Of a DNA stretch of 64,000 nt, positions 1-64,000 are shown one piece after another. Source of the stretch: Acidobacteriota bacterium. Lineage in GTDB: Bacteria > Acidobacteriota > Terriglobia > Terriglobales > Acidobacteriaceae. The notes below the pieces were generated by a model that was given only the letters and a program-made list of their open reading frames with translations, did not search any database and was not told where the DNA came from. Within the stretch, counting starts at the first letter, position 1; each line of letters opens with the position of its first letter. Both the position numbers and the translations under genes were made by a program. The stretch is taken from contig JAJXZT010000048.1 in assembly GCA_021779935.1 (NCBI GenBank), forward strand, positions 62,001 to 126,000, read 5' to 3'.

Positions 1-345
1 CCCGGACGGACGATTGAGTCGGCTAAAAAGAGCGGCGAGACGCAAAGCCGCTTGAATCAATATTTCGACACTTCGGCTTTCGTGGTGCCAACACTTGATT
101 ATGGAAGCGCGGGAAGAAATATTCTCCTGGGACCGGGACAGAAGAACCTCGACTTTTCCGTGGTTAAGTTCATCCCAATCCGCGAAGGACAGAAGTTCGA
201 ATTCCGCACGGAGTTCTTTAACCTGTTCAACAACACAAACTTTGCAAACCCGGTGAACATAAAATCGTCAGCCAACTTCGGACAGATCGTGAAGACAGCG
301 ACGGGACCGCGCGTCATCCAGTTTGCATTCAAGTACAGCTTCTAA
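1..345 (+). CDS. TonB-dependent receptor (Oar-like), C-terminal fragment
   Basis: The frame is open from base 1 and stops at 345, so only the last 114 residues are present. The sequence carries the wording typical of the C-terminal barrel strands of acidobacterial carboxypeptidase-regulatory/TonB-dependent (Oar-like) receptors: a GRNILLGPG turn, EFRTEFFNLFNNTNFANP, and a terminal strand ending in Phe (FAFKYSF), which is the usual outer-membrane insertion signal read by BamA. The protein would sit in the outer membrane; its substrate cannot be told from this fragment. A GC-rich hairpin follows 14 bases after the stop and may end its transcript. The family call is firm and the ligand unknown. 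Confidence 0.85.
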   Translation, partial: PGRTIESAKKSGETQSRLNQYFDTSAFVVPTLDYGSAGRNILLGPGQKNLDFSVVKFIPIREGQKFEFRTEFFNLFNNTNFANPVNIKSSANFGQIVKTATGPRVIQFAFKYSF

Positions 346-358
346 CGCATGGCGGGAT

Positions 359-386
359 GCCCGGCGCATGGATCGAAGCGCCGGGC
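359..386 (+). terminator. GC-rich hairpin between receptor and SDR gene
   Basis: Perfect 9-bp arms GCCCGGCGC (359-367) and GCGCCGGGC (378-386) enclose a 10-base loop. Only a short AGCTTT follows, so it is a weak intrinsic terminator at best. It separates the receptor from the downstream five-gene cluster. Confidence 0.4.
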
Positions 387-411
387 AGCTTTCCGCGGAG
401 AACAGGACCAA

Positions 412-1194
412 ATGAAAGAAACAGGATTGCACGGCAAGGTCGTAATTGTGACCGGCGCCTCCGCCGGCATAGGACGGGCCACGGCGCTGCGCTTCGCGGA
501 AGAAGGCGCGAAGGTGGCGGCGTGGGACGTGAACGACAAAGCGTCGGGTGAACTGATCCGTGAAATAGAGACGGCGGGCGGAGAAGCTTCATTCCACGCG
601 GTCAATGTGGCGGATGCAACTGCAGTGCAGGATGCCGTGGCACAGGTCATAGGGAACTGGCATCGGATCGACGTGCTGGTCAACAACGCCGGAATCACGC
701 GCGATTCGCAACTGGTGAAGTGGAAGGACGGCGCCGTGGCTGCCACGATGACGGACGAGCAGTGGGACGCGGTCATCAACGTCAACCTTAAGGGCGTGTT
801 CCAGTGCACGCGCGCGGTTGTGCCGGTGATGATCAGGCAGGCAGGTGGAGTGATTCTCAGCGCGTCGTCCGTGGTCGGACTCTACAGCAACTTTGGACAG
901 ACAAATTACGCGGCGACGAAGTTCGGCGTGATTGGCATGACGAAGACCTGGGCACGCGAACTCGGACGGTACAAGATTCGCGTGAACGCGGTTGCTCCCG
1001 GATTCATCGCCACCGAAATGGTGCGCGCCATGCCGGAGAAAGTGATCGAGTCAATGGTGTCGCACACGCCACTGGGACGCATGGGAGAGCCGTCTGACAT
1101 CGCCAACACATATGTGTGGCTCGCATCCGACCAGGCAGCGTTCGTTTCGGGTGCGGTGATCTCGGTGGACGGCGGCATTGTGTTGGGCACATAA
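412..1194 (+). CDS. SDR-family 3-oxoacyl reductase (FabG-like)
   Basis: A 260-residue classical short-chain dehydrogenase/reductase. Visible are the Rossmann motif TGASAGIG near residue 15, the NNAG motif near 100, the catalytic Ser before the YAATK motif (Tyr and Lys), and the C-terminal SGAVISVDGG typical of FabG. The likely reaction is NAD(P)H-dependent reduction of a 3-ketoacyl thioester. The start at 412 was chosen over 349 because homologues begin close to the Rossmann strand and because a GGAG lies upstream. There is an insert (VKWKDGAVAATM) between the NNAG region and the next helix. It is the first gene of a tight five-gene set with KAS III-like, hydrolase, ligase and thiolase genes; the gap to the next gene is 23 bases. 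Confidence 0.88.
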   Translation: MKETGLHGKVVIVTGASAGIGRATALRFAEEGAKVAAWDVNDKASGELIREIETAGGEASFHAVNVADATAVQDAVAQVIGNWHRIDVLVNNAGITRDSQLVKWKDGAVAATMTDEQWDAVINVNLKGVFQCTRAVVPVMIRQAGGVILSASSVVGLYSNFGQTNYAATKFGVIGMTKTWARELGRYKIRVNAVAPGFIATEMVRAMPEKVIESMVSHTPLGRMGEPSDIANTYVWLASDQAAFVSGAVISVDGGIVLGT

Positions 1195-1217
1195 GAACAG
1201 AAAGCAAGGGGACAGAA

Positions 1218-2210
1218 ATGAGCCGCTACGCAACGATAGTTTCCACGGCGCGCTACGCGCCGGAACGGCTGGTAACGAACGACGAAATGCGCGTTCAACT
1301 GCAACACGTGCCGGACTTCGTGGACAAGATGGAAGCAGGGACGGGAATCCGGCAGCGGTGGTATGCGCCGGAAGACTGGGCGACTTCGGACGTAGCATTG
1401 CCAGCAGCAATGTTGGCGCTAAAGCGCGCGGGGCGCAGGCCGGAGGATGTTGACCTGATCGTGTTGGGAACGGATTCGCCGGACTATATCAGTCCCGCGA
1501 CCTCGACGGTATTGCAGGGAAAGCTGGGCGCAAAAAATGCAGGTACGTTCGATGTGGGTTGCGCTTGCGCGTCATTTCCCACGGGACTGACGGCCGCAGC
1601 GGGAATTCTTGCGGCAAACCGGTCGATGAAGACGATTCTCGTCGTGGGTGTGTACCTGATGCATCGGTTGGCGGACCCGAAAGACCCGATGATCTTCTTC
1701 TATGGCGACGGCGCTGGAGCCGCTGTTTTGGAAGCGGATTCGAAGCCGGGGTTCATCAGTTCGGCATTTGCCGCTGACGGAACGTACGCAAAACGCTGGC
1801 TGATTCCATCCGGTGGAACAGTAGAGCCCGCCAGTTGCGAGTCCATCAAGGGCGGACGCACGGTGGTGCGTATGTTCGAGCGCTATCCCCCGGAAGTGAA
1901 TGAGGAAGGATGGCCGAGACTGGTGGTGGAAGCGGCCAGGAATGGCGGATTCCGCGTGGAAGATATCGATATGGCGATCTTTACCCAGGTGCGCAAGCCG
2001 ACCATCGAGTTAGTGATGCAGAAGCTTGGACTGCCGATGGAAAAGACGCACATGATCATGGACCACTACGGATATACGGGATCGGCGTGCGTTGCCATGG
2101 CGCTGGACGAAGCGCGGGAAGTGGGCAAGGCGAAACCGGGTGACCTGGTGGTGCTGGTCGGTTCCGGTGTCGGATACAACCAGGCTGCTTGCGCGTTCCG
2201 TATGCCGTAA
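1218..2210 (+). CDS. 3-oxoacyl-ACP synthase III-like protein with degenerate triad
   Basis: A 330-residue thiolase-fold protein of the FabH/KAS III type. The nucleophile motif is recognisable as FDVGCACASF, with Cys117 at the position of the FabH Cys. Aligning the C-terminal half with E. coli FabH by eye (KLGLPMEK anchors it), the catalytic His of the PHQAN motif falls on Thr256 in IFTQVRK, and the Asn of HGNTSAA falls on Tyr286 in YGYTGSA. Both decarboxylation residues therefore look replaced while the acylation Cys is kept. An acyl-transfer or non-decarboxylative condensing role is possible but is inference. The start at 1218 has AAGGGG seven bases upstream. It lies 16 bases before the alpha/beta hydrolase gene. 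Confidence 0.82.
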   Translation: MSRYATIVSTARYAPERLVTNDEMRVQLQHVPDFVDKMEAGTGIRQRWYAPEDWATSDVALPAAMLALKRAGRRPEDVDLIVLGTDSPDYISPATSTVLQGKLGAKNAGTFDVGCACASFPTGLTAAAGILAANRSMKTILVVGVYLMHRLADPKDPMIFFYGDGAGAAVLEADSKPGFISSAFAADGTYAKRWLIPSGGTVEPASCESIKGGRTVVRMFERYPPEVNEEGWPRLVVEAARNGGFRVEDIDMAIFTQVRKPTIELVMQKLGLPMEKTHMIMDHYGYTGSACVAMALDEAREVGKAKPGDLVVLVGSGVGYNQAACAFRMP

Positions 2211-2226
2211 CAGCAGCACGCCATGA

Positions 2227-3183
2227 ATGGATCGACACATGAGAATGAAGTACGTTCTGCTGTCGAGTGTTGTACTCCTCCTGTCAGCGCTTGGTGCCGC
2301 CGGATATATCTTCTGGCGGCACCCTATTGACACGCTCGCGTGGATGCATCGCCGCGACCTGAAGAACGCGGGAATACAGGAGCGCATGATCGCAACGTCC
2401 TTCGGGCAACAGGCTGTGTGGATCGGCGGAAACGGCCCGACGGTTGTGCTGCTGCATGGCGCGGGAGACCAGGCGGGGGCGTGGAATCACCTGGCGCCGA
2501 CACTTCTGCCGCACTATCGGGTGATCGCACTGGACCTCGCGGGACATGGAGACAGTGAGCCGAAGAAAGGGCCACTGCCGCTAGGGACGATCTATGGCGG
2601 ACTGGAGAGCGTCCTGAACGCGACAAATGACGGGAAGCCGGTCACCATTGTCGGAAATTCGCTTGGCGGTTGGATGGCGATGCTGTACGCGTATCGCAAT
2701 CCATCGAAAGTACAACGCGTGATTGCAGTGGACGGCGGTCCACTGAAAGGCGAGCGGCCAGACCTGGTAGAGCTTCCACGTACGCGTGCGGAGGCAGCGA
2801 GGCTGTTCGACAATATCCTCGATCCGGGCACTCCGCGGCCGCCGGGATTCGTGCTTGATGACGTTGTACGGGAATCGAACACGGGGCCAATCGGCAGGAT
2901 GGCGAGTCTCGGAGCAGCGGCAATGGGGCCGTATCTGCTGGAAGGAAGACTCCAGGAGATGAAGGTGCCTGTGGACATCGTGTGGGGCGATGCGGACCGG
3001 CTGATTCCGATGTCGTACGCAAAACGGATGGAGGCGCAGCTTCCAGCGGCAAGGCTGACAGTCCTGCCGAGGTGCGGGCACGCGCCGCAACAGGAGTGCC
3101 CGATTACGCTTACGCGAACAATCGTGCAATTGCTGAACGAACCAGCGCCTGAGCCGACGGAGAAGAAGGAAGAGAGCCGATGA
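2227..3183 (+). CDS. alpha/beta hydrolase with N-terminal membrane anchor
   Basis: A 318-residue alpha/beta hydrolase. Residues 8-29 form a hydrophobic segment (signal anchor), so the enzyme is probably membrane-tethered with its domain outside the cytoplasm. The oxyanion motif HGAG is at 77-80, the nucleophile elbow GNSLGG puts Ser at 145, an acid lies in WGDADR (Asp255 or 257), and the catalytic His is 285 in CGHAPQ. The substrate is unknown; a thioester, ester or lactone fits its neighbours. ATGs at 2239 and 2245 are alternative starts, and none has a strong ribosome site. Its TGA overlaps the ligase ATG by four bases, implying translational coupling. Confidence 0.82.
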   Translation: MDRHMRMKYVLLSSVVLLLSALGAAGYIFWRHPIDTLAWMHRRDLKNAGIQERMIATSFGQQAVWIGGNGPTVVLLHGAGDQAGAWNHLAPTLLPHYRVIALDLAGHGDSEPKKGPLPLGTIYGGLESVLNATNDGKPVTIVGNSLGGWMAMLYAYRNPSKVQRVIAVDGGPLKGERPDLVELPRTRAEAARLFDNILDPGTPRPPGFVLDDVVRESNTGPIGRMASLGAAAMGPYLLEGRLQEMKVPVDIVWGDADRLIPMSYAKRMEAQLPAARLTVLPRCGHAPQQECPITLTRTIVQLLNEPAPEPTEKKEESR

Positions 3184-4730
3184 TTGCCGGTGACATTCTC
3201 GGAGAACGCGCGCGGCTCTCGCCGGAAAAGACTGCGCTGATCTACATCCCGACGGGCGAGCGTTTGTCGTATGCGGAACTGAATGAACGCTCGGTGCGCT
3301 GCGCGCAAGTGTGGATGGAGAGCGGTATCGAGAAGGGCACACGGGTCGGAATCCTCACGCAGAATTGCATTGAATTCATCGAGGCGTTTTACGCGGCGGG
3401 AAAGACGGGTGTCATTGCGGTTCCGCTGAATCCGCGCCAGACCGCGCGTGAACTCGAGTACGTTGTGCGCGATGCGGGATTGGCAGCGCTGATGTATGAG
3501 TCGGGATACGCCGAGACGGTTGCGGAACTGCGGCGTTGCACCGGTATAGAGAAACTGTTTTGCGTCGATGGAAAGGGCGTTGCGGGCAGCATCGAGTATC
3601 GAAACGCATGCGCGAGCGTGGATCCGAAGCGCTTCCATCGAGTGAGGTGCGTGCCGGAAGATCCCTACTGCCTGCTTTATACGTCTGGGACGACAGGCAA
3701 ACCGAAAGGCGTCATCATTCCGCACAGGATGGTGGCGTGGAATGCGTACAACACTGCGTTGTGCTGGCAGCTTCGAGAGGATGACGTTGCGCCGATCGTC
3801 ACGCCACTGTGCCACGCAGGCGGAGTTGGAGTGTTCCTGACGTCGATGTGCGCGATCGGCGGAACAGTTGCGTTGCATCGCGGCTTCGACGCGGGCGAGA
3901 TTTGGCGTGCCGTGGAACGCGAACGGTGCACGCTGATGATGGCCGTGCCGACGATTTACAAGATACTGCTGGAGGATAAAACATTTACAGCAGTCGATAT
4001 GTCGAGCTTGCGCTGGTTCATCAGCGGAGGAGCGCCGCTGCCGCTCTACATCATCGAGGCCTACCAGAGGCGCGGGATCACCTTTCGGCAAGGCTACGGA
4101 TTGACGGAAGTGGGCGTGAACTGTTTTGCCATGAACGATGAAGAGTCGCGCCGGAAGCCGGGTTCTATCGGCAAGCCGTTCATGTACACGGAAGCTAAAT
4201 TGATTGGCGCGGGTGGCGGCGAAGTTCCAGAGGGAGAGGTTGGCGAACTCTGCCTGCACGGTCCGCACGTATGCCGAGGATATTGGAACAATCCAGAGGC
4301 GACGGCGTCGGCACTTGACGGCGAGGGATGGTTTCACACGGGAGACAAGGCACGGCGCGATGCGGAAGGATTTTTTTATATCGCCGGCCGTTCGAAAGAC
4401 ATGTTTATCTCCGGCGGAGTGAACGTGTATCCGGCGGAGATTGAAGCCGAGTTACTGCTGCATCCTTCGGTACAGGACGCCGCGGTGATCGGAGTGCCGC
4501 ATGAAAAGTGGGGCGAAGTAGGAATTGCGTTCGTAGCGATCAGGCCGGGCGTCGACGCGAACGCGGTCGCGCTGGCGGAGTACTTGAGCGGACGGCTGGC
4601 AAAGTATAAGATTCCCCGCGAATTTATCTTTCTCGATGCATTGCCGCGTACGCCTTATGGCAAAGTGATCAAGCCGAAGCTCCACGAGATGTATGCGGGG
4701 CGGAAGAGTACAACCAACAACGCCAGTTGA
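3180..4730 (+). CDS. AMP-dependent acyl-CoA synthetase/ligase
   Basis: A 516-residue ANL-superfamily adenylating enzyme, a normal length for fatty acyl-CoA synthetases. Motifs in order: the phosphate-binding LLYTSGTTGKPKG at 165-177, GYGLTE at 305-310, GWFHTGD at 383-389, the hinge region GRSKDMFISGG near 403-413, and the catalytic Lys495 in PYGKVIKP. It would activate a carboxylate with ATP and most likely pass it to CoA; the standard C-terminal domain fits a CoA ligase better than the beta-lactone synthetase OleC, but the substrate is not readable. It starts inside the hydrolase stop codon (ATGA). The thiolase follows after 45 bases with its own AGAAAGGAA site. Confidence 0.9.
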   Translation: MIAGDILGERARLSPEKTALIYIPTGERLSYAELNERSVRCAQVWMESGIEKGTRVGILTQNCIEFIEAFYAAGKTGVIAVPLNPRQTARELEYVVRDAGLAALMYESGYAETVAELRRCTGIEKLFCVDGKGVAGSIEYRNACASVDPKRFHRVRCVPEDPYCLLYTSGTTGKPKGVIIPHRMVAWNAYNTALCWQLREDDVAPIVTPLCHAGGVGVFLTSMCAIGGTVALHRGFDAGEIWRAVERERCTLMMAVPTIYKILLEDKTFTAVDMSSLRWFISGGAPLPLYIIEAYQRRGITFRQGYGLTEVGVNCFAMNDEESRRKPGSIGKPFMYTEAKLIGAGGGEVPEGEVGELCLHGPHVCRGYWNNPEATASALDGEGWFHTGDKARRDAEGFFYIAGRSKDMFISGGVNVYPAEIEAELLLHPSVQDAAVIGVPHEKWGEVGIAFVAIRPGVDANAVALAEYLSGRLAKYKIPREFIFLDALPRTPYGKVIKPKLHEMYAGRKSTTNNAS

Positions 4731-4775
4731 TCGCGGGGTTTCTACATTTACATTTAGGGGAAGAAAGGAATTGTT

Positions 4776-5978
4776 ATGAAGCGCATTTACATTGCTGCAT
4801 ATCATCAATCGAAGTTTGGCAAACTGCTTGGGATGACGGTGCCGGAGATTGTGAAGAATGCCATTGAAGGCGCTTGCCGCGAGATCTCGGTGGAGCCCAG
4901 TGTGCTTGACGTGGGGACGGTGGGAACGGCGTGCAATATCGCGCTCAACGAGCAGGGTCTGGTTTCCGGACTGGCCGCGATGGTGCCGGGACTGGCGACG
5001 AAACCGATTGAGTCGGTGGAGAATGCGTGTGCGTCCGGCGGACAGGCAATTCTCTCGACGATCCTCAAGCTGCAAGCGGGTTGGGGCGACGTTGGCTTCG
5101 CGCTGGGCTACGAGAAGATGCGCGATGCAGAGGGAAAGATGGACGGAAAGCTTATCGGCAAGGCGCTGGGATACTACTCGCATCCCGACGAGCGTGTCGG
5201 AAAGACCTATGTGTTTCCGCACCTCTTTGCCGAGGTGATGCAGAGTTACATGGCGCAGCACAAGGTGACGGAAGCGGACCTGGCGACGATCGCCGTGGAG
5301 GAGTACAACAACGCTCACGGCAATCCTTACGCGCAGATGCAGAAGGTGACGGTGACGCTGGACGACGCGACGAAGATCGAGGGCATCAATCGCTACATTG
5401 TGGACGGACTTCCGCTGAAGACATATGACTGCTCGCAGATCACCGATGGATATGCGGCGATGATCCTGGCGACGGAAGAGGGATTGAAGAAACTCGGCGT
5501 GAAAAAAGCGGATTGCGTGGAGATAGCGGGATACGCGCAGGCGACCGATGGGTTGCTGAAGGAAGGACGCGATGTACTGCGTCCAGCGGGGGCGTACCGG
5601 GCGATGAACCGGGCGTACGAGATGGCCGGAGTGAAGCCAGGCGAGGTGCAAGTTGCTGAAGTGCACGACTGCTTCACGGTGATGGGTGCGATCGGGACCG
5701 AGGTGATCGGCAAGGCCGCGTACGGAAAAGCCACGCAATTCTGGAAAGAAGGCAAGGCGCGCGTGGACGGCGAGTGCGGCATCAACCTCTCGGGCGGGCT
5801 GATCGCGAAGGGCCACCCCATAGGCGCGACGGGCGTGGCGATGGTCGGCTGGTGCTTCTGGCAGTTGCTGGGCAAAGCCCCAGCGACTCTGCAAGTGAAA
5901 GACGCGCGCGCAGCCGCAACGTTCAACATCGGCGGACCGATTTGCGCATCCGTGTGCACGGTGCTGAAGCGCACATGA
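4776..5978 (+). CDS. SCP2-type thiolase (acetyl-CoA acetyltransferase family)
   Basis: A 400-residue thiolase-superfamily enzyme of the non-specific lipid-transfer (SCP2/SCPx) type. The acyl-accepting Cys is residue 85 in ENACASGG, an HDCF motif lies near residue 300, and the catalytic His347 is in GHPIGATG. Cys390 and Cys394 sit at the C-terminal NIGGP segment. Such enzymes cleave or form 3-oxoacyl-CoA. A GAAAGGAA site precedes the ATG. It is the last gene of the five-gene set and is followed by a strong terminator at 5999. Together with the SDR, KAS III-like protein and ligase it suggests chain modification of an acyl-CoA. The direction (synthesis or breakdown) cannot be read. Confidence 0.87.
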   Translation: MKRIYIAAYHQSKFGKLLGMTVPEIVKNAIEGACREISVEPSVLDVGTVGTACNIALNEQGLVSGLAAMVPGLATKPIESVENACASGGQAILSTILKLQAGWGDVGFALGYEKMRDAEGKMDGKLIGKALGYYSHPDERVGKTYVFPHLFAEVMQSYMAQHKVTEADLATIAVEEYNNAHGNPYAQMQKVTVTLDDATKIEGINRYIVDGLPLKTYDCSQITDGYAAMILATEEGLKKLGVKKADCVEIAGYAQATDGLLKEGRDVLRPAGAYRAMNRAYEMAGVKPGEVQVAEVHDCFTVMGAIGTEVIGKAAYGKATQFWKEGKARVDGECGINLSGGLIAKGHPIGATGVAMVGWCFWQLLGKAPATLQVKDARAAATFNIGGPICASVCTVLKRT

Positions 5979-5998
5979 AAGTGTCGCGGTATGGGGCG

Positions 5999-6025
5999 GG
6001 CCGGCGCATGTCGCCGGCCTTTTTT
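5999..6025 (+). terminator. Rho-independent terminator of the five-gene cluster
   Basis: An 8-bp GC stem (5999-6006 with 6012-6019), a five-base loop and a run of six T (6020-6025) lie 20 bases after the thiolase stop. This is a textbook intrinsic terminator. Confidence 0.9.
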
Positions 6026-6092
6026 CATCACATGGCCGCCTCAAGTGTGGCCATAGGTTGCCGATAGAAGCTACGTGACTGACCCACTCCCC

Positions 6093-6339
6093 GGCGGCAA
6101 CAACCGTGGCCGCCAATGTTCTCGATCTTCGCAGGGGAGCGAAGAGGCTCCGGCGGTGCTCCGCCCTGTGCGGAGATTCCGCCGGTGCTTTCTGAAAACA
6201 CCTACTCGATGCGGTATGCCCAAAAGACAATCAAGGCCCTGTGCGAATGACCAGGGACTTTCGTCACGCAGCGTGAGTGCATTTCCGTCACTTTGCGAGA
6301 CTTGGCACCAATCGGCGTGTTCTACTAAGCAAGGTGCCA
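6093..6339 (+). other. Highly structured intergenic leader
   Basis: The 369 bases between the terminator and the next gene contain five successive inverted repeats: 6093-6098/6109-6114 (GGCGGC/GCCGCC), 6127-6132/6139-6144 (CTTCGC/GCGAAG), a two-part stem 6150-6156 with 6179-6185 plus 6159-6164 with 6170-6175, 6237-6261 (CCCTG around a nine-base loop), and 6303-6309/6333-6339 (TGGCACC/GGTGCCA). No known riboswitch consensus was recognised. It could be a 5' leader of the secreted protein at 6395 or a separate small RNA. No promoter was assigned. Confidence 0.35.
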
Positions 6340-6394
6340 GAGTAACGCGACAAGTGAACGATCCGAAGTGCAGTCATCACGGAGGTGACGAACG

Positions 6395-7036
6395 ATGAAA
6401 AAAATCTCCAAGACGGTATTGGCAGTCGGACTCAGCGTTGCGATGTTCGGCGGAATGGCCCTGGCACAACGCGACGATCACGACCGGGATCATGGCCGAG
6501 ACAAGAACTGGAAAGAGGAGGGTCGTCACGACAACGGGCGCCATGTAGGCCAGGAACGCAGAGACGACCGTCACGACAACGGGCGTCATCTTGGCCAGAT
6601 CAAGCAAGAAGAGCGCGCGAACTATCGTCGCGACGACAACCGCGGATATGTCAGAGAGCTGCCGCGTGAACGCCACGTGGTGGTCTATCGCGGACGGACC
6701 TATTACTACAACGACGGTCGGTTCTACGAGCCCCGCGACCGCGGCTACTACGTCGTGCCTCCTCCTATCGGTGCGGCGGTGGTGAGCCTGCCAGGAGTCC
6801 GCATTGCGTTCTCGTTCGGCGGCATGCGGTACTACGCTTGCGGCGACGGGTTCTACAGGGAAGACCGGCCCGGGTATTACACCGTGGTGCAGCCTCCCTA
6901 CGGCGCAGTGGTAAACGTGCTGCCCAGCGGATATACGATCGTCCACGAAGGTCCGAGCGTGTACTACGTAGTCGGCGGCGTCCGCTACCGCGAAGAGTTC
7001 CGCCAGAGGCGGAGAGTGTTCGTCGTAGTGCGCTAA
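6395..7036 (+). CDS. Secreted Tyr/Arg-rich protein (DUF6515-like)
   Basis: A 213-residue exported protein. A signal peptide covers residues 1-24 and would be cut after MALA. Residues 25-75 are an extremely charged His/Asp/Arg segment containing a near-exact duplication (RHDNGRHxGQ, twice). The rest holds two or three copies of a module reading YYYxDGxFYxxxxxGYYVV-PPxGAVVxxLP, as in DUF6515-type surface proteins of unknown role; DUF6515 is assigned from the pattern only. The start is fixed by a perfect GGAGGTGA (6381-6388) six bases before the ATG. It is a single-gene unit behind the structured leader. The location is periplasmic or cell-surface. Confidence 0.75.
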   Translation: MKKISKTVLAVGLSVAMFGGMALAQRDDHDRDHGRDKNWKEEGRHDNGRHVGQERRDDRHDNGRHLGQIKQEERANYRRDDNRGYVRELPRERHVVVYRGRTYYYNDGRFYEPRDRGYYVVPPPIGAAVVSLPGVRIAFSFGGMRYYACGDGFYREDRPGYYTVVQPPYGAVVNVLPSGYTIVHEGPSVYYVVGGVRYREEFRQRRRVFVVVR

Positions 7037-7909
7037 GCCGTAGTGCGGTAAGTAGAGAATTCCAGCCGGACTCGCACGGAAGAGAATGTGCGAGTCCGGT
7101 TTCGTGTTTCCGGATGCTGCTGCGGTCGCGAGTCACGAGTGGAGAAAGGCAAGCAGTCAGCACTTAGCAATCAGCATTCAGCCATTCGACATTCAGCCAC
7201 AAGCGGCAAGCGACAAGCAGCAGGATGCCTTCCTACCCCTCCCCCCTTTTTTCTATTCTTTGTTTTCAAATAGATACGGACTTTTTTCTCTAAATATTTC
7301 AAAATAAGGGGGTTAGAGGTTAAATATTTCAAAAGAAAGCAGTTAGCTGTTGGCTCTTAGCTCTTAGCAAGCAAAAGCGTCGTCTGTCGTTGGCAAGACA
7401 GGCCGCTGAGCTACTCAGCAAAACAACTACAAAAGCGAAACCCGCCGCGGGGCGGGCTTCGTTGATTTGTCTCTCTATATCTAGTGTGACATACGGGAGG
7501 GGGAAAAGGTGACATCGAAATGGAAACTCTATTTGCTTTGGAATGAAATAGCTGGGGGAAATGTGTGACCAGGAACATCTTGACGTGTGATGAAGCAGGT
7601 CGTCTGCCGACGGTCGTCGGCAAAACAGGTTTCCGAAGTGTCTGAAGTTTCGGAGGTTTCGAAAAGCAAAAGATAACCACGAAGGGCACGAAGGAACACG
7701 GAGGAAAAACAAAACGCCACGGATGGAAGAGATTGGGAACGATGAGTGACAAAGGGGATTTTGGAAGAGTCAAAGTTCAAGCGTCGAGTTTCGAGAAGCA
7801 AGCGAAGAAGCATACTGCATAGATCCAGGAAAGTCCGAATGAGGAACGGTTGAATTTGCGACTACGGAAAACTCATTCGCGCGTGCGAGGTGGAGGTAGA
7901 GTGTCCTCT
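7037..7909. other. Repeat-rich intergenic region without a credible gene
   Basis: No supportable gene is seen in this 870-base gap. It holds word-like tracts built from TAGC/CAGC units (7147-7225, 7337-7375), an AT-rich patch in which TAAATATTTCAAAA occurs twice (7290-7335), two copies of a GTCGTCTG...GGCAARACAGG segment (about 7378-7403 and 7600-7627, the second a hairpin GCCGAC/GTCGGC), one copy of the 149-bp dispersed repeat (7436-7584), and a CCACGAAGGGCACGAAGG tract (7676-7705) of the type seen again near 10096. Confidence 0.7.
7436..7584. repeat. 149-bp dispersed repeat, copy 1
   Basis: This copy matches 9889-10036 over its whole length with scattered substitutions. It opens with a hairpin (AAACCCGCC ... 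GGCGGGCTTCG) and ends in GACCAGGAACATCTTGAC, which is identical in both copies. The similarity appears to fade gradually upstream into TAGC-type words. It has no coding potential, and its function is unknown. Confidence 0.8.
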
Positions 7910-8287
7910 ATGTCGAATGATTCCACGGACAGGGGGCGGGACGAACCATGCCTGTGTTCAGGGTGGGGGACCGAGAGCTTTGTCTGTCCAAAGTGTACGG
8001 CAGTATTCTTGCTTGATGACCTTCTACGAGCGCACTCGATGTGCTGTCCGTCGTGCGGGGTCAGTTTTCGGGTGCAGCACAAGTATCAATGTGCCTACTG
8101 GATCGTGAGCCTGCTGAGCGCAATCCTGGTTGCATATTTGCAGGATTTAGAGAGCATCATTTTCGCCGGAGCAATTGTCTTGTATTTTGTGTTGGCATTA
8201 AGCGGGATGGAGGCTCTGAGTTTCAGGTTCAAACTGCCGCTGAGATTTCAAGTGTTAGAGCCATTTATCACTAAGCTGGACATATAA
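7910..8287 (+). CDS. Hypothetical Zn-ribbon membrane protein
   Basis: About 125 residues. The N-terminal half contains CxC, then CPKC and MCCPSC pairs 21 residues apart, resembling a small zinc ribbon. The C-terminal half has two hydrophobic segments (YWIVSLLSAILVAYL and a second ending ALSGMEAL), so it is likely an inner-membrane protein with a cytoplasmic metal-binding head. The start is uncertain: GGAGGT (7892-7897) lies 3 bases before a GTG at 7901 and 12 before the ATG at 7910, and a TTG at 7850 is also in frame. No family is recognised. The next gene, a response regulator, also ends in a CPAC/CQSC ribbon. Confidence 0.55.
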   Translation: MSNDSTDRGRDEPCLCSGWGTESFVCPKCTAVFLLDDLLRAHSMCCPSCGVSFRVQHKYQCAYWIVSLLSAILVAYLQDLESIIFAGAIVLYFVLALSGMEALSFRFKLPLRFQVLEPFITKLDI

Positions 8288-8669
8288 CGACATCCACCGT
8301 GCGATTGAAAGGCAATGGCCGCCACGGATGGAAGAGGGAAATTCATCTACGCTTCCGCAGATGGCGGTGAGAAGTGGGGGCTAACTACTCATCCTGTCGC
8401 AAACTGTATGGCAGGGATAGGCCGATCAGGTTCATACAGTTGAGAGGGTGGATTTTCGAAGGTATTAAGTGAGGGGTGCAGGTCAGGATGACCACATCAA
8501 AGAGTGGTGCACATTCAAATTGGAAAAACGTAAGGCAAAGGACCATCACAGCGGTCACGAAGGAGAGACACCGGCTTTCTTTGCATGTGCAATGTTGACC
8601 AGTTTGTGAATCTTTATGCCGGGTATTATGCGGGTTGGTGGAAGCTTCATGCGAAAGGGGGAAGTGCCC
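8288..8669. other. Intergenic region with degenerate dispersed repeat
   Basis: No gene is supported here. Bases about 8387-8475 are a diverged copy of the repeat at 10243-10332 (shared core GATCAGRTTCATACAGTTGA, then GTGAGGGGT). A CCACGGATGGAAGAGGG word (8322-8338) recurs from 7719. Confidence 0.6.
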
Positions 8670-9401
8670 ATGTCTACTGATCAAAAGAAAAAGTGGGATA
8701 AGGACGGCTCGATGGAGGTAGACATTCAGAAAATGCCAACGCGGACAGTGGCGGAGGAAACGGCAGTTTCTCCCTTTGAAAATGCACTGGTTGAAAAATC
8801 CAAGGCACCGCAGTTCCGTCATCGCGTCCTGGTTGTGGATGACAACTCGTTTATACGCGAAACCGCACGAGTCATTTTGGAAAGTGAGGGCTACGAGGTT
8901 CTCACAGTCGCGGACGGACTGGAGGGGTTACAAGCACTTACCGGAGCGTTGCCCGATGTAATTATCTCCGATCTACATATGCCGCGGATGTCGGGATTTG
9001 AATTTCTGGCGGTAGTGCGGAAGCGATTTCCGCACATTGCAACCGTAGCCATGAGCGGAGAGTACATTCCATCCGACAATCCAAGCGGGATTCTGGCGGA
9101 CGCTTTTCTGCAAAAAGGGCATTACTCGATCCAGGAACTCTTCCGGGAAGTAGCGAAGCTTTTAGCGAGTTCTCCGCTGAGGCCGGAAAGAGAGAAAAGT
9201 GACATTGCCCCACTCTTCGTGCCGCGAGACAAGGCAGGTTATCTGCTACTCACGTGTCCCGCGTGCCTGCGTCTGAATAAATTGGAAGCGATGAATTTGG
9301 ACGGTGGAATCCACCAAACGATTTGCCAGTCATGCGGGACGCCAGTGAAGTTTGAGATTAATCACGAAATCGAGCCGTTGATTAAACGCAAAAATGGCTG
9401 A
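8670..9401 (+). CDS. Response regulator (CheY-like receiver) with C-terminal zinc ribbon
   Basis: A 243-residue protein. After about 50 variable residues comes a receiver domain: VVDD acidic pocket, phospho-acceptor Asp in ISDLHMPRMSG, and a Lys in FLQKGHY corresponding to the conserved CheY Lys. No DNA-binding output domain follows; instead the last 50 residues hold CPAC and CQSC pairs 23 residues apart, a zinc-ribbon-like module. It may be a single-domain relay or a protein-binding regulator. The start at 8670 was chosen because GGGGGAAG lies just upstream; ATGs at 8616, 8628 and 8649 are in frame. No histidine kinase is nearby, so it is an orphan. Confidence 0.8.
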   Translation: MSTDQKKKWDKDGSMEVDIQKMPTRTVAEETAVSPFENALVEKSKAPQFRHRVLVVDDNSFIRETARVILESEGYEVLTVADGLEGLQALTGALPDVIISDLHMPRMSGFEFLAVVRKRFPHIATVAMSGEYIPSDNPSGILADAFLQKGHYSIQELFREVAKLLASSPLRPEREKSDIAPLFVPRDKAGYLLLTCPACLRLNKLEAMNLDGGIHQTICQSCGTPVKFEINHEIEPLIKRKNG

Positions 9402-9455
9402 GCAGATGAGTGAAGGCGTCTGCGGTCCCACTACAGACAGACCTTCATGCCGTAC

Positions 9456-9638
9456 TCAGATCGGCTCGGGGTTTCTAACCGCCACCAGCACTGCCAATAT
9501 GGCGGCAGTGTCGCGAACGCTTCCCGCGATAGTCAGGAGCGCTTCCGCAACGAGCGGATGTTGGTCGGCCAGTTTCTCTAGACGCGAACTGATGGTATGG
9601 AGTTGTTCAACTTCGTATAAGATCGCTTCAAAAGCCAT
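9456..9638 (-). CDS. Small helical protein, hypothetical
   Basis: A 60-residue frame on the reverse strand whose translation looks like a genuine small amphipathic helical protein (LEKLADQHPLVAEALLTIAG, then a hydrophobic AAILAVLVAV tail). The opposite strand in this interval gives a low-complexity Ser/Thr/Ala translation and is less likely coding. There is no strong ribosome site; AAGCGG lies about nine bases upstream. The function is unknown and the call is tentative. Confidence 0.4.
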   Translation of the reverse strand: MAFEAILYEVEQLHTISSRLEKLADQHPLVAEALLTIAGSVRDTAAILAVLVAVRNPEPI

Positions 9639-9888
9639 GGATATACCGCTTTCGGAAGAAACCTAAGGTGTGGGCAGACTTCAGATGGACTGGCTTAGGT
9701 CAGAAGACCTGAAAGAGGAGAAGGTGATAACCACCTCAATTCTTATTATAGCATTGTCGAGTCCCGGGAGAGACTGTAAACCATGTCTTGGGACTAGGTG
9801 CCAGGTATTAGGTACTAGGAAGAACAAGACCCGCACTGGGCGGGTGTAACGCTGTTGGCGATTGGCTTTTAGCTTTAAGAAGGCAAAT

Positions 9889-10036
9889 CGAAACCCGCCC
9901 TGAGGCGGGTTTCGTTGGTTTGTCTCTCTATATCCAGTATGGCAGATCGGGTGGGGAAAAGGGACATCGAATTGGAAACTCTATTCCCTTTGGAATGGAA
10001 TAGCTGGGGAAAACGTGTGACCAGGAACATCTTGAC
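9889..10036. repeat. 149-bp dispersed repeat, copy 2
   Basis: The partner of 7436-7584. It opens with a cleaner hairpin, AAACCCGCC-CTGA-GGCGGGTTT, and shares TTTGTCTCTCTATATC and the end GACCAGGAACATCTTGAC with copy 1. Confidence 0.8.
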
Positions 10037-10238
10037 TAGTGACAAAGAAGTCACAAGTCGCTAGTCGCGAGTCACGAACAGCAAAGGCGAAGGATCACCA
10101 CGAAGGGCACAAGGCACAGCGACTTTTGGATTGCCGGATTTGGAAGGGACGGATGACGAAGTACGAAGGACGATTGACACGGCAAGTCGGCAGCCGGAGA
10201 GGATCAATGAATTCTTTATGGGACGATACGTCGAACTT

Positions 10239-10332
10239 CCCCACCCTGTCGCCAACAGCAGGCGACAAGGGTAGTGCACGATCAGATTCATACAGTTGAG
10301 AGGGGGCCCTCGAGGGAATCGAGTGAGGGGTA
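10239..10332. repeat. REP-like palindrome plus ATACAGTTGA repeat
   Basis: Bases 10239-10252 (CCCCACCCTGTCGC) pair with 10262-10274 (GCGACAAGGGTAG), giving a REP-like hairpin that recurs at 11354-11390. The following stretch, GATCAGATTCATACAGTTGA and GTGAGGGGT, matches the diverged copy at 8387-8475. Confidence 0.7.
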
Positions 10333-10383
10333 TTTACTCTTGAACTGGGCGATCGTGCATCTGGCCGGTATTTTAGAACGACC

Positions 10384-11310
10384 ATGATCAGCCGAAGAGA
10401 GTTTCTGACGAGAGGTGTTGTTGTTGCCGCGGGCGCTGCCGTCCTATCCCGCACGCTGAGGGCGGAGGCCAGTCGAGGTTTTTCCGGTCTCGCCGAATCG
10501 CTGGCAAAACTTGAGAAGAGTTGTGGCGGACGCCTTGGCGTGAGCGTCATCGACACGGCCACGGGCGAAAGGGCCGGTTACCGCGCAGACGAACGATTTC
10601 CGATGTGCAGCACCCACAAGATGCTGCTGGCCGCAGCAGTGCTGAAGCGAGTTGACGCAGGACAGGAGCACCTGGACCGCGCGATTGCTGTCCCGGCAAA
10701 AGCATTGGTGCACTATTCGCCGGTGACGGGAAAGCACGTGGGCGGGACGGTGTCGGTGGCCGAGCTGTGCGACGCGATGCTGACGCTGAGCGACAATACA
10801 GCGGCCAACCTGTTGCTCGAAACAATCGGAGGGCCGCAGGGGTACACGCGGTTCGCACGCTCCATCGGAGACCCGGTGACGCGGCTCGACCGCATCGAGA
10901 CCGCGCTGAATGAGGCGACGCCGGGGGATCCGCGCGATACGACCACGCCGGCGGCGATGGTGCAAGACATGCAGAAGCTGCTGCTGGGGAATGTTCTTTC
11001 CACAGATTCTCGACGTCAGTTGCTGAACTGGATGATGGCGAATAAGACCGGCGACCACAGTCTGCGGGCCGGGCTGCCGAAAGACTGCCGCGTGGGAGAC
11101 AAGACGGGATCGAACCTGAGCACGACGACGAACGACATCGCGATTGTGTTCCCTGCTGGATCCCATGCAAGCAAAGACGGCTTGCATGGGCCACCCGTTG
11201 TGATCATCACTGCCTATTTGACCGAGTGTGCCGGGACGGAGGCGAAACGCGACGCGGTGCTGGCCGATGTGGGACGACTGGTTACAGAGGCGGCGGGATT
11301 GCGTGAATGA
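10384..11310 (+). CDS. bla: Class A beta-lactamase, Tat-exported
   Basis: A 308-residue serine beta-lactamase that would hydrolyse beta-lactams in the periplasm. It has a twin-arginine signal (SRREFLTRG, residues 3-11) followed by a hydrophobic stretch. All class A motifs are present: Ser76-Thr-His-Lys79 (Ambler 70-73), SDN at 136-138, Glu172xxLeu-Asn176 (omega loop), and Lys240-Thr-Gly. Cys75 precedes the active Ser, as in some carbapenemases, but no Cys follows the KTG motif; Cys235 is nearby. Residues 258-270 (AGSHASKDGLHGP) lengthen the loop after the KTG strand and are encoded by a perfect palindrome. There is no Shine-Dalgarno; TATTTT nine bases before the ATG suggests a leaderless transcript. 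Confidence 0.93.
   Translation: MISRREFLTRGVVVAAGAAVLSRTLRAEASRGFSGLAESLAKLEKSCGGRLGVSVIDTATGERAGYRADERFPMCSTHKMLLAAAVLKRVDAGQEHLDRAIAVPAKALVHYSPVTGKHVGGTVSVAELCDAMLTLSDNTAANLLLETIGGPQGYTRFARSIGDPVTRLDRIETALNEATPGDPRDTTTPAAMVQDMQKLLLGNVLSTDSRRQLLNWMMANKTGDHSLRAGLPKDCRVGDKTGSNLSTTTNDIAIVFPAGSHASKDGLHGPPVVIITAYLTECAGTEAKRDAVLADVGRLVTEAAGLRE
11162..11190. repeat. 11-bp palindrome inserted in frame in bla
   Basis: Perfect inverted repeat CCCATGCAAGC (11162-11172) and GCTTGCATGGG (11180-11190) with a seven-base loop, inside the beta-lactamase gene. It resembles intergenic REP-like palindromes more than coding sequence and adds roughly nine residues to a surface loop. Confidence 0.8.
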
Positions 11311-11353
11311 GAGTACGAAGGACGAATTACGAAGGACGATTGGAAAGCAAAGA

Positions 11354-11390
11354 CCCCACCCTGTCGCGAACGGCGGGCGACAAGGTAGGG
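11354..11390. repeat. REP-like palindrome
   Basis: CCCCACCCTGTCGC (11354-11367) and GCGACAAGGTAGGG (11377-11390) form an imperfect hairpin with a nine-base loop. It is the same element as at 10239. It lies between bla and the convergent gene at 11409, preceded by two TACGAAGGACGA-type words. Confidence 0.7.
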
Positions 11391-11408
11391 CACGAATGAT
11401 CGCGATGG

Positions 11409-11744
11409 TTACGGGGCGAGGTTGATTTCGACGTCGATGGTGGAGAGACAGGAGCCGGGGCCCTGGTGGTACGTGCGACCGGTGTGCCAGCGCTCGTCAA
11501 TGATTTCGACGGAAGAGATGTTTTTAACAAAGTTGCAGCGCCAGTTTTCGTCGGAGCCGTCGGGTTCGAGGTTGTGGCGAGTGTAGCCGGCGTACTGGTA
11601 ATAAAGGACCTTGCGCTTGCCGCTGGGGGCAAGGCCAATTTTGTGAGGACAGATCAGACGCGGTCCTTCATTGAAGCCAATCTTGATGATCTTGCAGGGT
11701 TTCTTCTCGGTGATTGCCTCGCGCAGAATTGAATACGTGTCCAT
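11409..11744 (-). CDS. Hypothetical conserved-looking protein
   Basis: About 111 residues, no signal peptide or membrane segment. The sequence has a globular look: CKIIKIGFNEGPRLICPHKIG, then YYQYAGYTRHNLEPDG, WRCNFVKNI, WHTGRTYHQGPGSC, and a final VDVEI strand. The Cys/His/Trp pattern in the last third suggests a small beta-rich fold, but no family or function is recognised. The ATG at 11744 was preferred; a GTG at 11765 would add seven residues and neither has a clear ribosome site. It is a lone gene, convergent with bla and divergent from the dcw cluster. Confidence 0.6.
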   Translation of the reverse strand: MDTYSILREAITEKKPCKIIKIGFNEGPRLICPHKIGLAPSGKRKVLYYQYAGYTRHNLEPDGSDENWRCNFVKNISSVEIIDERWHTGRTYHQGPGSCLSTIDVEINLAP

Positions 11745-12089
11745 ATCTTCAAAAACGATTACCACAAGGTCTTACAGGAATGTGCAGGGCTGATTCCTAA
11801 ATAGGCTATCGCGCGAATTTTCGCAAGAGACAAAGCAGAGCCCGGAGCTGGTTGACGGTAACAGGAGTTACTGGCCGAGCAGGGGCGACGCGGGTTGAAG
11901 AGTGTTTCCGGCGAAAATCCGCGACCTATTGACATCTGCGCAGTTTCCATCCGCTAAACAAGCCAAGATCAACCTTTCGGAATATCCGAAGCCAACCCTA
12001 AGGATTGGGGCAGGGTGACGGTCCGACCACAAGCGTTTGTGGAGGGGATACGGAAGGGGATAGACACACCCCTAGCTTGAAAAAACTTG
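11745..12089. other. Intergenic region upstream of the dcw promoter
   Basis: No gene is supported. There are no strong repeats; the region separates the reverse-strand gene from the promoter of mraZ and must hold the promoter of that gene, which I could not assign. Confidence 0.6.
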
Positions 12090-12117
12090 TTGACACATAA
12101 CCATTTAGGTATAGGAT
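12090..12117 (+). promoter_or_regulatory. Sigma-70-type promoter of the dcw cluster
   Basis: A perfect -35 TTGACA (12090-12095), a 16-base spacer and -10 TAGGAT (12112-12117). The MraZ-type repeats begin at the next base. Confidence 0.75.
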
Positions 12118-12163
12118 GTGGTCCAAAGTGGTGAGAAGTGGAGATTGATGGGCTGTCAGTGGA
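12118..12163 (+). promoter_or_regulatory. Putative MraZ operator (10-bp periodic TGG repeats)
   Basis: GTGGT (12118), GTGGT (12128), GTGGA (12138) and ATGGG (12148) repeat exactly every 10 bases, with a fifth GTGGA at 12159. MraZ of E. coli binds TGGGN repeats separated by five bases in the same place, just downstream of the -10, and represses its own operon; Mollicute MraZ binds AAAGTG repeats, and CAAAGTGG occurs here too. The repeats are seen directly; binding is inferred. Confidence 0.75.
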
Positions 12164-12289
12164 ATATAAGGGAAAAAGCCACAGACGTCCAGACGCCACT
12201 CGAGTTAAGAACCAAAAGTCTTACCTCCTTTTCCGGCCCGCAAGGCGGACGGGAGTCTGATGAAGGGCCCGAAGTGAGGGCCGAAAGTT

Positions 12290-12730
12290 ATGTTTCGTGG
12301 CAACCATCCAACTCGGGTTGATGAAAAAGGCCGGCTGAAGGTGCCTGCGGAATTTAAGCGCGTAATCGACGAGACGTACAGCGCGAAATTCTACATCACG
12401 AGCCTGGACGGGAAAATTGCCCATGTATATCCCTTCGAGGAATGGGAGCGGATCGAGCAGAAGTTGGCGGGGCTCTCCAATTTCAATCCGACGAAGCGCA
12501 AGCTCTTGAACTTTACGAATTACTTCGGGCAGGTGGTGGAGATGGACGGCCAGGGGCGGTTGTTGGTCCCCGGGCTGCTGCGCGAAGCGGCCAATGTGAA
12601 GGGTGACGTTGCAGTAGTGGGCTTCTTAAATCACCTGGAAGTTCGGGCACTCGCCGACTACCAGCAAGACCTAGAGGCGAACCCGATCACGGCGGAAGAT
12701 GAAAAAGTTCTGGACGAGCTTGGCATCTAG
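12290..12730 (+). CDS. mraZ: Transcriptional regulator MraZ
   Basis: A 146-residue AbrB-fold regulator, the usual length for MraZ. It starts MFRGNHPTRVDEKGRLKVP and has the second half-repeat VEMDGQGRLLVPGLLR, the two SpoVT/AbrB-like modules that assemble into a ring. It binds its own promoter and tunes the dcw cluster. The 170-base leader contains ACCTCCTTTT (12223-12232), which is complementary to Shine-Dalgarno sequences, and two GC hairpins; the ribosome site (GAGGG 11 bases before the ATG) is weak. Its TAG overlaps the GTG start of rsmH by one base. Confidence 0.96.
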   Translation: MFRGNHPTRVDEKGRLKVPAEFKRVIDETYSAKFYITSLDGKIAHVYPFEEWERIEQKLAGLSNFNPTKRKLLNFTNYFGQVVEMDGQGRLLVPGLLREAANVKGDVAVVGFLNHLEVRALADYQQDLEANPITAEDEKVLDELGI

Positions 12731-13692
12731 TGACGGACGGTACGAAGTTAAACAGCAACGAGGGCGCTCCGCGGAGCGCGCATGGCAGAAAGCCGTATGG
12801 CCATGTACCGGTTCTTTTAAAAGAGGCAATCGACTTCCTGGCCGTGAATCGCGGCGGGACCTATATCGATGCCACCCTGGGGCTGGGCGGACACAGTTTC
12901 GAAATCGCAAAGCGCCTCGGCCGACAGGGTCATTTGATTGGCTTCGATAAGGACACGCAAGCGCTGGAAGCGGCACACAAGAGATTGAATGAACCTCCGG
13001 CGGAGTTGAAAGACGACTGGCCGAAGGTGACGCTGCTGCATGCGTCATATGCGGAAGTGGGAGCACAGGTGGAAGCGGGCACGGCCGATGGGCTGATCGC
13101 CGACCTGGGTGTGAGCTCACTGCAAATTGACGATGCGACGCGGGGATTCAGTTTTCAGGCGGAAGGACCGCTCGACATGCGAATGAATTCGCAAGGCGAG
13201 CTGACCGCCGATCAAGTGGTGAACCAGTTCGACGAGCACACACTCGCCGACCTGATTTACGAATACGGTGAGGAAAGGAGGTCGCGGAGAATCGCCAGAG
13301 CAATTGTCCGGGCACGGCCGATAAGAACGACCGCTCATCTAGCACAAGTTGTATCGGCCGCGGCCCGGCCAATGAATTACGGCAAGGGGATTCATCCGGC
13401 GACACTGACTTTCCAGGCGATCCGAATTTGCGTAAATCACGAACTGGACGATCTGAAGGCGCTGCTGGGCGAAACGGGAGCGCGAAGAGTTCTGAAGCAG
13501 GGCGGAAGGCTGGTGGTGATCAGCTTCCACTCGCTGGAAGACCGGATAGTGAAAGACGCACTGCGCGAAGGCTCACGGAATGGGATCTGGGAGATCCTGA
13601 CGAAGAAGCCGGCAGTGGCGGAAGAAGAAGAGAAGAGACAAAACCCGCGTTCGCGGAGCGCAAAGATGAGAGCGGCGATCCGAACGAAGTGA
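12730..13692 (+). CDS. rsmH: 16S rRNA m4C1402 methyltransferase RsmH (MraW)
   Basis: A 320-residue SAM-dependent methyltransferase that N4-methylates C1402 of 16S rRNA. Visible motifs are HVPVLLKEAIDFL at the start of the domain, the SAM-binding DATLGLGGHS near residue 47, DLGVSSLQID near 123, and the C-terminal ISFHSLEDRIVK. It begins with GTG overlapping the mraZ stop, as expected for a coupled dcw gene. After it comes a 118-base gap with DnaA-box-like repeats and a 54-residue ORF before ftsL. Confidence 0.96.
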   Translation: MTDGTKLNSNEGAPRSAHGRKPYGHVPVLLKEAIDFLAVNRGGTYIDATLGLGGHSFEIAKRLGRQGHLIGFDKDTQALEAAHKRLNEPPAELKDDWPKVTLLHASYAEVGAQVEAGTADGLIADLGVSSLQIDDATRGFSFQAEGPLDMRMNSQGELTADQVVNQFDEHTLADLIYEYGEERRSRRIARAIVRARPIRTTAHLAQVVSAAARPMNYGKGIHPATLTFQAIRICVNHELDDLKALLGETGARRVLKQGGRLVVISFHSLEDRIVKDALREGSRNGIWEILTKKPAVAEEEEKRQNPRSRSAKMRAAIRTK

Positions 13693-13748
13693 AAGACGAT
13701 TGCTGAGAGAAATAGTTGTATAGATTTTTCGAAGTATTTTCGCGGCGA

Positions 13749-13778
13749 TGTGGAAAAAGCTGTGGATAGTGTGGATAA
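13749..13778. other. Cluster of DnaA-box-like 9-mers
   Basis: TGTGGAAAA (13749-13757), TGTGGATAG (13761-13769) and TGTGGATAA (13770-13778). The last is an exact reverse complement of the consensus DnaA box TTATCCACA. They follow an AT-rich stretch and precede the 54-aa ORF. Confidence 0.45.
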
Positions 13779-13810
13779 CTCCAGGGCTTCGGTAGGGCCA
13801 AGGAGGCGGC

Positions 13811-13975
13811 ATGTATACGGGAAGAATGATTCACGAACTCATGGCGATGGTGGATGAAGTGCGGGAGCGTGCGGAGCTGCGAGAGCAGGCCGAACTGGAA
13901 TTCAAGTTTTCTCCGCTGGAAGAGATTGAAGCAGAGCAGTGTGAGTACGAGATGGAATTGGCGGGAGTAGCGTAA
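13811..13975 (+). CDS. 54-residue acidic small protein inside the dcw cluster
   Basis: A short frame of 54 residues (MYTGRMIHELMAMVDEVRER..., ending MELAGVA) with no membrane segment, predicted helical and acidic (Glu is the commonest residue). Support for expression is strong: a perfect AGGAGG (13801-13806) sits four bases before the ATG, and its TAA shares a base with the ftsL ATG (TAAATG), the coupling pattern of this operon. I do not recognise a family. Its place between rsmH and ftsL suggests a division-related or FtsL-coupling role, which is inference. Confidence 0.7.
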   Translation: MYTGRMIHELMAMVDEVRERAELREQAELEFKFSPLEEIEAEQCEYEMELAGVA

Positions 13976-14464
13976 ATGTCGATCTGGGTAACAGCGTTGC
14001 CGCAGGTGTTTAGTGGCCGTGCGGAAGCAGAGCAGCAGCAGCCGGTGCGGAAGTATATGCCGGGTGCGCCGGAGATCTATCTTTCGAAGGCGATCGACAA
14101 CACGCGCGTGGTGCGTGTGATGGACAAGGGGCAGCGCCGGGAGATGGTGCTGTTCACGTTCGTGATGTCCGTGTTGTTTGTGCTGGTGATGATGTATCTG
14201 TGGCAGCACTTTGCGGCGATCGAGTATGGCTACAAGATCGAGGCGCTGCGGAACCAGCGGGACAAGGTGACGGACGTCTACAGGACGCTGAAGCTGGAAG
14301 AAGCGACGCTGGAAGATCCGGAACGGATTGACGCGCTGGCCAAGGGCATGGGTTTGCAGACGCCGCAGGTTGGGCAGGTGCAACGGCTGGATTCGACGCC
14401 GAATGGATCGACGACGGCGATGGTGCGAATGTCCGGAATATCCGTGGTATCCATCCCCGACTGA
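13976..14464 (+). CDS. ftsL: Cell division protein FtsL-like
   Basis: A 162-residue bitopic membrane protein. A cytoplasmic tail of about 60 residues precedes one membrane segment (MVLFTFVMSVLFVLVMMYLW, about 61-80), then a periplasmic coiled coil (YKIEALRNQRDKV...LKLEEATLEDPERIDALAKGMGL) typical of FtsL/DivIC proteins, which pair with FtsB and FtsQ to activate FtsWI. Identification rests on topology, the LEEATLEDPERIDALA motif and its place before ftsI. It starts on the last base of the small ORF's stop codon. Confidence 0.85.
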   Translation: MSIWVTALPQVFSGRAEAEQQQPVRKYMPGAPEIYLSKAIDNTRVVRVMDKGQRREMVLFTFVMSVLFVLVMMYLWQHFAAIEYGYKIEALRNQRDKVTDVYRTLKLEEATLEDPERIDALAKGMGLQTPQVGQVQRLDSTPNGSTTAMVRMSGISVVSIPD

Positions 14465-14513
14465 CAAGCGGGAGAAAAGTTTTCGCCGCGCTCCAACCAG
14501 AGGCGGCGGTGGA

Positions 14514-14558
14514 TATGGCGGTCCGAGCAGTTGGGCCCGAGTAGAGTGGACCGCCATA
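14514..14558. repeat. 11-bp inverted repeat between ftsL and ftsI
   Basis: TATGGCGGTCC (14514-14524) and GGACCGCCATA (14548-14558) are perfect arms around a 23-base loop that itself contains GGGCCC. The 209-base ftsL-ftsI gap is unusually long for this operon, and a second GC hairpin lies at about 14633-14655. There is no T-run, so it is not a plain terminator; an operator, attenuator or RNA-processing site is possible. Confidence 0.55.
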
Positions 14559-14673
14559 CCTGTATTAATGTAGATGTGTGACTGCGAGTGAGATTTACGC
14601 CGATATTTTCCTGGTTGCTCAGTTTAGAGTTCTCGCCGGCCGCAATGGCCGCCGGAAGCAGTGGGTTTAGTCG

Positions 14674-16836
14674 ATGGCAGCAGGAGCTACCGCACAGACT
14701 AGCGCGAAGAACCGGCTCGTACTCTTCGGTGTACTGATGTTTCTGTGGGCGTTCGCGATCTGCGGACGCTTGTTCTATCTCCAGGTCTACAAATACGACG
14801 ATTTCGTAAAGATGGCGCAGCGGCAGCAGCAGCGCACGGTGGACGTGACACCGCGTCGCGGCGAGATCTATGACCGCAACGGCCAGGAACTGGCGATGTC
14901 AGTGCTGGTGGATTCGGTGTTTGCGGTGCCAAGCGAGATACCGGACCAGGAGACGACGGCGTCGATCCTGGCGAAGGTGTTGAACGCCGATAAGAACGAT
15001 CTGCTGGCGAGGCTGAAGGCGGGAAAGAATTTTGCGTGGGTGGCGCGCAAGATCGATGCAGACACGGCGGCGCGGATCAAGGCGATGAACCTGCGCGGCA
15101 TCTACTTCGAGAAAGAGCCAAAGCGGTTCTATCCCAAGCGGGAACTGGCGGCGCAGGTGCTGGGATACGTGGGCCTGGATGACGAAGGGCTGGCGGGAAT
15201 CGAACTGCAATACAACAAGGACCTGGCAGGAAAGCCAGGGAAGATGCTGATCACGATGGACGCCCGGCGGAAGTGGTTCGGACGGGTGGAGAAGCAGCCG
15301 GACCCGGGCGAAAACGTGGTGCTGACGATCGACGAGAAGATCCAGTACATCGCGGAGAAAGAGCTGGACCGCGGGATGGAAGATACCAAGGCGATCGCGG
15401 GGACGGTGGTGGTGCAGAATCCGCGGACGGGCGAGATTCTGGCATTGGTAAACCGGCCAACGTTCAATCCGAATATTGCGAAGGAGATTACGCCGGATAC
15501 GCTGAAGGACCACGCGGTGAGCGACATCTATGAGCCGGGATCGGTGTTCAAGACGGTGACATACTCGGCGGCATTCGAGGAGCACCTGGCAAATCCGAAC
15601 GAGATGATGCAATGTTCGCCGGGATATATACGAGTGGGCGGCATCAAGATCGGTGATGCAGAAATGGTTGGACTGGTGCCGCTGGACGAAGCGTTCGCGA
15701 AATCGAGCGACGTGAGCGCGGTAAAGATAGGGCTGAGGCTGGGGCCGGAGCGGTTCTACAAGTACATTCGCGCGTACGGGTTCGGACAGAAGACGGGGAT
15801 CGAGCTGCCCGGGGAGACACGGGGACTGATAAAGCCGCCGAACAGATGGTCGGGATCGTCGATTGGGGCGATGTCGATTGGACAGGAAGTGGGCGTGACG
15901 CCGTTGCAGATTGTGTCGGCGGTGTCGACGATTGCGAACGACGGAGTGTACAACGCGCCGCGGATTGTGGCGGGAGTGACGGAACCGTCGCGGGGATACC
16001 AGCAGGTGGTGTTCCGTCCGCAAGGGCAGCACAGAATCGTTTCGCCGATGACGGCGGCGATCATGAAGCGCTTCATGGAACAAGTGGTGCTGGAAGGCAC
16101 GGCGCGGCGGGCGATCCTGGACGGATACACGTCGGCAGGAAAGACGGGTACGGCGCAGAAGGTCGATCCGAAGACGCACCTGTATTCAAAGTCAAATTAC
16201 ATCGCGAGCTTTGTGGGGTTTGCGCCGGTGAATACGCCGGCGATCACGATTGCGGTGATACTGGATTCTCCGAAGGGACTGCACCAGGGCGGGCAGGTTT
16301 GCGCGCCAATCTGGAAGAGGATTGCACAGCAGGTGCTGGCGTACCTGGACGTACCGCATGACGTGGAGCCGAAAAACGATTATTACCGGCAGCTATTGCG
16401 GGCGGAAGCGCGGCAGACAGACGTGGATGAGGCGGCCCCGCACCCACCCGGAGAGATGGCGGATTTTGGCAGCACGGACAGCGGGACGGCAGCGAGTGTG
16501 CCTGCGGCGTATGGCAGCGGTCACCCGGAAGTGACGGCGGCAACCCTCAAGGACACGAATCGCACGGAGCAGCAGACGGCACCGGCGAGCATCTCACTGG
16601 CGGCGCCGGAGAAAAAAATGCCGCCACACGCGACGGGTTCGGTTGTGCTGGAAGTGGACGGAGGGCAAGCGGTTCCATCCTTCATTGGACAGTCGCTGCG
16701 GCAGGCCGTGCAAACGGCGGAGCAGGCAGGGTTCGAACTGCAAGTGACAGGCAGCGGCGTGGCGCGTGATCAATCTCCGGCTCCGGGGACACGACTGCCC
16801 GCAGGATCGAAAATTGCAGTGAGGTTCACACGATAA
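14674..16836 (+). CDS. ftsI: Peptidoglycan transpeptidase FtsI (class B PBP) with PASTA domain
   Basis: A 720-residue septal transpeptidase that cross-links peptidoglycan with FtsW. One N-terminal membrane segment (about 14-36), a dimerisation region with RRGEIYDRNG, then the transpeptidase domain: Ser290-Val-Phe-Lys293 (EPGSVFKT), Ser344-Ser-Asp346 where most class B PBPs have SxN, and Lys490-Thr-Gly. A Pro/Glu/Thr-rich linker (about 560-645) leads to one C-terminal PASTA repeat (from about 650: VPSFIGQSLRQAVQTAEQAG), as in SpoVD/PBP2x-type proteins. The SxD change may be lineage-specific. It follows the 209-base gap after ftsL. Confidence 0.94.
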   Translation: MAAGATAQTSAKNRLVLFGVLMFLWAFAICGRLFYLQVYKYDDFVKMAQRQQQRTVDVTPRRGEIYDRNGQELAMSVLVDSVFAVPSEIPDQETTASILAKVLNADKNDLLARLKAGKNFAWVARKIDADTAARIKAMNLRGIYFEKEPKRFYPKRELAAQVLGYVGLDDEGLAGIELQYNKDLAGKPGKMLITMDARRKWFGRVEKQPDPGENVVLTIDEKIQYIAEKELDRGMEDTKAIAGTVVVQNPRTGEILALVNRPTFNPNIAKEITPDTLKDHAVSDIYEPGSVFKTVTYSAAFEEHLANPNEMMQCSPGYIRVGGIKIGDAEMVGLVPLDEAFAKSSDVSAVKIGLRLGPERFYKYIRAYGFGQKTGIELPGETRGLIKPPNRWSGSSIGAMSIGQEVGVTPLQIVSAVSTIANDGVYNAPRIVAGVTEPSRGYQQVVFRPQGQHRIVSPMTAAIMKRFMEQVVLEGTARRAILDGYTSAGKTGTAQKVDPKTHLYSKSNYIASFVGFAPVNTPAITIAVILDSPKGLHQGGQVCAPIWKRIAQQVLAYLDVPHDVEPKNDYYRQLLRAEARQTDVDEAAPHPPGEMADFGSTDSGTAASVPAAYGSGHPEVTAATLKDTNRTEQQTAPASISLAAPEKKMPPHATGSVVLEVDGGQAVPSFIGQSLRQAVQTAEQAGFELQVTGSGVARDQSPAPGTRLPAGSKIAVRFTR

Positions 16837-16974
16837 GGCACAAAGGGCGATGAACAGGCGTGCGTTCCAACAGTGGCCTCTCGAGTAAGAACACCCCGGC
16901 GAGAGACTGGGCTCCAGTGGCATAATCATCTGTCGCGCAGTGAAGCAAAGGCTGCGTCAAAAGGTTCCGAGACA

Positions 16975-18552
16975 ATGGATTTTGAAGAATTGCTCGATGG
17001 GGCGGAAGTCCTGTCGCGGCAAGGCAACGCACCGATCAACGGACTGGACTACGATTCGCGGCGCATAGGGCGCGGGTATGCGTTTGTCGCGATGCGCGGA
17101 GAGACGACGGACGGAAACAAGTACATCGACCAGGCGATCGAAAAAGGCGCGACGGCGGTAGTCACGGACTCGCTGGAGCAGGCGATGCGTCCGAACGTGG
17201 CGTGGGCCGTGGTGCAGCACGGACGAAGAGCACTGGCGAGATTGAGCGCGAACTATTACAGGAAGCCGGCGGAGCGGTTGCGAGTGACGGGCGTGACGGG
17301 GACGAACGGAAAGACGACGACAACATTTATTGTCGAGGCGATTCTGCAGGCGGCGAAGCGAAAGAATGCGCTGGTGGGAACGGTGGAGTATCACTTGCCG
17401 AACCAGACGCTGGCGGCTCCGCACACGACCCCAGAGGCGCTGGAGCTGAACCAGATTTTCGCCAAGGCGATCGGGTTAGGAGCGACGGAGGCGGTGATGG
17501 AGGTTTCGTCGCACGCGCTGGAACAGCAGAGAGTGTTCGGCGTGCCGTTCGAGGTGGCAATCTTTACAAATCTTACGCGCGACCACCTGGATTACCACAA
17601 GACGATGGAGAATTACTTCGCATCCAAGAAGATATTGTTTACAGGATGCGGGACAGAGCCGCCGCGGTGCGCGGTGTTGAACGCGGACGATGAGTATGGC
17701 CGCGAGCTGGCAAAATTTTCAAAGTCGAAGAGCGCGGAAGTTTTCACGTATGGAATTGAGGCGGGAGATTTCCATACGGAAAAGCTGGAGATGATGCCGG
17801 GCGGGAACCGGTTCGACCTGGTGACGCCGAGCGGAACGATTCCGCTGTTTTCGCCGCTGATTGGGCGGGTGAACGTTTATAACGTGCTGGCGGCGTGCGC
17901 GGCGGCCTATGGGCGCGAGTGCAAGGCGGAGGAAATCGCAAAGGGCATCGAGGGAATGCGGCGCGTGCCAGGGCGGTTCGAGAAAGTAGACGAGGGGCAA
18001 CCATTCGCGGTGGTAGTGGATTACGCGCACACGGATGACGCACTGAAGAACCTGACGCGGCTGGCGAGAGAGTTTGTGAGTCGCGGATGCGATTGCCCGT
18101 GCCACGATGGACGAGCGAAAGTGTTGCATCCTGTGCCATGTTGCGACCGGACGTACCAGAAGATAGAGCGCGGCAGGGTGATCACGGTGTTTGGGTGCGG
18201 AGGCGATCGCGACCGGGCGAAGCGTCCGCTGATGGGCGAGGCGGCTGGAAGAGGAAGCGACTTCGTGATCGTGACGGCGGACAACCCGCGCAGCGAAGAC
18301 CCGGTGGCGATCATCAACGACTCAATGCCGGGGTTGCAACGCGCGGGAACAAAGTATGTGATGGAGCCCGACCGGAGAAAAGCGATTGCACTGGCGCTGG
18401 ACGAGGCGAGCGCTGGAGACATGGTGCTGATCGCGGGCAAGGGACACGAGAAAACGCAGACGACGCGTGAAGGTGTGTTTCCGTTTGACGATTTTGAAGT
18501 GGCACGCGAGGAACTGAAGAAGCTGGGGTATGAAAAGGGGACCGAGGCATGA
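16975..18552 (+). CDS. murE: UDP-MurNAc-tripeptide synthetase MurE (meso-DAP type) with Cys/His insert
   Basis: A 525-residue Mur ligase that adds the third residue to UDP-MurNAc-L-Ala-D-Glu. The ATP loop TGTNGKTTTT is at 108-117, HTTPEALEL near 150-157 contacts the UDP substrate, and DNPR at 436-439 is the signature for meso-diaminopimelate. Between helix ...TRLAREFV and strand GRVITVFGCGGDRD, normally adjacent, there is an extra stretch of about 30 residues (369-399) with five Cys (372, 374, 376, 389, 390) and two His (377, 385). The ATG at 16975 with AAGG upstream fits the family; 16873 would add a 34-residue non-homologous tail. Its TGA overlaps the murF ATG. Confidence 0.94.
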   Translation: MDFEELLDGAEVLSRQGNAPINGLDYDSRRIGRGYAFVAMRGETTDGNKYIDQAIEKGATAVVTDSLEQAMRPNVAWAVVQHGRRALARLSANYYRKPAERLRVTGVTGTNGKTTTTFIVEAILQAAKRKNALVGTVEYHLPNQTLAAPHTTPEALELNQIFAKAIGLGATEAVMEVSSHALEQQRVFGVPFEVAIFTNLTRDHLDYHKTMENYFASKKILFTGCGTEPPRCAVLNADDEYGRELAKFSKSKSAEVFTYGIEAGDFHTEKLEMMPGGNRFDLVTPSGTIPLFSPLIGRVNVYNVLAACAAAYGRECKAEEIAKGIEGMRRVPGRFEKVDEGQPFAVVVDYAHTDDALKNLTRLAREFVSRGCDCPCHDGRAKVLHPVPCCDRTYQKIERGRVITVFGCGGDRDRAKRPLMGEAAGRGSDFVIVTADNPRSEDPVAIINDSMPGLQRAGTKYVMEPDRRKAIALALDEASAGDMVLIAGKGHEKTQTTREGVFPFDDFEVAREELKKLGYEKGTEA

Positions 18553-19919
18553 AGCTGCCGCTTTCGAGAGTTGCTGAATTTGTGCGCGGGATCGGGGAGT
18601 TCGATCCGGCGGCAGTGGCCACAGGGTATTCAATCGACTCGCGAACGATTACGCACGGCGACCTGTTTATCGCGGTGAAGGGCGAGCGACTGGATGGGCA
18701 CGACTTTGTGGAGACCGCACTGGCGGCAGGGGCGGTGGGCGCCATTGTGAAGAGCGAAGAGATGGCGCGCTACAGTTGCAAGACGCGGCTGATTGCGGTG
18801 GAAGATACGCTGTATGCGCTGCAATCGCTGGGCGCGGCGGTGCGGCGGTTGTGGGGCAAGAGAGTGGTTGGGATTACAGGGTCGGCGGGAAAGACGACGA
18901 CGAAAGAATGCGTTGCACACGTGCTGAGCGCGCAACATCGCGTGCTGAAGTCGGTGGGAAACCTGAACAACCATTTCGGAATGCCGCTGCAATTGTTGCG
19001 GCTGGAGCCGGAGCACGACATCGCGGTGATCGAGATAGGGATGTCGCACGCGGGAGAGATTACGGCGCTGGCGGCACTGGCGCAGCCGGACGTTGGCGTG
19101 GTGACGAACGTGGCGCCGGTGCACTTGGAGTTCTTCGAGTCGATCGCTGGCATTGCGCGCGCGAAATACGAACTGATTGAGTCGCTGCCGGTGGGCGGAG
19201 TGGCGGTGCTGAACGCGGATGATGAATACGTGGCGCAGTTTGGACGCGACTTCAAAGGGAAAGTTGTGACGTTCGGAATTCAGAAACCGGCGGACGTGCG
19301 GGCGGAAAACATCAAGGCGCTGGGAACAGATGGCACGGAGTTCGAAATCGTTGGGCCGGGATTCCACGAGCAGGCGCGGCTGCAACTGATTGGCACGCAC
19401 AACGTTCTAAACGCCCTGGCAGCGGTGGCGGTGGCGGTGGAAGAAGGCGTGAAACCGACGGCGGCAGTCGCGAGCCTGGCTTCACTGGCGGCAGTGGAAA
19501 AGCGCGGCGAAGTTTTGCACGTGGATGGCGCGACGATCCTGAACGATTGTTACAATTCGAATCCGAAGGCTCTGCGGGCATTGGTGGATGCGCTGATGTC
19601 GATTGAGGCGAAGAGGCACATCATTGTCGCGGGCGAGATGCTGGAGTTGGGAGCGACGGCCCCGGAGTTGCATCGCGAGTGCGGCGCGTACATGGCGAAA
19701 CAGGGAGTGGATTTTGTGCTGGGAGTGCGCGGCAACGGCGAAGCGATTGTGGACGGCGCGAAAGCGGGCGGAGCGAGCGCAGAGTTCGTGAAGACGCCCG
19801 AGGAGGCCGGCGAATGGCTGGCGCAGAAGTTGCGCGAGGGCGATGCGGTACTGATGAAGGCTTCGCGCGGAGTGCGCCTGGAGAAGGCGCTGGAAGTTCT
19901 GAAGGCCCGGCGCGGATAG
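18549..19919 (+). CDS. murF: UDP-MurNAc-tripeptide-D-Ala-D-Ala ligase MurF
   Basis: A 456-residue Mur ligase that attaches D-Ala-D-Ala to complete the pentapeptide precursor. The N-terminal MurE/MurF substrate domain has SIDSRTITHGDLFIA; the ATP loop is GITGSAGKTTTKE near residues 113-125; NDCYNSNPKALRALVDAL marks the C-terminal domain of MurF. Length and order are standard. It overlaps murE by four bases, so the two are translationally coupled, and is followed by a 71-base spacer before mraY. Confidence 0.95.
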   Translation: MKLPLSRVAEFVRGIGEFDPAAVATGYSIDSRTITHGDLFIAVKGERLDGHDFVETALAAGAVGAIVKSEEMARYSCKTRLIAVEDTLYALQSLGAAVRRLWGKRVVGITGSAGKTTTKECVAHVLSAQHRVLKSVGNLNNHFGMPLQLLRLEPEHDIAVIEIGMSHAGEITALAALAQPDVGVVTNVAPVHLEFFESIAGIARAKYELIESLPVGGVAVLNADDEYVAQFGRDFKGKVVTFGIQKPADVRAENIKALGTDGTEFEIVGPGFHEQARLQLIGTHNVLNALAAVAVAVEEGVKPTAAVASLASLAAVEKRGEVLHVDGATILNDCYNSNPKALRALVDALMSIEAKRHIIVAGEMLELGATAPELHRECGAYMAKQGVDFVLGVRGNGEAIVDGAKAGGASAEFVKTPEEAGEWLAQKLREGDAVLMKASRGVRLEKALEVLKARRG

Positions 19920-19990
19920 AAAGTGCGCCGCAGCAGTGAAAAGTTATTGAGAATGCCCGCGACGCGGGTGCAGTGCGCACGGAGAATGGA

Positions 19991-21130
19991 TTGCTCTACT
20001 GGCTTCTTTACGAACAAATATTCCGGCATTTTGGACTCGGACCGTTCCGAATCTTCCGCTACCTGACTTTTCGGACGGCGTTCGCGAGCCTAACGGCGCT
20101 CTTTATGGGGCTGATCATTGGCCCGGCAGTGGTACGGCGCCTGCGCGAATTCCAGATAGGGCAGTACATCCGCGAAGAGGGACCGAAGGCGCATCAGAAA
20201 AAAGCGGGTACGCCGACGATGGGCGGCATCCTTATTGTGATCGCCATCGTGGTGCCGACACTGTTGTGGGCAGACCTCTCCAACAAATTCGTGTGGCTGG
20301 CGGTGCTGGCGACAATCGGATTCGGTGCGATTGGATTCGCGGATGACTATCTAAAGGTAGTGCATCGGCAGAACCTGGGGCTGACGGGCAAGACGAAGAT
20401 GGCGCTGCAGATCATTTGCAGCGTGCTGGTGGCGGTGACGCTGATTCTGCTGCAAGCGAAAGGCGAGTACTCAACGCACCTGGTGGTTCCGTTCTTCAAG
20501 AAATTTCAGCCGGACCTTATTATTACGTCGCTAATGCGGGAGCCGCACCTGTGGCCGATCGCGTTCCTGCCATTTATCGCGTTCGTGTGCTTCATCCTGG
20601 TGGGATCGAGCAACGCAGTGAACCTTACAGACGGGCTGGACGGATTGGCGATTGGATGCACGGTGATTGCCGCGGGCGCGCTGACGATGCTGACGTACGT
20701 GAGCGGCCACGCGGTGTTCGCCGATTACCTGGAACTGTCGCGAATGCCGCAAGTGGGCGAGTTGACAATTTTCTGCGGAGCGATGGTGGGCGCATCGATC
20801 GGGTTTCTGTGGTACAACGCGCATCCGGCGGAAGTGTTCATGGGCGACGTGGGATCGCTGGCGCTGGGCGGCGCGATAGGAACGGTGGCGGTCATTATCA
20901 AACAGGAACTGCTGCTGCCATTCATCGGCGGAGTGTTCGTGATCGAAGCGCTGTCGGTAATCCTGCAAGTGGGTTCGTACAAACTGCGGCAGAAGCGAAT
21001 CTTCAAGATGGCTCCACTACATCATCACTTTGAGTTGCTGGGATGGTCGGAATCGAAGGTGATCGTGCGGTTCTGGATCGCCTCGCTGGTGTTTGCATTG
21101 TTTGCACTCACGACGCTGAAGTTGCGGTAA
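19991..21130 (+). CDS. mraY: Phospho-MurNAc-pentapeptide transferase MraY
   Basis: A polytopic inner-membrane enzyme of about 379 residues that transfers phospho-MurNAc-pentapeptide to undecaprenyl phosphate (lipid I). Motifs include the cytoplasmic KAGTPTMGG loop, FADDYLKV with the catalytic Asp pair, [13 protein letters not shown], and [12 protein letters not shown] near the end with the HHH motif. Roughly ten hydrophobic segments are visible. The TTG at 19991 was preferred because GGAG (19981-19984) precedes it and the resulting MLYWLLYE matches usual MraY N-termini; a GTG at 19973 would add six residues. It lies between murF and murD in the conserved order. Confidence 0.95.
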
Positions 21131-21182
21131 CGCACGAAGAATCCGTGGGAGAATGGGCGCGACGGATTCCAAAAGGATCGAA

Positions 21183-22568
21183 ATGGAAGTCAAAGGGAAA
21201 CGCGTTCTGGTGGTCGGACTTGGGAAGTCGGGCGTGGCGTCCGCACTTTTCCTGCAATCGTTGGGAGCACGTGTGACGGTGTCGGATGCGAAGTCGCAGG
21301 AACAGTTGCGCGACGAAATTCCGGCGCTGCTGGACAAGGGAATCGTAGTTGAGACCGGCAAGCACGGCGAACGGACGTTTCACGACCAGGACCTGATCGT
21401 GGTGAGCCCGGGAGTGCCTTACGACGTGTCCCCGCTGCAACAGGCTCGAAGGCTGGGAGTGACGGTGATCGGCGAGATCGAGCTGGCGGCGCGATTCCTG
21501 ACCGGGAACATCGTGGCGATTACGGGATCGAACGGAAAGACGACCACGACGACGCTGACGGGCGAAATTATCGCGTCAGGCGGGAGAAAGACGCTGGTGG
21601 GCGGAAATATCGGGACGCCGGCGATCACGTTCGTGGAGCAGTCGTCGCCGGAGACGTGGGTGGTGCTGGAAATTTCGAGCTTCCAACTGGAGACGGTGGA
21701 GACGTTCCGTCCGAAGATTTCGTCGGTGCTGAACGTGACGCCCGATCACCTGGATCGACATGGATCGATGGAGAACTATATTGCGTCGAAGGCCCGGATC
21801 TTCGAGAACCAGACGGAAGACGACCTGGCAGTGCTGAACGCGGACGACGAAGTGACGGTGAAGATGGCCGAGGGAATCCGGCCACAGGTGTACTGGTTCA
21901 GCCGCAGAAAAGAAGTACGCGTGGGAACGTTCGTGCGCGATGGGAAGATCGTCTTCCGCGACAAGAACGGCGAGCGCGAAATCATGCCGGTAAGCGAGAT
22001 CAAGCTGAAGGGCGCGCACAACGTGGAGAACACGCTGGCGGCGGTGGCGATTGGCGCACTGGCGGGCGTGGAGCCGGAAAAGATTCGCCGGGCAGTGCGG
22101 GAATTCAAGGCAGTGGAGCACAGGCTGGAGTACGTGGCGACGCTGAACGGAGTGGAGTATTACAACGATTCGAAGGCGACGAACGTGGATGCCACGATCA
22201 AGGCGCTGGAATCGTTCGACGGAAATATTCACGTGATCCTCGGCGGCAAGGACAAGGGAAGCGATTACAGAGTGTTGCAGGAACTGCTGCGGGAGCGCGT
22301 GAAACGGGTATACACGATTGGCGCGGCGGCAGAGAAGATCGAGTCGCAAATCACGGGCGCGACGGAGATCACGCGGGCGCACACGCTGGAAAACGCGGTG
22401 CGCAAAGCGGCAGAGATCGCCAAGGCAGGCGACATCGTGCTGCTGGCTCCGGCATGCGCGAGCTTTGACCAGTTCGAAAACTATGAGCAGCGGGGCAGGG
22501 CGTTCAAAGACGCAGTGCAGCAGCTAGGGAAGTTACAAGTGGCGCAGAAGACGGGAGACAAGCAGTGA
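21183..22568 (+). CDS. murD: UDP-MurNAc-L-Ala-D-Glu ligase MurD
   Basis: A 461-residue Mur ligase adding D-glutamate to UDP-MurNAc-L-Ala. The Rossmann-like N-terminus reads VLVVGLGKSGVASA, the ATP loop is ITGSNGKTTTTTL near 113-125, and NDSKATNVDAT plus LGGKDKGSDY are the MurD signatures in the C-terminal domain. The start at 21183 has AAAAGGATC upstream and matches usual MurD N-termini; 21153 is in frame and would add ten residues. Its TGA overlaps the GTG of a small membrane protein by four bases. Confidence 0.95.
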   Translation: MEVKGKRVLVVGLGKSGVASALFLQSLGARVTVSDAKSQEQLRDEIPALLDKGIVVETGKHGERTFHDQDLIVVSPGVPYDVSPLQQARRLGVTVIGEIELAARFLTGNIVAITGSNGKTTTTTLTGEIIASGGRKTLVGGNIGTPAITFVEQSSPETWVVLEISSFQLETVETFRPKISSVLNVTPDHLDRHGSMENYIASKARIFENQTEDDLAVLNADDEVTVKMAEGIRPQVYWFSRRKEVRVGTFVRDGKIVFRDKNGEREIMPVSEIKLKGAHNVENTLAAVAIGALAGVEPEKIRRAVREFKAVEHRLEYVATLNGVEYYNDSKATNVDATIKALESFDGNIHVILGGKDKGSDYRVLQELLRERVKRVYTIGAAAEKIESQITGATEITRAHTLENAVRKAAEIAKAGDIVLLAPACASFDQFENYEQRGRAFKDAVQQLGKLQVAQKTGDKQ

Positions 22569-22897
22569 GCGTCATATGCGCAATACTGGATGCCGGAACG
22601 ATGAAGCCGCCGGAGTTGAGCGGGATGATGGCGACGTTTGCGCTGCTGACGGTGGCGGGACTAGCGGCGAGCAGGTGGCGGCGCGGAATGGGATTCGCGG
22701 TGTTCGCGGCGACATTCGCGTACGCGGCGTACATCGTGTGGAGAGTACGACAACTGCCGCTGGGCGAAGGCGTGCATTCGGAGAGCGGCTGGAAGTTCGT
22801 GGTGATTCTGGCAGTGGGCTCACTGGCGGTGCTATCGGCGATAGCGATGGGAGTGCTGTTGCGGAGGCGCGTGACCCGGGAGAAGAAGTGTGGCTAA
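22565..22897 (+). CDS. Small three-TM membrane protein between murD and ftsW
   Basis: A 110-residue frame starting with GTG inside the murD stop (GTGA) and ending eight bases inside ftsW, so it is translationally coupled on both sides. Three hydrophobic segments are visible: MMATFALLTVAGLAA, MGFAVFAATFAYAAYIVW, and FVVILAVGSLAVLSAIAMGVLL, with a short basic C-terminus (RRRVTREKK). No family is recognised. It is not part of the textbook dcw set. The tight overlaps argue it is a real gene, possibly acting with FtsW; that role is inference. Confidence 0.75.
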   Translation: MSVICAILDAGTMKPPELSGMMATFALLTVAGLAASRWRRGMGFAVFAATFAYAAYIVWRVRQLPLGEGVHSESGWKFVVILAVGSLAVLSAIAMGVLLRRRVTREKKCG

Positions 22898-23984
22898 ACG
22901 GGTACGGGTGGACAGGTGGCTGTTCGGCGTAACGCTGATCCTTGTGTTCATCGGCCTGATCATGGTGTTCAGCGCGTCGGCGGTGGTGGCGAACCAGCTG
23001 TACGGCACACCGTACCACTTTGTCGAACGGCAGTTCGCATGGGCAGTGGCGGGACTGCTGGCGATGTTCGTTGCGATGAACATCGACTATCGTAAATATA
23101 AAAGCCCAACGGTGGTGTTTTCGTTCCTGGCAGTGACGTCAGCCCTGCTGGTGGCCGTTTTCTTCCTGGACCGCTCGCATAACACGCACCGGTGGATCAG
23201 GCTATGGGGCCTGTCGTTCCAGCCCTCGGAGCTGGCGAAGCCTGCCATCATTCTCTTCCTGGCATTTTTTCTCGAAAGCCGGACAAAGCTGATCAAGGAC
23301 TGGAAACACACGCTGATTCCGGCGGTGGTGCCGACGGTGGTGTTTACGGTGCTGATTGTGCTACAGCCGGACCTTGGGACGTCGATGGCGTGCTGCGCGA
23401 TAACGGCAGCAGTGATGCTCTCGGCAGGCATGGAGCTGAAATACATCGGCTATGGGCTGCTGGCGTCGATAGTGCCGCTGTACATCCTGATATTTCGCAC
23501 GGCATGGCGATTCAAGCGCATCCTGGCATTCCTGAACCCGTACGCCGACCCGTTGGGAAGCGGCTTCCACATCATCCAGTCGATGATCGCGGTGGGTACT
23601 GGGGGCGTGATGGGCGTGGGCCTGATGGAAGGAAAGCAGAAGCTTTTCTACCTGCCCGAACCGCAGACGGACTTCATCTTCGCGGTGATTGGCGAAGAGT
23701 GGGGACTGATCGGCTGCGTGGTGATCGTGGCGATGTTTGCGTTCTTCTGTTATCGCGGACTGAAAGTGGCGATGGCGACACGCGATAATTTTGCGCGGTT
23801 CCTGGCGGTGGGAATCACGTCGATGGTCGGCATACAGGCGTTTTTCAATATCAGCGTGGTGCTCGGCCTGCTTCCGACAAAAGGAATTCCGCTGCCGTTC
23901 ATCAGTTATGGTGGATCATCGCTGTTCGTGACGCTGGCGACGGTCGGCGTGCTGCTCAATATCACGCAACAAACGGACTACTAA
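22890..23984 (+). CDS. ftsW: Peptidoglycan glycosyltransferase FtsW
   Basis: A 364-residue SEDS-family polytopic membrane protein that polymerises lipid II at the septum with FtsI. Recognisable are the N-terminal [11 protein letters not shown] segment, [28 protein letters not shown] with the SEDS Asp region, GEEWGLIG, and the C-terminal [19 protein letters not shown]. About nine or ten membrane segments are seen. The GTG at 22890 overlaps the previous gene. Its TAA shares a base with the murG ATG. Confidence 0.95.
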
Positions 23985-25051
23985 TGCGCGCCATACTTGC
24001 AGGCGGAGGAACGGGCGGCCACGTCATTCCGGCGCTGGCCATTGCACAGCAACTCAAACGGCTCTACGGGGCGGAAGTGGTGTTCGTAGGGACATCGCGC
24101 GGTATCGAAACACGACTGGTGCCGGCGGCGGGCTACGAGCTGAAGCTGATTGAAATTGGACCGCTGAATCGCGTGAACCTGATGAAGCGGCTGAAGACGG
24201 TCTTCAATCTGCCGCGCGCGGTGTGGGCAGGCATGAGGTTTCTGAAAGAATTCAAGCCGGACGTGGTGATCAGCGTGGGCGGATACGCGTCGGGGCCGGT
24301 GTCGATTGCGGCGGTGCTGAAGAGAGTGCCGCTGGTGATCTTTGAACCGAACGTGGTGCCGGGCTTCGCGAACCGGATGATTGCGCGCAGGGCGAAAGTG
24401 GCGGCGGTGCACTTCAAGGAGACAGGGAAATGGTTCCCGCGGTACGAGGTAACAGGCGTGCCGGTGCGAGAGGCGTTCTTCCGGGTAGGCGCCAGGCCAG
24501 CGGATTCGAAACCAACACTGCTGGTGTTCGGCGGGAGCCAGGGGTCGCACGCGCTGAACAGCGTGGTGTGCGAGTCGCTGGCGATGCTGGCGGAACACGT
24601 TCCGGGAATCCACGTGATCCACCAGACTGGACAAAAAGAATACGTGCAGGTGAGAGACGAATATCTACATTCGTCAATCTCGTCAAACGTGTCGGCGTTC
24701 ATCGACGACATGCCGGAAGCATTCGCGCAGGCGGACGTGATCGTGTGCCGGTCAGGGGCGAGCACGGTGGCGGAAATCGCGGCGGCGGGAAAATGCGCGG
24801 TATTCGTGCCACTGCCGACGTCTGCGGACGATCATCAGCGGCGTAATGCAGAGAACCTGGCAAACCAGCAGGCCGGGATGCTGATTCCGGAGTGGGAGCT
24901 GACGCCGGAGCGCTTGGTGAGGACAGTCGCTGGACTGCTGACAGACCGGGCAAAAGCGCAGAGCATGGGGGCGGCGGCGAGAAAGCTGGCGCATCCGGAT
25001 GCGGCGGAGCACGTGGCGAAGATGGCGAGAGAAGCGGGGAAGAGCCGTTAG
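23984..25051 (+). CDS. murG: MurG N-acetylglucosaminyltransferase
   Basis: A 355-residue GT-B glycosyltransferase that adds GlcNAc from UDP-GlcNAc to lipid I at the inner face of the membrane. The N-terminal [15 protein letters not shown] loop and the middle [12 protein letters not shown] motif are diagnostic, and the acceptor region [13 protein letters not shown] is present; [14 protein letters not shown] is the nucleotide-sugar site. Length is normal. It starts on the last base of the ftsW stop. After its stop comes a short spacer of TAGC-type words before murC. Confidence 0.96.
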
Positions 25052-25129
25052 CTCTTAGCCGTTAGTTCATAGCGATCAGCCAGATTTACACGGGGTTTGC
25101 TGCGCGGCGGGTACAATCATTTCTTCATT
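25052..25129 (+). promoter_or_regulatory. murG-murC spacer with word tract and TACAAT box
   Basis: Bases 25052-25080 are TTAGCTCTTAGCCGTTAG-type words like those at 7355. A TACAAT (25112-25117) sits 12 bases before the murC ATG, with no Shine-Dalgarno between, suggesting an internal promoter giving a nearly leaderless murC message. No convincing -35 at normal spacing was found. Confidence 0.4.
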
Positions 25130-26521
25130 ATGTTCGCAAAAATTCAACGCATACATTTCGTAGGGATTGGCGGCATCGGCATGAGCGGTATTGCCGAGGT
25201 GCTGCTGACACTTGGTTACAAGGTTTCCGGTTCCGACCTGAAGTATTCGGCGGTGACGGAGCGGTTGTCGCGGCTGGGCGCGGAGGTATTTGAGGGACAT
25301 CGCGCGGAGAACGTGCGAGGCGCCGACGTGGTGGTGACAAGCTCGGCGATCCGCAAAGAAAACCCGGAGGTGACTGAGGCGGCGCGGCTGAAACTGCCGG
25401 TGATTCAACGGGCGGAGATGCTTTCCGAGTTGATGCGGCTGAAGTACGGGATCGCAATCGCAGGAATGCACGGCAAGACAACGACGACGAGCATGGTGGC
25501 GGCAGTGCTGGCGGCGGGAGGACTTGATCCGACGGTGGTGGTCGGCGGACGCGTGGATTCGATGGGATCGAATGCGCGACTGGGGACGTCACAATACCTG
25601 GTGGCGGAGGCGGACGAGAGCGACCGGTCGTTCCTGAAGCTGTCGCCGATACTTTCGGTGGTGACGAACATCGACCGCGAACACATGGACTGCTACGCCG
25701 ACATGGCGGACGTGGAGCGGACATTCGTGGAGTTCATGGACCGGGTGCCGTTCTACGGCATGGTGGTTTGCTGCAACGACAACGAAGCGCTGCGCGGGAT
25801 TCTGCCGCGGGTGCAACGTCGCGTGGTGACATATGGCCGCAGGGAGGGTTCGGACTTCCGGGTGCGAGAGGTCGACGGCAAGGTGGAAGAGGGGACGATC
25901 ACGAGCCGGTTCTCGGTGGAGTTTGGCGGACGCAACCTGGGAGTATTCGAGGTGCACGTGCCGGGAGCACACAATGTGCTGAATGCGACGGCGGCGATCT
26001 CGGTGGGAATCGGACTGGACCTTGATCCGGAGAAAATCCGCCAGGGGCTGAAGCAGTTCCGAGGCGTGGACCGGCGGTTCCAACTGAAGGGCGAGGCGGG
26101 CGGTGTCAGGGTGATTGATGACTACGGACATCATCCAACGGAGATACGGGCGACGCTGGAGGCGGCGCGGCAGAGCAATCCGAAGGGAAGGATTCACGTG
26201 ATCTTCCAGCCGCACCGCTATACGCGAACCTACCTGCTGATGGATGAGTTTGCGGAGGCGTTCCACGAGGCGGATTCGGTGCTGGTGCTGGATATTTATG
26301 CGGCGAGCGAGCAGCCGATTGCGGGAGTGACGGGACTGAGCCTGGCGCAGAAAATTCATTGCGCGGATGGCAGGCCAGCGGAATTTGCAGCATCGTTTGC
26401 GGCCGCGATGGAGGCAGTGGTGGCGTCGGCAAAGGCAGGCGACATGATCCTGACACTGGGAGCAGGAAACGTTTCGCAACTGGGTCCGCAGATCGTGGAA
26501 GAGCTCAAACAGCGCGAATAG
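25130..26521 (+). CDS. murC: UDP-MurNAc-L-alanine ligase MurC
   Basis: A 463-residue Mur ligase joining L-Ala to UDP-MurNAc. The N-terminal RIHFVGIGGIGMSGIAEVL, the ATP loop GMHGKTTTTSM near 116-126, ADESDRSFL, and IDDYGHHPTEI in the C-terminal domain are diagnostic of MurC. The ATG at 25130 gives the usual MFAKIQRIHFVG start; 25097 is in frame but adds an unlikely tail. There is no ribosome site. In many bacteria murB and ddl follow here; in this window the next gene is an unrelated secreted protein. Confidence 0.95.
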   Translation: MFAKIQRIHFVGIGGIGMSGIAEVLLTLGYKVSGSDLKYSAVTERLSRLGAEVFEGHRAENVRGADVVVTSSAIRKENPEVTEAARLKLPVIQRAEMLSELMRLKYGIAIAGMHGKTTTTSMVAAVLAAGGLDPTVVVGGRVDSMGSNARLGTSQYLVAEADESDRSFLKLSPILSVVTNIDREHMDCYADMADVERTFVEFMDRVPFYGMVVCCNDNEALRGILPRVQRRVVTYGRREGSDFRVREVDGKVEEGTITSRFSVEFGGRNLGVFEVHVPGAHNVLNATAAISVGIGLDLDPEKIRQGLKQFRGVDRRFQLKGEAGGVRVIDDYGHHPTEIRATLEAARQSNPKGRIHVIFQPHRYTRTYLLMDEFAEAFHEADSVLVLDIYAASEQPIAGVTGLSLAQKIHCADGRPAEFAASFAAAMEAVVASAKAGDMILTLGAGNVSQLGPQIVEELKQRE

Positions 26522-26653
26522 GGTGGATTTTCGGCGAAAGGTTGTATTTTCTGAAGGAAAGCTGAACGGAAGTCTGCAAAATTTCTTTTCGAACACAACT
26601 AACGATTCACAAGATGGTTCGTCTCAATAGCAGCCCTGATTGAACGAACCACA

Positions 26654-27253
26654 ATGAAAGAGCACAGCAAAATCCGACGGGTACTCCTTGGAGCAGCGAT
26701 TTGCACGAGCCTGCTGCTGGGAGGAGCGACCGCGTACCAGACCGCCATCCACGACCCGGGCGTGCTGTACTTCGTTGGCCAGATACAGATGGCGATGGGG
26801 AACGTGCAGGGCGGGTTCCAACTGGTGAGCCGCGCGGCAGCGGAACGGGACGCACAGGATGCTGGCAAGAGCACGGACGCGGAACCCCAAACGATTGAAG
26901 CAGCACAGGAGCCGGCAACGGACAGTGCGACGCAATCGCCCAAAGCGACGGCCAAGCCCTCGGTAGCGGTGGCCAGCGTGGCAGAGGGGCCGGCGACGGT
27001 TGCAAGTCCTGACAGGCTGCGGCTGCTTGGATACGAATTTCCGAACCAAAAATGGATTACGCAGCACGAGATGGAAGTCCTGCGGCGCGAAAGCGCTGTC
27101 CGGCACGCGGACTACCATGAGCGAGTTCGGATAGCCATGCTGCAAGTGCAGGATCAGTTGAAGCGCCAGAACGTGATAGTTCCGGAGCAACTGGTGAGGC
27201 CGTCCGAACTGCCGCCAGTGCCGGAATATGGACCGGGCACGTCGCTTCCGTAA
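26654..27253 (+). CDS. Secreted or anchored hypothetical protein in the murB/ddl slot
   Basis: A 199-residue protein with a hydrophobic N-terminal segment (about 9-28: VLLGAAICTSLLLGGATAYQ) that may be a signal peptide or anchor. Residues 60-115 are a low-complexity Ala/Thr/Glu/Ser linker; the last 80 are helical and charged (QHEMEVLRRESAVRHADYHERVRIAMLQVQDQLKRQ) and end in a Pro-rich tail. No family is recognised. Ribosome site weak. It lies between murC and ftsQ, where murB and ddl often stand, with gaps of 132 and 199 bases on either side. Confidence 0.6.
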   Translation: MKEHSKIRRVLLGAAICTSLLLGGATAYQTAIHDPGVLYFVGQIQMAMGNVQGGFQLVSRAAAERDAQDAGKSTDAEPQTIEAAQEPATDSATQSPKATAKPSVAVASVAEGPATVASPDRLRLLGYEFPNQKWITQHEMEVLRRESAVRHADYHERVRIAMLQVQDQLKRQNVIVPEQLVRPSELPPVPEYGPGTSLP

Positions 27254-27452
27254 GCGACATATTACCTAGCAAATTCCCACCAAAAATCAACCTGCGCAAT
27301 CCTGTCAAAAGCGGTTATATTGGGCTAACACTGCGATTTTAGTGTCACTTGCGGACCGTGAGGCGAAATGGCAAGTGGCTGATCGCAATTCCGGCGGCGG
27401 AGCGGAGTTTTGATGAAACACCGGCCGCACCGGAAGGTCGAACATCGATCCC

Positions 27453-28511
27453 ATGGCTCGAAACCAAGGCCCACCGACGCCCGAAGAAGACGCGCAGCCG
27501 TTCTACCGCTCAGGGAGGAACGACGCGAGGCCGTCGTCTGCCCGGAAAGACATGGACGAGACGGAATTGCCTCCGCTGGATTCAGGAATGCTCGACCTGG
27601 ACATGGAGGAACAGTCGCCATTCCTGCGTGCGCAGAAGCGCGTGCAAGTGCGGCGGAGCGCGTTACCGAAGAAGACAGCGACACGGGTGCGGCGTGCGCT
27701 GGTAGTGGTGGCAATTGCGGGTGCACTGGGATTAATGGTGTTTGGAGCGTATGAGTACGGCACGCGATCAGAGCGTTTCCGGATAGAGTCCAGTGACAAC
27801 ATTGACGTTGTGGGAGCGCAGCACGTGAGCCGCGACCAGGTGATGCGCGTGATGTCGCCCGATATCAGCCGGAATATTTTCTTTGTGCCGCTGGAAGAAA
27901 GAAAGCAGCAACTGGAAGAGATTCCATGGGTGGAGTCGGCGACGGTGATGCGGCTGCTGCCGAACCGGATCAAGATTGACTTGAAAGAGCGGACGCCGGT
28001 GGCGTTCGTACAACTGGGATCGAAGATCGAGCTGATTGACGCGAACGGAGTGGTGATGGACGAATCTCCGGGCGAACGCGCGAACTACTCGTTCCCGGTG
28101 ATCGTAGGGATGCAGGAGACGGACCCATTGTCGGTGCGGGCGGCGCGGATGCACATCTACATGAAACTGGTGAGCGCGCTGGATTCGGGTGGATTGAATT
28201 ACACGAAGAGCCTGAGCGAGGTCGACCTCGGCGATCCGGACGACGTGAAGGTGACGGTAGCCGATCCGGCGGGAGCGGTACTGGTGCACCTGGGTTCGTC
28301 GAACTTCCTGGAACGGTATAAGGTGTATGTAGCGCACGTGCAGGAGTGGCGTCAGCAGTTTCCCAGACTGGATTCGGTGGACTTGCGATATGACGGGCAG
28401 GTGGTCGTGAATCCCGACATACACGGGGAGATTCCGGCGACGACTCCGGCAGAAAGCGCGCCAGCAGCAAAGCAGCCGATAGCAACGCCACATAAGCAGA
28501 AGCGACGTTAA
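27453..28511 (+). CDS. ftsQ: Cell division protein FtsQ
   Basis: A 352-residue bitopic protein. A long, charged cytoplasmic tail (about 90 residues) precedes one membrane segment (about 74-96: VRRALVVVAIAGALGLMVFGAYEYG), then a POTRA domain with the pattern DNIDVVGAQHVSRDQVMRV, PWVESATVMRLLPNRIKIDLKERTPVAF, followed by the FtsQ beta domain and a Pro/Ala/Lys tail. FtsQ recruits FtsB/FtsL to the ring. Ribosome site is distant (GGAAGG). Position between murC and ftsA fits. Confidence 0.92.
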   Translation: MARNQGPPTPEEDAQPFYRSGRNDARPSSARKDMDETELPPLDSGMLDLDMEEQSPFLRAQKRVQVRRSALPKKTATRVRRALVVVAIAGALGLMVFGAYEYGTRSERFRIESSDNIDVVGAQHVSRDQVMRVMSPDISRNIFFVPLEERKQQLEEIPWVESATVMRLLPNRIKIDLKERTPVAFVQLGSKIELIDANGVVMDESPGERANYSFPVIVGMQETDPLSVRAARMHIYMKLVSALDSGGLNYTKSLSEVDLGDPDDVKVTVADPAGAVLVHLGSSNFLERYKVYVAHVQEWRQQFPRLDSVDLRYDGQVVVNPDIHGEIPATTPAESAPAAKQPIATPHKQKRR

Positions 28512-28549
28512 CACCGGGGCCCTGCGAACAGGGCACGGCGGGTTGGGGA

Positions 28550-29776
28550 ATGGGTAAGAATAACGAAAATCTGATTACGGTAATTGATGTTGGTAGCGCA
28601 AAAACCTTCACCTTGACAGCTGAAGTCACGGAGGCGGGATTGCGTTACCGGGGCCATGGAATTTCGGAGTCGAAAGGCTCGCGCAAGGGACTGATCGTCG
28701 ACCTGGAGAAAGCCGCGGCGTCGGTGAAGAAATCCGTGGAAGACGCGGAGGCGACGGCGGAACTGCCACTGGGGAGCGCAGTGGTAGGCATTTCGGGATC
28801 TCATATACGGGCGGTCAACAGCCAGGGGGGAATCAGCTTCGGATCACGAGCGCGGGAGATTACGCGCGACGACGTCCGGATGGCGGTGGAAAAGGCGCGA
28901 AGCATTTCACTGCCGGAAGACCGGCAAATTCTTCACCTGCTGCCACAGGAATTTATTCTCGACGAGCAGGGCGGCATCCGCGACCCAAAGGGGATGATCG
29001 GACGCCAGCTCGAGGTCCGGGTTCATGTGGTGACGGCCTCGACGAGCGCGACGCAGAACGTGGTGAGCGTGCTGAACCGGGCGGGAATGGAAGTAACAGA
29101 CACGGTGTACGAAGCGTTGGCGGCCTCCGATGCGGTGTTGCGAAGCGACGAACGGGAACTCGGCGCGGTGGTTGCGGACATTGGCGCGGGTTCGACGGAT
29201 GTAGTGGTATTCCACGATGGCGTGGTGGTGCACACGGCGGTGATCCCGGTCGGCGGAGAACACTTCACGAACGATGTGGCGGTGGGGTTGAGGACGCCGC
29301 TCTCCGAGGCGGAAAAGATCAAGCGGCAGTTCGGATGCGCCATGGTGAGCCACATCCCGGAGGCGAATGAAATCGAAGTGCCTTCGGTGGGCGACCGGCC
29401 ATCGCGACTGATGCAGCAGAGGATGCTGGGAGAAATACTGGAGCCCCGGGCAAGGGAGCTGATGGAGATGCTGCGCGATAATCTGCGGCGTGCAGGGGTT
29501 TACGACCTAGTGAGCGGCGGCGTGATCCTGACAGGCGGAGGCGCGCGTCTACAGGGCCTTCTGGAAGTGACGGAAGACGTGGTGGGACGGCCGGCAAGGT
29601 TGGGCATTCCGCTGGGAATGGCAAAGCTGCCGGTGGAACTGGCGGAGCCGGAATTTGCAGCGGGAATCGGGATGGTGTTTTATGCGCACAGGGCGCGGGT
29701 GTTGAAAGTGAAAGAAGACACGGGGCTGGGAGCAAAGCTGAAAGGCTTCTTCGCAAAGTCGACGTTCGGGTTCTAG
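28550..29776 (+). CDS. ftsA: Cell division protein FtsA
   Basis: A 408-residue actin-like ATPase that tethers FtsZ to the membrane. The phosphate-1 loop VIDVGSAKTFTL near residue 12, the SHI-domain region GSHIRAVNSQGG, the second phosphate loop DIGAGSTDVVVF near 210, and the adenosine motif GGVILTGGGARLQGL near 325 are all visible. The C-terminus (KLKGFFAKSTFGF) is the amphipathic membrane-targeting helix. It is followed after only four bases by a secreted hypothetical gene rather than directly by ftsZ. Confidence 0.95.
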   Translation: MGKNNENLITVIDVGSAKTFTLTAEVTEAGLRYRGHGISESKGSRKGLIVDLEKAAASVKKSVEDAEATAELPLGSAVVGISGSHIRAVNSQGGISFGSRAREITRDDVRMAVEKARSISLPEDRQILHLLPQEFILDEQGGIRDPKGMIGRQLEVRVHVVTASTSATQNVVSVLNRAGMEVTDTVYEALAASDAVLRSDERELGAVVADIGAGSTDVVVFHDGVVVHTAVIPVGGEHFTNDVAVGLRTPLSEAEKIKRQFGCAMVSHIPEANEIEVPSVGDRPSRLMQQRMLGEILEPRARELMEMLRDNLRRAGVYDLVSGGVILTGGGARLQGLLEVTEDVVGRPARLGIPLGMAKLPVELAEPEFAAGIGMVFYAHRARVLKVKEDTGLGAKLKGFFAKSTFGF

Positions 29777-29780
29777 GCGA

Positions 29781-30314
29781 ATGAGACGAGTGACGCTGAT
29801 TGCGGGAGTGTTGTTGTGCTGCGTGCGTGTCACTGCTGCCTGGCAGTATGCATCGTCGCCGAGAATGAAGTTTGATCAGTATGCGGTCCGCGAAGCATTT
29901 CACGGCAAACCGGCTTCTCCAAAACTGGTGACGAGGTATGAGCGGTTGTACCGCACAAGAATTCGGGATGGGGCCAGGAAAGGCCCAAACTTCGCAGGGC
30001 ACTTTACGGTCGCCGTCTGGGGATGCGGGACGGGTTGCTACCAGTTTGTGATCGTCGATGAAAAAACAGGCACGGTCTATGTTCCATCGTTTGAGTCTGT
30101 AGAGTGGTCTCCAGCGGCGGAGAAGGAGATCCTATGGGGGCTCCAATACCGCAAGAACAGCCGGCTTCTGATGTTTTCAGGGTGCCCGCGTGGAGATGAG
30201 AAACGATGCGGCGCATACTACTACGAGTGGAATGGAAAAGAACTGGTGCCGATTAAAATCATTCACGGGCCAATTGGAACCTTCGGTGACAATGGCGCAG
30301 GTTCGAACGAATAG
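29781..30314 (+). CDS. Secreted hypothetical protein between ftsA and ftsZ
   Basis: A 177-residue protein with a signal peptide (residues 1-20, [20 protein letters not shown]). The mature part has [40 protein letters not shown] and later [12 protein letters not shown], with four Cys that could form disulfides. The pattern GPNFAGxFxVxxWGCGxGC recurs in uncharacterised proteins of many Gram-negatives; no function is known to me. It is placed four bases after ftsA and 71 before ftsZ, splitting a pair that is usually adjacent. Location periplasmic. Confidence 0.7.
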
Positions 30315-30385
30315 AGATAGTTAGATTCTGGCAAGGGGAATCGCGGGTAACTAAATCCAGCGAGAGCGAACAGGCGAGAGAAGTG

Positions 30386-31723
30386 ATGGAAGGCAAAGAC
30401 ATACGAATCCAATTCAACGAAGACCCGCGGAATAACGCGAAGATCAAAGTAATCGGCGTGGGCGGCGGCGGCGGGAACGCAGTCAACCGCATGATCGAAG
30501 CGGGCGTGGAAGGCGTGGAGTTCGTGACGGCCAACACGGACTTGCAGGCGCTGAACATGTCGCACGCGCCGGTGAAGATTCAACTGGGCGTGAAGCTGAC
30601 GAATGGCCTGGGCGCGGGAGCGAACCCGGAAGTTGGCCGCAAGGCCGCGCTGGAAGACGCCGACAAGATCATCGAAGCGCTGGAAGGCGCGGACATGGTG
30701 TTCGTCACGACCGGACTGGGCGGCGGGACAGGAACGGGCGCTGCGCCGATCATCGCATCGCTGGCAAGCGAGATGGGCGCGCTGACGGTGGCGGTAGTGA
30801 CGAAGCCGTTCGCGTTCGAAGGCCGGCGCCGGTTGACACAGGCCGAGCGCGGATTACAGGAACTGATCGATTCGGTGGACACGGTGATCGTGATCCCGAA
30901 CGAAAAGCTGCTGGCAGTGGCACAGGACGCGGGGTTCTTTGAATCGTTCCGCATCGCCGACGACATTCTGCGGCAAGGCGTGCAGGGAATCTCGGACATC
31001 ATCACGATTCCGGGCATCATCAACCGCGACTTTGCGGACGTAAAGGCGATTATGGCCGGCATGGGCTACGCGGTGATGGGGACGGCGACCGGGCGAGGCG
31101 ACAACCGCACGGTGGACGCGGCGCAGAGGGCGATTGCGTCTCCACTGCTGGAGGCGGGAGCGATCGACGGGGCACGCGGCATCCTGATCAACATCAGCGG
31201 ATCGAGCACGCTAAGACTGGCGGAAGTGAACCAGGCGTCGACGATCATCCAGAGCGCGGCGCACGAGGACGCGAATATCATTTTTGGCGCGGTGCTGGAC
31301 GAGCGCTTGAAGGACGAAGTGAAAATCACGGTGATCGCGACGGGGTTCCGGACGGATCACGCGCAGCGGACGCGAGAGCGGACATCGACGGCTTCGCAGG
31401 TGATTGCGCAGTCGCGGGCAGCGGGTGCACAGAGTGCGCCGCCTCCGCCGATTGCACCGAGAGAAGACGCGGCTTATCCGGCGCGTCCCGCGCGACAGGA
31501 AGAGATCGAGGCGGAATCGGAGGCAAGGCTGGTGGGGACACCGGCACCGGCGAGACGGGAAGACGAGGAAGCGCCGGAACCAACGACCCGCGTATGGGAC
31601 GCGCCTTCGCCGGTTCGGGACAATACCTCGCTGGACGGCGTGACCAAAAACGTGAAGGCGGAATTTGAACAGGACGATCTTGACGTGCCGGCGTTCCTGC
31701 GAAAGCGGAACGAGAACCGTTAA
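30386..31723 (+). CDS. ftsZ: Cell division GTPase FtsZ
   Basis: A 445-residue tubulin-like GTPase that forms the Z-ring. The N-terminal [17 protein letters not shown], the GTP signature [13 protein letters not shown] near 104-116 and the T7 loop [11 protein letters not shown] near 213-223 are present. A disordered Glu/Pro/Arg linker of about 100 residues leads to the conserved C-terminal peptide [12 protein letters not shown] that binds FtsA. The ATG at 30386 was chosen over the GTG at 30383. It closes the dcw cluster, with a hairpin terminator 22 bases after the stop. Confidence 0.97.
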
Positions 31724-31744
31724 GGAACCAGGGATTAACTCTCA

Positions 31745-31764
31745 AGGGGGACTTCGGTCCCCCT
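31745..31764 (+). terminator. Terminator after ftsZ
   Basis: AGGGGGAC (31745-31752) and GTCCCCCT (31757-31764) form an 8-bp stem closed by a very stable C(TTCG)G tetraloop. The following TTCAATGTTT is a weak T-tract. Confidence 0.75.
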
Positions 31765-32264
31765 TTCAATGTTTATGGCCACATGCGTGCAAGTTTACCA
31801 ATAGGTCACCTTCGCCAGCAGGATTAGGAGAAGGTGTGCGCGTGGCGGATATTGGTTCGGCCCGGTTAGAATGAAAAGTAACCAATCTTGCAAAATGCGA
31901 GATTTGAGGCGTTTTAGGTGTATTTGAGGGTCGAATTGAGGATTTCCACAGGGTTTTGGTGGGAGGACTCAAGCTGGTCAACGGCCGTGAAAGTCTCCCA
32001 TGGTAACTATCGGGTCAGGGGTTTGACACCGATGGTGCATATCCCAATGATGCGAGAGATCGTAGCATAACTAGTTGGACTTAAGTGTTTATACCTGTGA
32101 CGGATGTGGTGGTACCGGAGTGTATTCACCGGCCGATTTCGGGCTTGTTTTCAGGTCTCGAAGTCCCTTACTATCGCGGGAGTTACCAATCGAGAAACAT
32201 ATCGCCACCCGGGCGAATGCCTGGAGTGGCGTATTCACATATGTAGAGCGAGCAGGAGTATCTG
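31765..32264 (+). other. Intergenic region with promoter of the transpeptidase gene
   Basis: No gene is supported. CACCTTC (31807-31813) and GAAGGTG (31830-31836) form an inverted repeat. A promoter TTGACA (32023-32028), 17-base spacer, AATGAT (32046-32051) lies about 210 bases before the next start, implying a long leader; I saw no known RNA motif in it. Confidence 0.55.
32023..32051 (+). promoter_or_regulatory. Sigma-70-type promoter
   Basis: A perfect -35 TTGACA, 17-base spacing and -10 AATGAT (four of six consensus bases). It would drive the transpeptidase gene at 32265. Confidence 0.55.
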
Positions 32265-33620
32265 GTGTCGATGAAAAAAGGGCTTGCCATCCAAGGTTTT
32301 GTATTTGCGATTATTGCCGCATTGCTGTTGCCGCTGGGAATGTTTGGGGCAACGGTACCGTCGCGGCAATTCACCAAGACTCATGCTCGAAAGGTAACGG
32401 AACGAAAGATAGTAAAGAAGCGGGTCGTGATGAAGCGGCGCGCAGCGGTAAAGCGCAGCGTCAGGAGCGTGCGCACACGCACCGTGGTGAGGCGTCCAGC
32501 GGCACGGGGGCGGGTATTGACGGTGGCGGCGCGCTCGGATGTGAGGAGAACGCCGGTTCGGACTGCGCGCGCGCGGTACGTACGCAGGCCAAGAATCCGG
32601 CGGCATCGCTACTACCAGACTTGGACGACGAGTTCATACTCGGAAGACCAGACGGCGGGCGATATCACGGCGGGCGAAGATCCGGTGGTGCGCCAGGCTG
32701 CGATTGAAGCACTGGGAGACATGAACGGGGCAGTCGTGGTGATTGACCCGGAGACGGGGCGCATCCTGACGATGGTGAACCAGAAGTTGGCGCTCGCTGG
32801 CGGCGCAATCCCGTGCTCGACGATCAAGCTCTCGGTGGCGCTGGCGGGGCTGAGCGAAGGCATCGTCACGAAGGATACGAAGATCAACATTGGCGGTGGC
32901 GTGCGTCTGGACATGACACAGGCGCTGGCACACTCCAACAACCTGTACTTTGAAGCGCTGGGCCGAAAGCTGGGATTTGAGCGAGTGGCGCATTACGCGC
33001 ATGAGTTCGGACTGGGCGAACTGGCGGGATGGGATATCGCAGGGGAACACCTGGGAACATACCCGTCGCACGAGATTCCAGCGGCAGAAGGCGGAGTGGG
33101 CCGGATGTGCTCGTTTGGGCAGGGCGTGAACATGACGCCGCTGCAACTGGGCGCGCTGATGGCGGCGATCGCGAACGGCGGCACGCTTTATTACCTGCAA
33201 CATCCGACGACACTGCAACAGGAAGAAGATTTCCAGCCGAGAGTAAAACGCTACTTGAATATTGCACAGTACGTGCCCGAGATCATGCCGGGCATTGCTG
33301 GTGCGGTGGATTACGGCACGGCAAGGCTGCTGCGCCAGAGCTTTACCGACGAAGAAGTGGTGGGCAAGACAGGCACATGCTCGGAAGGCGGCACGCGACT
33401 GGGCTGGTTCGTGTCGTTTGCGAATACGCAGCGCGGGCGGGTAGTAGCAGTCTTCATGCTGCAAGGCGGGCGTCCAACGTATGGCCCGAGAGCGGCAGCA
33501 CTGGCCGGCAAGTTCTACCGCAGCCTGTGGGACCACAATTTCTTTGCGAGAACGGGACCATTGACTCCGACACCGGTAGCGGAAGCTGCAACCAGGCTCA
33601 ATCACGGAGAGTCGCGCTAG
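32265..33620 (+). CDS. Penicillin-binding transpeptidase with basic linker
   Basis: A 451-residue single-span protein. A membrane segment (about 8-29) is followed by roughly 85 residues almost devoid of acids and loaded with Arg and Lys (about 36-120, e.g. KKRVVMKRRAAVKRS), then a transpeptidase domain: Ser-Thr-Ile-Lys in PCSTIKL (SxxK), SNN in AHSNNLYF (SxN), and KTG in VGKTGTCSEGG. The usual PBP dimerisation domain is missing, so it resembles the catalytic part of class B PBPs. Being just after ftsZ, a wall-synthesis role is likely; the basic linker may bind anionic polymers (inference). GTG start with AGGAG seven bases upstream; an ATG at 32271 is the alternative. Confidence 0.82.
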   Translation: MSMKKGLAIQGFVFAIIAALLLPLGMFGATVPSRQFTKTHARKVTERKIVKKRVVMKRRAAVKRSVRSVRTRTVVRRPAARGRVLTVAARSDVRRTPVRTARARYVRRPRIRRHRYYQTWTTSSYSEDQTAGDITAGEDPVVRQAAIEALGDMNGAVVVIDPETGRILTMVNQKLALAGGAIPCSTIKLSVALAGLSEGIVTKDTKINIGGGVRLDMTQALAHSNNLYFEALGRKLGFERVAHYAHEFGLGELAGWDIAGEHLGTYPSHEIPAAEGGVGRMCSFGQGVNMTPLQLGALMAAIANGGTLYYLQHPTTLQQEEDFQPRVKRYLNIAQYVPEIMPGIAGAVDYGTARLLRQSFTDEEVVGKTGTCSEGGTRLGWFVSFANTQRGRVVAVFMLQGGRPTYGPRAAALAGKFYRSLWDHNFFARTGPLTPTPVAEAATRLNHGESR

Positions 33621-33641
33621 GAAGAAAGTTTGCAGTACGAC

Positions 33642-33669
33642 ACAAAGCCTCCCGGCCGGGAGGCTTTGT
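33642..33669. terminator. Bidirectional terminator
   Basis: A perfect 28-bp palindrome with ACAAAG on the left and CTTTGT on the right, standing between convergent genes (32265-33620 forward, 33698-34264 reverse). Confidence 0.8.
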
Positions 33670-33697
33670 TATTGCAGATGAAAATGCAGGCCAGCGA

Positions 33698-34264
33698 TTA
33701 CTGGGCTGGGGGCGCAGCAGGCTGCAAGTTCTTGAGGGCGTCCCTGAGCTGATCTTTCTCAAGCTCACTCTTTGCGTGAGCGAGGCGCTCCTTCATCCAG
33801 GCAAGGGCAGCGCGTAAGGAGACGTGAGGCGCGGGGGAACCGATGTCGGAGATTACGAGGTCGTCATCCTTATCGACGACGCGGAAGGTAACGACGTCGG
33901 AGCGAGATGAGCGGCTGAAGCCGATGCCGTTCTCGTAGCGCCCGATGACAAGGTATGAGACATCAACGTTGTCGGTGGGACGGGCGGGAGCGTCCATCTG
34001 GTAGCGCGAAACGATCACGATGTAATTGAAATCCGGATTGGTGCGCATGGTAGTGAGCGGTCCCATCCCGTTCCAACCATTCGGGGTCAGGCGGCCGCCT
34101 TCGAAATCAGCACGGCAGTAATCGCCCACAAGCTGACGCTGCTTGGCGATGATCTCCGCGAAAGAACGCGTCCTGAGCCTGTATGTGGGTACCGTGTTCT
34201 GTGCAAATGAAACCGACAAAAGGCCGAAAGAGAGCACAACGGAAAAAAGTACAAAACGACGCAT
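33698..34264 (-). CDS. Secreted hypothetical protein
   Basis: A 188-residue protein with a clear signal peptide (residues 1-21, MRRFVLFSVVLSFGLLSVSFAQ). The mature part contains a single central Cys (DYCRADFEGGRL), a strand-rich region (YIVIVSRYQMD, VSYLVIGRYENG, VVTFRVVDKDDDLVISDI) and a helical C-terminus (LRAALAWMKERLAHAKSELEKDQLRDALKNL). No family recognised. AGAGGTT lies upstream of the ATG. It is separated from the ABC-transporter genes by a terminator, so it is probably its own transcription unit. Confidence 0.65.
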   Translation of the reverse strand: MRRFVLFSVVLSFGLLSVSFAQNTVPTYRLRTRSFAEIIAKQRQLVGDYCRADFEGGRLTPNGWNGMGPLTTMRTNPDFNYIVIVSRYQMDAPARPTDNVDVSYLVIGRYENGIGFSRSSRSDVVTFRVVDKDDDLVISDIGSPAPHVSLRAALAWMKERLAHAKSELEKDQLRDALKNLQPAAPPAQ

Positions 34265-34394
34265 CGGGGGGAACCTCTTTTATCAGCGTAGACGACAGGA
34301 CAAGAACCGGCAAGGTCTCGCAAGTTCAAACCCGGATGAGAGATCGGCGTTGCAGGAACCAAGAGGTGAATCGCGAGGATCAATAGAAAAACAT

Positions 34395-34412
34395 GAGGGG
34401 CCGAAGCCCCTC
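34395..34412 (-). terminator. Terminator of the adaptor/ATPase operon
   Basis: GAGGGGC/GCCCCTC stem with a TTCG loop read on the reverse strand, followed by ATGTTTTTCTATT. It ends transcription of the reverse-strand ATPase gene. Confidence 0.75.
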
Positions 34413-34435
34413 AAGATGCCGGTATGCGGGAAGCG

Positions 34436-35179
34436 CTATCCGCGTGCGGTCTTTTCGTCGATGGCGATTACGCCGTCCCTGATGTGAATGACGCGATGAG
34501 CGTATTCGGCGATGTCGTGTTCGTGAGTGACGAGGACGATGGTGTTGCCGGCTTCATGGAGATGGTCGAAGATCGCCATGATTTCGTTGCCGGTCTGGGA
34601 GTCGAGGTTGCCGGTTGGTTCGTCGGCGAGGATGATGGATGGCCGGTTGACGAGCGCGCGAGCGATGGCGACACGCTGGCGCTGACCTCCGGACAACTCG
34701 TTGGGTTTGTGATTCATGCGTTGCGCGATGCCGACCTGATCGAGCGCGGTCTTGGCACGCTCAAGGCGTTCCTCGGCCGGAATGCCGGCATAAATCAAAG
34801 GCAACTCGACGTTGTGGAGCGCGGTGGCGCGCGCCAGCAAGTTGAAGGTCTGGAAGACGAAGCCGATTTCCTTGTTGCGAATGCGAGCCAGTTCGTCGTC
34901 GTCGAGTTCGCTGACGAGCTGGTTATTGAGCCAATACTGGCCGCGGGTCGGCGTATCGAGGCATCCGATCAGGTTCATCAACGTGGACTTGCCGGAACCG
35001 GATGGGCCCATGATGGCGACGTACTCGCCACGATTGATGCGGAGATCGACACCACGCAGGGCATGCACCTGTTGCTCGGAGCCCATGTCGTAGGTCTTCC
35101 ACAGATCGCTGGTGCAGATCATGCAGCCGTCGGGTGGTGCCGAAGTTTCCTGCGAAACACTGGCCAGTTGGGTCGCCAT
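34436..35179 (-). CDS. ABC transporter ATP-binding protein (MacB/LolD type)
   Basis: A 247-residue ATPase of the MacB/LolD subfamily. Walker A is GPSGSGKST, the Q-loop lies in [10 protein letters not shown], the signature is LSGGQRQRV, Walker B is [13 protein letters not shown], and the switch His is in [12 protein letters not shown]. Such ATPases power mechano-transmission permeases rather than substrate channels. Two starts compete: 35179 has GAGGAG nine bases upstream and 35200 (seven residues longer) has GGAAGTGAG. It follows the membrane-fusion gene by 68 bases or less. The cognate FtsX-like permease is not next door. Confidence 0.9.
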
Positions 35180-35246
35180 CCTGTCTTTCTCCTCATCCAT
35201 GGGACTCTCACTTCCGCCGAAATCGCGCCGGTACGGCGGGACCGGC

Positions 35247-36638
35247 TTACGAGTTGTCTTCCTGCTTCGGAATGCTGTTATCGATTCTGACGCTTGCACC
35301 GGGACGGAGCGTGCGCAGGACCTTATAGCTTCCGGTAATGATCTGGTCGCCTTCCTTGAGGCCATCCAGCACTTCAATGTCGGTGGTGCCGGTGATGCCG
35401 GTATTGACCTTGACGAACTGGGCCTTTCCGCCGCGAACAACAAACACGCCCTGTATCTCTTCCTTGTCCTTTTTGCGTTCGGCGGTGGGCTCGGCGGCTT
35501 CGACGGCGCGGTCGCTCTCGTTCTTCTTGACCTTGCCAGGCTCGAGGTCGATTCGCTGACGAATGGTGAGCGCCTGGATCGGAATCGCGAGCACGTTCTG
35601 CTTGCTGGCGGTGGTGATCTTGGCGGTTGCCGAGAGACCGGGACGAAGCTCCCGAGGCGGATCGGTCAAGGTCACAACAACCTTGAAATCCTTGGCTTCC
35701 TGGCTGCTGGCCGTGGTCTGCGAGGTAGCGACGCCGGTCGAACGGAGAAGAGCATTGTCGCCGATTTCGGTGACGACGCCCTTGAAGACTTTCTTGGGGA
35801 TGGCGTCGATGGTGACGTCGGCTGCTTCGCCAAGCTTGACGTTCATGATATCGGTCTCATCGACCATCACTTCGGCGGTGATGACGGAGTTATCAGCCAA
35901 AGTCATCAACGTGGAACCGGGCGAATTCTGAATACCGACGACGACAGTTTCTCCCTCGCGGACGGGGAGGTTGGTGACGATGCCGTCGAACGGAGCCTTG
36001 TAAAGGGTCTTGCTGAGGACGTCGTCGTAACGGACGAGGGTGGCCTTCTGCTGGGCGATGGTGCTGTATGCTGACTCGGCCTGGGCCTTCATCTGAGCGA
36101 TCTTCGCCCGAGCCTGAACGAGGCCGGAGGCAGAGGCTTCGTAGGCCGCACGCTTGGCGTCGAAGTCCTGCTTGGCGATCAATTGATCCTTGAAAAGTCC
36201 CTCGGCGCGGTGCCAGTCGAGACGTTTCTGGACTTCATCTGCCTGTGCGCGGGCGAGATCGGCGACAGCGGTATTGTAGCCAGCCTGAGCGGCGACGTAA
36301 TTGGTCTGCGCGGCCTGGATGCTGGCCTTGGTTGCCTGAACGTCCGCTTCGGGCTGGATGTTCTCGATCTGCGCCAGCAGTTGACCTTTGGTTACGTGGT
36401 CGCCTTCCTTCACGTAAATATGGGTGATCCTGCCGAATGCGTTTGCGCCGACGTTGACGTACATTTTCGGCTTGATTTCGCCGGAGGCGGTTACGGTGGA
36501 CCGGAGGTCCTCCCGAATCACCTTACCGGTCTGAACAGTGACAACGCCTTTGCGAGCCTGTTGAACGCTAAAGGCTACTATGGCGACCACAGCAACCAGG
36601 GCGCCAATCGCGATCCAAACTTTTTTCCAGGTTTTCAT
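35247..36638 (-). CDS. Periplasmic adaptor subunit (MacA/HlyD family)
   Basis: A 463-residue membrane-fusion protein. One N-terminal membrane segment (about 5-25), a lipoyl-like half-motif [23 protein letters not shown], a long alpha-helical hairpin rich in Ala/Gln (about 75-190), the second lipoyl half [19 protein letters not shown], then beta-barrel and membrane-proximal domains and a C-terminal [13 protein letters not shown]. It would bridge an inner-membrane ABC permease and an outer-membrane factor. An insert of charged residues (about 375-400) interrupts the late beta domain. GAGG lies five bases before the ATG. The ATPase gene follows; no permease is seen. Confidence 0.88.
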
Positions 36639-37103
36639 CAGTCCTCGGTCGGGAATGAAAACTTCGTAACGAATCGATACCTGCCCGTCTGTAAATAGTG
36701 CTGCCCCATGGCGCAGGCGACTTTGCACAAGGGTACTTACGGATTGAGACGGACGAAAGTTTCATCGGAAAGCAAAACTTCGAAATTTCTTCGTTTGGAA
36801 CCGCCTTTGGGAGGGAAGTTCCAAGCCATTCGCAGGCGGTGAGCGGTATTGGATATGCACCGCAGCCGGACACACGTATCGCGAATGGGCATTCCGGGAG
36901 ATTTCGGCGTCTCAATTATACGCGTACGAGGCTGGAAAAATGGAAATACCCACGCAACTCAATCTGCCATCAAGGGTTAGTGAAGTTAAATGGGGCAGCT
37001 CTCCGCGCCCCAAAGTGCCCTTTCGGGTAAGGCACTCTTCTTGCTTTGAAGGGGGTAAAAACATACAATCTAGCAAGCCCCAATAGCCCTTAGGAGTTCT
37101 TCA
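36639..37103. other. Divergent promoter region
   Basis: No gene is supported in these 465 bases between the reverse-strand adaptor and the forward GWxTD gene. It contains the promoter at 37041-37069 and a small AGTGCC/GGCACT hairpin (about 37013-37035). No promoter could be assigned for the adaptor gene. Confidence 0.55.
37041..37069 (+). promoter_or_regulatory. Promoter of the GWxTD gene
   Basis: -35 TTGCTT (37041-37046), exactly 17 bases, -10 TACAAT (37064-37069); the start codon follows 34 bases later behind AGGAG. Confidence 0.7.
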
Positions 37104-38789
37104 ATGCGGTACTTTCCTTCTCGACCCTTCGTAGGTGTGCTTTTAGCCGGAGTGTTTCTCCTCGGGAGCTTTGCGCTAGCCCAGGATTCGAAATCGACGG
37201 AACCGGCTAAAGACCCGCTCAGTCGCCCCGTGTCCAAGAAAGAGGCGAAGCAGCGGGAAAAAAATTGGAGGAAAGAGGTTTCCAAGACCTATCAAAAGTG
37301 GCTGGACGAAGACGTCCGGTACATTATCACTCCGGAAGAAGAGCAAGCGTTCAAGCAGCTCTCCAACGATGAGGAACGAGACCAGTTCATCGAGCAGTTC
37401 TGGCTGCGGCGCGACCCGACGCCGGACACTCCGGAGAACGAGTACAAGGAAGAGTATTACCGGCGCATAGCGTATGCGAACGAACACTTTGCGGCGGGCA
37501 TTCCGGGCTGGAAGACGGACCGCGGGCGGATCTACATCATCTGGGGCAAGCCGGACGAGATCGATTCGCATCCCTCGGGTGGAACGTATAACCGGCCGAT
37601 GTCAGAGGGCGGGGGCACGACCTCGACGTATCCGTTTGAAGATTGGCGCTACCGGTACCTGCCGGGCATTGGGAACAACGTGATCCTGGAATTCGTGGAC
37701 ACGTGCATGTGCGGCGACTACCACCTGACGATGAATCCGAACGAAAAGGATGCGTTGCTGTACACGCCGAACGCAGGCTTGACCCAGTCGGAAGAGATGG
37801 GCCTGTCGTCAAAGGCGGACCGCATCACGGGCAGCCAGTATGGATTCAATCCGGATGGACTGTCGAACCAGAGCACAGAGTTCGATAACCTGGAACTGAT
37901 GGCGAAGATCAATGCACCGCCGCCGATCAAGTTCCGCGACCTGGAAGAAGCAGTAACGCACAAGATTCGCTATAACCTGCTGCCGTTTGAAGTACGGGCG
38001 GACTTTGTAAAGGTGACAAGCGATACGGTGCTGGTTCCGGTCACGATCCAGGTGAAGAACAAGGACATTACGTTTGTCAATAAAGACGGCGTACAGCGCG
38101 GCAGCGTCAATATCTTCGGGCGCGTCACGACGATTACGGGCCGCGTGGCGCAGACGTTTGAAGACACGGTCGGGATCGACGTGCCGGCGGAACTGCTGCC
38201 AAAGGAAGTGGAGAACGCTTCCGTGTACTGGAAGGCCCTTCCGTTGCGCCCGGGGCTGTACAAACTGGATATCGCCGTGAAGGACGTGAACGGAGACCGG
38301 ACGGGAACCTGGACACAGGCAATAAAGGTGCCGGAATTCTCCGACGACAAACTGTCATCGTCGTCACTGATACTGGCCGACCTGATGGAGAAAGTGGCGG
38401 CGAAGAATATTGGCGCCGGGAATTTCGTCATCGGAGATACGAAGGTACGGCCGCGCGTTCCGGATGCCTCGAATAAGCCGGTGGTATTCAAGCGCGCACA
38501 GCGGCTGAACTTGTGGATGCAGGTGTATAACCTGGGCACGGACCACAAGACGAACAAGCCCGATGCTACGGTGGAATACGATATTGTGAACGCGCAGACG
38601 AACAAGTCCGTACTGCATACGGTGGAGACCACCGAGCAGATGGGCAACAAAGTCGGCGGTCAATTGACGTTGGAAAAGAGCCTTGCGCTCGCCAGTCTCG
38701 ACCCTGGGCTGTACCGCATCACCGTGAAGGTGAACGATAATATCTCGAAGCAGGCAATCGACCCGTCGGCTTCGTTCCAGGTCGAGTAG
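37104..38789 (+). CDS. GWxTD-domain secreted protein
   Basis: A 561-residue exported protein with a signal peptide (1-27, ending FALAQ). The signature GIPGWKTDRGRIYIIWGKPDEI (near residues 131-152) places it in the GWxTD family, largely found in Acidobacteriota and related phyla and of unknown function. It is preceded by EEEQAFKQLSNDEERDQFIEQFWLRRDPTP, the usual lead-in. The C-terminal half is beta-rich with a repeated pattern (VPVTIQVKNKDITF..., YRITVKVNDNI). AGGAG lies seven bases before the ATG. It is probably co-transcribed with the outer-membrane gene 46 bases downstream. Confidence 0.88.
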   Translation: MRYFPSRPFVGVLLAGVFLLGSFALAQDSKSTEPAKDPLSRPVSKKEAKQREKNWRKEVSKTYQKWLDEDVRYIITPEEEQAFKQLSNDEERDQFIEQFWLRRDPTPDTPENEYKEEYYRRIAYANEHFAAGIPGWKTDRGRIYIIWGKPDEIDSHPSGGTYNRPMSEGGGTTSTYPFEDWRYRYLPGIGNNVILEFVDTCMCGDYHLTMNPNEKDALLYTPNAGLTQSEEMGLSSKADRITGSQYGFNPDGLSNQSTEFDNLELMAKINAPPPIKFRDLEEAVTHKIRYNLLPFEVRADFVKVTSDTVLVPVTIQVKNKDITFVNKDGVQRGSVNIFGRVTTITGRVAQTFEDTVGIDVPAELLPKEVENASVYWKALPLRPGLYKLDIAVKDVNGDRTGTWTQAIKVPEFSDDKLSSSSLILADLMEKVAAKNIGAGNFVIGDTKVRPRVPDASNKPVVFKRAQRLNLWMQVYNLGTDHKTNKPDATVEYDIVNAQTNKSVLHTVETTEQMGNKVGGQLTLEKSLALASLDPGLYRITVKVNDNISKQAIDPSASFQVE

Positions 38790-38835
38790 CACGACGGAGA
38801 ATATGCCGTCGTCGATGAGTAACAAAGGGGGCTTC

Positions 38836-40524
38836 ATGACCCGTAAGCTCGGAGGGGTACTGCTCGCCCTGTCGCTAAGTTTGACGGCGTCGGCAGCCGT
38901 CAACCCGGCTACGATCTCGGGTTTTGTCAAGAACTCCAGCGGTGTTCCGCAGATGGGCGCCGCGGTAGAGGTTCTGACTGCGTCGGCTGCCCAGGAACTG
39001 ATTACATACACCGACGTTCATGGACATTACAGAGTGCGGGGACTGCTGCCCGGTACCTATACGGTTAAGGTGTCGGCTCCCTCGTACCTGCCCACGGTTC
39101 GCGAAAAAGTCGGCTTACAGTCGGGCGCGAACATGGTGGTGAACGTCACGCTGAACACCCTGTTCGAGGCCATCCAACTGGTGCCAAAGCGCGGGGACTC
39201 CAAAGAAGACCAGGACGACTGGCGCTGGACGCTGCGGTCGATGGCAAACCGGCCAATACTGCGCCTGGCGGATGACGGACTGGTGGTGGTTCGGAACTCG
39301 GACAATGCCAAAGAAGGGGTGTTGAAAGCGCAAGTTTCGTTCCTGGCGGGAACGAACGGCGAGGCATTTTCCGGCAGCGACATGAGCACGAACATCCGGT
39401 TCGAGCAGTCGCTGTTTGGCAACGGAACACTTTCCTTTAACGGAGACCTTGGGTACGCCACCGGGATGCCGGCGGCCTTCCGTGCGTCCTATTCGCATGA
39501 ACTGCCCAACGGCTCGCGCCCGGAAGTGACGCTGATGGCGAAACGGTTCGCGACACCGGACCTGGCGGCGCGCCATGCGGCATTGCAGGCGCTTGCGCTC
39601 TCGATGGTGAACACGTCGATGCTCACCAATTTCCTTGAGATGACGTACGGCGGCGAACTGCAGACCGTTGAATTCTCCGGACGTGCAACGGCTTTCCGTC
39701 CATTTGGCAGTGCAGACCTGCACCTGGGACCGAACACCGTGGTGGAGTACCGGTACGCCACCTCTCTGCCGAACATGCGGCACGCAAAAGGCTTCGACAG
39801 CGCGCCAGCAGACCTTTCGGAGTCCGGCCCGCGAGTTTCGCTACTGGGAAATGCTCCGCAACTTGAGCGGTCCAGCCATAACGAGATTTCGATCTCGCAC
39901 CGGCTCGGTAATAACAGGATGCAGATCGCTGCGTACCGGGACGTGGTGAGGAACGTTGCGCTGACAGGCGTGGGCCAGTATTCAGACATGAGCGGCGACA
40001 TTGTGCCGGACATTTACTCGGGCACGTTCCTATACAACGGAGGAACACTGCGGACATCCGGCATTCGCGCGGTGTACCAAAGGAAGCTGTTCAGCGACAT
40101 GACGGGTACGGTCGATTATTCCTACGGTGGAGTGCTTACGACACCGGATGGCCCGCTGGCGCTGGATAACGTGCGCGGGAAGCTTCGCATGCAGGACCGC
40201 AATTCGGTTGCCGCCAAGGTTGCCGGCGTGATCCCAGGATGGAAAACCACAGTGCTGGGCTCGTATCGCTGGGTAAGCGGTACGGCGCTGACGCCCGTGG
40301 ACATGTTCAACGCGTCGCCAGGCGAGAGCGATCCTTACCTCAGTTTCTTTGTGCGGCAGCCTATCCCGGCCCGCCGGTTCATTCCGAGCGGAATGGAAGC
40401 GCTGATTGACTTGAGAAACCTGCTGGCGGAAGGGTATCGGCCGGTGCTGGGAAGCGATGGACACACGATGTACCTGGTGCAGACATCGCGGTCGATCCGC
40501 GGCGGGCTGGCATTTACTTTCTAA
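38836..40524 (+). CDS. Outer-membrane beta-barrel protein with regulatory-like N-domain
   Basis: A 562-residue protein with a signal peptide (about 1-21), then a carboxypeptidase-regulatory-like Ig fold (about 25-105: ISGFVKNSSGVPQMGAAVEV, then GHYRVRGLLPGTYTVKVSAPSY), and a C-terminal region of alternating strands ending in Phe (RGGLAFTF), which is an outer-membrane sorting signal. It looks like a shortened Oar/TonB-type barrel without a recognisable plug. The start at 38836 has AAAGGGGG just upstream. Its partnership with the GWxTD protein is inferred from adjacency. A TTCG-loop terminator follows. Confidence 0.78.
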   Translation: MTRKLGGVLLALSLSLTASAAVNPATISGFVKNSSGVPQMGAAVEVLTASAAQELITYTDVHGHYRVRGLLPGTYTVKVSAPSYLPTVREKVGLQSGANMVVNVTLNTLFEAIQLVPKRGDSKEDQDDWRWTLRSMANRPILRLADDGLVVVRNSDNAKEGVLKAQVSFLAGTNGEAFSGSDMSTNIRFEQSLFGNGTLSFNGDLGYATGMPAAFRASYSHELPNGSRPEVTLMAKRFATPDLAARHAALQALALSMVNTSMLTNFLEMTYGGELQTVEFSGRATAFRPFGSADLHLGPNTVVEYRYATSLPNMRHAKGFDSAPADLSESGPRVSLLGNAPQLERSSHNEISISHRLGNNRMQIAAYRDVVRNVALTGVGQYSDMSGDIVPDIYSGTFLYNGGTLRTSGIRAVYQRKLFSDMTGTVDYSYGGVLTTPDGPLALDNVRGKLRMQDRNSVAAKVAGVIPGWKTTVLGSYRWVSGTALTPVDMFNASPGESDPYLSFFVRQPIPARRFIPSGMEALIDLRNLLAEGYRPVLGSDGHTMYLVQTSRSIRGGLAFTF

Positions 40525-40551
40525 AAGTGCGGGTCACGCGCAAAAGAAATG

Positions 40552-40573
40552 AGCCCTGGCTTCGGCCGGGGCT
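40552..40573. terminator. Bidirectional TTCG-loop terminator
   Basis: AGCCCTGGC (40552-40560) pairs with GCCGGGGCT (40565-40573) with one wobble and a TTCG loop; TTCTTCT follows on the forward strand and CATTTCTTTTG on the reverse, serving both convergent genes. Confidence 0.75.
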
Positions 40574-40585
40574 TTCTTCTGGAGA

Positions 40586-40753
40586 CTATTGTTCAGGCCG
40601 ATAGTCGCAAGCCTCGCGACACTCAAGACAGTAGTACTGGCCGTCTTCGCAGAGCCGGACATTGTTTGCGCCCTGGCAAAGAAAGCAATACTTCTCGCAC
40701 TCGCATTTGTCTTCGGTCTTCTCGCAAACACAGCAATGGAAGCGTTCCGCCAT
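40586..40753 (-). CDS. 55-residue Cys-rich protein (probable zinc binder)
   Basis: A short reverse-strand frame of 55 residues containing 11 Cys (7, 8, 10, 17, 19, 23, 26, 35, 42, 45, 49): HCCVC, CECEKYCFLC, then CEDGQYYCLEC, plus REAC. The spacing suggests two interleaved zinc knuckles rather than an electron-transfer site. Its stop lies 13 bases from a bidirectional terminator, and AGGA lies about 13 bases before the ATG. The overlapping forward-strand frames have no such pattern. Metallothionein-like or zinc-ribbon function is inference; no family recognised. Confidence 0.65.
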   Translation of the reverse strand: MAERFHCCVCEKTEDKCECEKYCFLCQGANNVRLCEDGQYYCLECREACDYRPEQ

Positions 40754-40911
40754 GGATGCACTTTATCCTGTTGAGGCGCCTTTCGTAAACGGGCTGAATG
40801 AAGAGGCCGGGCAAAGTTCCCGGGGCGGGATGACCGGCTGAAACCCGCTAACGATGCGGGTCGCGGAAGATTGACCCTGTCCGCCATGCATGTTAACGTA
40901 CAAGGTTCTCT

Positions 40912-40955
40912 TATCTTGTCGATACGCAACAAGTATCTTGTCGACACACAATAAG
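40912..40955 (+). repeat. Tandem 22-bp direct repeat upstream of gcvT
   Basis: Two adjacent 22-base units (40912-40933, 40934-40955) agree at 19 positions; each begins TATCTTGTCGA and the first contains an inverted CTTGT/ACAAG. They lie 26 bases before the gcvT start, downstream of a weak promoter-like pair TTGACC (40871-40876) and TAACGT (40894-40899). This looks like an operator. Confidence 0.6.
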
Positions 40956-40981
40956 CCCTGCGCCCAACGAGGAATTCCGAC

Positions 40982-42136
40982 TTGTCATCTACTACAGAAG
41001 CACCTATCCGCAAGACAGCACTGAATAAGGTCCATCGAAAGATGGGCGCAAAGATGGTCGATTTCAACGGCTGGGACATGCCAGTGGAATACCCGGCGAG
41101 CGGCGAACGCAAGACGGGCGGCCTGGTGGCCGAGCACCTGGCGGTGCGCAAAAGCGTTGGCATCTTTGACGTCAGCCACATGGGCGATATCCGCCTGGCG
41201 GGACCGGAAGCGCTGGCAGCAGTCCAACACATGACGATGAACGACGCGTCAAAGCTGCAGATTGGACAGGCGCAGTACTCGGCGCTGCTCTATCCGCAAG
41301 GCACGTTTGTCGATGACGTGATTGTGCACCGGATGGGCGAGAACGATTACCTGCTGGTAATCAATGCCGGGACGCGCGAGAAGGACGTGAACTGGGTTCG
41401 CGAGGCAGCAAAGGGCTACAACTGCACGGTCGAGGACCTGAGCGATAACTACACGCAAATCGCGATCCAGGGGCCGAACGGATGGAAGACGCTGCAGAAG
41501 CTGACGGACGTCGACCTGACGCAGGTAAAGTTCTACTGGTTCACACATGGAACGGTCTGCGGGTTGCCGAATACGCTGATTGCGCGCACGGGCTACACGG
41601 CGGAAGACGGTTTCGAGATCTATGTGCCGAGCGACGAGGCGACGAGCGAACGCGTGTGGAACGAAGTGATGAAAGCGGGCAAGGAGTTCGATGTTGTGCC
41701 GTGCGGACTGGGCGCTCGCAACACGCTGCGGCTGGAAGGCGCGCTGTCGCTCTACGGTCACGAGATTTCCGATTCCATCACCGTATGGGAGGCGGGGTTG
41801 ACGCGCTTCCTGAAGATGGACAAGGGCGATTTTACGGGACGCGAGACACTGGCGAAGCAGCAGCAAGAGGGCATCAAGCGCACACTGGTGGGGCTGGAAA
41901 ACGTGGACCGTGGAATTCCGCGCGACGGATACAAGGTAGTCGACCTGGGCGGCAAGGAAATTGGCTACGTGACGAGCGGATCGCCGGCGCCATTCCTAAA
42001 GCGCAACATCTCGCTCGCGTATGTTCCGGTGGAGTTGTCTGCCGTGGATACGGAAGTTGCAGTGGAGATCCGCGGGCAGAACGTGAAGTGCAAAGTAGTC
42101 CCAATCCCGTTCTACAAGCGTCCGAAGAAGTCGTAA
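40982..42136 (+). CDS. gcvT: Aminomethyltransferase GcvT (glycine cleavage T protein)
   Basis: A 384-residue tetrahydrofolate-dependent aminomethyltransferase that releases ammonia from the lipoyl-bound intermediate and forms 5,10-methylene-THF. The N-terminal GAKMVDFNGWDMPVEY, DVSHMGDIRLAG and the middle ARTGYTAEDGFEIY are T-protein signatures; the C-terminal half has GYVTSGSPAPFLKRNISLAYVP. It starts with TTG, six bases after GAGGAA. First gene of gcvT-gcvH-gcvPA-gcvPB. Confidence 0.95.
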   Translation: MSSTTEAPIRKTALNKVHRKMGAKMVDFNGWDMPVEYPASGERKTGGLVAEHLAVRKSVGIFDVSHMGDIRLAGPEALAAVQHMTMNDASKLQIGQAQYSALLYPQGTFVDDVIVHRMGENDYLLVINAGTREKDVNWVREAAKGYNCTVEDLSDNYTQIAIQGPNGWKTLQKLTDVDLTQVKFYWFTHGTVCGLPNTLIARTGYTAEDGFEIYVPSDEATSERVWNEVMKAGKEFDVVPCGLGARNTLRLEGALSLYGHEISDSITVWEAGLTRFLKMDKGDFTGRETLAKQQQEGIKRTLVGLENVDRGIPRDGYKVVDLGGKEIGYVTSGSPAPFLKRNISLAYVPVELSAVDTEVAVEIRGQNVKCKVVPIPFYKRPKKS

Positions 42137-42231
42137 CAATCCGGAACAAACGTTGCAGGCGGGGCGAGTGCCCCGAGATTTTTCGGAAAGGGCCAAGGCC
42201 CAAGTTTCAAGCCATACTTACGGAGAGCACC

Positions 42232-42615
42232 ATGGCGTATCCCGCGGAGTTGAAGTACACGAAAGAACATGAGTGGATCAAGATCGAGGGCAACACGGGC
42301 ACGATCGGCATTACGGACCACGCCCAGAATTCCCTCGGAGACATCGTCTTCGTCGAACTGCCGAAGGTGGGCAGCGATATTACGGCCGGCAAGAGCTTCG
42401 GCACGGTGGAATCGGTGAAGGCCGTGAGCGATCTCTATGCTCCGATGAGCGGAAAGATTGCGGAAGTGAACCCGGAACTGGCGAACGCACCAGAGAAGGT
42501 CAATACCGAACCGCATTCGGCGTGGATGGTGAAAGTGACGCTGACGAACCCGGCGGAATCCAGCGCGCTGCTTTCGGCAGCCGATTACGAGAAGTTCGTC
42601 GCTGAAGAGCAGTAA
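42232..42615 (+). CDS. gcvH: Glycine cleavage system H protein
   Basis: A 127-residue lipoyl carrier of the usual length. The lipoylated Lys is in GTVESVKAVSDLYAP, and the N-terminal ELKYTKEHEWIKIEGNTGTIGITDHAQ is typical. It shuttles the aminomethyl group between the P, T and L proteins. GGAGAG lies six bases before the ATG. The 95-base gap after gcvT contains no obvious structure. No lipoamide dehydrogenase gene is in the operon. Confidence 0.96.
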   Translation: MAYPAELKYTKEHEWIKIEGNTGTIGITDHAQNSLGDIVFVELPKVGSDITAGKSFGTVESVKAVSDLYAPMSGKIAEVNPELANAPEKVNTEPHSAWMVKVTLTNPAESSALLSAADYEKFVAEEQ

Positions 42616-42733
42616 AACAAGACACTCGCCCGCACGGAAAAAGTGAAGTCAACTTTTGCTCTCCGCGCAAACGATCTCTGTCGCTGCCGGACGCGCACAC
42701 CGCGCGTCCGGTGGCGCGATGGAACAATTATTC

Positions 42734-44056
42734 ATGCGCTATCTTCCGAAGTCTCCAACTGACCGCGAGCAGATGCTGCGCGAGATTGGCGTCAAGTCGA
42801 TTGACGATTTGTTTGCGCCGATCCCGAAGGAGTACCGGCTCAACCGCGACCTTGCAATTCCGCGCCAGATGGCGGAAAGCGAGATCATCGAGTGGTTCCG
42901 CGCGCGCGCCGCAGAAAACGGCACAGGGTATTCGATGTTCCTGGGCGCGGGGGCATACAACCATTACCGTCCCGTGGCAATCGATGCGCTGATTTCGCGC
43001 GGCGAATGGTTCACGGCATATACGCCGTATCAGCCGGAAATCGCGCAGGGAACCTTGCAGGCAATCTTCGAATTCCAGACGATGGTCTGCGAACTGACCG
43101 GCATGGAAGTCGCGAACGCGTCGATGTATGACGGTTCGACGGGGGCAGCCGAGGCGCTGATGATGGCGGTTCGACTGACGGGCCGCGGCCACACAGTGGT
43201 GGCACGGAGCGTTCACCCCGAGTACAGGGAAGTTATCGCGACGTACATTCAGCATCAGCACATGCCCTTCACGGAAGTTGGGTTCGGAAGCGATGGTCGC
43301 GTGGACCTGAAGGCACTGGAAGCGGCGATCACGGACGACACGGCATGCGTGCTGGTGCAGTCGCCGAACTTCTTCGGCACGATTGAAGACATTGCAGCGC
43401 TGGCGGAAATAGCGCACAAGCGCGGAGCGTTGCTGGTGGTGTCAATTGCCGAGGCACTCTCGCTGGGCATCGTGAAGCCGCCAGCAGAAGCCGACATCGT
43501 TTCGATGGAGACACAGTCGTTCGGAGTGCCGTTGAGCTATGGCGGTCCGTACGCCGGAGTGATTGCGACGAAAGAGAAATTCATCCGGCAAATTCCCGGA
43601 CGGCTGGTGGGCGAGACGACGGACAGAAACGGAAAGCGCGGGTACGTGCTGACGCTGTCGACGCGCGAGCAGCATATCCGGCGCGAGAAGGCGACTTCGA
43701 ATATCTGCACGAACCAGGCGCTGATCGCACTGATGGTCAATATTTATATGACCGTTTATGGGCGAGAGGGGCTGAAGGAGCTGGCGAAGCAGAACCTGGC
43801 AAAGGCGGCATACGCGCGCCAGCAATTTGGCAAGAACGCGAAGGTGCTCTTCGAGGGCGCTCCACGATTCAACGAGTTCGTGGTGCAGACGAATGAAGAC
43901 GCAACGGGAATTTCGCGCCGGTTAAACGAGAAGAAAATCATCGGCGGACTTCCGCTGAAGAAGTTTTATCCGGAACTCGGCAACGCATCGCTGTGGTGCT
44001 GCACGGAGTTGAACACGCGCGAGCAGATCGACGCGGCAGCCAAGGAGGTGCGGTAA
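42734..44056 (+). CDS. gcvPA: Glycine dehydrogenase (decarboxylating) subunit 1
   Basis: A 440-residue N-terminal half of the split P protein. Signatures are [51 protein letters not shown], and [14 protein letters not shown]. It forms a heterotetramer with gcvPB to decarboxylate glycine. The ATG at 42734 matches the family start (MRYLPKS) and has GGAA upstream; 42719 is an in-frame alternative. Its TAA shares a base with the gcvPB ATG. Confidence 0.95.
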
Positions 44057-45543
44057 TGACTGACAACAGCAAAATCAAAAAAGTCAGCACGCACATCAGC
44101 CAGAATGAAGGGTTGATATTTGAAAAGTCGTCGCCGGGTAAGAAGGCATACCGGCTGGCACCGCTCGATGTGCCGGAAGTGGACGAGAAGCAGGCGCTCG
44201 GCAAGATAGCCCGCGAAAACCTGGGCAATTTACCAGAGGTCAGCGAGATCGAAATCATCCGCCACTTCACGAGGCTTTCGACGTGGAACTATGCGGTGGA
44301 CCACGGGATGTATCCGCTGGGATCATGCACGATGAAGTACAACGCGCGCGTGAATGAAGTGGTGTCGCGGTTGGACGGACTGGCGGGAGCGCATCCTTAT
44401 CAGCCCGAGCAGATTTCGCAGGGATCGCTGCAAGTGCTGAAGACACTGAGCGAGCAACTGGTGGAAATCTGCGGCATGGATGCGATTACGCTGCAACCGG
44501 CGGCAGGCGCACACGGCGAGTTGACGGGCATTCTGCTGATGCGCGCGTACCTGGAATCGAAGGGGAATCCGCGCAAGAAGGTCCTGATTCCGGACTCCGC
44601 GCACGGCACCAATCCGGCAACGGCAGCGATGGCAGGTTACGAAGTTGAGAACCTGAAATCGAATGCGGCCGGGATGGTCGATCTGCCTTCACTGGAAGCG
44701 CAGATGAACGAGGACGTTGCAGGATTGATGCTGACAAATCCGAGCACGATCGGCGTGTTTGAACAGCAGATCGGAAAGATTGCGGAGATTCTGCACAGCA
44801 AGGGTGGACTGCTCTACATGGACGGCGCCAATATGAACGCGCTGGTGGGGAAGGCCCGACCCGGCGATTTTGGCGTCGACGTGATGCACCTGAACCTGCA
44901 CAAAACATTTTCGACGCCGCATGGCGGGGGCGGACCGGGGTCCGGACCTGTCGCGGTGAAGAAGATACTGGAGCCATTTCTGCCGACACCGGTGGTGGTC
45001 GAAAAGAATGGAAAGCTGGCGCTGGAATACAACCGTCCACGGTCAATTGGGCGGGTGCGGATGTTCTACGGAAACTTTGGCATGCACATCCGAGCGTTGG
45101 CGTACATCATGGCAAACGGACCGGACGGGTTGCGCCTGACGACGGAAGACGCGGTGTTGAACGCGAACTACATTCGCAAGAAGCTGGAAGGGGTATTCGA
45201 TCTGCCGTACTCGACACCGTCGATGCACGAGGTTGTCTTCAGCGATAAACTTCAGGCGAAAAACGGCATCAAGACGGGAGATATCGCGAAGAGGCTGATC
45301 GACTACGGGTTTCATCCGTACACGGTGTCGTTCCCGATGATCGTGCACGGAGCGCTAATGATTGAGCCGACAGAAAGCGAATCGAAGGAAGAACTCGACC
45401 AATTCATCGAAGCGATGAAGGCGGTAGCGGAAGAGGCAGAGACGAATCCGGAGCTAATCAAGAACGCGCCGTATAACACGCGCGTGTCGCGCATGGACGA
45501 AACAGGAGCGGCACGGAAGCCGATCCTGCGCTGGAAGCCGTAG
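44056..45543 (+). CDS. gcvPB: Glycine dehydrogenase (decarboxylating) subunit 2
   Basis: A 495-residue C-terminal half of the split P protein carrying the pyridoxal phosphate site: the Schiff-base Lys is in HLNLHKTFSTPHGGGGPG. Other signatures are YPLGSCTMKYNARVNE, ITLQPAAGAHGELTGI and PDSAHGTNPATAAMAG. A strong AAGGAGGTG (44042-44050) precedes the ATG inside the gcvPA end. The split P architecture is the one common in Gram-positives and thermophiles. A terminator follows 27 bases after the stop. Confidence 0.96.
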   Translation: MTDNSKIKKVSTHISQNEGLIFEKSSPGKKAYRLAPLDVPEVDEKQALGKIARENLGNLPEVSEIEIIRHFTRLSTWNYAVDHGMYPLGSCTMKYNARVNEVVSRLDGLAGAHPYQPEQISQGSLQVLKTLSEQLVEICGMDAITLQPAAGAHGELTGILLMRAYLESKGNPRKKVLIPDSAHGTNPATAAMAGYEVENLKSNAAGMVDLPSLEAQMNEDVAGLMLTNPSTIGVFEQQIGKIAEILHSKGGLLYMDGANMNALVGKARPGDFGVDVMHLNLHKTFSTPHGGGGPGSGPVAVKKILEPFLPTPVVVEKNGKLALEYNRPRSIGRVRMFYGNFGMHIRALAYIMANGPDGLRLTTEDAVLNANYIRKKLEGVFDLPYSTPSMHEVVFSDKLQAKNGIKTGDIAKRLIDYGFHPYTVSFPMIVHGALMIEPTESESKEELDQFIEAMKAVAEEAETNPELIKNAPYNTRVSRMDETGAARKPILRWKP

Positions 45544-45570
45544 CGACAACGGATCGTTTGGAGATAAGCA

Positions 45571-45602
45571 GGGCGTGGCCAATGACCACGCCCTTTTATT
45601 TT
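45571..45602 (+). terminator. Rho-independent terminator of the gcv operon
   Basis: GGGCGTGG (45571-45578) and CCACGCCC (45586-45593) with a seven-base loop, then TTTTATTTT. Confidence 0.9.
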
Positions 45603-45612
45603 GCCGGGAAGC

Positions 45613-46173
45613 TTATTTCTCTTCCTTGATGGGAACGCTGAGACGGGTGTTCTCCCACTCCATGACGAGATCGGCGGCCTTGGGGCCGTGCTTCACGAAT
45701 GAGATGGTGAAATCCTCGACGGGAGCCTTGGTCTTGCCGAGTTTCATGTCGATGCGGGCGAGATCCTGATCCTCGTGGTAGGTGAGTCCCCACTGGCCGG
45801 TCTGCTTGTTAATGATCAGCTTCCATGCGTCCGCGCCGGGGAGCGTGTAGAGCGTGTACTTGCCGGCGGGAACCTTGGTGCCGTTTACGTCAAGATCGGC
45901 CTCGGTGACGAAGCTGGTTGCTTCATTCGCGCCAGTGCGCCAAATCTTGTCATAAGGTACGAGGCCGCCCATGATTTTGCGGCCGCGCATCCGGGGACTG
46001 CTGTAGTCGATGGTGATCTTCTTGCCGTTGGCAAACGCCATTTCCGCGGTAGCGGGCGGGCTTGGGCGTTTGCTTTTGTCTTCGGGTTTCTTGTGCTGCA
46101 TCTGCTGCGCCGCCGCAGAAAGCGCAAGCAGAAACACCATTGTGCTCAGAAGTGCTACGGTTCTTTTCATCAT
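45613..46173 (-). CDS. DUF2911-family secreted protein
   Basis: A 186-residue exported protein with a signal peptide (1-22). The mature sequence fits DUF2911: ITIDYSSPRMRGRKIMGGLVPYDKIWRTGANEATSF, then AGKYTLYTLPGADAWKLIIN and WGLTYHEDQDLARI. The family is periplasmic, beta-rich and of unknown function, common in Bacteroidetes and Acidobacteriota. GGGGTGG precedes tandem ATGs (46173, 46170). It is convergent with the gcv operon. Confidence 0.85.
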   Translation of the reverse strand: MMKRTVALLSTMVFLLALSAAAQQMQHKKPEDKSKRPSPPATAEMAFANGKKITIDYSSPRMRGRKIMGGLVPYDKIWRTGANEATSFVTEADLDVNGTKVPAGKYTLYTLPGADAWKLIINKQTGQWGLTYHEDQDLARIDMKLGKTKAPVEDFTISFVKHGPKAADLVMEWENTRLSVPIKEEK

Positions 46174-46264
46174 TCCACCCCTAGTTGAAGTGGACGAGAT
46201 TGTATCGCGTGGATGCAAAACGAGCAACGCAGGAGAAAGGATAGATCCGTCCGCGCGTTTGTGA

Positions 46265-46429
46265 TCAGGACTTCTTTGCTGTGACGGCAAAGAAGGACGA
46301 GAATTTCTGCTCGATCCTGGTGCTGCCACAGGACGGACACTTCACCTTTTCCGTTTCCGCTTCGTGAATGGTGAGGAACTTCTCGAAATCCTTGCCGCAC
46401 TTTTCGCAGTGGTATTCGTAATGAGGCAT
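46265..46429 (-). CDS. FmdB-family zinc-ribbon protein
   Basis: A 54-residue protein starting MPHYEYHCEKCGKDFEKF with a second CPSC pair 21 residues later, the standard FmdB/CxxC-CxxC putative regulatory protein fold. GGGAGGT lies five bases before the ATG and fixes this short frame inside a longer open one. The tail (EQKFSSFFAVTAKKS) is typical. The role is unclear; the family was first named as a regulator of formamidase. Confidence 0.85.
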   Translation of the reverse strand: MPHYEYHCEKCGKDFEKFLTIHEAETEKVKCPSCGSTRIEQKFSSFFAVTAKKS

Positions 46430-46599
46430 AGCTACCTCCCGATTGGCAGCGTTTCGGGAATGCGCCGGCGGGATGCCGGACGCGCACTCATACAAGTGAA
46501 TTCTAACGCCGAAGCGGGTCAGGTCCGCAAGGACGAAGAGAGGATTCGACGGCGCCGCTGCCAAATGAGGCTCAGATCGGCAGGCCGCCGCTGCAAATC

Positions 46600-48747
46600 T
46601 CAAGCGCGCTTGGAGGGAAGCCCGTTGGGAACCATTGGCAGGCTGCGCAGGCGGATGCCCGTCGCGGAGAAGATTGCGTTGCCAACGGCAGGAGCGAGGC
46701 CGATCAACGGCGTTTCGCCGGCACCCATCGGGGGCTTGTCCCTGCGATCCATGAGAATGATTTCGATCTCCGGTGCGTCGGCAAAGCGAGGCACACGGTA
46801 CTCCGAGAAGTATGGATTGAGAATGCGTCCGTTGGAAAAACGGATAGCTTCAAAGAGCGCGCCGCCAATGCCCTGGACGATTCCGCCCATGATTTGATTG
46901 CGCAGTCCGTTGGGATTGATGACCGGGCCGCAGTCGAAGGCTTCCACCACGCGACGGATGTGGACATTTTGTCCGCCGACGATTTCGACTTCAGCGCAAG
47001 TGGCGACATATCCACCTTTCTCGAAACCGCCTGCGATGCCGAAGCCGCGAGTGGCGGATGGCTTGCGGTTGCGCCAGCCAAACTTGTCCGCAGCGGCCTG
47101 AAAAACTGCACGAAGGCGATCGTCGTCGAGATTCTTGAGACGGAAGTCGAGCGAGTCCATGGCGACGGCGTGCGCCAGTTCATCCATGTGACTTTCACGG
47201 GCGAAATGATTTGCGGCAGCGGCGAGCGAACGATAAGAGCCCTGCCGGAGCGGTGAATCGACGGGGTGGAATTCGATCTTCTGATTTGCGACGTTGTAAG
47301 GAGTGCCAATGCCAGCGGGGCCGGAATTGTAATTGTGAAATTCCCAGGCGACGATGGTTCCGTCCTTGTGGGCACCACTGCGGATATCGATGACGCCAGC
47401 GGGGCGGAAGTAGGCCCAGGTGAATTCCTCTTCGCGCGTCCAGACAAGTTTCACGGGTTTGCCCGCGGCCTTCGCGATGCGCGCAGCTTCAACGGCTGCG
47501 TCACCGGTGTGCTTGCCGCCATAAGCGGAGCCGGTGTCTGGGACAAGGACTCTCACTTTGTCGGAAGAAATGTGGAAGGCGTCGGCGAGCTCATCGCGTA
47601 CGGCGAAGGGACGCTGCGTGCCGGTGTAGACCGTGAGCTTGTCACCCTGCCACTCAGCAAGTGCGGCACGAGGTTCGAGAGGCGCGTGCGCGATGTACTG
47701 GACGGTATAGGTTTGCGACAACTTGACGTCGGCATCAGAAAGAGCGCGGTCGACGGAGCCGACGATGTGCGGCTCATCGCGGCGAGAAGCAGTGACATGA
47801 TCCTTGAGGTATGAAAAGAGATCGGCGTTGGATGGCTGGGGAGGAACGCTCCACTTGGCTTTGATGGCGCGAAGAGCACGCTCGGCAGTTGCCGAATCGG
47901 CGGCGGCAACAGCAACAAAGTCGCCATCATGAACGACGATGACACCGGGAATCGATTCCGCAGCTTTCGTGTCCAGCGAGGTGAGCGTGGCCTTGAATCC
48001 GGAGGGGCGAAGGACTTTGCCAAACAACATATCGGGGTGCGATAGATCGGCGGAATACTTGTGACGGCCAGTGACGAAGGCGCGGCCATCGACCTTGGGG
48101 ACTGGAGTTCCAGCGATCTTCCAGTCGACGACTGGAGTGAGTGGCGGGGCAGATTCGATCAGCTTGACCAACTGCTGGCCGTGCATGAGCTGGCCGTAGG
48201 TGATGGACTGGCGCGACTTCGAATCGGTGATTCTGCCGTCGGCGGCGGAAAGAGCCGTGGGCGAGACTTTCCATTGCTGCGCGGCCGTGGCAACAAGGAG
48301 GTCACGAGCACTGGCGGCGGCTGCGCGAAGCTGTGGGCCCATGGTGGGCGTGGTGCGGCTGCCAAAAGTTCCGGCGTCCCACGGAGTGCGATCGGTGTCG
48401 CCCATTATCATCGCGATGGAGGCGACGGGGACATGCAATTCTTCGGCGACCTGCTGCGCAAGAGAGGTGCGGATGTTCTGTCCCATCTCGACCTTGCCGG
48501 TGAAGACGGTAACGGCATTGTTCTCGGAGATGTGAATCCATGCGGCTATATCTTTGGGCAATTCATGTTACCAGAAGCCACGACCGGATTCCTGCGAAAG
48601 AGCATCGCGGGTGCAGAGGCAGACGACGACTCCGCAACCGAGCATCTTAAAGAAATCACGGCGGTCGAGTTCGAACCAGTGAAGGCGGCCATCGACTTCG
48701 TGCTGGATGAGAGCCTGTTCGAGGTCGTGGTCGATATGGTTGTTCAT
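46600..48747 (-). pseudogene. Mo-cofactor hydroxylase large subunit (isoquinoline 1-oxidoreductase-like), interrupted by in-frame TAA
   Basis: Read through one stop, this frame encodes about 715 residues, the normal length of periplasmic xanthine-dehydrogenase-type large subunits (IorB-like). The first 59 residues end with a Tat signal (LDRRDFFKMLG, then a hydrophobic stretch and SQESGRGFW). A TAA at 48568-48570 follows, then in the same frame HELPKDIAAWIHI and the whole molybdopterin domain, including the near-terminal MGAGETPLIG with the catalytic Glu. AAGGAG precedes the ATG at 48747, four bases after the small subunit. No restart site is visible. It is either a recent nonsense mutation or a base-call error; the rest looks intact. 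Confidence 0.8.
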
Positions 48748-48751
48748 TGCA

Positions 48752-49222
48752 TCACTCCTTCCGCGCCATTTCCGCAGCGCGCGCGACAGCCTGCACAATG
48801 CGAGGGTAGGTTCCACAGCGACAGATGTTGCCGTCCATGTGGCGCTTGATCTCGTCTTCGGTGGGCTTGGGTGTGCTAGCCAGAAAACCGACGGTAGACA
48901 TGATCATGCCCGAAGTGCAGTAGCCGCACTGAAATGCTTCTTCGTGGAGAAACGCTTCCTGCACGGGATGGAGTTTGCCATCGTGCTCGAGGCCTTCGAT
49001 GGTGGTGATCTTTCTGCCGGCAACCTGGGAGGCAAGAGTGAGACAGGAGCGGACGGGGCGGCCATCGATGAGTACAGTGCACGCGCCACACTGGCCTTCT
49101 CCGCAACCATACTTTGTGCCGGTCATTTGTAGACGATCACGCAGGACAGAAAGAAGGCTCTCATCGGAAGCGGCCTCGACGCGCCGTTCCGTGCCATTAA
49201 CGAGAAGAACAATAGGGGCCAT
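48752..49222 (-). CDS. (2Fe-2S) small subunit of a molybdenum hydroxylase
   Basis: A 156-residue iron-sulfur subunit of the xanthine dehydrogenase family. The plant-type cluster motif CGEGQCGACTV with a later Cys binds one [2Fe-2S]; QCGYCTSGM and ICRCGTYPRI bind the second. It passes electrons from the molybdenum subunit. GGAGG lies about seven bases before the ATG. The gene is intact although its partner carries a stop codon. Substrate unknown; such pairs often oxidise N-heterocycles or aldehydes. Confidence 0.93.
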   Translation of the reverse strand: MAPIVLLVNGTERRVEAASDESLLSVLRDRLQMTGTKYGCGEGQCGACTVLIDGRPVRSCLTLASQVAGRKITTIEGLEHDGKLHPVQEAFLHEEAFQCGYCTSGMIMSTVGFLASTPKPTEDEIKRHMDGNICRCGTYPRIVQAVARAAEMARKE

Positions 49223-49304
49223 CGCGGACCTCCATGACGCGGAGCATTATAGGACGAAAAGAGAACGCGTGGAGTTGTTCGTTTGCGGCAAGTACAATCG
49301 AAGC

Positions 49305-49571
49305 ATGAGCGTGTTTAACGAGAAGCGGGAAGAACTGGAGCAGCACGAGTTCATGATGGGCGTGGCGCGCGGGCGGTTGGCGGTGACGATGGACGTGCTG
49401 ACGGACGCGCTGACGATGGTGGGGCAGCACGGCGTCTATTGCCAGAGTGCGCGACAACCGGGCAAGCCGGCGATGGACATACAGATTGTGCTGCAATGCC
49501 TGAACGACGCGAAGGAGCTGGTGAGCAGCGTTATGGAGGAGTTAAAACGGGAGCGCGACGCGAAACAATAG
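49305..49571 (+). CDS. Small helical hypothetical protein
   Basis: An 88-residue all-helical protein (KREELEQHEFMMGVARGRLAVTMDVLTDALTMV..., DIQIVLQCLNDAKELVSSVMEELKRERDAKQ) with no signal or membrane segment. No family recognised. A TACAAT (49293-49298) sits six bases before the ATG with no ribosome site, which suggests a leaderless message. It is divergent from the iron-sulfur subunit gene and ends at a bidirectional terminator shared with fadE. Confidence 0.6.
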   Translation: MSVFNEKREELEQHEFMMGVARGRLAVTMDVLTDALTMVGQHGVYCQSARQPGKPAMDIQIVLQCLNDAKELVSSVMEELKRERDAKQ

Positions 49572-49587
49572 TTTCGAGACGAGAAAA

Positions 49588-49612
49588 AGGCGCGAGGTAG
49601 AAGCTCGCGCCT
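49588..49612. terminator. Bidirectional terminator between the small gene and fadE
   Basis: AGGCGCGAG (49588-49596) pairs with CTCGCGCCT (49604-49612). The A-run on the left gives TTTTTC to reverse transcripts, so it serves fadE best. Confidence 0.85.
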
Positions 49613-49630
49613 TTCGTATGCGTGGAAGAA

Positions 49631-51421
49631 TCAAAGAATGTACTTGCCCTGCTCAAGGACCTTCGCCGCAATCTGTTCCTGGGCGGCGATAACGTTGATG
49701 GGTTCGTACTTGGTGAGACGGCGGAGGATGGACATCTGCGTACGCAGCATGTCGCCCTCGGCAACGTCGGCCATGACCTTTTTTGCCATACGCTCGACGA
49801 TTGCCATGGAGCCGGAGAGATATGCGCGGGTCATGGCGACAGCAAGGCTTGCGCCGGCTTCACCCTTGGCGGCGAGCAATCTTTCCGCACGGGCGACACA
49901 GGTATCCATCGCGTAGGTTTCGATCACCATATCGGCGATGGCGCCCATGACTTCCTGCTTATCGACGAGCGCCTGCATGTATTTCTGCGAGGCGGCACCG
50001 GCAATCAGCAGGCTCAGTTTACGGGCGCTGGCGACGATGGCGCGCTCGGCGGCGAGCGGACGATCATCCTCTTCCGGCATTGACGGACCGCTCATCACTT
50101 CATCCATGAGGCGCTTGATGGCGGGCAGCAACGCGAGCTGGCCGCTCATGGCGCGCTTCATCAGCCATCCGGTGATGATGAGGCGATTGATCTCGTTGGT
50201 ACCTTCAAAGATGCGGTTGATACGAGAGTCGCGATAGGCGCGCTCGGCAGGATATTCCTCGACGTAGCCGTAGCTACCGTAAATCTGTACGGTTTCGTCG
50301 ACGATTCCGTCGAGCATTTCCGAGGCCCAGACCTTGATGATGGAACACTCGACGGCGTACTCCTCGATGGCCTTGCGGATCTCGCGGGTGGCGTCCGGGG
50401 CGGATTTGTCGATTTCGCTGAGTGCGGCGTCCATCATGCCAACGGTGCGGTAGACGAGGGATTCTCCGGCGTAGATGCCGACGGCCATCTGCGCAATCTT
50501 TTCGCGAATGAGGCCGAAGTCGGCGATGGTCTTGCCGAAGGCCTTGCGATCCTTCGCCCATTGAATCGAGTGCTTGAGGGACTCGTGCGCGCCTCCGATG
50601 CAGGCCGCACCGAGCTTGAAGCGGCCGACGTTGAGGATGTTGAAGGCGATGATGTGTCCCTTGCCGATGTCGCCGAGAAGGTTTTCGACAGGCACCTTGC
50701 AGTCGTTGAGAATAAGCGGCGCGGTGGAGGAGCCACGGATGCCGAGCTTGTGTTCCTCGGCGCCGACGGCAAAACCAGGGGAGTTGCGCTCGACAATGAA
50801 GGCGCTGAACTTTTCGCCGTCGACCTTGGCGAAGACGATGAAGACGTCGGCGAAGCCGGCATTGGTGATCCACATCTTTTCGCCGTTGAGGATGTAGTGC
50901 TTGCCATCGGGCGAGAGCACGGCCTTGGCGCGGCAGTTGAGAGCGTCGGAGCCGGACGAACTCTCCGAGAGAGCATAGGCGCTGATCCACTCGCCGCTGG
51001 CAATCTTGGTGAGGTACTTCTGCTTCTGCTCCTCGGTGCCGAACCAGACGATGGGAAGCGTACCGATACCAACGTGGGCTCCAAAGCTTACGCTGAAGCT
51101 GCCGGAGCGCGAGATGTTTTCCGCGATGATGGACGAGGTGACCTTGTCCATGTCGGTGCCACCGTACTGCTCGGGAACGTCAACGCTGGTGAGGCCGAGC
51201 TCGGCGAGCTTTTTGAGCAACCCGCGTGTGACGGAGAAATCCTTCTGCTCGATCTTGTCGGCGTTCGGCAGAATCTCGTTGACGTAAAACTCCTCCGCAG
51301 TTTTAGCGATCTGGAGGTGTTCTTCGGTGAAATCCTCGGGCGTGAAGACTTCGCGAGGATTGGTCTCCTCGATAAGGAAGCTGCCGCCTGCAATCTTGCG
51401 CTTAGAGGTTGTCGATGCCAT
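49631..51421 (-). CDS. fadE: Acyl-CoA dehydrogenase (FadE type)
   Basis: A 596-residue FAD-dependent acyl-CoA dehydrogenase that performs the first step of beta-oxidation. FAD-binding YALSESSSGSDA and WITNAG, and the catalytic Glu in RIFEGTNEINR are visible. About 180 extra C-terminal residues beyond the core fold match the long Bacillus FadE/ACAD9 type rather than short medium-chain enzymes. AAGGACC precedes the ATG. It is the last gene of fadN-fadA-fadE; a 117-base gap with an inverted repeat separates it from fadA. Confidence 0.93.
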   Translation of the reverse strand: MASTTSKRKIAGGSFLIEETNPREVFTPEDFTEEHLQIAKTAEEFYVNEILPNADKIEQKDFSVTRGLLKKLAELGLTSVDVPEQYGGTDMDKVTSSIIAENISRSGSFSVSFGAHVGIGTLPIVWFGTEEQKQKYLTKIASGEWISAYALSESSSGSDALNCRAKAVLSPDGKHYILNGEKMWITNAGFADVFIVFAKVDGEKFSAFIVERNSPGFAVGAEEHKLGIRGSSTAPLILNDCKVPVENLLGDIGKGHIIAFNILNVGRFKLGAACIGGAHESLKHSIQWAKDRKAFGKTIADFGLIREKIAQMAVGIYAGESLVYRTVGMMDAALSEIDKSAPDATREIRKAIEEYAVECSIIKVWASEMLDGIVDETVQIYGSYGYVEEYPAERAYRDSRINRIFEGTNEINRLIITGWLMKRAMSGQLALLPAIKRLMDEVMSGPSMPEEDDRPLAAERAIVASARKLSLLIAGAASQKYMQALVDKQEVMGAIADMVIETYAMDTCVARAERLLAAKGEAGASLAVAMTRAYLSGSMAIVERMAKKVMADVAEGDMLRTQMSILRRLTKYEPINVIAAQEQIAAKVLEQGKYIL

Positions 51422-51448
51422 CCTCGGGTCCTTTCTTAAAATCTTTCA

Positions 51449-51531
51449 CCACAGAGACACAGAGGCACGGAGAAAATCAAAGATCACAAATGTTGTCGAT
51501 TCTTTCTCATGGTTCTCTGCGTCTGCCGTGG
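51449..51531. repeat. CACAGAG-type imperfect inverted repeat
   Basis: CCACAGAGACACAGAGG...GAGAAA (51449-51475) is mirrored, with mismatches, by TTTCTC...TCTGCCGTGG (51503-51531). The same CAC(A/G)GAG words appear in the intergenic tracts near 7676 and 10098. It stands inside the fad operon between fadA and fadE. Confidence 0.6.
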
Positions 51532-51538
51532 CTTTATC

Positions 51539-52738
<1,200 letters not shown>

Positions 52739-52757
52739 AACGTTGCCTATCCCGTAA

Positions 52758-55220
52758 TTAGTTGCGCAGCGGTTTTCCTGTTTTCAACGTGTACTGAATC
52801 CGTTCCATGGTCTTGCGCTCGCCGCAAAGCGACTTGAAGCCTTCGCGCTCGCAGTCGAGCAGGTATTGTTCGCTTACCAGAGTGCCGGGCGTGACGGCTC
52901 CACCGCAAAGCACTTCGGCGACCTTGTTTCCGATCTTGACTTCGTGGTCGGAGATGAACTCTCCCTGCCGCATGAGATGCACACCCAACTTGAGTGTCGC
53001 CAGGATGTTCTCGCCGGGTGCGGGGACGTCATTGCGAGGAACCGGCGGCTTGTAACCGGTCTTGACCATTTCAATCGCGCGGGCCTTGGCGTCGGAGAGG
53101 ACGCGCTCGCGATTCATGGTGACGTCATCAGACTTTGCGAGATAGCCGATGGACTTGGCTTCAAAGGCCGAAGTGGAGACCTTGGCCATGGCAATCGTCT
53201 CGAAGGCTTTCTTCATGGCCTCCATGAATTCGACGGACTCGCCGCGGCCATCAGGACGAATGGAGGACGCCGCATCGACGGCGCGGAGCGTCATCTCCTT
53301 ACATCCGCCGCCGCCGGGGAGAAGTCCGACGCCGACTTCAACGAGACCCATATAGAGTTCGGCGTGGGGCTGGCGAACGGGCGCGTGGAGGGAGACTTCG
53401 CAGCCTCCGCCGAGCGCCATGCCGAAGGGCGCAACGACGACAGGCTTGGGCGAGAACTTGATGGACTGCGTCATGTTCTGGAACTGGCGGGACATGAGGT
53501 CGATGTCGTCCCACTCTTCTTCCTGAATGGCCATGAGCAGCAACATGATGTTGGCGCCGACGGAGAAGTGTTGCGCGTCACTGGTGATGACGAAGGCGTC
53601 GAAGTTGTCTCCGATGCCGCCGGACTTGTATCCGGCAGCGCCGGTTTGCGCCGGGGCAACGCCTTGGAATCCCAGGGTCTGCTGGACAAACTGGAGGATA
53701 TCGCCGCCAATGGCGTTCATCTTTGAGTGGAACTCGATGCAACCTACGCCATTGCCGAGATCGATGAGAGAAGCACCGGCGTTCTTCTTGACGACGCCGT
53801 TGGATTTCTTTGCAACGGTGACAGACCAGACACCCTCGGAAACCTGCTCGGGTGCGTAGGCACCGGAGGCAAGGTCGAAATAAGTGCGGCCGCTGGCCGT
53901 GCCGGGGCTGTCGAGATACCAGAACTTATGGCCGGAGGCGAGGAGCTTCTCGACGCCGGCGCTGATGGGCTTGCCTTCGGACTTCATGCGCGCGACGGTG
54001 GCTTCCACGCCAGCGGCATCCCAGAGTTCAAACGGACCCATCTCCCAGTTGAAGCCGAGCTTCATGGCGCGGTCGATCTCGACGACAGTGTCGGAGATTT
54101 CAGGGATGCGATTGGCGGCGTAGGTCCAAAGCTCGCTGAGAGCGGCCCAGAGGAATTGGCCGGCCTTGTCGAGCTTGCCGCCATCCATGCCAATCAACAT
54201 GCGAACGCGCTCGCCAAGGTCTTCGACCTGCTTGGCCATTTCAAGGGCGGGGAATTTCGGTTTCTGGCGGGGGCGATAATCGAGGGTTTTCCAATCGAGG
54301 CCGAAACGCTCTTCGCCGTCCGCGCTCTTAGTTTTTTTGTAGAAGCCACCCTTGGTCTTGTCGCCGAGCCACTTGCGCTCGAGCATCTGGGCATAGAAGG
54401 CGGGGATCTTCAGGTCGCCGCGTTCGTCGAGCGCGACGCCACCCTTGCTCATGTTGGAGACGACGTGGCCGAGGATGTCGAGTCCGACCATATCGATGGT
54501 GCGGAAGGTGGCGGACTTGGGGAAACCGATGGCGGTGCCGGTGAGGGCGTCGACGTCTTCGATGGAGAAATCCATCTCCTGCATCAGGCGGATGATGTTG
54601 AGCACGCTGAAGGTGCCGATGCGGTTGGCGATGAAATTGGGCGTGTCCTTGGCGCGGACGATGCCCTTGCCGAGTCGAAGATCGCAAAAGTGCTCGATGG
54701 CGGCGATGGCCGCTGGGTCGCTCTCGGGGGTGGGTATGATTTCCAGCAGGCGCATGTAGCGCGGCGGATTGAAGAAGTGCGTACCGAACCAGCAGCGGCG
54801 GAAATCGTCAGAGAAGCCCTCGGCGATGGAATGGACGGGGAGGCCGCTGGTGTTGGTGGTGATGACAGTGCCGGGCTTGCGAACGGATTCGACTTTGCGG
54901 AGGAGGTCGCGCTTGATGTCGAGGTTCTCAATGACGGCCTCGATGATCCAGTCGCAACCGGCGAGGAGAGCGAGGTCGTCTTCGAAGTTACCGACGGTGA
55001 CAAGGCGTGCCAGACCCGGCTCAAAGAATGCCGCAGGCTTGGACTTCTTCGCGGCGTCGAGACCGGCGGCGGCGATCTTGTTGCGGTCGGCACCGGTGGC
55101 TCCGGGGGGCACGATGTCGAGCAGGAGGCAAGGAACACCAGCGTTGGCGAGGTGAGCGGCAATGCGGGAGCCCATGGTGCCCGCGCCGAGTACGGCGACC
55201 TTTTCGATTCGCTTATACAT
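52758..55220 (-). CDS. fadN: 3-hydroxyacyl-CoA dehydrogenase/enoyl-CoA hydratase (FadN type)
   Basis: An 820-residue bifunctional enzyme. The NAD-binding Rossmann domain comes first ([22 protein letters not shown]), then two 3-hydroxyacyl dehydrogenase domains ([30 protein letters not shown]), and an enoyl-CoA hydratase/crotonase domain at the C-terminus ([30 protein letters not shown]). This order is the reverse of E. coli FadB and the one found in Bacillus FadN. First gene of the fad operon, with a leader of about 240 bases. Its ribosome site is weak (GGAG 13 bases upstream). Confidence 0.94.
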
Positions 55221-55404
55221 ATGCGAGAAATTCTCCGGAAATTACGATTGCGACGGTAAAGCTAGCAGCAAAGACCGGGGTTCGCGCAAGAAAAGAATCA
55301 ACGTCGTGCGCGATGGAGGAAGAGCAGGATCGTTCTTGGAAGTAAATTCTGGAGCATGATAATCACCACTTATTAGCTACAAGAAACGCCCCTGAAAAGG
55401 AAAC

Positions 55405-55449
55405 GGCGCGCGTCGATAATGTGGGGTGAGGATGGCAACGACGCGCGCC
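55405..55449 (-). other. 11-bp hairpin in the fadN leader
   Basis: GGCGCGCGTCG (55405-55415) and CGACGCGCGCC (55439-55449) are perfect arms around a 23-base loop. On the reverse strand it would form about ten bases after the transcription start and is followed by GTTTCCTTTTC. Attenuation or mRNA protection is possible. Confidence 0.55.
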
Positions 55450-55465
55450 CTATTAAATTGAACCT

Positions 55466-55495
55466 AAGATACTGAATGAATACTCATTCAGTCAA
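55466..55495 (-). promoter_or_regulatory. Promoter of the fadNAE operon
   Basis: On the reverse strand: -35 TTGACT (55495-55490), 18-base spacer, -10 TATCTT (55471-55466). The spacer is almost entirely the FadR-type palindrome. Confidence 0.75.
55473..55490. promoter_or_regulatory. FadR-type (TetR family) operator
   Basis: TGAATGAATACTCATTCA is an 18-bp palindrome and an exact fit to the Bacillus subtilis FadR box TGAATGAMTANTCATTCA. Lying between -35 and -10, it would let a TetR-family repressor block fadN transcription until acyl-CoA releases it. The regulator gene is not in the window. Confidence 0.85.
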
Positions 55496-55529
55496 TAGAT
55501 ATTTTTGCAAACTTTTGCACAGGAGTAAC

Positions 55530-56234
55530 TTAGGAGATCCAACGTGCAATGGTGAATGCAGCCCCCGCAGCCAGTCCGCCGATCACCATGGTCTGGAGGG
55601 CACCGCGAAGCGGATTTAACCCAGTGAAAAGTCCCTTGATGTATCCGAAAACACCAAGCGCCATCAAAGTGACAGCTACAGAGACGAACAGGGCCGAATG
55701 TGCCGACTGCATGGCGATGTAAGGCGAGAGCGGAATGAAACCGCCAGCCACGTAGGAGACTGCAATGGTGAGGGCGCTGCGGAGCGCCCGCTTGGGGTCG
55801 GGTTGTTCCAGGCCGAGCTCGAAGCGCATCATGAAGTCCACCCAATCCTTGGGGCGCTTGCGCAGGGCATCGACGATCGGCATGCTTTCTTCCGAAGTGA
55901 GGCCGTAGTTCTGGAACACCTCCAGGACTTCGTCCGCCTCTTCGTCGGGGATCTCGCGAACCTCGCGAACTTCGCGGTCGTATTCCTTCACGTAGTGCTC
56001 GGAATCGCTCTTGGCGGCGAGGTAGCCGCCGAGTCCCATGGCGATGGAACCGGCAGCGATCTCGGCCAGGCCGGCGATGACGATGACTGAAGTGCTGTGC
56101 AGCATTTCAGCGGCACCGGCCAGTCCAGCGGCCAGGGCGAAGGGAACAGTGAGGCCATCGGACATGCCAATGACGATGTCGCGAACGACCTCTCCGGCAG
56201 TGAAATGCTTTTCAGTGTGCGGGGTGGCTGGCAT
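55530..56234 (-). CDS. VIT1/CCC1-family metal transporter
   Basis: A 234-residue membrane protein of the vacuolar iron transporter family, which export Fe2+ or Mn2+ from the cytoplasm. The N-terminal region has VVRDIVIGMSDGLTVPFALAAGL, the signature first helix, and AGSIAMGLGGYLAAKSDSEHYVKE leading into the charged metal-binding domain (EEADEVLEVFQNYGL, DWVDFMMRFELGLEQPDP). Five membrane segments can be counted. AAGGA precedes the ATG. The ninth base downstream of it starts a reverse-strand NUDIX gene upstream, so the two may share a transcript. Confidence 0.9.
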   Translation of the reverse strand: MPATPHTEKHFTAGEVVRDIVIGMSDGLTVPFALAAGLAGAAEMLHSTSVIVIAGLAEIAAGSIAMGLGGYLAAKSDSEHYVKEYDREVREVREIPDEEADEVLEVFQNYGLTSEESMPIVDALRKRPKDWVDFMMRFELGLEQPDPKRALRSALTIAVSYVAGGFIPLSPYIAMQSAHSALFVSVAVTLMALGVFGYIKGLFTGLNPLRGALQTMVIGGLAAGAAFTIARWIS

Positions 56235-56243
56235 GAGAATCCT

Positions 56244-56813
56244 TCATCCGTGATGTGGTGTGTCCGCGAGCCCGGGATGGGAGCGAACGTATTGCTGTGC
56301 GATTTGGATAGCCTGGCGCTCGCCCTTGTAGGTGAGCTTCTTGTGGGCCGTTTCAAGGGGAACCCAGAGGGCCCGGCGGACTTCGACACGCATCTCCGGC
56401 GAAATGTGACCGAGACGGCCGGAGAGGTAGCGGAAAAGATAGAAGGTGACGACCTTCGACACGCGCTCGCGGCCTCCCCAAGAACGCACATAAAAGTAAC
56501 GGATGGAGGTGAGGCGTGTGATGCGCTCGCCGCGCAGGCCGGTCTCCTCCCAAACTTCGCGCTCGGCGCTTTGCTGGGGAGTTTCGCCTTCATCCACACC
56601 GCCCTTGGGCAGGGCAAAGACCGTGCCATCAGGACGGGAACGGGCGCGCCGAGTGACGCTATCGGCATTGATGGTGTTGGGCTCGATGATGGCGACATGC
56701 CACTTGCCACGAAGCATGCGGATGACGATGCCGCCTGCAGATGTCTCGCGTACGGTTTTGCCAGCAGTGGTCAACAAGCAGTCCGGAAGTGATATGAACG
56801 ACGAGAGATCCAT
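56244..56813 (-). CDS. NUDIX hydrolase
   Basis: A 189-residue NUDIX hydrolase. The box GGVDEGETPQQSAEREVWEETGL matches GX5EX7REUXEEXGU and binds the metal. The N-terminal ETSAGGIVIRMLRGKWHVAIIEP and LPKGG suggest the DIPP/Ap4A or RNA-pyrophosphohydrolase-like branch; the substrate is not readable. The ATG at 56813 was preferred to an in-frame TTG at 56825. Nine bases separate it from the VIT1 gene downstream. It is divergent from the deacetylase gene. Confidence 0.88.
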   Translation of the reverse strand: MDLSSFISLPDCLLTTAGKTVRETSAGGIVIRMLRGKWHVAIIEPNTINADSVTRRARSRPDGTVFALPKGGVDEGETPQQSAEREVWEETGLRGERITRLTSIRYFYVRSWGGRERVSKVVTFYLFRYLSGRLGHISPEMRVEVRRALWVPLETAHKKLTYKGERQAIQIAQQYVRSHPGLADTPHHG

Positions 56814-56920
56814 GTTCGCAAACAAGGAGCACCGCTGGCAATGAGAATGCGCTGGTAGCTATGTATTCTCCGGGAAGGGCGAATGCTTCGTGCAGGGTCA
56901 AAATTGCTAGACTGAGACAA

Positions 56921-57823
56921 ATGCGGCGAAGGCTCTTCTATACGGATCATCATGAAATCGTGCTTCCAGCGGGACACAAGTTTCCGATGCGCAAGTACCG
57001 GCTCGTGCGCGAACTGCTCGCGACGGATGGCGCATATGACTTTGAACCCGCGCCACTGGCCGCACGGGAAGCGATAGAGACTGTCCACGACACAGAGTAT
57101 GTGACGCGCTTTCTGGATGGGTCGCTGGATTCGCAAGCGATGCGGCGGATAGGGTTTCCATGGTCGGAGCAGCTTGTGGTGCGCACGCTGGCGAGCGTGG
57201 GTGGAACCCTGGCGGCAACCGAGGATGCGATCACAAGAGGGTTCGGAGGCACGCTGGCGGGTGGCACGCATCATGCGTTTCGCGCGGAGGGTTCGGGGTA
57301 CTGCATCTTCAACGACATTGCGATAGCAGTGGAGTGGGCCCGCCGGGAGAAAGGACTGAAGCGCATCGCGGTGGTGGATTGCGATGTCCACCAAGGTGAC
57401 GGGACGGCGCAGATCTTTCAATTGGACGACGATGTCTTCACGCTTTCGCTGCACGGACGAAAGAACTTTCCTTTTCGCAAACAGCAGAGCCGGCTGGACA
57501 TTGAACTGGAAGACCAGACTGGTGACGAGGAATATCTAAAGGTACTAGAGCTGGCGTTGGGAGAAGTGGAAGAGTTTGCACCCAAGATTGTGTTTTATCA
57601 ATCAGGTGTGGACGCGTTGGAGTGTGATGTCCTGGGGAGGCTTTCGCTGACGCACGACGGTCTGAAGGCACGCGACCGGCTTGTAGCGGAGTTGTGCCGG
57701 AAGATGCGTGTGCCGCTGGTGATCACGATGGGTGGTGGGTACGGGAATCCGATTGAGCAGACTGCACTAGCACATGCAAATACGTTTCGCGCGGTGCTGG
57801 AGATATTTGGAGTGGATGTATAA
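56921..57823 (+). CDS. Histone deacetylase-family (HDAC/AcuC-like) amidohydrolase
   Basis: A 300-residue zinc-dependent deacetylase. GGTHHAF supplies the paired His, VVDCDVHQGDGTAQIF the zinc ligands Asp and His, and ITMGGGYGNP the C-terminal glycine loop; the N-terminal FYTDHHEIVLPAGHKFPMRKY is typical of bacterial members. Substrates may be acetylated amines or proteins. A TAGACT box (56907-56912) lies eight bases before the ATG with no ribosome site, suggesting a leaderless message. The in-frame ATG at 56861 was not used because the family starts near MRRRLFYT. Confidence 0.9.
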   Translation: MRRRLFYTDHHEIVLPAGHKFPMRKYRLVRELLATDGAYDFEPAPLAAREAIETVHDTEYVTRFLDGSLDSQAMRRIGFPWSEQLVVRTLASVGGTLAATEDAITRGFGGTLAGGTHHAFRAEGSGYCIFNDIAIAVEWARREKGLKRIAVVDCDVHQGDGTAQIFQLDDDVFTLSLHGRKNFPFRKQQSRLDIELEDQTGDEEYLKVLELALGEVEEFAPKIVFYQSGVDALECDVLGRLSLTHDGLKARDRLVAELCRKMRVPLVITMGGGYGNPIEQTALAHANTFRAVLEIFGVDV

Positions 57824-57900
57824 ATTTTCGAAATTCGCTGTAGCGATTGGAAGCATCTCGACATCGTATGAATTAGAGCAATGTGGGGCGAGGTGAAAAC

Positions 57901-58839
57901 GTGAGCGAGTTCGGCAAGATCGTCCGATCGGTTCAGGCCTTCTCTCGTCACTTGTCGCGAGCGCCTAAATCCGAAGAAAAATCTATGTCCCCAAAACGGC
58001 CCACGCTGGGAGTGGCGCTGGGCGGCGGATTTGCGCGCGGCATCGCGCATATAGGGCTGCTGAAAGTCCTGGAGGAAGAAAACATTCCGGTGGACTACGT
58101 CGGCGGGACGAGCGTTGGATCTCTGATTGGTGCGGTGTATTGCAGCGGACTTTCCGCGAACGAGATGAAGGAAATTGCGTCGCAGGTCCGGTTTCGCACG
58201 TTCGCCCGCTGGACGCTCTCGCGCTATGGATTCTTTAGCAATGACCGCATGGAGCAATGGCTGGCGCAATATCTGCATTGCTCGAAATTTGAAGATCTGA
58301 AGATTCCGTTGGCGGTGGTGGCGACGGATTTCAAAACCGGCGAGCCAGTGGTATTTCGTAGCGGCAGCATCGCTGATGCCGTGCGTGCGAGTTGTGCGTA
58401 CCCGGGAATGTTTCAACCGGTTGAAGCCGACGGACGGATGCTGGTGGACGGAATGCTGAGTTACGCAGTGCCGACGACGCCACTCAAGCAGATGGGCGCG
58501 GACCGGGTGCTCGGTGTCTACCTGAGCGCGCATTGGGTGCAGATGCGCGGGCCACGGAGTCCGTTCGACGTTATCGGGCAGTGTTTTTCCATTGCGCAGG
58601 ATCGCATGAGCAACGAGTGGAAGAGGGACGCCGACCTGATCGTGGAGCCGAATGTAGAGGGATTCTCCTACGATGCATTCGAGCGGACAACCGAGTTAAT
58701 TCATGCCGGCGAGGAGGCGATGCGAGCGGCACTGCCAACGGTGAAGAAGTGGCTGGGAAAGACCGAGCCTGCCGGAAAACCAAAGCTTAGCCGCAAAACT
58801 GGCCCCGAAGCCGAGCCACAAGGAATTGTGCCTTCATAA
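57901..58839 (+). CDS. Patatin-like phospholipase (RssA family)
   Basis: A 312-residue cytoplasmic serine acyl hydrolase. The oxyanion loop is GGGFARGIAHIG, the nucleophile elbow GTSVGS puts Ser after GT, and the dyad Asp is in LVDGML. The N-terminal 30 residues are a variable basic extension. It hydrolyses acyl esters, probably phospholipids. The GTG at 57901 follows GAGGTG by five bases; a GTG at 57883 is also open. It lies 77 bases after the deacetylase and is convergent with the MFS gene, 35 bases between the stops. Confidence 0.88.
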   Translation: MSEFGKIVRSVQAFSRHLSRAPKSEEKSMSPKRPTLGVALGGGFARGIAHIGLLKVLEEENIPVDYVGGTSVGSLIGAVYCSGLSANEMKEIASQVRFRTFARWTLSRYGFFSNDRMEQWLAQYLHCSKFEDLKIPLAVVATDFKTGEPVVFRSGSIADAVRASCAYPGMFQPVEADGRMLVDGMLSYAVPTTPLKQMGADRVLGVYLSAHWVQMRGPRSPFDVIGQCFSIAQDRMSNEWKRDADLIVEPNVEGFSYDAFERTTELIHAGEEAMRAALPTVKKWLGKTEPAGKPKLSRKTGPEAEPQGIVPS

Positions 58840-58874
58840 ACGCCGCAGAGTGTGCGGTCTCTCCCGTAGGGCAA

Positions 58875-60293
58875 TCAGTCAGAGCAACGCAACGCCGGTT
58901 GCGTGGAATACAGATAGAGAGAGATGACCAGCGCAATCGCCGATAGTGAGGCGATGGTGATGGGAGCTCCGAAGAAACTGGCGAGCGCGCCTGCGAGAAG
59001 GCTTCCGATGGGCGCGAAACCGAGGAATGCGGTGGCGTAGATGCTCATGACGCGTCCGCGCATCTCGTCGGCGGAAAGATGCTGCAACATGGAGTTGACG
59101 GTGGCGACCATGAGAATCATCCAGTAACCGGCGGCCGCAAGCAGCAGTCCGGAGAGCCAGAAGTTGCGCGAAAAGCTGAACAGTATGACGAAGATATAAA
59201 AGGCCACGGCTGAGCGGACAACGAAACGTCCGCGGCAGCGGATCTTCCGGATATAGGCGATGGTGGCGGCGCCAAAGAACGAACCAATGCCGGAGAAGGC
59301 CATAAGAATTCCAAAGCCGCGCTCGCCGGTGTGAAGAATGTCCTTGGCGAAGAGTGGAATGAAATTGACGAACGGAAGCGCCAGCGTGCTGGCGAGGCCG
59401 GTGAGAGCGATCAGCAGCAGCATTTCGCGTTGGTCAAAGAGATAACGGAAGCCCTCCGAGATAGTCTCCCAGACAGTGTTGTTGTCCTCACCCGCATAGA
59501 CAGGCGGATAGGTGATCTGCATCAACGCGATCAGAACGGCCACGAAGCTGATGGCGTTGAGGAGGAAATTGCCGGAGATTCCGACCCAGGCCATGGCGAA
59601 TCCGCCAAGAGTGGGGCCGATGACTCGCGACATATTGAATTGTGCGGAGTTGAGCGCGATGGCGTTGTTGAGGTCTTCGCGGGGAACGAGTTCCGGCACC
59701 ATTGCCTGGTAACTCGGAGTGTTCAGCGACATGGCGAGGCCGTTGGCGAAGGCCAGCAGCACGATGAGCGGAACATTGATGTGACCGGAGGCGGTGAATC
59801 CCCAGAGAACAAACGCGAGCACCATCATTGAACTCTGGGTCCATATCATCAGCTTGCGCTTGTCGAAACGATCTGCAATGACTCCGCCGAACAACGCAAA
59901 TACAAGCATCGGGGCACTGGCGGCGAAACCGACGACGCCCAGCCAGAACGCCGGGTTGTGGGGAATGAGCAACAATACCAGCCACCCTTGTGCCACATTC
60001 TGCATCCAGGTGCCGATGTTCGAGAGAAAGTTGCCGAACCAGAAAAGGCGAAAGTCGCGGTGCCGCAGCGCACGGATCATGCGAGGCATGCCGACGGAGG
60101 CGGGCGCAATCTGAGGAGCAATCGACTGTTCAGCGGCGATACCCTGCAGGGCGCGAGTGTCTGCGTCGCCGGGAGCATAGTCTCTCGGAGAGTAAAGATC
60201 TGCCGGCTTCTCCGTGGGCGGATCTGGGGAGTGAGCGTTATCCAATGGTTGCCGGACAAGCACCAAACGTGACGTTCGCTTGCCGGTAGCCAT
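58875..60293 (-). CDS. MFS exporter (DHA3/enterobactin exporter-like)
   Basis: A 472-residue membrane protein. After about 80 polar residues rich in Pro and Asp come roughly 12 hydrophobic segments. RHRDFRLFWFGNFLSNIGTWMQNVAQGWLV is the typical opening of the MFS_3/DHA3 branch, GGVIADRFDKRKLMI is the loop 2-3 motif, and RGRVMSIYATAFLGFAPIGSLLAG is the second-half equivalent. Substrates are unknown. AAGGA lies upstream of the ATG at 60293. It is divergent from the M28 peptidase gene, sharing a 58-base promoter region. Confidence 0.88.
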   Translation of the reverse strand: MATGKRTSRLVLVRQPLDNAHSPDPPTEKPADLYSPRDYAPGDADTRALQGIAAEQSIAPQIAPASVGMPRMIRALRHRDFRLFWFGNFLSNIGTWMQNVAQGWLVLLLIPHNPAFWLGVVGFAASAPMLVFALFGGVIADRFDKRKLMIWTQSSMMVLAFVLWGFTASGHINVPLIVLLAFANGLAMSLNTPSYQAMVPELVPREDLNNAIALNSAQFNMSRVIGPTLGGFAMAWVGISGNFLLNAISFVAVLIALMQITYPPVYAGEDNNTVWETISEGFRYLFDQREMLLLIALTGLASTLALPFVNFIPLFAKDILHTGERGFGILMAFSGIGSFFGAATIAYIRKIRCRGRFVVRSAVAFYIFVILFSFSRNFWLSGLLLAAAGYWMILMVATVNSMLQHLSADEMRGRVMSIYATAFLGFAPIGSLLAGALASFFGAPITIASLSAIALVISLYLYSTQPALRCSD

Positions 60294-60351
60294 AGTGTAT
60301 CCTTTTGTCCTCAAAATTTGCTCCAGACTTTGCGGAGCTTTCGGAGAGTAC

Positions 60352-62481
60352 ATGATTCGCAAACTTGGTTTTGTTCTCCTTGGAATCTTCCTGTCGATTA
60401 CGGCATTCAGCCAGACGACACAGTCCGGGAATTCCACGGACGAAGCGATTCGCGGTTTTCGCAATGCTGCCGTGGAACACCAACTGGAACAGAAGTTCAT
60501 GCAGGTTCCAAACGCAAAACTGGCGGGAGAGCACCTGAAGATCCTCACGGCGGTGCCTCACATCGCAGGTTCTCCCGCGGACTACAAGACGGCGCAATAC
60601 GTGGCGGAAAAGTTTCGCGAGGCTGGACTGGATACGCGCATCGACGAGTACAAGGTCTGGATCAACTATCCGAAAGACATACGCGTCGAGTTGATGACGC
60701 CGAGCGGACCCAAGCTGCTGGGACCGACGAGAGAACACGTTCCGGGCGACCCGTATGACAACGATCCCGGCGTGGTTACACCCTACACCGGAGGCGCTGC
60801 GTCTGGCGACGTGACGGCTGATGTTGTGTATGCGAATTACGGGCGTCCAGAGGACTTCAAGAAGCTGAAGGAGATGGGCATCAGCGTGAAGGGCAAGATC
60901 GTGCTGGTGCGTTACGGGCAGAATTTCCGCGGAGTGAAGGCGTTCATCGCGCAACAGGAAGGAGCAGCCGGAGTTATTATCTACTCCGATCCGATGGATG
61001 ACGGCTACTTCAAGGGAGATGCATATCCGAAGGGACCATGGCGTCCGGCAACCGGAGTACAGCGCGGTTCGATTGAATATATGTTCGAGTATCCGGGTGA
61101 TCCGACGACGCCCGGCGTTGCTTCCACGATGAACCTGCCGGACTCGGAGCGCATTTCTCCGGACAAGGCCGCGAACCTGGGGCGTATTCCGGTGACGCCG
61201 CTTTCGTATCACGACGCAACGCCAATCCTGGAAAGCCTCGGCGGGCCTGAGACTCCGCGTGAGTGGCAGGGGGCGTTACCGTTCACATATCACGTCGGTC
61301 CCGGACCGATGAAGGTTCATCTGCGGGCAATTCAGGATTACAAATTCGTGACGCTGTGGGACGTGATCGGAACCGTGCGCGGTACGGAGCATCCCAATCA
61401 ACTAGTGATTGCGGGCAACCATCGCGATGCATGGGTCTTTGGCGCGGTGGATCCGAACAGCGGAACGGCGGCAATGCTGGAGACGGTACACGGCGTTGGC
61501 AACCTGCTGAAATCGGGCTGGAAACCGAAACGGACGATCATGTTTGCGAGCTGGGATGGCGAAGAAGAAGGATTAATCGGCTCAACGGAATTCGCCGAGC
61601 AATATGCCACTGAACTGAAAAAGGCAGTTGCGTATTTCAACATGGACGTGGGAGTCGCCGGGCCGAATTTTGGAGCGTCCGCAGTTCCGAGCCTGAAGCC
61701 GTTTATCCGCGACATTACAAAAGCCGTGCCGAGCCCGAAGGGCGGAACGGTTTACGACGCATGGAAGAGTGAGGGTGATCGAAGACAGAAGTCGCACGGT
61801 CACGAAGCAGCTGGAAAGTCGACGGATGTGTCGGTTGGAACCCTGGGCAGCGGATCGGATTACACGGCGTTCCTGCAGCATCTAGGCATTCCATCGACCG
61901 ATGTGAGCTCGGGCGGGCCGTATGGTGTGTACCACTCGGCATTCGACGACTACGCATGGTTCGTGGAGAATGCAGATCCGACGTTTGCTTACGAGCAGGA
62001 GATGGCGCGGATATTCGGGTTGGAAGTATTGCGCATGGCCCAAAGCGATGTGTTGCCACTGGACTACGCCTTGTATGGAAACACGATCCGCGGATACCTC
62101 GTGGATGCGCAGCGTCGAGTGGAGGAAGCACATTGGAGCACGAACATTGATTTTGGTCCGGCGATTGAAGCAGCGGACCGGTTTGCAGCGGCGGGCAAGG
62201 AACTGGATGCGGCCGAAAAGGAGCCTCCGGAGAAAGCAGCCAAGGTCAACCAGGCATTGATGGATGCGGAGAGAGCGCTGTTGACCAGCGGATTGCCGAA
62301 CCGTCCGTGGTTCAAGCACGCGATCTATGCACCGGGCGAGTACACAGGGTACGCAGCCGTTGTGATTCCCGGAGTGAATGAATCGATTGATCGGAATGAT
62401 CCGACGCAGACGGCAGCGCAGCTTGCGGAGGTTACCAAAGCCCTGAATCGCGCGGCAGAAACACTGGAGTCCGTGCGCTAA
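60352..62481 (+). CDS. M28-family peptidase, glutamate carboxypeptidase II-like
   Basis: A 709-residue exported metallopeptidase with the PSMA/transferrin-receptor domain order: signal peptide (1-20), protease-associated domain with VRYGQNFRGVKAFIAQQEGAAGVIIYSDP (about 170-205), then the catalytic domain with GNHRDAWVFGAVDPNSGTA (His and Asp zinc ligands), SWDGEEEGLIGS (general-base Glu and ligand), NMDVGV (Asp), and SAFDDY after HSAFDD (His), and a helical dimerisation domain at the end. It would trim C-terminal acidic residues from peptides outside the cytoplasm. GGAGAG lies five bases before the ATG. Confidence 0.9.
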   Translation: MIRKLGFVLLGIFLSITAFSQTTQSGNSTDEAIRGFRNAAVEHQLEQKFMQVPNAKLAGEHLKILTAVPHIAGSPADYKTAQYVAEKFREAGLDTRIDEYKVWINYPKDIRVELMTPSGPKLLGPTREHVPGDPYDNDPGVVTPYTGGAASGDVTADVVYANYGRPEDFKKLKEMGISVKGKIVLVRYGQNFRGVKAFIAQQEGAAGVIIYSDPMDDGYFKGDAYPKGPWRPATGVQRGSIEYMFEYPGDPTTPGVASTMNLPDSERISPDKAANLGRIPVTPLSYHDATPILESLGGPETPREWQGALPFTYHVGPGPMKVHLRAIQDYKFVTLWDVIGTVRGTEHPNQLVIAGNHRDAWVFGAVDPNSGTAAMLETVHGVGNLLKSGWKPKRTIMFASWDGEEEGLIGSTEFAEQYATELKKAVAYFNMDVGVAGPNFGASAVPSLKPFIRDITKAVPSPKGGTVYDAWKSEGDRRQKSHGHEAAGKSTDVSVGTLGSGSDYTAFLQHLGIPSTDVSSGGPYGVYHSAFDDYAWFVENADPTFAYEQEMARIFGLEVLRMAQSDVLPLDYALYGNTIRGYLVDAQRRVEEAHWSTNIDFGPAIEAADRFAAAGKELDAAEKEPPEKAAKVNQALMDAERALLTSGLPNRPWFKHAIYAPGEYTGYAAVVIPGVNESIDRNDPTQTAAQLAEVTKALNRAAETLESVR

Positions 62482-62561
62482 GGTGGTGAGAAGTACAGTC
62501 CCTGGGAGTGTACTTTTGCTGAATAGTCTGGCTGCGCGCGATGTGATAGAGTCCGGCAAGA

Positions 62562-62756
62562 ATGAACGTCCATTGGGAAACGCGCGTGGCCAGTCTTATG
62601 GCAGGTGGGGGAGCGATCTGGGTTGTGTACGCAGCAACAGAGCACTTCACGAACCTGGTCACTCTACTTTTGCCGCGTGGGCCGCTTGAGACATGCGCAA
62701 TCGGCATACTGATCTGGCTGCACGCGAAATGGCGGAACAGCGTACAACTCCGGTAG
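62562..62756 (+). CDS. Small membrane protein, hypothetical
   Basis: A 64-residue frame with two weak hydrophobic segments (ASLMAGGGAIWVVYAA and LLLPRGPLETCAIGILIWLH). No family is recognised. A TAGAGT box lies nine bases before the ATG without a ribosome site, the same layout as several other genes here. It sits between the M28 gene and a terminator. Plausible but unproven. Confidence 0.4.
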   Translation: MNVHWETRVASLMAGGGAIWVVYAATEHFTNLVTLLLPRGPLETCAIGILIWLHAKWRNSVQLR

Positions 62757-62797
62757 TGGAGAAACGCCGATAACCGCAGGATGTTTCAGAAATAACA

Positions 62798-62819
62798 AGG
62801 CCGCGAGGGTTCGCGGCCT
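62798..62819. terminator. Bidirectional terminator before thiC
   Basis: AGGCCGCGA (62798-62806) and TCGCGGCCT (62811-62819) with a GGGT loop, then GTTTTGTG forward and TGTTATTT on the reverse strand; it serves both convergent sides. Confidence 0.8.
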
Positions 62820-62841
62820 GTTTTGTGCCTAAAACTCAAAC

Positions 62842-64000
<1,159 letters not shown>

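Follow-up and report, generated by a model that had tools for sequence, protein, structure and literature searches.

A small open reading frame lies between rsmH and the cell-division gene ftsL in the stretch of DNA analysed here (the window, 64,000 nucleotides of the genome of an Acidobacteriota bacterium). It occupies positions 13811 to 13975 of the forward strand, stop codon included, and both the sequence and the list of open reading frames give a product of 54 amino acids that begins with ATG and ends with TAA. The upstream neighbour is rsmH (mraW; 12730-13692, forward strand; PF01795, E 2.6e-95; TIGR00006), and ftsL (13976-14464, forward strand) begins at the first base after the stop codon of the small gene. 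The FtsL product barely passes PF04999 (E 8e-5; 23.0 bits against a gathering score of 22.9) and falls under the NCBIfam cut-off of TIGR02209, the name being supported by the position of the gene within the cluster. With mraZ at 12290, a gene for an ftsI-type transpeptidase at 14674 and, at 16873, a murE-like gene named from its sequence, the surroundings are an ordinary dcw cluster.

A sequence-only reading of this region had already proposed a 54-aa gene between rsmH and ftsL, encoding a short acidic protein, with a perfect AGGAGG and a TAAATG link to ftsL. Each of these points was confirmed. The Shine-Dalgarno sequence AGGAGG is located at 13801-13806 on the forward strand, 4 nt before the ATG, and GGAGG-like sites precede the small genes of the relatives. 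The junction with ftsL reads TAAATG, so that the ATG of ftsL stands at 13976. The composition of the product is acidic, with 14 E and 1 D against 4 R and 1 K. A scan of 13560-14680 for sigma-70-like promoters found none, and our search of the literature for a small gene in the mraW-ftsL interval found nothing.

The rsmH-ftsL stretches of family, order and class relatives were extracted and their small ORFs read out. Judged by gene order, 37 of 40 genera of one family clade (Terriglobales, Acidobacteriota) possess an intact orthologue in the rsmH-ftsL interval; the syntenic ORFs encode 49 to 69 aa, and each ends at ftsL. These 37 orthologues come from about 57 family loci and are all immediately 5' of ftsL. 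The remaining three genera of the clade lack the gene cleanly, no remnant being seen in the syntenic set. The spacer readout revealed no small gene in the family's second clade or in other families, and many Terriglobales are without it. Searches with the single sequence gave weak matches only (E 0.02-1), six of them directly 3' of an independently located rsmH, and a single-sequence scan of genome contigs found no relatives, the gene being too divergent for exact patterns. When a profile built from 38 sequences was searched with E values up to 0.1 accepted, 154 of 398 family genomes gave a match, many at 1e-10 to 1e-21, the weakest matches (E near 0.01-0.1) being probably due to chance. In a phylum-wide sample the same profile detected nothing convincing or at a comparable level outside the family; the weak matches there fall mostly within long ORFs and were regarded as fortuitous. 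Where several MAGs (e.g. G284, G065) had a second copy, this proved to belong to a second dcw cluster from mixed strains. On an RsmH tree (a quick tree with SH-aLRT support only and 28 open forks) the presence of the small gene requires 3 changes, compared with 22.4 when labels are shuffled, a pattern that fits one gain and two losses. The simplest account is a single gain of the small gene in one clade of the family, nearly all members of which have retained it.

For the analysis of coding potential, 110 distinct ftsL-linked copies were gathered from all fetched loci. They encode 48 to 94 aa, mostly 50 to 56, all start with ATG and have in common the N-terminal motif M-[YF]-T-G-T-L-I-[DE]-D-L-[IM]-x-x-V-E-R-A-E. 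At the start of some copies (L044, L161, L264) a five-codon unit is duplicated, as in MYTGT-MYTGT and similar forms. In 42 independent pairs of 60-97% nucleotide identity dN/dS was 0.31 over the whole ORF, with 0.40 for its middle part against 0.19 for codons 1-21, and pN/pS was 0.25 in pairs more than 80% identical. Third codon positions carry 273 of the 432 differences within the N-terminus. The synonymous sites of this part are as free to change as those of the middle (pS 0.45 and 0.47, respectively), which places the N-terminal conservation at the protein level. A stop codon interrupts the +2 frame in 110/110 copies and the +3 frame in 98/110. Since the copies had been found by a profile that requires an open frame, the absence of broken copies was judged from the syntenic set instead, which comprised 37 intact genes, 3 clean absences and no frameshifted copy.

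The G+C-rich DNA of this region also harbours a long antisense ORF (13520-14557), and both features could suggest a spurious reading frame held open by base composition. This explanation is contradicted by the dN/dS values, the codon-position pattern, the conserved ATG, the ftsL junction and the synteny, and we regard its probability as negligible. Its frame being under purifying selection and its place conserved from genus to genus, the small ORF is, on comparative grounds, a genuine lineage-specific protein-coding gene, beyond chance. The earlier proposal that it is probably translated is strongly supported by the conserved frame, dN/dS, the conserved ATG and Shine-Dalgarno sequence and the geometry of coupling to ftsL; a frame that is not conserved, or is shifted among close relatives, would have spoken against it, but the frame is intact in 37 of the 40 genera and the gene cleanly absent from the other 3.

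The 3' end of the gene (13963-13975, forward strand) is dual-coding, as the codons for G-V-A and the stop codon contain the Shine-Dalgarno sequence of ftsL; in the window this is GGGAG (13963-13967), separated from the ftsL ATG by 8 nt. Of the 110 copies, 105 end in G-V-A, G-A-A or E-V-A. Glycine at position -3 is encoded by GGA or GGG in 97/99 copies, in comparison with 95/205 glycine codons in the rest of the ORF (Fisher p 4e-22, an optimistic value as the copies are related), and this codon choice creates a GGAG-like site a short distance upstream of ftsL. In the last three codons pS is lowered to 0.21. The Shine-Dalgarno sequence of ftsL offers the best explanation for the conserved G-[VA]-A at the C-terminus. 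The distance from the end of the stop codon to the ftsL start is 0 or -1 nt in 74 of the 110 copies and between -4 and +4 nt in 107. Adjacent stop and start codons and a downstream Shine-Dalgarno sequence inside the upstream ORF, both observed here, characterize coupled pairs, and from this geometry we infer translational coupling, with the small gene as first cistron and ftsL as second. Ribosomes finishing the small ORF would stop at TAA(A)TG, just past the Shine-Dalgarno sequence in its last codons, and the same terminating ribosomes would then re-start on ftsL.

The conserved N-terminal module (codons 1-21; 13811-13873, forward strand), supported by conservation, dN/dS, helix analysis and AlphaFold, is predicted to form an acidic amphipathic helix. 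The first helix has hydrophobic residues at positions 6, 7, 10, 11, 14, 17 and 21, and its mean hydrophobic moment is 0.487, compared with 0.241 for shuffled helices. The net charge is acidic in 103/110 copies, the net 10 extra acidic residues of the window protein equalling the largest excess seen. AlphaFold modelled the window sequence with helices at 4-32 and 39-50 (pLDDT 71) and a more typical member, supplied with 45 sequences, as one helix at 3-49 (mean pLDDT 82.5, pTM 0.44). There is no transmembrane segment in the small protein, as no 19-residue window is hydrophobic (peak about -0.1). Searches of Pfam, NCBIfam and PDB sequences returned nothing significant or above a curated cut-off, and Foldseek found 0 matches to the window model in the PDB. 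The models predict one acidic amphipathic helix and no membrane span.

The N-terminal module is also found outside the dcw cluster, in genera g7 and g28 only. Four such loci read in their context (L156, L160, L164, L171) follow the gene of an Fnr-like regulator and overlap the convergent gene of a LytTR-type response regulator; the sequence of L175 is similar to theirs, and L158 is placed between a sigma54-type activator and TolC/RND-like genes, the identities of all these neighbours having been read from their sequences. The paralogues have just the N-terminal ~20 residues in common with the dcw copies. Some of them start with TTG and are without a clear Shine-Dalgarno sequence, and some may be decaying copies.

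Two further elements were noticed in the rsmH-ftsL spacer. In the window it contains three DnaA-box-like 9-mers (TGTGGAAAA nnn TGTGGATAG TGTGGATAA) at 13749-13778 of the forward strand, upstream of the small gene; the full sequence is TGTGGAAAAAGCTGTGGATAGTGTGGATAA, and the 9-mers follow each other in steps of 12 and 9 nt. Read on the opposite strand, the third 9-mer is the consensus box TTATCCACA, and the window has no other exact TTATNCACA. Of 80 genomes, 5 have the array (that of the window and G029, G061, G031 and G030), each as a single copy located in the rsmH-ftsL spacer, and its reversed control was found in none of the 80. To judge from the consensus, the array may bind DnaA.

The rsmH-ftsL spacer of many relatives contains a hairpin element of 86 positions with 16 pairs, 13 of which have changed on both sides. 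Its features are a long covarying stem and a conserved GGCGAA loop motif; 97% of cells are paired, in comparison with 85% after shuffling and at most 55% for slid pairings. A covariance model detected it in 22 of 90 genomes, with one match per genome that always lay directly 3' of rsmH (e.g. L037, L039, L036 and L023, and also L057 and L058 of the clade without the small gene), and gave no match in the window's own genome. The hairpin of the relatives had no Rfam match at the gathering threshold, and the window itself gave no match to Rfam. The hairpin is a candidate new structured RNA. The spacers of genera g7 and g28 (e.g. L152, L245, L260) show a recurrent GGGTTCCGTGGTAGGAATCC and hairpin-like stretches before the Shine-Dalgarno sequence of the small gene.

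Taking these data together, we consider it probable, if by no means certain, that the small ORF is a lineage-specific gene, the coupled first cistron of a pair with ftsL, whose product is a soluble acidic microprotein docking on a partner near FtsL. The first ~21 residues would most likely dock on a protein partner as an amphipathic helix. The likeliest partner may tentatively be named as FtsL itself or a cytoplasmic component acting with FtsL, because the microprotein is made right beside FtsL. The TAAATG/TAATG junction with the embedded ftsL Shine-Dalgarno sequence, the variable middle of the ORF and the loss of the whole gene where ftsL has its own ribosome-binding site (clear in two of the clade's three genomes that lack the small gene, of a weaker GGG type in the third, L041) would also suit mainly a translated leader, an upstream ORF that controls the ftsL level by being translated while the peptide is of little importance. 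Such a leader does not account for an N-terminus conserved as protein over synonymous sites that vary freely, nor for the reuse of the N-terminal module at other loci. We find it rather unlikely as the whole explanation; weakened by the protein-level conservation, it may remain an additional role.

The gene had also been suggested to encode a new divisome factor, and its position and coupling fit a divisome role. That it is a clade-specific divisome microprotein, made in lockstep with FtsL, with an N-terminal amphipathic helix binding FtsL or a partner of FtsL and a module that spread into other regulatory loci, is possible but doubtful in this full form. Sister clades divide without the gene, inspection by eye showed no obvious feature of FtsL that tracks its presence, and the existence of a few paralogues next to regulators weakens the case for a role in division alone. 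The same paralogues, beside the Fnr-like regulator and LytTR response regulator and beside the sigma54-type activator, together with the acidic amphipathic helix, could point to a general regulatory microprotein, binding for instance a transcription factor or a protease and merely expressed with ftsL. We judge this quite improbable, as the paralogues are confined to two genera, some have TTG starts and no clear Shine-Dalgarno sequence, several overlap the convergent response-regulator gene, so that some may be decaying, and the dcw copy is the one retained across the clade.

The dcw cluster ranks with the most thoroughly studied and most strongly conserved gene clusters of bacteria. That a protein gene without a library family is established there in some forty sampled genera of a major soil lineage points to a control of FtsL peculiar to this lineage, and the same spacer has two regulatory-looking elements, the RNA hairpin absent from Rfam and the DnaA-box-like array.

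The mraW RNA motif (RF01746), a predicted cis-regulatory RNA listed for Actinomycetales (PMC2864571), is linked to mraW like the spacer hairpin, which differs from it in matching no Rfam family. The small divisome proteins FtsL, FtsB and DivIC are, like the product described here, small, helical and encoded in or near the dcw cluster, but they combine one transmembrane helix with a periplasmic coiled coil, whereas the small protein has no transmembrane segment and matches neither FtsL nor another family. With translated leader ORFs that act by termination-reinitiation coupling the small gene shares a stop codon adjacent to or overlapping the next start codon and a Shine-Dalgarno sequence of the next gene inside the ORF; unlike in such leaders, the N-terminus of its peptide is under protein-level selection.
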